Part shown: positions 1-20,112 of the stretch, piece by piece | How the letters are laid out: each line of letters begins with the position of its first letter | How positions within the stretch are numbered: the stretch's first letter is position 1 | Virus record (IMG/VR): IMGVR_UViG_3300009103_000195 | Location: 1-20,112 of that record | Length of the DNA stretch: 20,112 nucleotides | DNA from: a virus | Strand: one strand, 5' to 3' | Notes under the pieces: model-generated | Told to the model about the DNA's origin: nothing | Databases searched by the model: none | The model's input: only the letters and a program-made list of their open reading frames with translations | Made by a program: the position numbers and the translations under genes

Positions 1-62
1 TCAGCATCTTGAGGGTCAAACCCCATACCGCCACTTTTTTGATTTTTAAATCCTAATGCCAT
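1..62 (-). CDS. Start of an unknown late gene (cut by window edge)
   Basis: An ATG at 60-62 on the minus strand opens a frame with no stop before the window edge; only the first 20 codons are visible (begins MALGFKNQKS, glycine-rich and hydrophilic). An SD-like GGAG lies 7 nt upstream of the ATG, inside the end of the preceding gene, and the start sits 1 nt after that gene's stop. The tight spacing says it belongs to the same late operon. Too little is visible for a function. Confidence 0.7.
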   Translation of the reverse strand, partial: MALGFKNQKSGGMGFDPQDA

Positions 63-63
63 T

Positions 64-459
64 TTATTGCTCCGTCAGTGAGGCTATAAACTTAAATGTA
101 CTAGATACAAAGCCTGCCTCATTACCGGAAACGTATTGAATTTGACCTCCGGCAGTGATTGAAAAGGTGACGCCTGTTTCATCACCTCCGTACTCTTGTC
201 CTATTAACTCCCAACTCCCGTTTTTTTCAATAGCTGTCATTTTGAAAGTGGCATACAGGTCCGCAGTCGCATCGATAGCTACAGAGATAGTGAGATCACC
301 TCCTCGGGTACCGGTTAAAGTTAAACCGGTTACATCGGCTGGACTTGATACATTATTAGCAGCATCAAATGAGCCGTGTTTATAAAGGGCGTCAGTAAAT
401 TCCATATTCTCTTTTAAGAATTTGGCATTATTCCCTTTAAAAATAACAACATTTCCCAC
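64..459 (-). CDS. Beta-rich putative virion protein, 131 aa
   Basis: I do not recognise a named family. The protein is hydrophilic and rich in Thr, Ser, Gly and Val in alternating patterns typical of beta-sandwich phage structural proteins, with no membrane segment or cysteine. The start is GTG at 457-459 and not an ATG: AGGAG lies 6 nt upstream and the first residues read MGNVVIFKG. It is one of the beta-rich genes downstream of the capsid gene and is followed after 1 nt by the next gene. A role as a decoration, neck or fibre-associated protein is inferred from position and composition only. Confidence 0.75.
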   Translation of the reverse strand: MGNVVIFKGNNAKFLKENMEFTDALYKHGSFDAANNVSSPADVTGLTLTGTRGGDLTISVAIDATADLYATFKMTAIEKNGSWELIGQEYGGDETGVTFSITAGGQIQYVSGNEAGFVSSTFKFIASLTEQ

Positions 460-473
460 GACGGGCTCCTATC

Positions 474-611
474 TTAGTATTTCTTTTTTTGTAATCTCTT
501 TATAGCCGCTTTTTTGCGCATCTTTCTCGGCGGGATAGGGCTATCCTTATGCATTTTTTCTTGATTTAAATAAGCAAAGTCTTTGTTTTTGTAAGGTTTA
601 GTAGCGGGCAT
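474..611 (-). CDS. Small lysine-rich protein, 45 aa
   Basis: A short frame runs from ATG at 609-611 to TAA at 474-476, beginning MPATKPYKNKDFAYLNQEK. Almost the whole second half is basic, with Lys/Arg clusters near residues 29-34 and 37-44. It starts 4 nt after the stop of the 438-aa structural gene, and the AGGA that serves as its SD lies inside that gene's last codons, suggesting coupled translation. Such small basic proteins are common in phage structural operons; they may bind DNA or acidic virion partners, but no function can be assigned. Confidence 0.65.
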   Translation of the reverse strand: MPATKPYKNKDFAYLNQEKMHKDSPIPPRKMRKKAAIKRLQKKKY

Positions 612-615
612 ATTA

Positions 616-1932
616 TTATCCTAGAAAATTAATTGATATTTCACCTGCATTTGCGGTGTCACTAATTGCTTTAATAGATATTCTAGTAGAGGCTGGTATA
701 GAGACGTCAATATCTCCGTTTCCTCCTGGAAATACGTATAATTTATCTACTTCAGAAGAAGAGGCTCCAGTAGCAATTACTAGAGTTTGTCCTGAAGAAT
801 CAAATATTTGAATTTTTTTTATTTCAGCACTGGTAGAAGAAACTAATTCTACGTAAGCTCCTGTACCCACGCTTGTAGAAGTGTAATCGTTTCTAGCAAA
901 CTCAATAACATCTAACTGTTGGTTAGATACTAGAGATTGTAATTCAGTTATAATAGAATCTTGTTTAGCTTCTGTAGAAGCTCCTGAAGGCAGGGGTTGA
1001 GAGGCTAGAGATACTGGCTGAGTCTCAGATAGGTCTGCTTTAGATTGTAATTCCGTAAGCAATGCCGCTAGAGTTGTCTGAGTGGCAAAATCTTTAGCAT
1101 TTAAACTCTGTAGCTCTGTTTCAACGTCTAGTAAAGTTGCTTCAGTAGCCGCCCCTACAGGGAGAGGCTGAGAAGCTAAGGATACTGGCTGAGTTTCTGT
1201 TAAATCAGCTTTAGATTGTAGTTCAACTAATAGAGCAGCAAGAGTTGTTTGAGTAGCAAAGTCTTTAGAATCTATAGAAGATAAGGCGGTATTAGCGTCA
1301 TCATCTCTTACCTGCATTTCACCACTAGCATTAATTTCTACTGTCTCAGTACCATCTCCTATACGCATAGAGTCAAAAGACGCGCCTGTATGGGAAGTTT
1401 GTACGTTAAGGTCTCCCGCAGTTATATTTATATCGCCCGTTGCGGAAGTAAGCTTTACAGGAAGAGGTGCATTATTAGAGGGGGTAGCCGTATCTTCAGT
1501 AACTTCCTGCTCAGCTCCGTCTAAATTAAATTTAATAGGAGTAGAAGTAAGCTCTAAACTACCTGTCGAACTTACGATAGGAGTTCTAGGTCTTAAAATT
1601 CGTACCGCATCTGATAAACTCGGCTGTGTAACTAGCTTTTCATGAATTTCTACATTATTTGCGTCGGGAACAGCTATTACATATAACTCTTTATCAGCTA
1701 ATACACCTGACGTGAATTCAATGATGTCGCCAATATTTGCCCCGTGGGTCATAATTTCTAATGTAGTATCTGTAGAGGAAGATATAGTACCTGTACTTAC
1801 TTCATAAGCATATATAGATGCTTTAACGTCTTTACCCCACTTGGTTTCACCAATAGGTGAGCCGGTGGTATGTTCTTGAAGAGTACGTTGTGTTTCTCTT
1901 TGTTTACTTGGAAAGCTTTTTTCCGACGCCAT
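616..1932 (-). CDS. Modular virion/fibre protein with two 57-aa repeats, 438 aa
   Basis: The N-terminal ~110 residues are hydrophilic and beta-rich. Residues 187-210 carry the phage motif 'MRIGDGTETVEINASGEMQV', also found in the 234-aa protein at 4831-5535. Residues 223-279 and 280-336 are tandem repeats beginning KDFATQTTLAALL and containing ETQPVSLASQPLP, a repeat type familiar from phage and prophage structural proteins. Residues ~340-438 look like a beta-sandwich domain resembling the C-termini of the 234-aa and 239-aa proteins. ATG has AAGGAG 6 nt upstream. It is most likely a head-fibre, neck or tail-associated protein; the exact place in the virion is unknown. Confidence 0.8.
   Translation of the reverse strand: MASEKSFPSKQRETQRTLQEHTTGSPIGETKWGKDVKASIYAYEVSTGTISSSTDTTLEIMTHGANIGDIIEFTSGVLADKELYVIAVPDANNVEIHEKLVTQPSLSDAVRILRPRTPIVSSTGSLELTSTPIKFNLDGAEQEVTEDTATPSNNAPLPVKLTSATGDINITAGDLNVQTSHTGASFDSMRIGDGTETVEINASGEMQVRDDDANTALSSIDSKDFATQTTLAALLVELQSKADLTETQPVSLASQPLPVGAATEATLLDVETELQSLNAKDFATQTTLAALLTELQSKADLSETQPVSLASQPLPSGASTEAKQDSIITELQSLVSNQQLDVIEFARNDYTSTSVGTGAYVELVSSTSAEIKKIQIFDSSGQTLVIATGASSSEVDKLYVFPGGNGDIDVSIPASTRISIKAISDTANAGEISINFLG
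925..1266 (-). repeat. Two tandem 171-bp units coding a 57-aa protein repeat
   Basis: The two units occupy 1096-1266 and 925-1095 within the 438-aa gene. Over the first 43 residues the peptides differ at only four positions, whereas the DNA differs at many third-codon positions (for example around 'agagttgtctgagtggc' versus 'agagttgtttgagtagc'). The last 14 residues diverge more. This pattern means an old duplication kept by selection on the protein, not recent slippage. Confidence 0.9.
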
Positions 1933-1950
1933 AACATGCTCCTTTGGCTG

Positions 1951-2298
1951 TTATAATCTGTTTGGTGTATAATGGAGAGCTGCTTCTAACTCAGCTCCAG
2001 AAGTTGTTCCTGTTGAAGTAATTTTTATACGAAATACGTGAAAAGTAGAAGAAGCGGTTACCTTAAATAATTGGGCTCCAGCCGCAGCTAAAGCAGGGGC
2101 AGAACCAAGTGAAAACCAGGCTGTTCCGTCAGGACTTTCTTCCAGCTCAGCAGTAAAACTACCGTCTGTATAAGTATCCGATTTACACACCAAGATTAGC
2201 CCTTTGGCTCCGTTTTCTAGTGAAAATGAAGAGGATGTGGTGATAGCATCGGAGTCGATTAGTTGGCTGATTGCCACCTGTTTTGAACCACTTACCAT
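1951..2298 (-). CDS. Small beta-rich virion protein, 115 aa
   Basis: The sequence is a compact run of predicted beta strands (for example AKGLILVCKS, SFTAELEESPDG, HVFRIKITSTGT) without cysteine clusters or membrane segments. Its overall pattern resembles small phage decoration or neck proteins, but I cannot name a family. ATG at 2298 has GGAG 6 nt upstream. It is the first gene after a 160-nt gap that carries a promoter candidate, and it leads the sub-operon that continues with the 438-aa protein 18 nt further on. Confidence 0.75.
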   Translation of the reverse strand: MVSGSKQVAISQLIDSDAITTSSSFSLENGAKGLILVCKSDTYTDGSFTAELEESPDGTAWFSLGSAPALAAAGAQLFKVTASSTFHVFRIKITSTGTTSGAELEAALHYTPNRL

Positions 2299-2313
2299 GA
2301 TATTCTCCGTGAA

Positions 2314-2345
2314 AGTACTATATATGTACTAGGTTAAAAAATCAA
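2314..2345 (-). promoter_or_regulatory. Candidate promoter with overlapping inverted repeat
   Basis: On the minus strand TTGATT (2340-2345) and TATAGT (2317-2322) are spaced by 17 nt, giving a short leader before the SD and ATG of the 115-aa gene. A 5-bp inverted repeat AGTAC...GTACT (2314-2330, 7-nt spacer) lies over the -10. The rest of the 2299-2459 gap has an AT-rich run and a weak 6-bp hairpin (GTATAA/TTATAC) just after the stop of the upstream gene, without a T-run. The promoter is a motif match only. Confidence 0.4.
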
Positions 2346-2459
2346 TTATTTACGATAATTGTCGCCAATTTGATTACTTTATTTAGTATTGCGGTACTAT
2401 TAAAAGAAATGACAGTCAAGATGTATAAACAACTACTTATACTGACCTAACTTATAAAA

Positions 2460-2951
2460 TTAATAGTTTTCATTAACATAAGTATCTATTTCTGTTTTTA
2501 AAGTATCGTGCAATTCTTGTGTATATGCTTGCTCTATTTCTATAAATTGTAATTCATATTGAGCACTAGCCCAGTCACCGGATTTTAAAAAATTTTTAAT
2601 ATTTAATATTTTTTTTTCTATAAAATAGGCATCTTCTATAGAAATATCTCCGTTTCTGTATCGCTCACTTATATCTAAACTAAATTTATTATAAAAATTA
2701 CTACCTTCATAAGCTTGTTTATCATAAATAACTTGAAGTGTTGTCAAAGAAACATCGTTACTTGTTAATGAAGAATAATAGGACATTATTGAATTCTTAT
2801 CTTCTTCAACGGGCTCTTGTGTAAAATATACATATAAAGTATTTTGCTTACCTGTTGTAAATCCTGTAAATAATGGGTAATTATCTTGCATAAATTCATT
2901 AAAGAGTTTATGATCTGCCTCTATATTTAATGTAATATTTAGTCTATACAT
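2460..2951 (-). CDS. Hypothetical phage protein, 163 aa
   Basis: The N-terminal ~80 residues look alpha/beta (MYRLNITLNIEAD...). The C-terminal half (~88-163) is helical and acidic, with the stretch NGDISIEDAYFIEKKILNIK followed by FLKSGDWASAQYEL and a TQELHDTLKTEI tail. Proteins of this general shape occur beside phage fibre genes, but I know no function. It overlaps the upstream cysteine-cluster gene by 13 nt, with a weak AGGTG SD about 9 nt upstream of the ATG, so translation is probably coupled. An accessory or assembly role for the upstream fibre protein is possible. Confidence 0.75.
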   Translation of the reverse strand: MYRLNITLNIEADHKLFNEFMQDNYPLFTGFTTGKQNTLYVYFTQEPVEEDKNSIMSYYSSLTSNDVSLTTLQVIYDKQAYEGSNFYNKFSLDISERYRNGDISIEDAYFIEKKILNIKNFLKSGDWASAQYELQFIEIEQAYTQELHDTLKTEIDTYVNENY

Positions 2952-3298
2952 TTAAACTCACACCTTTTAGACTCATTGCTAAATTCTTTACAAACTAAGG
3001 GACGGTGTTCATATATAGAACATAATCTTGTTTTTCTATCTAAAAATACACAATAACCGTCGTCTTTCTTTTTTAGAATACCGTAATTATCTTTATATAG
3101 ATTAAAAATACAATTGATTTTTTCATTAGAATTATAAGAAGGGTTATCTTTTAAAAAATCATTTAATCTATTTATTATTTTATCTTGATACCCCATTTCT
3201 GTAAGATATAGGTATTCTTTATATGTTATATCTACTTCTAATTTACAGCAACTAGATATACATTCTAAACAATTATTTAAGCCCATGTTGCTATCCAT
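2939..3298 (-). CDS. YkgJ-type cysteine-cluster protein, 119 aa
   Basis: Ten cysteines fall in the pattern of the YkgJ family (PF03692, 'zinc- or iron-chelating' CxxCxxCC proteins): C10-x2-C13-x3-C17-C18 near the N-terminus, then C63, then GYCVFLDRKTRLCSIYEHRP with C83 and C93, C103 in the RPLVCKEF motif, and C113/C117. Family members bind a metal or an Fe-S cluster; their reaction is not well established, and some are linked to protein modification. ATG at 3298 has AAGGTG about 5 nt upstream. It overlaps the C1q-like fibre gene by 22 nt and the next gene by 13 nt, so all three are probably made together. It could act on a virion or host protein. Confidence 0.8.
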   Translation of the reverse strand: MDSNMGLNNCLECISSCCKLEVDITYKEYLYLTEMGYQDKIINRLNDFLKDNPSYNSNEKINCIFNLYKDNYGILKKKDDGYCVFLDRKTRLCSIYEHRPLVCKEFSNESKRCEFKCID

Positions 3299-4689
3299 AT
3301 TTCACCTTCAGTCCATGTTGTTGAGTCTGCAAGAGTGCTTAAAAATAAATGAACTACATCTCCTTGATTTAAAGAAACTTCTCCCCAAACTCCTTGAATT
3401 CCGTTTGCTCTATTTTTTTTTGCTTGTTGTGCTTGAACCCAAGGTTTAGAAGATACAACAGCTCCTGAGCCTGTATCAACGCCATAAGCAAGCTCTATTG
3501 CTCCATTATCTTTGTTTAAGTCAGTTCCTATATTTATTTTACCACTTATAATATAAGAACCTGTTTTTGGAGCAACTACTTCTAAAGTTCCTGACGAAGG
3601 TATGCACTCTAAAGGTGTTCCGAAAGCTGCATTTACTGTACCTCCATTTAAATTATTAGCTTTTGCTTCATAAAATTTTTCAGCACTTACTGTTGTTTTA
3701 TTCGATCCCTCATCAACTACCGAAGTTATTCCATCACTAAAATTAAGTGTGTCGGTTACTGTACCAATTATTACATTATCTTTTTGAACTACTATATTAG
3801 ACCCAGAGCCAGTATCTCCTTTATCACCTTTAGTTGCCTGTAATTTTATAACAGAAAAACTAGAATCACTGCCTTGAAATGTTCCCGTATTTGAGGCTCC
3901 CGCATTCTGTGACTCTAATTGTATTTGAACTTCTATGTAATCATTTGCATTTAATTTAAAAGGAGGAGGGTTTACAACACAAGTCCAAAAATCAGAAGAA
4001 GAGCCGGAATTTCGTATATATGCTGATCCGTAAGGCTGCGGCTGAACAACACCATTTATTAAAATTTTAGAGACAAATTGACTCCTTTGAGTAGCTGAGC
4101 TTACTCTCAAATTAGCCTCAATTTTATAAGTACCTTCTTCTGATACAGTTATTCTACTGTTGTTTACAGAATTATCGTGTAAAAAACCGGAGTCCTTTTC
4201 GACCTCATTATCCCAAGTCAATATCTCAGGGCTAGATATATCTATAGTTGTACTATTGTCTGAGGAATCTAATACAATAATCGGTAACGGAAGGTCAGTA
4301 GTTAAATCTGATATTTGTGACTTTGTAATACTAATTTTTGATTCATCAAATGCTATTTTTAAATCTTCATCCGCCCCGTCATTAACTTCTTTTACTTCTA
4401 AAGCGTTTGTGCTATTAGTCTCGTCAGAAACAATTATTTTATTTATTAAAAAACTAGAAGTAGTATCATTGGAAGAAATTTTTACATTTTCGTCTATACT
4501 CTCTGGTTTTCTTACTGTGCCTGTCGGTGTATACGATTGACCGTCTATATCATAGTCTTCTACACTTACTAATTCCCCGCATTCATCAAAAACAAATGCT
4601 CTGTAAAAGTTTACCTTAGAGGAACCTTGGTCGTCTACAAAGCATTGAAATTTAATGTTAGTATTTGGATTATTGTCGTTAATCGGCAT
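3277..4689 (-). CDS. Fibre protein with C1q-like domains, 470 aa
   Basis: Residues ~12-60 form a beta domain ending in QSYTPTGTV, a motif frequent at the N-terminus of phage collar or fibre proteins. A linker includes ITKSQISDLT (121-130). Residues ~150-284 resemble a C1q/TNF-like jelly roll (EEGTYKIEANLRV, then FKLNANDYIEVQI). A short collagen-like GDKGDTG (288-294) leads into a beta motif (LNFSDGITSVVDEG) and a second C1q-like domain (~340-470; SGSYIISG-type core at 376-384 and a VHLFLSTLADSTTW end). C1q-like phage domains usually trimerise and bind receptors, so a receptor-binding or adhesion role is inferred. A GAGGAG precedes the ATG by 10 nt. Confidence 0.8.
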   Translation of the reverse strand: MPINDNNPNTNIKFQCFVDDQGSSKVNFYRAFVFDECGELVSVEDYDIDGQSYTPTGTVRKPESIDENVKISSNDTTSSFLINKIIVSDETNSTNALEVKEVNDGADEDLKIAFDESKISITKSQISDLTTDLPLPIIVLDSSDNSTTIDISSPEILTWDNEVEKDSGFLHDNSVNNSRITVSEEGTYKIEANLRVSSATQRSQFVSKILINGVVQPQPYGSAYIRNSGSSSDFWTCVVNPPPFKLNANDYIEVQIQLESQNAGASNTGTFQGSDSSFSVIKLQATKGDKGDTGSGSNIVVQKDNVIIGTVTDTLNFSDGITSVVDEGSNKTTVSAEKFYEAKANNLNGGTVNAAFGTPLECIPSSGTLEVVAPKTGSYIISGKINIGTDLNKDNGAIELAYGVDTGSGAVVSSKPWVQAQQAKKNRANGIQGVWGEVSLNQGDVVHLFLSTLADSTTWTEGEIWIATWA

Positions 4690-4831
4690 CTTTAGCCTGC
4701 TCCTCTTTATACTTGTCTAATAACCATTTGTAGGCTACTACAAGTCCGTGTGCTTTATTTAAATCCATAGAGAAAACCTCTTCCTTAAGCATTTTCATTA
4801 AAAATTCAATTTTCTCTATGTCTTTATTCAC
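4679..4831 (-). CDS. Small helical protein, 50 aa
   Basis: A frame from GTG (4829-4831) to TAA (4679-4681) fills the gap between the 234-aa gene and the C1q-like fibre gene. Its G is shared with the TAG stop of the upstream gene, and its end overlaps the start of the fibre gene by 11 nt. The peptide begins MNKDIEKIEFLMKMLKEEV and contains LVVAYKWLLDKYKEEQ, so it is almost entirely amphipathic helix. No strong SD is present, which fits stop-start coupling. An internal ATG at residue 12 is an alternative start. It may be a chaperone or assembly helper for the fibre; that is only inferred from position. Confidence 0.6.
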   Translation of the reverse strand: MNKDIEKIEFLMKMLKEEVFSMDLNKAHGLVVAYKWLLDKYKEEQAKDAD

Positions 4832-5535
4832 TAGGCTAACTCAATAATTCTAATATCAGCACTATTACCTGACGTAGTAATTCCGTGAACATTAATTCCA
4901 GGTCCAAAAGGAAATTCTGCTGTAGCCCCTTTTGGAATTTCAGTACCATTACTAGTTGTTACAGAGCTGTCGCAGCCTATAAATACAGACTTATCTCCCC
5001 TGTTCTGTATTGACATTAATTTACGTCCAGACAATTCGGTGGAAACTAAGTCGGTAGCTGTATCTCCGGCAGTAACATTAGAGTAAGCGCAAGAATCTAA
5101 AGCCGCGCTTTTAGTATTAACTGATCCGTCAGCATTTATAGCTAGATCATTAGTACCGTCACCTATGGCAACTTTGTCAGTAGTATCATCTAGTCTAGTA
5201 AAATCTACAGTAATTGACCCTCCTCCGTCACCAATAACCCAGGGACTAGTGCCTTGAGTAACTTCTATATTAGAGTTTGAGAGATGTACGTCAAGAGCAA
5301 TATCGCCATTTTCACTTGTACTAGTAAAAAAAGACGTCCCATCTCCAAGTCTTATTGAATCTTCCGTGTGATCTAAATCCACTTCAAGCTGAATATCAGA
5401 TGTTTTAATATTTACATCAAGGGCACTGCCTGTATGAGTAATAGCCGTACCGTCACTAGCCAGTAAATATGAGCCGACAGTATCAATTTCGTTATCTGTA
5501 GGATTATAACAAAGTGCATGTTTAGTTAAAGCCAT
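4831..5535 (-). CDS. Beta-rich virion protein with GDGT motifs, 234 aa
   Basis: The protein contains two 'GDGT' modules, DSIRLGDGTSFF (residues ~60-71) and DKVAIGDGTNDLAINADGSV (~120-139), plus VTQGTSPWVI (~93-102), a motif seen in many phage structural proteins. Residues ~145-234 form a beta domain similar in layout to the C-termini of the 438-aa and 239-aa neighbours (hydrophobic strands, 'I..G' turns, and a closing ADIRIIELA). AAGGAGG lies 4 nt before ATG. A head-fibre or decoration role is inferred; no enzyme motif is present. Confidence 0.8.
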   Translation of the reverse strand: MALTKHALCYNPTDNEIDTVGSYLLASDGTAITHTGSALDVNIKTSDIQLEVDLDHTEDSIRLGDGTSFFTSTSENGDIALDVHLSNSNIEVTQGTSPWVIGDGGGSITVDFTRLDDTTDKVAIGDGTNDLAINADGSVNTKSAALDSCAYSNVTAGDTATDLVSTELSGRKLMSIQNRGDKSVFIGCDSSVTTSNGTEIPKGATAEFPFGPGINVHGITTSGNSADIRIIELA

Positions 5536-5544
5536 CTTGCCTCC

Positions 5545-6264
5545 TTATGACCATACCAGTATCTCTATAACGCCTGGCGTATCAGTTCTAAAATATAGTG
5601 TTTGACTTTGAAGATTTAAGCCATCCTCGCTATAAGAGGTTCCTTTATTTATCTCTATATATTCGGGTAGGGTGGATGTAAAACCAAATTCTATTTTCCC
5701 TAAACTCCTATGTTTAATAAAAAATTTACTTGTTCCATTTATAATAGCCTGAGAATTAATTACGTTTACATTTCCCGAGGATATAGTAATATTGTATATA
5801 TTAGGACTAGTTGTAGGAGTTGATTGTACCACAGGTAGGGCATAATTTCCACCTATATCTACTAAATCGGCACAGTTGTTATTAGAATCGCATATTTGTA
5901 CAGCATCGCTTAGTCCCGGAGGAGCGTTCTTAGCAAAGCCTGTAACAATTAAAAAGCCCGGAGTAGAATCGTAAGTCGATACAAAAAAGTGAACTACCTC
6001 GTAAGTAGTAATGTCAATTATTTGAGTCTCGTTACCACTTATACTCTTTAAAGTTGTCCAAGTTGACTCGTCCAGCATACGCGCGCGAACTTCTATAGAG
6101 TTGGCGGCACCTAGTCCTTCTGTACTTACTCTAAGATGATTTTCTACTGTAAGTAAATTACCTATACCCGACTCTAATTTAGAGCCTTGGTCTAGTACGT
6201 CTCCCGCTGATTGTATAGCATATTTACGGTGAAACTTATCATCATATGTAACAGTATTAGCCAT
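5545..6264 (-). CDS. Beta-rich virion protein, 239 aa
   Basis: This is the first gene after the major capsid protein and its terminator. Residues ~1-115 form one beta-rich domain (for example SIEVRARMLDESTWTTLKSI). Residues ~150-239 form a second whose strands (FFIKHRSLGKIEFGFTS and the closing TPGVIEILVWS) parallel the C-terminal domains of the 234-aa and 438-aa proteins. Two cysteines (C124, C130) sit in a DSNNNC loop. GGGA precedes ATG by about 4 nt. No promoter is visible between the terminator and this gene, so it probably relies on read-through from the capsid transcript. A connector, decoration or fibre protein is likely. Confidence 0.75.
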   Translation of the reverse strand: MANTVTYDDKFHRKYAIQSAGDVLDQGSKLESGIGNLLTVENHLRVSTEGLGAANSIEVRARMLDESTWTTLKSISGNETQIIDITTYEVVHFFVSTYDSTPGFLIVTGFAKNAPPGLSDAVQICDSNNNCADLVDIGGNYALPVVQSTPTTSPNIYNITISSGNVNVINSQAIINGTSKFFIKHRSLGKIEFGFTSTLPEYIEINKGTSYSEDGLNLQSQTLYFRTDTPGVIEILVWS

Positions 6265-6284
6265 GCTGTCCCTTGGTACTCCCT

Positions 6285-6318
6285 AAAAACCCCGGCAAGA
6301 CATACATCTCAACCGGGG
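6285..6318 (-). terminator. Rho-independent terminator after the capsid gene
   Basis: On the minus strand CCCCGG (6313-6318) pairs with CCGGGG (6290-6295) across a 17-nt loop and is followed directly by TTTTT (6285-6289). It lies about 40 nt downstream of the major capsid stop codon. It would lower expression of the beta-rich genes relative to capsid while permitting some read-through. Confidence 0.75.
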
Positions 6319-6359
6319 CAGATACGGCAGGGAGAGACCGTACCTTAATTACCTAAAAA

Positions 6360-7589
6360 TTAGGTCGTACTTAGGTTAGTAATAACCGCGTGGAAGTTCG
6401 GGTCAATGTAAACCTGAAGGTATCCTCCGTAACGAGCTTCGTACTCATCTGAACTAGCTTTACGTAGGAAAACAGTCCCATCATCATCAAACCAACCGAA
6501 GTCAGGTCTGTGGTGAATATGAATAAAGTTATCGTTTAGAAAATACATTCTGTCATCTTCGCAGAATCTTTCAGCTACAACAGCAACTGGACCAGATGTA
6601 GACATAAATTGAATACCGCTAAAAGAAATAACAACACCGTTCTTATCTTTAACTCCAGCTCTGTTAGGAATAGGATAACGCTTGTCATCTTCAAAGATGT
6701 TTAAAAGCTTTTCGAATTGCTTGTAAGAAGTAATGATAAGGTTAGGAACTTTACCAGTCTTCTTTTCAACTCTTAACATAGCTTTGTTCATGAGGGCACT
6801 AGAGATAGAAGCAGCAGAAGCGTCAATTTGCTCAGCTTTCCAACGTCTACCTACTGTAATACCATACTTAGTACCAGAAGTAGCGTCCAACACACCTTTA
6901 AGTCCTTCAGGGTCATTGTCCTTAGAACCTTGCATGTAAAGCTCGCCTGCAAATGCACCTGATCCAGTTAGACCGGCTAGGGTAGCAGATGAACCTACTA
7001 GAGAACAATCTTGAGTAGCAGGGTCATAAGCAAGTACTTCAAGATTTGTTGTTTCAGTGTCAACATTAACAAGATCACGTTCTTCAATGTTAGCTTCTTT
7101 AGTAGAAGATGCAAGACGAACTACGTAAGGGTCAGCTAGTGAACCAGCACCAGAAACCTGAGTAGCGTTGTCGCCGTCTGCTAGTTTACCAGTACCGTCA
7201 TTGAAAAGGGCACGTGACATGTTTCTCATCCAAGACTCAACACCTTTTTGAACAACTTCTTTAGTCGCGCGAACAAAGGCACCTTCGTCTGACATAGCAG
7301 CTTTAATCGATTCTCTGTCAATTTCTACAACAGCATACATCTTCTTTGCAGTGATGATAGCTTCACTGTATTGAGCAGTGTTAGCAGTAGGAAGTGATCC
7401 AGAACCAACACCACCAGCAAATGATTGAGGGATTGAGTGTAGGATTTGTTTACCTGTAAAATTATAAGATTTTTTAACTCGTCCAAGTAGAACATTGGCA
7501 GAGTTATAAACGTTCTCAGAAAGCTTACCATATTTAATCTTAAATAGGGCTGACGCTTCCGAGAGGCTAAATGTTCTGTTTGCAGCCAT
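6360..7589 (-). CDS. Major capsid (coat) protein, 409 aa
   Basis: The protein sits directly after portal and scaffold genes, the standard place for an HK97-fold coat. Visible features are a Gly/Ser-rich flexible segment (residues ~58-68), followed by AIITAKKMYAVVEIDRESI, which fits the E-loop and start of the spine region. A long amphipathic helix follows (~105-130, VVQKGVESWMRNMSRALF). The C-terminal beta region includes FFLRK-type strands and GGYLQVYIDPNFHAVITNL. AAGGAG lies 6 nt before ATG, the strong initiation expected for the most abundant protein. A terminator follows. No HK97-type processing protease is evident next to it. Assignment rests on context plus fold-like patterns. Confidence 0.9.
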   Translation of the reverse strand: MAANRTFSLSEASALFKIKYGKLSENVYNSANVLLGRVKKSYNFTGKQILHSIPQSFAGGVGSGSLPTANTAQYSEAIITAKKMYAVVEIDRESIKAAMSDEGAFVRATKEVVQKGVESWMRNMSRALFNDGTGKLADGDNATQVSGAGSLADPYVVRLASSTKEANIEERDLVNVDTETTNLEVLAYDPATQDCSLVGSSATLAGLTGSGAFAGELYMQGSKDNDPEGLKGVLDATSGTKYGITVGRRWKAEQIDASAASISSALMNKAMLRVEKKTGKVPNLIITSYKQFEKLLNIFEDDKRYPIPNRAGVKDKNGVVISFSGIQFMSTSGPVAVVAERFCEDDRMYFLNDNFIHIHHRPDFGWFDDDGTVFLRKASSDEYEARYGGYLQVYIDPNFHAVITNLSTT

Positions 7590-7600
7590 TTAAATACTCC

Positions 7601-8770
7601 TTAAAGGTCATCGAAGGAAAAGAATTCCTCCAGTTTGTTACGGGCTAAGCGATCTGCGGCGCTTTCTTTTGCAGCTTCTTCTTTTTGTGCGGTTTTTGCT
7701 GCTTTTTGCGCTTTTTTAGCCGGTTGCTTTTTCTGAGTCCCTGCTAGGTCCGGGTATGCCTCGCTAAAAATCTCCTGTATGTCTTCACTAGTAAAATCAG
7801 GATTTTGAATTACTACTGTAGCCATATCATGTAAGATTTCTTCAGATAAAGATTCAGAGGATTCTCCTAGCACTGATTCAACCTTAGAGTAGGCTCGCGA
7901 AGCCTGTATATACTCTTGAATAGTGTCTAAAGATAAATCGTCTCCGTACTCTTTCTCCAGCTCGGAATAAGCCGCTATCAGTTCTTCATCGTTGACTTGG
8001 TGAGCTTCCTGAAAGTCTTTAATCTGGTTTTGCAGTTCTACTAGAGATTGCTGCTCTTCAGACCTCTGAGATTCAGACTCTTTTTGTCTTTTTAAAAATT
8101 CATTTTCTTCTTTTATTTCAAATGCTTGTTTTTGCTCATCGTTCATTTCAAGCATCTGTTTATAATCATTAATGATTTGATCCCTTAGATTCTTTCTAAA
8201 TTCTAGAGGATTCTGTCCACTTAGAGAAGCCAGATATTCCATAGCCCCTATATGATCCCCTTCTTGAGATAGTTTAGCAAAATCAGATACATATTTTTCA
8301 ACAAGCGAGCGGTCTTCGTTAAACTGTCTTTTTTCCTGACCTAACTCATTGAACTTTTTATCCCATGCAACTTTTCCAGAATAATTATTTCTTAAATCAT
8401 TTAATGAAATTTCTTGCTCTTCACCGTCAATTGTTACGGCTATTGCTGCGTCTTGAGGGATTTCATATCGCTCGTCCCCAAATTTGGCTTCGAGTTTTCG
8501 AATTTCTTCGACAATCTCTTCGACCGCCTTTTCGCCTGCGTCTTCCAGGTTTTCATCAACCGTTTTTTCTGAAACTTTGTCTTCAGCTTGACTCTCTTTT
8601 ACAGCTTCTTTAACAACTTCCTTAGTTTCTTCTTTAGCTACTTTGGATGCCTCTTTCATTAGCTCCGTATCACTGCGCGAGTCAGTAGATTGGGCTAGGT
8701 CTTCAAAGCTGTGATAATTACCATCATCGTTTGTTGGCGTGGTAACGTCCACATTTGTTTCTTCACTCAT
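7601..8770 (-). CDS. Capsid scaffold protein, 389 aa
   Basis: The sequence is very acidic and almost all helical, with heptad-like coiled coil at ~35-100 and ~200-260. Residues ~102-150 carry a small beta/alpha motif (VTIDGEEQEISLNDLRNNY) common in phage scaffold proteins. The C-terminus holds a Lys/Ala-rich basic stretch (347-363) followed by an acidic-aromatic tail ending EEFFSFDDL. Scaffolds of P22 type use a basic helical C-terminus to bind coat. Its position between portal and coat, with GGGAG 6 nt before ATG and 11 nt from each neighbour, supports the call. It should drive procapsid assembly and leave the mature head. Confidence 0.88.
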   Translation of the reverse strand: MSEETNVDVTTPTNDDGNYHSFEDLAQSTDSRSDTELMKEASKVAKEETKEVVKEAVKESQAEDKVSEKTVDENLEDAGEKAVEEIVEEIRKLEAKFGDERYEIPQDAAIAVTIDGEEQEISLNDLRNNYSGKVAWDKKFNELGQEKRQFNEDRSLVEKYVSDFAKLSQEGDHIGAMEYLASLSGQNPLEFRKNLRDQIINDYKQMLEMNDEQKQAFEIKEENEFLKRQKESESQRSEEQQSLVELQNQIKDFQEAHQVNDEELIAAYSELEKEYGDDLSLDTIQEYIQASRAYSKVESVLGESSESLSEEILHDMATVVIQNPDFTSEDIQEIFSEAYPDLAGTQKKQPAKKAQKAAKTAQKEEAAKESAADRLARNKLEEFFSFDDL

Positions 8771-8781
8771 TTATTTCTCCC

Positions 8782-10854
8782 TTATTCGCCTGCTTGGGGC
8801 TCTCCCGGTAATGGTGCTGGATCGCTAGCTGGAATTGCTCCCGTAACTTCCGTACCTTGATTAGTTTGTCCTTGGACTAGAGCTTGCTGCTGTTCCGCAC
8901 TTTGTGGCACAAATCCCTCGCGATAGAACATTGGAAAATGGTCTAACTGAGCCAACTTTGCTTGAAACAATGGATTTTCTTGCGCCTTTTGCATCATAAT
9001 AAACTCATGAATAGCGACGTGCTCTTTTAGAGCCTCACGCATTTCTGGAGGCACTTCTTCCTTAAAAGATCGGGCTTGCATAGCTTTAGCGTGTACGCGC
9101 CAGTGTACGATTTGGTCTTCAAATTCTTCAGGATCGGCGACTGGCTCTCCACTAAGTATATCTTCGTTCTCACTTTCAGCAGAACGTACACCCTCTGCAA
9201 TGAGAGTGGTAACTTTATCGACAGAACCTAGGTCTAACAGTTCAACAATTTGTTCCGGCGAAAGAGCGTCAGGTTTGTATTGAATAACTTCTATGATTCG
9301 TTGCGTCTTTCCGGCTTTAAGGTCTGCTAGGGCGTTGCCGTTTTCAATCCTTACGTCATAAGATTTCTCTAAATTAGCAGAATCGAAATATTGAATTATA
9401 TATCTATTATCTTTTCCTACGATGCGAAGCATTCTTCCGTCATCTGGTTCATAGTAATCCCCCGCTACTGCAAGCGTCTTTTTAGCTATAGAGCGTATAA
9501 ACGTATTTGCTTTAGAAATTTCCGTACTAGCGCGTTCAGTCTCCTGCTCATTAAGAAATTGCAGGGCTACGGCTGCTGTTACACCGCTAGGAGGTTGTCC
9601 ACGAGATACACCGTGAACCGCATAAATTTGTTCCATCTCTTCTTTTAGCTTATCGCGGAATGCGTAGGCTTCGGGCGGATTGGGCTGAGTCTGTAGTAGT
9701 TGAGGCGGGACCGGACCCTGGTACTGTACTATTGTATTATCGTTCCCTAACGACTCTATTTTACAAGCGCCTTTAGGCATAACCCATTTAGCGTGTCCTG
9801 TAAGATATAAATTTTTAGTCAACAATGTACTTAGATTATTGTGCATGTTTTGAATAGGTTTTACAACTTCATATTGAGATACGCCATGTAAAACTTCAGG
9901 AATATCTAGATCAGTAAGACGCTCACAAGGAAATTGTCCATGCGAGTAAGGTAGTTCGCCTTCTTCTAGCACCACATCTTTAGTAAAAACAATCTTTTTA
10001 CCTTGAGGTACATATTTAGAAAATCTATGATAGAATTCAAATACAACTACGGCATCTTCCATACGAGAAGTTTCCAATGCAGCTATATCAAATTGAAATT
10101 GATTAGAATCAGCCTTAATCTGTTTTTCATGGGCAGGATATTGTTTCTTCAAATCATCTACGTGTTCAATTTTAATGCGAAACATGTAGTCGCAATCCTC
10201 AAAACGATCTTGCAATTGCAATAGGATTTTCCAAGGCACTTCTAAGGTGTAACATACGTCGCCAATTTTTAGATTGGAAGGTACTTGCATAGGCTCGTTA
10301 TTTTCATCTTCAATAACATTTCCGGCGTCGGGGTGTTTATCCCCTTTGCTCTCATCCCATTCAATAAATAACCATGCTTCACCAAAAATTTTCTTGTGAC
10401 GATGTACTCTTTGTAAGAGATGATCCATGTCATTCAGATACCAGAGATGATCCATTAACATTTTAGTGGCGCGAGCTGCCATTTTATCAGAGAATTCACT
10501 ATTAGTAGGCAGTATTTGAATAGCCGGTTTAAGCCTAGTCATCTGAGCTACTTTGGTCTCAGTCATATCGTGTAAATGATTGACTACAAATCGCTCAGTT
10601 CTATTGGTAGGAATTCTTTCAGTTTGTCTATAAGTAGACCGGGAATGCGGTTGACGATATGTCATGCCTCTATAGGCTGCCAGATTAGCTTTAAGAAGAT
10701 GGTGACGTCTAACGTTAAGTTTCATAAGGTCTTCACTTACCTCTTTTAGCCATTTATGCTTAGATTTCTCATCTTTAGACTCTACAGTATGCCAAGGCTT
10801 TGCCTTAACTTTCTGCGTGTCTTGATCTTCCATCAAGTTATCAAACATTGACAT
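8782..10854 (-). CDS. Portal protein, 690 aa
   Basis: The protein lies between the large terminase and the scaffold, as portals do, and forms the dodecameric DNA channel at one head vertex. The first ~60 residues are charged (KPWHTVESKDEKSKHKWLKE). The region ~100-300 has the mixed alpha/beta layout of a wing or clip, including KIFGEAWLFIEWDE. Residues ~330-470 contain long helices, including the segment QFLNEQETERAS. The C-terminus from ~650 is low-complexity and Gln/Pro-rich. Its length is closer to P22 gp1 (725 aa) than to HK97-type portals. ATG at 10854 has a weak SD; a second Met follows at residue 3. The upstream TM gene ends 2 nt before. Confidence 0.9.
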   Translation of the reverse strand: MSMFDNLMEDQDTQKVKAKPWHTVESKDEKSKHKWLKEVSEDLMKLNVRRHHLLKANLAAYRGMTYRQPHSRSTYRQTERIPTNRTERFVVNHLHDMTETKVAQMTRLKPAIQILPTNSEFSDKMAARATKMLMDHLWYLNDMDHLLQRVHRHKKIFGEAWLFIEWDESKGDKHPDAGNVIEDENNEPMQVPSNLKIGDVCYTLEVPWKILLQLQDRFEDCDYMFRIKIEHVDDLKKQYPAHEKQIKADSNQFQFDIAALETSRMEDAVVVFEFYHRFSKYVPQGKKIVFTKDVVLEEGELPYSHGQFPCERLTDLDIPEVLHGVSQYEVVKPIQNMHNNLSTLLTKNLYLTGHAKWVMPKGACKIESLGNDNTIVQYQGPVPPQLLQTQPNPPEAYAFRDKLKEEMEQIYAVHGVSRGQPPSGVTAAVALQFLNEQETERASTEISKANTFIRSIAKKTLAVAGDYYEPDDGRMLRIVGKDNRYIIQYFDSANLEKSYDVRIENGNALADLKAGKTQRIIEVIQYKPDALSPEQIVELLDLGSVDKVTTLIAEGVRSAESENEDILSGEPVADPEEFEDQIVHWRVHAKAMQARSFKEEVPPEMREALKEHVAIHEFIMMQKAQENPLFQAKLAQLDHFPMFYREGFVPQSAEQQQALVQGQTNQGTEVTGAIPASDPAPLPGEPQAGE

Positions 10855-10855
10855 A

Positions 10856-11077
10856 TTATAATTCTACCGGTTGAAATTGGTCAGATAATTCTTCATTATA
10901 TTCTTTGATTTCCTCTTCTGAGGACGCCCATGACTCGGCGGGCATAAATTGAACGCTATGAGTAGCTTTTTCCATCGCCATAACGCGTGTGAGTGCTAAG
11001 AGACCTAATATTAGTGATACTAGGCTAAAAAGGCAAGCGGTTATTGCGCAAACCATTAAAATCACGTTAAGTTCCAT
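10856..11077 (-). CDS. One-TM small membrane protein, 73 aa
   Basis: Residues ~4-30 form one strong transmembrane segment (VILMVCAITACLFSLVSLIL). A basic spot (R31, K37) and a hydrophilic acidic tail (EEEIKEYNEELSDQF) follow. It starts at ATG 11077 directly after the terminase stop, with GGGAGA just upstream, and ends 2 nt before the portal start, so it is fully embedded in the packaging operon. One TM segment with a charged C-terminus could be a holin, an i-spanin-like protein, or a membrane anchor for assembly. No endolysin is visible in the window, so a lysis role cannot be supported. Confidence 0.75.
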   Translation of the reverse strand: MELNVILMVCAITACLFSLVSLILGLLALTRVMAMEKATHSVQFMPAESWASSEEEIKEYNEELSDQFQPVEL

Positions 11078-12571
11078 TTATTCTCCCAAATTCCAGTCTC
11101 TACTCAAGACTTTTGTCCAATCCTGTTCAGGCTCAAATGCGTCATAATCTTCTTTAAGTGAATATCCTCGACGCGCCATATCATTTCTTTGTTTAATAAT
11201 TTCCAATACTTCTATCATATTATAGTTGGCGGCGGCTACTAAGTAACGAAAACAGTCGATGAGATGGTCATTCTTTTTAGGAATATTTCCTTTATCATCT
11301 TTTGCATAATTCTCCATTTCCCAAAACAGTTTTATACAGCGGTCGCTTATATCTACTAGGTTATGTAGCATAATATCCTTTATTAGAGACAATCCATGCT
11401 CTTTCTTATGTAAATGTTTTTGAGTAGGAAAAAAATTGATTCCGTATTGATGGAGTACTTCTGTTGCAAACCAAGCGGCTGCTTCATCGTAGCACTTAAC
11501 CCAGTCCTCATCTACTTCTCCTAGAGGATACATTTCAGCCATTTTCTGGTCTAAACGAGGGTAGATAGAGCGTACAGAGGTGTGCTGCTGATCTGTTTCA
11601 TATATCTCATCTAATATATATAGCTTTCTAGTATAAGGGTTAATTGCGCAGATAAGAGCGGCGAAACAAGTGGTACTTCCAGGGTCAACAATACAATACC
11701 ATTCCAGCTTTTTTATATCTCTCTTTATCTCCCGAATAATATCGTTATGGCTACGTACATGGCGAGTCCTATCAAGCATGGGAAATATAGCAGCGCTACC
11801 GCCAGTAACAATTTTTCCATAATATTCCCTTTCAATAACATCAAACTCACCTCTCTGTTTTAGAATCTCAATTTCCCTATCAATCTCATCTCTAGGAATA
11901 TGAGGATTATCATACGAGGAGGCTTCGATGTGAACCATGTCTTCACGTTGCCGCGCTTGATCCGCCACATCAATGTATTGTTCCCTATTTCCATCGCCCA
12001 TTTTTGGAGGGGTTCCAATTAATACTAAAGGCGCTTTTCTTACAATACGGTTGGGATTAAATTCAATATGCCATTGACGTTTAAAAACTTTGAATTCATC
12101 ATATACGGCAAAATCGGGAGTTAATCCGTTAGCAGCTCCCCAGTTTTCAGAACCTACAATAATAATTTGAGAGCCGTTGGTCAGCGTCAATCTTGCTTCT
12201 GAATTATTAACCGCTTTTATATATTTTTTTAGTGAATCAATTCCTCCAGGTACAATACGACCTAGATTATCTCTCTCTTTTCCAAACTTAATTAATCTTT
12301 GATTGTGCCAGATAAGCTCTTTACCGTGCTTCAGTTCAGGAGCTACATAGTAGCAAGAAGAACCGGGGTGAAGTAGTGCCCAGCGCCATAAACAGTAAAT
12401 TGCTGCATCTGTTTTACCCCACTTACGTCCGCACTGAATCATTACCATAGATTTAGAACCATAGAACAAATCTTTAAGGCAGGAAAGTTGACCTGTATGG
12501 GGCGTCCAATTGGCGTGCAAATCTTCCATGATTTGTTGAGTTAATAGGGCAGACTTGTCAGCCAATTCCAT
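11078..12571 (-). CDS. terL: Terminase large subunit, 497 aa
   Basis: This is the packaging motor ATPase and nuclease that docks on the portal. The N-terminal ATPase has the Walker A variant CGRKWGKTD (residues 47-55), Walker B with catalytic Glu at PDFAVYDEF (152-160) and the coupling motif VLIGTPP (183-189). The C-terminal RNase H-like nuclease shows three acidic positions: D296 in CIVDPGST, D362 in VKCYDEAAAWF, and D439 in HLIDCFRY. Length matches P22 gp2 (499 aa). It starts 2 nt after the protease stop with no strong SD, so it is probably translated by coupling. Genome-end type (headful or cohesive) cannot be read from the sequence. Confidence 0.95.
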   Translation of the reverse strand: MELADKSALLTQQIMEDLHANWTPHTGQLSCLKDLFYGSKSMVMIQCGRKWGKTDAAIYCLWRWALLHPGSSCYYVAPELKHGKELIWHNQRLIKFGKERDNLGRIVPGGIDSLKKYIKAVNNSEARLTLTNGSQIIIVGSENWGAANGLTPDFAVYDEFKVFKRQWHIEFNPNRIVRKAPLVLIGTPPKMGDGNREQYIDVADQARQREDMVHIEASSYDNPHIPRDEIDREIEILKQRGEFDVIEREYYGKIVTGGSAAIFPMLDRTRHVRSHNDIIREIKRDIKKLEWYCIVDPGSTTCFAALICAINPYTRKLYILDEIYETDQQHTSVRSIYPRLDQKMAEMYPLGEVDEDWVKCYDEAAAWFATEVLHQYGINFFPTQKHLHKKEHGLSLIKDIMLHNLVDISDRCIKLFWEMENYAKDDKGNIPKKNDHLIDCFRYLVAAANYNMIEVLEIIKQRNDMARRGYSLKEDYDAFEPEQDWTKVLSRDWNLGE

Positions 12572-12573
12572 GT

Positions 12574-13278
12574 CTAGTGTTTACCTAGTACGTCTTTAAT
12601 TTGAAATAGAGGGACGCTGTGTGATGCGGTAGGCTGGTCTCGCCTGCCGGCGTATAGTACCGCCACCACATTGCCAAATTTATCTAGAATAGGGGAACCT
12701 GAGTTCCCTCCGTAACTAATCGCGTTTAGATGATAAGAGGCGTAGTAGAAATTGCAGTAAAATTTAGGCTTATTGTAGCAGTAGTTTCTCAAATATATAT
12801 TTGTTTTCTGAACTAGATGTCCGCGCTCAAAGCTGAGACCGCGCCCTCCCGGATGACCTACTAAATAGACAGATTCACGCTTATGAGCCTGACCTGCTAC
12901 TCCTAAAGGACGAAGGTTAGGAATTCCCTCAAGAAGACATAGGTCTGCGTCCCTATCTCTATAAATAACCGCAAGGGTGCCCCCTTTTTCTTCTTCTTGA
13001 TACCATGCGATTTTATCACCGTGTCGTGTAAGCCCGTCGCAAACATGTCTGTTAGTCATCGTATATTGTTTGCCACTAGCCCCTAGCACCTGAAATCCTG
13101 TGGCTGATCTGCCGCCCGCCTTTAGTTTAACAACACTCTTACCCTTATATTCATATAAATAAGTTTCATGTAACGCTCTACTAGAAATAGAGCAAATAAA
13201 TAAAAGGGAGGCAAGAATACCTACTCTAATCGTGAACTTCAGAAGACTCCACATCTTCTTTCTCGCTTTCTTTAGCAT
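12574..13278 (-). CDS. Exported trypsin-like serine protease, 234 aa
   Basis: An N-terminal basic stretch (KKARKK) and a hydrophobic segment (~12-31) end in SISSRA, a plausible signal-peptidase site after residue 35; it could also act as an uncleaved anchor. The chymotrypsin/trypsin-like fold shows a full triad: H78 in MTNRHVC (TAAHC-equivalent), D112 in DRDADLCLL, and S193 in YGGNSGSP, with GHPGG before it. Cysteines at 80, 114, 167 and 175 could form disulfides outside the cytoplasm. AAGGAG is 7 nt before ATG 13278, although this overlaps the upstream gene by 53 nt. A head-maturation role is unlikely for an exported enzyme; cleavage of envelope or competing-phage receptor proteins is speculation. 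Confidence 0.88.
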   Translation of the reverse strand: MLKKARKKMWSLLKFTIRVGILASLLFICSISSRALHETYLYEYKGKSVVKLKAGGRSATGFQVLGASGKQYTMTNRHVCDGLTRHGDKIAWYQEEEKGGTLAVIYRDRDADLCLLEGIPNLRPLGVAGQAHKRESVYLVGHPGGRGLSFERGHLVQKTNIYLRNYCYNKPKFYCNFYYASYHLNAISYGGNSGSPILDKFGNVVAVLYAGRRDQPTASHSVPLFQIKDVLGKH

Positions 13279-13750
13279 CCTTTATCTCCTTGAAATCGGC
13301 ATCTATTAAAAAAGGATCGGCTTTAACAATAGCGGCTCGTACCTCTTTTACATCCATTGGTCTTGTTTCTGCAATAATATCTGTTGGGTTACCTGCGTCC
13401 AATCTAGAAATTTTATCCATCTCTTGAATAATGGACATCATGGTTTTAACCTCAAACGGTTTTAACTCTTTTGGATTCCGCGCTTTTTCACGTACCCAGG
13501 TTTCTATAGAAGAAAAACAGTTGGAGAAAGTGCTATTCATCTGCTTTATTTTTGCTTCTGAATAGGAAGAGGCGAGTTCTTGCGATCTCAATATTCTCTC
13601 ACTTCTCCAACCATCTTTCTTATCGATGTAATAGCGTACACCTGATATTTTCAAGCCGCAAGCGGAGGCAATCTCGCTTAATGGCTTGTAATCCATATAA
13701 AGTTGCTTGGCTAATGCAAGCTGTTCATCATTAACTTTTCTTCTTGCCAT
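13226..13750 (-). CDS. Terminase small subunit candidate, 174 aa
   Basis: The N-terminus is a DNA-binding helix-turn-helix of small-terminase type: LAKQLYMDYKPLSEIASACG (residues 12-31), then LKISGVRYYIDKKDGWRSER. The middle (~60-120) is helical, fitting oligomerisation, and the C-terminal ~40 residues are acidic. It is separated from the large terminase only by the protease gene, whose start lies inside this gene's last 53 nt. The SD (GAG with an A-run) is moderate. It should recognise the packaging site and load the large subunit. The sequence is not diagnostic alone; position and HTH make the call. Confidence 0.72.
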   Translation of the reverse strand: MARRKVNDEQLALAKQLYMDYKPLSEIASACGLKISGVRYYIDKKDGWRSERILRSQELASSYSEAKIKQMNSTFSNCFSSIETWVREKARNPKELKPFEVKTMMSIIQEMDKISRLDAGNPTDIIAETRPMDVKEVRAAIVKADPFLIDADFKEIKDAKESEKEDVESSEVHD

Positions 13751-13913
13751 CTTTTTTCTCAGTTGCTTTGTAAATATCTAAGCAAAGGCGCATTACCTCA
13801 GAAGCCTCGTGAATATCATCCCCGCTAAAAGAGCCTTTCATAATCACGTTGTTTGCTCTCATAGCCAATTCTCTTAAGAGCGCCGAGGTGAGGTGCATAG
13901 GTAAGTTGTCCAT
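13731..13913 (-). CDS. Small helical protein, 60 aa
   Basis: The protein is helical throughout, with a conserved-looking core HLTSALLRELAMRANNVI and then SGDDIHEASEVMRLCLDIYK, and ends in a lysine run (KKDGKKKS). ATG at 13913 has AGGA 9 nt upstream. It overlaps the metalloprotein gene by 40 nt and the terminase small-subunit candidate by 20 nt. No family is recognised. Position suggests an accessory for packaging or DNA handling, but nothing in the sequence proves it. Confidence 0.65.
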   Translation of the reverse strand: MDNLPMHLTSALLRELAMRANNVIMKGSFSGDDIHEASEVMRLCLDIYKATEKKDGKKKS

Positions 13914-14227
13914 TTTTTATTTTCCTGTAAAAAGCTTAGAAGCCGGGGGGTGAAAAGGCGTATGAAATTTTCCTCAGCTCTCTCCCTCTCATCCTTAGTT
14001 GCATCACTAGCTAGTATTGAATCAAATAGGTCTTCACATAAACCATGTAGACATTCATGGAGAAAAGTGTCTTGCTGAGTTTGCGCGTTTGTTTGCTCAA
14101 AAATTACTATATTTTTGGTCTCTACGCAAGTTTCTCCATGAGCACTTGCCGCCGGATATTTTGAAAAAGTTACATTATAATCGAAATTATTGATCTTTAC
14201 CTGACTAGGTAATTTTTCTTTAGGCAC
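13874..14227 (-). CDS. HExxH zinc metallopeptidase-like protein, ~117 aa
   Basis: The sequence FLHECLHGLCED has the HExxH zinc-binding signature, with the glutamate as general base. A likely third ligand is a glutamate in ERAEENFIRLFTPRLL, about 25-30 residues later. The layout (short beta sheet, HExxH helix, C-terminal helix) matches small phage metallopeptidase-like proteins of unknown substrate. I chose GTG at 14225-14227 because AGGGAG lies 7 nt upstream; a longer frame from TTG 14278 adds 17 residues but has no SD. It is the first gene of the head operon, overlapping the next by 40 nt. Substrate and activity are unknown. Confidence 0.72.
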   Translation of the reverse strand: MPKEKLPSQVKINNFDYNVTFSKYPAASAHGETCVETKNIVIFEQTNAQTQQDTFLHECLHGLCEDLFDSILASDATKDERERAEENFIRLFTPRLLSFLQENKKWTTYLCTSPRRS

Positions 14228-14680
14228 CTCAACTCTCCCTGATTGTCCTACAATAGTACTACTAGGTGAAAACCACAAGTGCGGTATTTCTGTGTATAAA
14301 TTACACTCGCTGCGCTCCTGTAATTTCGCGCACTTAGCGGGGGCGCGTTTCTACCAAATCTCGGGGGGTTACGTTCGGGGGAAAAATGGCAAAATATATG
14401 TACGTGTCTATATTATTGATATCATTGGCTATTTACAAGGCACCCTCCCCTATCAAAGGCGGGGGGAGGACGTGGCAGTGCTAAGTTCTAAGAGGCTTTG
14501 TTATTGGGTGAGTGATGGCACAGCCTATTTCATTCAATGTAATCTTTTCATACTATGTTATCAGAGCATAGTAATGCCGTAGCAGGGGGAAGACATGCCC
14601 AGCCTTGGCGAGGGGAAAGAAGAAAGCCGAGACTTCGCGCCTCGGCTCATGATGTGAAGAATATCACGGTAAGTTGACTC
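14228..14680. other. Structured non-coding region beside the packaging genes
   Basis: I see no convincing gene here. It contains four perfect inverted repeats: AAATTACA/TGTAATTT (14298-14326, 8 bp, 13-nt loop), CCTCCCC/GGGGAGG (14444-14469, 7 bp), TACTATG/CATAGTA (14551-14573, 7 bp) and AGCCGAG/CTCGGCT (14625-14647, 7 bp), the last being a terminator. A weak minus promoter candidate (TTGTGG-N17-TATTGT) precedes the GTG of the metallopeptidase-like gene. G-runs occur at 14363-14381 and 14461-14466. The region could hold the late promoter, the packaging site or an origin; none can be proven by reading. Confidence 0.5.
14612..14647 (-). terminator. Rho-independent terminator after three small genes
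   Basis: On the minus strand AGCCGAG (14641-14647) pairs with CTCGGCT (14625-14631) across a 9-nt loop, followed by the T-rich run TTTCTTCTTTCC. It stands about 35 nt after the stop of the 51-aa gene and would insulate the small-gene operon from the late operon. The tail is interrupted by C residues, so it may be moderate in strength. Confidence 0.6.
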
Positions 14681-14836
14681 TTATTTAGATCGTTGCGACT
14701 GCAACTTTGTTATCAATCTTTTAGCACCTATTACAGTATTAACCTTATATATGTTATAATCCAAATCCTGTACTGTAATTACATTATCGGTAAAATTATC
14801 GTGGATGTACCATCCTTTATATGTAAAAGTGTACAT
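14681..14836 (-). CDS. Small unknown protein, 51 aa
   Basis: A frame from ATG (14834-14836) to TAA (14681-14683) reads MYTFTYKGWYIHDNFTDNVI and continues with a basic C-terminus (GAKRLITKLQSQRSK). GGAG lies 6 nt upstream, and the ATG overlaps the preceding stop as TAATG. The layout (short beta hairpin, then a helix with GAKR) is typical of small phage proteins with a 'Y.G..I' start. It is the last gene before the terminator. Function unknown. Confidence 0.7.
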   Translation of the reverse strand: MYTFTYKGWYIHDNFTDNVITVQDLDYNIYKVNTVIGAKRLITKLQSQRSK

Positions 14837-14973
14837 TACTTTCTCCCCTGCCTTCGCGCCTTCTTCATTGCTCTCATTGCTTTATTGACTCGAACCAATT
14901 GCTCAAATGCGAGCCTGGCTTCTTGTCTATACTTTATAACACATTTCTTATTAACCTTATTCTTATTTTGCAT
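14836..14973 (-). CDS. Small basic protein, 45 aa
   Basis: The protein begins MQNKNKVNKKCVIKYRQEAR and ends KKARRQGRK; it is strongly basic and helical, suggesting nucleic-acid binding. A longer reading of this frame from ATG 15051 exists, but its first 26 codons overlap the upstream 50-aa gene out of frame and lack an SD. I therefore place the start at 14973, where ATG overlaps the upstream gene's last 11 nt. No SD is clear, so re-initiation after the upstream stop is likely. The function is not recognised. Confidence 0.58.
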   Translation of the reverse strand: MQNKNKVNKKCVIKYRQEARLAFEQLVRVNKAMRAMKKARRQGRK

Positions 14974-15115
14974 AGAAGTCGTAGAAGTGTCCAAGTGCTT
15001 CCTCCTTAGTATTGAATCTGTTAAGTAGAATGGCTCCTTCTGGCATCTCATATCTTACTATTCTATAAAGATTATCTACCGTTTTAATTAATATCCATTT
15101 CTTTTCTTCAATCAT
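14963..15115 (-). CDS. Small unknown protein, 50 aa
   Basis: A frame from ATG (15113-15115) to TAA (14963-14965) reads MIEEKKWILIKTVDNLYRIV, then EGAILLNRFNTKEEALGHFY; it looks like a compact beta-beta-alpha protein. AGGAG is 7 nt upstream, and a near-consensus promoter lies 18 nt before the ATG. It is the first of three overlapping genes (14681-15115) read leftwards. Being first behind the strongest promoter of the window, it is probably expressed early or constitutively. No family is recognised. Confidence 0.75.
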   Translation of the reverse strand: MIEEKKWILIKTVDNLYRIVRYEMPEGAILLNRFNTKEEALGHFYDFYAK

Positions 15116-15132
15116 TGTTAACTCCTGCTCTT

Positions 15133-15161
15133 AGTATAGTACATTGCCGCGGTGGTGTCAA
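15133..15161 (-). promoter_or_regulatory. Near-consensus sigma-70 promoter
   Basis: On the minus strand TTGACA (15156-15161) and TATACT (15133-15138) are separated by exactly 17 nt. Transcription would start near 15126-15128, giving a leader of about 12 nt that contains the AGGAG of the 50-aa gene. The -35 is a perfect match and the -10 has one difference. It diverges from the plus-strand promoters at 15197-15235. Confidence 0.85.
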
Positions 15162-15196
15162 GTGAATTAATCAATTTATTTTTCTTTTATTTTCTC

Positions 15197-15235
15197 TTGA
15201 CTTCTCATTGACTCGGTGCTAGCATGTTTTATAGA
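15197..15235 (+). promoter_or_regulatory. Divergent plus-strand promoter candidates
   Basis: Two overlapping readings exist: TTGACT (15197-15202) with TAGCAT (15220-15225) at 17 nt, and TTGACT (15208-15213) with TATAGA (15230-15235) at 16 nt. TTGACT is repeated at 11-nt spacing. The second leaves almost no leader before GAGGAGG (15234-15240), so the first is more likely. They lie upstream of the rightward small-gene cluster; the AT-rich stretch 15162-15196 separates them from the leftward promoter. Confidence 0.6.
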
Positions 15236-15245
15236 GGAGGTGCTT

Positions 15246-15380
15246 ATGAATAGATTAGAGCATTTAACAGGCAGTATTGCTATAAGTTGGCTGTTATGGG
15301 AACAAACGAACAACCCTTTATGGTTTAACAGCTATAGTCGTAGTCTTCGCTTACTTAATAAGGAGAAAAAGACATGGTAG
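15246..15380 (+). CDS. First rightward small gene, 44 aa
   Basis: ATG at 15246 has a very strong SD, GAGGAGG, 5 nt upstream, and stops with TAG at 15378-15380. The peptide begins MNRLEHLTGSIAISWLLWEQ and has a central Trp-rich patch and a basic C-terminus (SRSLRLLNKEKKTW). It has no full transmembrane segment. It overlaps the next gene by 7 nt. As the first gene behind the rightward promoters it is probably among the earliest made after infection, a position where phages often keep host-takeover proteins; the function itself is unknown. Confidence 0.7.
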   Translation: MNRLEHLTGSIAISWLLWEQTNNPLWFNSYSRSLRLLNKEKKTW

Positions 15381-15574
15381 AAGAATACCTAAATGTGCTG
15401 CATGGCGTACAGTCAGACTTATTAACATGGTACTATGATAGAGTTGCGCTGGAGAAGTTGCAATCTTACATTACTGGATATACTAGAAGCACTACTGAGA
15501 TGGATAAGAATGTATTAGAACTATTTAGTCAAGTCTGGTTTATTGCAGACAAACGTATAAAAGACCTTCGATGA
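15374..15574 (+). CDS. Small helical protein, 66 aa
   Basis: ATG at 15374 has AAGGAG 8 nt upstream and overlaps the preceding gene by 7 nt. The sequence (MVEEYLNVLHGVQSDLLTWY, then YTRSTTEMDKNVLELF) is amphipathic helix throughout, with no cysteines or membrane segment. It probably forms a small helical bundle or dimer. I do not recognise a family; an early host-interaction role is only suggested by position. Confidence 0.7.
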   Translation: MVEEYLNVLHGVQSDLLTWYYDRVALEKLQSYITGYTRSTTEMDKNVLELFSQVWFIADKRIKDLR

Positions 15575-15623
15575 TAAATCATTTTGGGGATACTATTAAC
15601 TGGCGAAAGCTGTAAGCTTGAGC

Positions 15624-15638
15624 GTTACCGGAGGTAAC
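15624..15638 (+). promoter_or_regulatory. Hairpin covering a ribosome binding site
   Basis: GTTACC (15624-15629) pairs perfectly with GGTAAC (15633-15638) around a 3-nt loop (GGA). The SD GGAGG (15630-15634) for the membrane peptide lies in the loop and 3' arm, so folding would hide it. Spacing from GGAGG to the ATG at 15646 is 11 nt, longer than usual. It may limit translation or respond to a factor. Confidence 0.45.
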
Positions 15639-15645
15639 TTGAATA

Positions 15646-15726
15646 ATGATGAACTTTACACTCTTTGTATTTTGTATTATTTGGTTAATGATGGGCTGGG
15701 CTCTTCTATCATTTACACAACATTAG
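15646..15726 (+). CDS. Membrane micropeptide, 26 aa
   Basis: A frame from ATG (15646) to TAG (15724-15726) reads MMNFTLFVFCIIWLMMGWAL and ends LSFTQH. It is essentially one transmembrane helix. GGAGG lies 11 nt upstream (14 nt from a second ATG), inside a small hairpin. A competing 65-aa frame from TTG 15618 covers the same DNA, but it starts before the SD and contains the SD of the next gene. The peptide precedes a lipoprotein gene by 18 nt, so the pair may act together at the inner and outer membrane, for example in lysis or superinfection exclusion. That is inference. Confidence 0.5.
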   Translation: MMNFTLFVFCIIWLMMGWALLSFTQH

Positions 15727-15744
15727 AAAAAAGGAGGTATTTTG

Positions 15745-15876
15745 ATGAGCAATCTAGTGAAGAATTTTATACTACTGCTAATTATGATCTCGATAACTGC
15801 TTTACTATTCACTAGTTGTCGTGTTGTCACGCCTAGCTCTCTGGAGGTGTATAATGATAAGGTCAAGAAGAAGTAG
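15745..15876 (+). CDS. Small lipoprotein, 43 aa
   Basis: ATG at 15745 has GGAGG 7 nt upstream, one of the best SDs in the window. Residues 7-24 are a hydrophobic signal (KNFILLLIMISITALLF) ending in a lipobox-like LFTSC with Cys25; Phe at -3 is less usual than Leu. The mature part would be only 19 residues (begins CRVVTPSSLE, ends KVKKK). Known small phage lipoproteins include outer-membrane spanins (Rz1-like) and receptor-blocking exclusion proteins such as T5 Llp. The early-type location favours exclusion over lysis, but there is no sequence match to either. The last 23 nt overlap the next gene. Confidence 0.65.
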   Translation: MSNLVKNFILLLIMISITALLFTSCRVVTPSSLEVYNDKVKKK

Positions 15877-15994
15877 AGGGTCTAGGTCTGGGTCTAGGTC
15901 TTGGTCTAGGTCTGGGTCTGGGTCTAGGTCTTGGTCTAGGTCTTGGTCTGGGTATTGGTCTTGGTCTTGGTCTAGGTCTGGAGGTGTATCGTGA
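15854..15994 (+). CDS. RS/GS/WS dipeptide-repeat protein, 46 aa
   Basis: ATG at 15854 has GGAGG 6 nt upstream. After MIRSRRSRG the peptide is 17 dipeptides of Ser with Arg, Gly or Trp (plus one Tyr-Trp), ending GGVS. It stops at TGA 15992-15994, overlapping the next GTG as GTGA, the typical coupling of adjacent phage genes. The composition is disordered, basic and aromatic, suiting binding to RNA, DNA or membranes; similarity to eukaryotic SR domains is only compositional. It overlaps the lipoprotein's 3' end. It may alternatively be a translated leader with no protein function. Initiation signals are strong, function unknown. Confidence 0.55.
   Translation: MIRSRRSRGSRSGSRSWSRSGSGSRSWSRSWSGYWSWSWSRSGGVS
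15881..15982 (+). repeat. Array of 17 TCTNGG-type hexamers
   Basis: Seventeen hexamers of the form TCT(A/G/T)GG run without interruption; one is TATTGG and the last is TCTGGA. The fourth base varies in an apparently irregular order, giving AGG, GGG or TGG codons (Arg, Gly, Trp) alternating with TCT (Ser). The period of six keeps the frame, so copy-number change by slippage would lengthen or shorten the peptide without frameshift. The plus strand is C-poor, G/T-rich DNA. Confidence 0.92.
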
Positions 15995-16272
15995 TAAAGT
16001 CAAGAAATAAGATTGGATGGTGTGATTGTCATCAAGCCCGAATTGCTAAAGGGAAAAAAGTGTTACCTGGACAAATTGTACTTTATATTGAAGTGGAGAC
16101 AAATGATGAAGGAATCTGTCTATATTGTGGACATTACACACAAAAACATAGACCTAAACGCGGGCGTCCGAAAAAGAATAACGAAGCTGATTTAACTAAG
16201 GAGCACTATAATGAAGGAATTACAACAAATCGTCAGACCGAGGGGTATAGAAGTCCACGGACAAGAGGCTGA
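15991..16272 (+). CDS. Cys-cluster and AT-hook protein, 93 aa
   Basis: GTG at 15991 has GGAGG 6 nt upstream. Residues 10-14 (WCDCH) and 43-48 (CLYCGH) provide C11, C13, H14, C43, C46 and H48, fitting a small zinc-binding fold. They are followed at once by an AT-hook: HRPKRGRPKKN (53-63) with the GRP core that binds the minor groove of AT-rich DNA. The C-terminal ~30 residues are hydrophilic and overlap the next gene by 62 nt. Zinc-ribbon plus AT-hook suggests a DNA-binding regulator or a nucleoid or host-transcription modulator made early. The family is not identified. Confidence 0.75.
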   Translation: MIKSRNKIGWCDCHQARIAKGKKVLPGQIVLYIEVETNDEGICLYCGHYTQKHRPKRGRPKKNNEADLTKEHYNEGITTNRQTEGYRSPRTRG

Positions 16273-16708
16273 CAGGGCAGACGCTATCGCCTATCTAGAG
16301 AACCTAGAGATTGAAAGGGAGCTGGAAAAAAGACGGAGCAGTGAAGAGTATAAACAAACATTGTTTAAACAGAGAGAAGCCGCTAAAAAGTACAGTAAAA
16401 AGGCGGCTAAATCAAAAGAGGACGCGTTATGCGGCTCGCACCTTGATCTTAAGTGGTATAAGTCTAACAGAAAGCTTTATATTAAGGGGACCGGGGCTTA
16501 CATAACTCAAAGGGAATTGACGCGGTTTGTCAAGAACGGTGGAGACTTTAGTGTGGAAGTTGACGGAGAATGTGCTAAGACAGAGTTGCTTTACAGATTG
16601 TGTGCGTCTCAGATTGTTGGAGAGAATACGGGTGACCATAGGGCAATGATTAACTTTATAAGGAGTGGGGTTCCTGCCCAATCAGAGATTTCGCACCGAG
16701 GCGAATAG
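16211..16708 (+). CDS. PhaR-like DNA-binding domain protein, 165 aa
   Basis: Residues ~15-70 are charged helix (ERELEKRRSSEEYKQTLF), probably coiled coil. Residues ~81-137 read KWYKSNRKLYIKGTGAYITQ, RELTRFVKNGGDFSVEV and LLYRLCASQIV. This resembles the N-terminal DNA-binding domain of the polyhydroxyalkanoate regulator PhaR (PF07879), whose pattern is KYxNRxLYDTxxSxYVTLxDI, LVxxGxxFxVxD, TxxxLxQII. ATG at 16211 has AAGGAG 7 nt upstream; the gene overlaps the AT-hook gene by 62 nt. PhaR represses storage-granule genes; a phage copy could alter host PHA metabolism or serve as a phage regulator. Homology is judged by eye from the motif. Confidence 0.65.
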   Translation: MKELQQIVRPRGIEVHGQEADRADAIAYLENLEIERELEKRRSSEEYKQTLFKQREAAKKYSKKAAKSKEDALCGSHLDLKWYKSNRKLYIKGTGAYITQRELTRFVKNGGDFSVEVDGECAKTELLYRLCASQIVGENTGDHRAMINFIRSGVPAQSEISHRGE

Positions 16709-16710
16709 AT

Positions 16711-16830
16711 ATGGCATATATTGACGTAGAGCAGGTTATGTATATAACTTCCGCGATTTGGAGTGGACAGTGTGGGATAGAGGATATAATACTGGTACCG
16801 ATGGAGGATTTAGAGGCTTATGGCTTCTAG
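16711..16830 (+). CDS. Small acidic protein, 39 aa
   Basis: A frame from ATG 16711 to TAG 16828-16830 begins MAYIDVEQVMYITSAIWSG, then reads CGIEDIILVPMEDLEAYGF. A weak GAGG lies 9 nt upstream. It follows the PhaR-like gene by 2 nt and overlaps the end of the oppositely directed resolvase gene by 21 nt. The sequence looks like a small alpha/beta peptide of the kind common in phage early operons. Function unknown. Confidence 0.55.
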   Translation: MAYIDVEQVMYITSAIWSGQCGIEDIILVPMEDLEAYGF

Positions 16831-17274
16831 ACGAACATGGATTTCATGCTCTTTAGATTGGTACTTGTAGGAGTGAAGTTCTAGGATAAGGGCGTCATCT
16901 AGGTTCAAATTTGGTGTACCTCTATCATTGTACCTTTTATCAAAGATGAGGTCAATCAGTGTTTTTTCTAGGTTAGAAAGATCAGAGCCTCTTAGATGGA
17001 TGGAGCCATCTTTCTTTAGAGCGCGCGGAAGCCCATATTTGAGTTCTAAACGAATTCCCATGGTTTGGGTGTCAAATGAGTCTCGGAAGGCTGAGAAGGC
17101 GGTTTGAAGCTCTGAGGATTGAATAAATTCAAGTATCTGGTCTCCCCAGGCGCGCGCTTCTCGTGTACGTTGTCGATTACGGTAATAATAGTTGTTGATA
17201 GAGAAAGGAGGGAAAGGAAGAGTGAAAGAAATGGTTATTTCGGAATTGGTAATTGTTTTAGGATTTATAGACAT
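16810..17274 (-). CDS. RusA-like Holliday junction resolvase, 154 aa
   Basis: From the second Met (17274) the protein starts MSINPKTITNSEITISF and shows the RusA pattern: LPFPPFSINNYY, then SDLSNLEKTLIDLIFD, NLDDALILEL and SYKYQS near the end. RusA enzymes dimerise and cut four-way DNA junctions. Compared with RusA DLDN...K...DD, this protein has D98-L-S100-N101, K104 and D126/D127, so one expected Asp is Ser. I prefer 17274 because GGGAGG is 4 nt upstream; the 22-residue extension from 17340 lacks an SD. It is the only minus-strand gene among rightward genes and has its own promoter. Confidence 0.75.
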   Translation of the reverse strand: MSINPKTITNSEITISFTLPFPPFSINNYYYRNRQRTREARAWGDQILEFIQSSELQTAFSAFRDSFDTQTMGIRLELKYGLPRALKKDGSIHLRGSDLSNLEKTLIDLIFDKRYNDRGTPNLNLDDALILELHSYKYQSKEHEIHVRLEAISL

Positions 17275-17279
17275 GTCCC

Positions 17280-17292
17280 CTCCCTTCGGGAG
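17280..17292 (-). promoter_or_regulatory. Hairpin covering the resolvase ribosome binding site
   Basis: On the minus strand CTCCC-GAA-GGGAG forms a 5-bp GC-rich stem with a 3-nt loop. Its 3' arm is the GGGAG part of the SD of the resolvase gene, only 4-5 nt before ATG. Folding would hide the SD. This resembles the SD hairpin at 15624-15638. Confidence 0.5.
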
Positions 17293-17305
17293 TAAGACAG
17301 CTCTA

Positions 17306-17340
17306 TAGACATGTCTATCTAAACTAGGTATATATGTCAA
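17306..17340 (-). promoter_or_regulatory. Resolvase promoter with overlapping palindrome
   Basis: TTGACA (17335-17340, minus strand) stands 17 nt before a poor -10, TAGACA (17312-17317). The -10 lies within a perfect 12-bp palindrome, TAGACATGTCTA (17306-17317). A related 12-nt copy, TATAGACATGTC, occurs at 17304-17315 and again at 17266-17277 over the start codon. A repressor or activator site governing this isolated gene is a reasonable inference. Confidence 0.5.
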
Positions 17341-17620
17341 TAGTAAATATATAGGAACCCAATGTTTACAACTAGTTATTAGCGTAGCGTCTGACTCGTC
17401 CTAGTTGCGCCGTTTAGTGTAATTTCAAGTACTTATAAGCCTTGTACCTGATTTCTACTAGTTAGACTGACAATATAAAGCTTATTTACACACTAATTGC
17501 ACACTAATTGCAACGGCTGTGCAAATAGGAATAATTTCAAGTAGTTAGGCTGAGTAAATAGTGAACATTAAGAAAATATTTGATTTTAAGAAGAGTATAG
17601 GTTAAGATAAGAGGGGAATT
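17341..17620. other. Intergenic region with direct repeats
   Basis: No gene is seen between the divergent resolvase and ABA-sandwich genes. There are two tandem 11-mers CACACTAATTG (17489-17510) and two copies of TAATTTCAAGTA(C/G)TTA (17420-17435 and 17532-17547; one mismatch). A weak promoter candidate for the rightward genes, TTGATT-N17-TAAGAT (17580-17608), would leave a very short leader. Iteron-like repeats can mark an origin or regulator sites; neither is shown. Confidence 0.45.
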
Positions 17621-17953
17621 ATGGAAGAACAAGAGATTAATAAAACTATAGCGGAATATATGCATCCTAGGGCAAGAAGCGCAGGGTTTAATGCAGCAAT
17701 ATCAAAAAAATACACCACCTCCCTTGATGCTTGCATACCTGTAGTTGAGAAGTTGGGTTTTAACTGGTGGGATATAACTAAGAAAAAGCAACAATGGTTT
17801 GTAAATAAAGTCCATCTTGTTGAGACTGAAATTAGGTATGAATACCATTGTAGTTTTCAAGATTCAGATTACGGTATGACGGGAGCCGTTGCAGAGTCCC
17901 CCGCCCTAGCACTAGCCACAGCACTGGCAAAAGCAATTAAGGAAATTAACTAA
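17621..17953 (+). CDS. Phage ABA-sandwich domain protein, 110 aa
   Basis: The sequence matches the small phage 'ABA sandwich' family (PF18066) in layout. An N-terminal helix (EINKTIAEYMHP) is followed by YTTSLDACIPVVEKLGFNWW, antiparallel strands (NKVHLVETEIRYEYHC), and a C-terminal PALALATALAKAIKEI helix that is the family's clearest feature. Its molecular role is unknown; genes of this family sit in early or replication regions of many phages. ATG has GAGGGG 4 nt upstream. It starts the second rightward cluster. Confidence 0.8.
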   Translation: MEEQEINKTIAEYMHPRARSAGFNAAISKKYTTSLDACIPVVEKLGFNWWDITKKKQQWFVNKVHLVETEIRYEYHCSFQDSDYGMTGAVAESPALALATALAKAIKEIN

Positions 17954-17986
17954 CCCATATAATAAATATTATGTGGGGTAAGTAAA
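17954..17986 (+). repeat. Intergenic hairpin element, copy 1
   Basis: CCCATATAAT (17954-17963) pairs with ATTATGTGGG (17968-17977) as a 10-bp stem with one T-G pair and a 4-nt loop, followed by GTAAGTAAA. It begins right after the stop of the ABA-sandwich gene and ends 10 nt before the next start. There is no T-run, so it is not a standard terminator. The same element recurs at 18218-18251. Confidence 0.75.
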
Positions 17987-17996
17987 GGATTGAAAT

Positions 17997-18227
17997 ATGG
18001 TCACAAGTGAAGGAAGGATAATTATTATCAATGGTCACGCATGGAAAGACGTGACCAATGAAACGTCCACGGGTCCAGTATACAACCTGGAGGATGTTGT
18101 AGCGTGTGGAGGCAAAACTCCTTGGATTATAAGCACATCAGGTACACCTAAACCGAGAAATAAAAAGAGAGTGATGAGTAGTTTTATAGAGAATAAAATG
18201 AAGCGTAAAAGTAAATACCCCCGATAA
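17997..18227 (+). CDS. Unknown small protein, 76 aa
   Basis: The N-terminal half is beta-like (GRIIIINGHAWKDVTNE, then PVYNLEDVVACGG). The C-terminal ~25 residues are strongly basic (PKPRNKKR and NKMKRKSKYPR), suggesting nucleic-acid contact. AAGGA lies about 7 nt before ATG. It is bracketed by the two copies of the hairpin element; the second overlaps its last codons and stop. No family is recognised. Confidence 0.65.
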   Translation: MVTSEGRIIIINGHAWKDVTNETSTGPVYNLEDVVACGGKTPWIISTSGTPKPRNKKRVMSSFIENKMKRKSKYPR

Positions 18228-18251
18228 TGAACATTATATGGGGTAAGTAAA
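18218..18251 (+). repeat. Intergenic hairpin element, copy 2
   Basis: CCCC (18218-18221) and ATAAT (18224-18228) pair with ATTAT (18233-18237) and GGGG (18240-18243) with a two-base mismatch on each side and a 4-nt loop, followed by GTAAGTAAA as in copy 1. Its 5' arm covers the stop codon of the 76-aa gene. The sequence ATTATRTGGGGTAAGTAAA is shared by both copies. Confidence 0.75.
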
Positions 18252-18281
18252 TAGAAAGATTATTACATGAGGAGGATAAAA

Positions 18282-18491
18282 ATGGTTAAGTATGACGAAA
18301 AGAGACTAGAGAGATTTGAAGTAGCCTACAAGGAACTGTTTCACCAGGAGCCGGACATGGATGATAGTGTAGTTGCCTCAATGAGGCTTATGTTCGATAG
18401 GCGAACGGATGAAATGCAGGGGAAGTTGGATTACTGTGACAAGCTTAATAGGAAGCAGGCTAAAAAAATTTCCCAGCTTCTGGGTTATTAG
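18282..18491 (+). CDS. Small helical protein, 69 aa
   Basis: The start at 18282 is preferred: GAGGAGG lies 6 nt upstream. An upstream in-frame ATG (18267) comes before that SD and is unlikely. The protein begins MVKYDEKRLERFEVAYKEL and is charged helix throughout, ending KQAKKISQLLGY. No motif of known function is seen. It belongs to the rightward small-gene run, 12 nt before the next gene. Confidence 0.7.
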   Translation: MVKYDEKRLERFEVAYKELFHQEPDMDDSVVASMRLMFDRRTDEMQGKLDYCDKLNRKQAKKISQLLGY

Positions 18492-18503
18492 AGAGGAGGG
18501 AGA

Positions 18504-18884
18504 GTGAATAACACAAAGACCCAATCATGGTGCCCCACTTGTGGGCAGAATGAAAGAGCTACGGAGCGAATAGACGAGCTTACCGAGCAGTTAGAAACCT
18601 TGAATAAGATAGGATTAGAGAGTGATAAGTACAAAGAAAAATACGAGAACAACGAACTCTCTATGTTTGAACGTGAAATGTATAGAACCCTCACCGAAAA
18701 ACTCACCCTCGAAACCCAGAGAAGGGAAGAGGCTGAAAAGGCGTTGGGGTTTTATGGGGACTGGGACACATGGGAAAAGTTTGACTTGAACCTGCCGTTT
18801 CAATGCATTAAGGACGAGGACTTGCAATCCGACCACGGAGGCAAAACCGCCCGTGAACACTTTAAAAAATGGGGGAGTGAATGA
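18504..18884 (+). CDS. Coiled-coil protein with CxxC, 126 aa
   Basis: GTG at 18504 has GGAGG 4 nt upstream. Residues 9-14 (WCPTCG) give one CxxC knuckle, possibly half of a zinc site. Residues ~18-82 form a long charged coiled coil (RIDELTEQLETLNKIG). The C-terminal part (FYGDWDTWEKFDLNLPF, then DHGGKTAREHFKKWG) has the 'GG..ARE' ending seen in small phage proteins of unknown function. It overlaps the next gene by 4 nt (ATGA). A structural or adaptor role is possible. Confidence 0.7.
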   Translation: MNNTKTQSWCPTCGQNERATERIDELTEQLETLNKIGLESDKYKEKYENNELSMFEREMYRTLTEKLTLETQRREEAEKALGFYGDWDTWEKFDLNLPFQCIKDEDLQSDHGGKTAREHFKKWGSE

Positions 18885-19117
18885 GTGAAACATTTGAAGA
18901 TGTGAAAATTAACAGTAGGTTTAACGAGTACAATAAAGGGTTTGCTCCGTTTGCGTTAGAGGCTTTATGCAAAAGGTTTTACGATGCAGGGTTTGAGCAC
19001 ACTGACAGAATACGGCGAGACCTCGTAATTTTAGGTAAGGACTCTACAAATAGAGCTAACAAACTAGGTGAACAACTAACCGAAAAAGATAAGCTCATAG
19101 AGGAAAAACATGCCTAA
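18881..19117 (+). CDS. Unknown small protein, 78 aa
   Basis: ATG overlaps the preceding stop by 4 nt and has GGAG 3-4 nt upstream. The sequence begins MSETFEDVKINSRFNEYNKG; the part ALEALCKRFYDAGFEHTDRI is helical, and the C-terminal ~25 residues look like coiled coil (NKLGEQLTEKDKLIEEK). It overlaps the next gene by 8 nt. It may interact with the coiled-coil neighbours on both sides; no family is known to me. Confidence 0.68.
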   Translation: MSETFEDVKINSRFNEYNKGFAPFALEALCKRFYDAGFEHTDRIRRDLVILGKDSTNRANKLGEQLTEKDKLIEEKHA

Positions 19118-19310
19118 ACTAAAGATCAATTTTGAAATTACTGGCGAGACTCGGGACGATTTAGAAAAAGCGTTGCGCACTGTGATCACTGATTTGTGTG
19201 AACTAGAAAATTCTGTTATAATGGAATGGGACGGGGAGTTAGATGAGGACAATTACGCAGTCTCAGGTTATTACGGCAAGCATAATGTGGAGTTTGAATA
19301 TGAGATTTAG
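19110..19310 (+). CDS. Small alpha/beta protein, 66 aa
   Basis: The sequence starts MPKLKINFEITGETRDDLEK, then ALRTVITDLCELENSVIMEWDG, and ends in a Tyr-rich acidic strand (YYGKHNVEFEYEI). This is a beta-alpha-beta type small protein, acidic overall. GAGG lies 7 nt before ATG. It overlaps neighbours on both sides by 8 and 11 nt. Such short 'EITG.T.DDLE.AL' proteins are frequent in phage early regions but have no assigned role. Confidence 0.7.
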   Translation: MPKLKINFEITGETRDDLEKALRTVITDLCELENSVIMEWDGELDEDNYAVSGYYGKHNVEFEYEI

Positions 19311-19485
19311 CGAAGAACAAGTTGAGAAATTGGTTAGTGATCTGAATAAAGAGAATACGGAGCTTCTTAGAGAGAACGCGGAACTGCGCGGATTTATCAT
19401 TGGAGTCAAGGACTATTTAGAGGTGCATCCTACCGATACAATTCTATATAATAAGATTTTGAAATTTCTAGAGGAGCAAGAGTAA
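19300..19485 (+). CDS. Leucine-zipper-like small protein, 61 aa
   Basis: I start it at ATG 19300 (MRFSEEQVEKLVSDLNKENT) because GGAG is 7-8 nt upstream. A longer frame from 19243 would lie inside the preceding gene and lacks an SD. Residues ~7-35 form a coiled coil with leucines at heptad-like spacing (LVSDLNKENTELLRENAEL), followed by an alpha segment ending LKFLEEQE. It overlaps the previous gene by 11 nt and the next by 1 nt. Probably a dimeric accessory protein; function unknown. Confidence 0.68.
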   Translation: MRFSEEQVEKLVSDLNKENTELLRENAELRGFIIGVKDYLEVHPTDTILYNKILKFLEEQE

Positions 19486-19655
19486 TGCTGAGCTACCGAT
19501 TTGAAAAGTATGATCTGAAAGAAAATAAGAGAACCAATGTCTATTTTGAGGTTCCCGAAGAAGTAGACCTAGCCGAGTTACGAAGCTATTTTTATGACTT
19601 CTGCGCCGCCTTAGGTTATCAGGTCCAAGGAGATTCTAATGACCAAGAAACTTAG
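19485..19655 (+). CDS. Small acidic protein, 56 aa
   Basis: ATG overlaps the preceding stop as TAATG, and GAGGAG lies 8 nt upstream. The peptide begins MLSYRFEKYDLKENKRTNVY, then reads FEVPEEVDLAELRSYFYDF, a beta hairpin followed by a helix. It overlaps the methyltransferase-like gene by 17 nt, and the SD of that gene lies inside it, so the two are probably coupled. No family is recognised. Confidence 0.66.
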   Translation: MLSYRFEKYDLKENKRTNVYFEVPEEVDLAELRSYFYDFCAALGYQVQGDSNDQET

Positions 19656-20112
19656 AGTATTGGTTGCCTGTGAATACTCAGGCACGGTTAGAGACGCCTT
19701 TACTGCTTTAGGACATCACGCCGTATCCTGTGATCTGCTTCCTACAGATAACCCAGGGCTCCACTATCAAGGCGACGTATTTGATATAATTGAAGAAGGA
19801 TGGGACTTAATGATTGCTCACCCTCCTTGTACATATCTGTGTAATAGCGGAGTCTCTTGGCTTCATAGACAAGAAGGTAGATTTGAAAAAATGATAGACG
19901 GAGCCACTTTTATGCGTCGTTTAATGGACGCGCCTATTCCTATGATAGCGGTAGAGAATCCGATTATGCACAAATACGCTAAAGAGATTATAGGTAGAGG
20001 ACAAGATCAAATTGTTCATCCCTACATGTTTGGTCATAAAGAACAGAAAGCTACGTGCCTATGGCTAAAAGGGTTGAAGAAATTGGAAGAAACTGATAAT
20101 GTTAAAGAAGAA
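19639..20112 (+). CDS. DNA cytosine methyltransferase-like protein (3' end cut)
   Basis: ATG 19639 has AAGGAG 6 nt upstream; 158 codons are visible before the window ends. It begins with a Rossmann-type motif, LRVLVACEYSGTVRDAF (residues 5-21), with ACEYSGT in place of the classic FxGxG of C5 methyltransferases. It carries HPPCTYL (61-67) with a possible catalytic Cys64 and AVENP (104-108), an ENV-like motif. The remainder (PYMFGHKEQKATCLWLKGL) matches a phage protein family usually annotated as a cytosine methyltransferase or of unknown function. It could protect phage DNA from restriction or modify bases. The target-recognition region, if any, lies outside. Confidence 0.78.
   Translation, partial: MTKKLRVLVACEYSGTVRDAFTALGHHAVSCDLLPTDNPGLHYQGDVFDIIEEGWDLMIAHPPCTYLCNSGVSWLHRQEGRFEKMIDGATFMRRLMDAPIPMIAVENPIMHKYAKEIIGRGQDQIVHPYMFGHKEQKATCLWLKGLKKLEETDNVKEE

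Follow-up and report, generated by a model that had tools for sequence, protein, structure and literature searches.

What kind of gene lies between two near-identical translation starts in a fragmentary phage genome, and is it a local accident or a member of something larger? The window, by which we mean the whole 20,112-base stretch analysed here, is an IMG/VR virus record and a fragment, whose genes include a P22-like portal, a terminase and an SU10-like capsid. A preliminary description, made from the letters of the window, had drawn attention to a hexamer array encoding a serine-rich peptide and had taken it for a gene born de novo, by duplication of a neighbouring start and in-frame growth of the repeat.

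Results

A repeat-encoded mini-gene between duplicated blocks

The array has the highest Tandem Repeats Finder scores in the window (125 with a 6-nt unit, 171 with a 30-nt unit). Seventeen TCTNGG hexamers had been counted, of which fifteen are exact, spanning 15881-15976, and two near-exact (TATTGG at 15953 and TCTGGA at 15977). They make up most of an open reading frame (Table 1) that translates as MIRSRRSRGSRSGSRSWSRSGSGSRSWSRSWSGYWSWSWSRSGGVS and a stop, 46 residues in which serine alternates with six arginines, five glycines and six tryptophans by direct count. The ATG stands 6 nt downstream of a good Shine-Dalgarno sequence, GGAGG, and the stop codon (15992-15994) lies where a 4-nt GTGA overlap joins the next gene, all of which the preliminary description had read correctly. 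Promoters, terminators and Rfam RNAs near the array showed no excess over shuffled sequence.

Table 1. Features at the array locus, in window coordinates
Feature	Position	Strand	Basis
43-aa ORF, hydrophobic N-terminus, lipobox-like LFTSC	15745..15876	+	translation; 3' end overlaps repeat-ORF start
Duplicated block, copy 1 (SD, ATG, first codons)	15840..15869	+	27/30 repeat
Shine-Dalgarno GGAGG of repeat ORF	15843..15847	+	sequence; ATG 6 nt downstream
(S-[R/G/W])n mini-protein ORF, 46 aa (candidate family member)	15854..15994	+	sequence and family evidence
Leader codons, MIRSRRSRG	15854..15880	+	translation; leader comparison
Hexamer array: 15 TCTNGG, one TATTGG, one TCTGGA	15881..15982	+	Tandem Repeats Finder, hexamer count
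Duplicated block, copy 2 (SD, GTG, next gene's first codons)	15977..16006	+	27/30 repeat
Downstream 93-aa gene, two CxC/CxxC pairs, zinc-ribbon look	15991..16272	+	starts inside GTGA overlap

The reported duplication of a 30-nt start on both sides of the array is equally real: the two copies agree at 27 of 30 positions, and no other direct repeat in the window, outside the array itself, is as good. In copy 2 a second GGAGG (15980-15984) precedes by 6 nt the GTG at 15991 with which the downstream gene begins. What had been missed is that copy 1 doubles as the 3' end of the 43-aa ORF, which finishes in LEVYNDKVKKK, and that translation of copy 2 in the (GL)n frame gives a near-identical ending, GLEVYRDKVKK followed by a stop; the duplicated block thus combines the end of a gene with the start of one. 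The 43-aa ORF has no match in Pfam or PHROGs.

Distant homologues of the downstream gene occur at two loci, L010 and L015, both of which lack the array, and homologues of this gene begin with leaders containing serine, arginine and lysine (MSKSNREF in L017, for example). The gene that adjoins it in the window (16211-16708, + strand) has a weak match to PHB_acc_N (E 4.3e-4, below cut-off), and in the relatives L010, L015 and L017 the PHB_acc_N-like gene and the CxC/CxxC gene stand in reversed order. Elsewhere in the window, a trypsin-like serine protease gene with a hydrophobic N-terminus (12574-13278, - strand; Pfam Trypsin_2, E 1.8e-13) sits in the packaging cluster, flanked by the gene for the terminase large subunit and by a small ORF.

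A family of Ser-X peptides in phages

The preliminary description had proposed looking for the array in related genomes. No close relatives of the window's region were found, and the near relatives that were found lack the array; arrays encoding serine alternating with another residue (Ser-X) nevertheless proved to occur across IMG/VR phages. A scan of IMG/VR for five GGTCTN units gave at least 120 rows, and a search starting from the partner gene described below gave at least 80 loci; counts from these collection scans are samples among the matches listed rather than frequencies, and the loci are mutually related. Across hundreds of IMG/VR phage contigs there are at least 331 distinct Ser-X peptides. 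In mixed arrays, where A, G and T all appear at the variable position, the layout recurs: an ATG, a leader of some 10 residues (about 7-12), Ser-Arg/Gly/Trp repeats and a stop. Of the 95 mixed arrays listed with sufficient flank, 80 are preceded in the Ser-X frame by an ATG no more than 20 codons away; the corresponding counts are 6 and 11 for the two remaining sense frames and 6 to 16 for the antisense frames. The stop falls a median of 0 codons past the array end. Over the 331 distinct peptides listed, the X residue is glycine at a fraction of 0.31, arginine at 0.29 and tryptophan at 0.27, with all three present in 322; we infer that a free variable base would put arginine, which two of the four bases specify, near one half. 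The tails carry a median net charge of +10, a composition that bears out the suggestion of a basic-aromatic and probably disordered peptide. Judged from sequence, the family is almost certainly real and translated.

Multiple Ser-X ORFs occur at 46 of the 240 loci listed, and at L021, L035 and L095 these are tandem copies with repeated starts. The start duplication in the window is of this same kind, but here copy 2 begins the next gene. At L021, L035, L080 and L095 many Ser-X mini-genes follow one another in tandem within one locus, and every one of them has a separate start. Pure (TCTCGG)n arrays that lack the leader layout (L023, L063, L065, L092 and others) form a separate repeat class.

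Among public records, the family includes UOF78858.1 of MW202573.1 (Manatee Spring phage), annotated as a hypothetical protein and overlapping the partner coding sequence by 4 nt; it differs from the window peptide in using TCG for serine and in its class-b leader, MNAAIIRAGLDAS. INPHARED yielded two records. Most of the arrays matched in bacterial genomes repeat just one kind of unit. Mixed arrays also occur on contigs of metagenome-assembled genomes (MAGs), and of five MAGs in which such arrays have an ATG of their own, four contain a partner match. L151, L211, L214 and L222 (two Patescibacteria, one Halanaerobiales, one other) come from genomes with such a match, and their contigs are probably phage contigs binned with hosts. 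Because the partner was found in only 1 of 287 genomes in the phylum of the Patescibacteria MAG, we assign no host.

Conservation of the peptide and turnover of the array

Inside a TCT array no position varies less than the serine wobble base (98.5% constant), which taken by itself would point to a repeat kept as DNA. The DNA repeat is homogenised within an array and carries no codon-level signal there; the protein-level case accordingly rests on comparison between phages. Between phages, serine is encoded by TCT, TCG, TCA, AGC or AGT and arginine by AGG or CGG, a diversity of serine codons showing that conservation lies in the peptide rather than in the DNA repeat. At L418 (3272-3547) the units are TCG-TAC, TCG-CGC and TCG-GGC, with tyrosine in place of tryptophan. 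Leader pN/pS lies between 0.16 and 0.56. Selection on the (GL)n frame or the antisense (PR)n frame, which appeal in the window in that N is their wobble base, is contradicted by the frame bias across the family and by the changes of codon between phages.

The arrays themselves turn over quickly. Loci whose partner 3' ends are 97-100% identical encode peptides unlike in length and order, with 72 and 42 residues at L432 and L433, 88 and 29 at L274 and L339, and 53 and 69 at L061 and L062, as expected from the earlier proposal that the array can change length without loss of frame.

A predicted Sm-fold partner

Immediately upstream of the array, many loci carry a member of one and the same protein family, about 85-120 aa long. 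Its profile HMM matches 153 of the array loci listed, and a Ser-X ORF comes next after 143 of 155 matches, most commonly at an offset of -4 (an ATGA overlap). Because those loci had been chosen for their arrays, we reversed the test and used the partner alone as query, finding the peptide next in 74 of the 80 loci listed; of four peptide-less partner loci with room for one, inspection of the DNA reveals a short version in three (MTRGLKQKYRSGS in L416, MNLNVARCRYKRWSWSWSG in L403 and MATNYQRVTWSRSLSGSWR in L410). A programmed -1 frameshift fusing peptide to partner is not general, since all three relative frames are used (98, 28 and 17 of 143).

Partners fall into two classes with different leaders: at least three lysines or arginines in 74 of the 92 class-a pairs listed, and fewer than three in all 66 class-b pairs listed. 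As the loci are related and not independent, this matching shows at least joint inheritance, not contact.

The partner has no assignment above cut-off in Pfam, PHROGs or NCBIfam. Confident AlphaFold models predict small beta barrels (pLDDT 89.9 for class a, 85.0 for class b) whose best PDB matches are in both cases Sm/LSm proteins (1i8f_C, Z 10.7, rmsd 1.6 over 65 residues; for class b, 4f7u_J, Z 10.6), although Foldseek E-values are modest (best 5.7e-4), and we describe the partner as having a predicted Sm/LSm fold. Sm proteins, familiar from the splicing machinery, form rings and bind RNA. In a comparison with the Sm1 glycines and the Sm2 IxxRGxxI motif of that superfamily, G20 and G34 are invariant in A1, and an RG stretch occurs in class b alone.

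Genes beyond the pair are not conserved. In a ten-protein sample, the few nameable neighbours include SSB, primosomal and replication-initiation proteins, dCMP deaminase, an exonuclease, a methyltransferase and one endolysin, a set that loosely fits an early, nucleic-acid setting; no defence families were found.

The window as a probable family member

The window peptide has the family composition, with serine alternating with arginine, glycine and tryptophan, all present, and its ORF has the family layout, with an ATG of its own, a short in-frame leader and a stop near the array end. The leader resembles MIRSRLQKY (L039), MIRSSKQRYRS (L316) and MIRSAKNKW (L417), and its four arginines in residues 2-10 are like those of class-a leaders, in a stretch too short for a formal score. 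No Sm-fold partner stands directly upstream, where the gene is instead the lipoprotein-like ORF, and the partner HMM matches nothing in the 20 kb of the window, nor in those records of relatives that were searched. Membership therefore rests on the peptide, its frame, leader and hexamer type, and we class the window with the peptide family without counting it among the two-gene modules. Among 15 other orphan records, six have a partner elsewhere in the record, and several of 25-58 kb have none. The window covers 20 kb of an incomplete genome, and among related phages the longer records reach 30 to 43 kb, so a partner may lie outside it. On this comparison of sequences, the ORF very probably belongs to the Ser-X family.

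Discussion

The array is probably the body of a small gene in a large, unnamed phage family, in most of the phages studied the second gene after one with a predicted Sm/LSm fold. The partner fold, the chemistry of the tail, the matching of leader to partner and the coupling of the genes led us to propose a mechanism in which the leader would dock on an Sm-fold ring while the tail, with arginine and tryptophan on a serine and glycine background, would bind or condense RNA or DNA early in infection, supplying many weak arginine and tryptophan contacts. Hexamer slippage would alter the length of the tail with its composition held. The copy in the window is an orphan with its start block duplicated at the next gene, where ribosomes finishing the peptide may reinitiate. 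Our best guess is accordingly a basic-aromatic disordered tail protein that would partner an Sm ring in acting on nucleic acid, although we advance a nucleic-acid or condensate role for the peptide only tentatively, at somewhat less than even chances.

Of the alternatives to this mechanism, the two chief ones are a membrane-active peptide and an action in cis on translation of the downstream gene. An Arg/Trp-rich, cationic make-up would suit a membrane-active factor serving lysis, antimicrobial action or superinfection exclusion, and genes for a lysozyme and an endolysin are found close to the module in L258 and L405, respectively. The main partner, however, has a predicted Sm fold, and the nameable neighbours, in a small sample and not conserved, belong mainly to replication and nucleotide metabolism, making this reading rather unlikely.

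The birth of the gene in place, with the downstream gene's start duplicated, hexamers growing between the copies and the likeness to the family convergent, draws on the 27/30 duplication, on the missing array in the near relatives found, on the lack of a partner gene and on the Ser/Arg/Lys leaders of the downstream-gene homologues. Against it, the hexamer type, frame, layout, MIRSR leader and balanced arginine, glycine and tryptophan all match the family, whereas the arrays met in the bacterial-genome scan mostly repeat one unit. We consider such convergence improbable: of the original de novo proposal the start duplication stands, but local birth finds no support as a general origin for a widespread family of hundreds of members with differing codons, most of which follow one particular neighbour gene.

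Just as doubtful is a role in cis, by which translation of the ORF and reinitiation at the GTGA would set expression of the downstream gene, with array length as the tuning element. The overlap and duplicated Shine-Dalgarno sequence in the window, and the ATGA overlaps common in the family, would suit it, but downstream genes vary across the family while the peptide residues are kept across codons. That the array acts as DNA or RNA (a binding-site array, a G-rich structure or a recombination site) with its frame incidental is very improbable, for although the wobble base is held within arrays, the repeat is G-rich and tandem copies occur, the same alternation is also encoded by AGC, AGT, TCA and TCG repeats and by TCG-NNC units, and mixed TCT arrays are strongly biased to the Ser-X frame.

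Returning to the Ser-X peptide and its predicted Sm-fold partner, we found the pair described neither in Pfam, PHROGs, NCBIfam and PDB sequences nor in the open-access papers that could be searched, and it appears to be a conserved two-gene unit, unnamed so far, in many uncultivated phages. It was likely overlooked because the peptide is short, of low complexity and masked by filters, and the partner falls below library cut-offs. A more speculative possibility, which we think less likely than not, is that phages widely encode a ribonucleoprotein or condensate pair, an Sm-fold ring with a fast-evolving, slippage-built Ser-Arg/Gly/Trp tail, as an analogue of Sm-SR/RG partnerships, with the window an orphan tail. 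If this role were true, phages would make low-complexity Arg/aromatic tails to accompany Sm-fold proteins, slippage would provide an unusually clear natural series of disordered tails, constant in composition but varied in length and order, and tail length and composition would be directly testable in a small system.

Among known systems, the partner gene, which is absent from the window, is most like the Sm/LSm/SmAP/Hfq superfamily, with which it shares a predicted small beta barrel; class-b partners also carry an IxxRGxxI-like VIVGRGAIVDA in the last strands. It differs in being phage-encoded, in standing beside a separate Ser-X mini-protein and in having no library assignment, and any ring formation or RNA binding is putative. 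The DUF6948 phage proteins give a fold-level match to the partner model in a viral structure library (E 6.7e-4), but have no sequence match in the Pfam scan and no Ser-X neighbour in these searches. In eukaryotes, SR proteins and the RG-rich tails of SmB, SmD1 and SmD3 combine a low-complexity, arginine-containing tail with an RNA-binding module. The likeness of these to Ser-X peptides is one of make-up only; the Ser-X peptide is the product of a separate gene, keeps a strict serine alternation that includes tryptophan, has no RRM and is encoded by phages.
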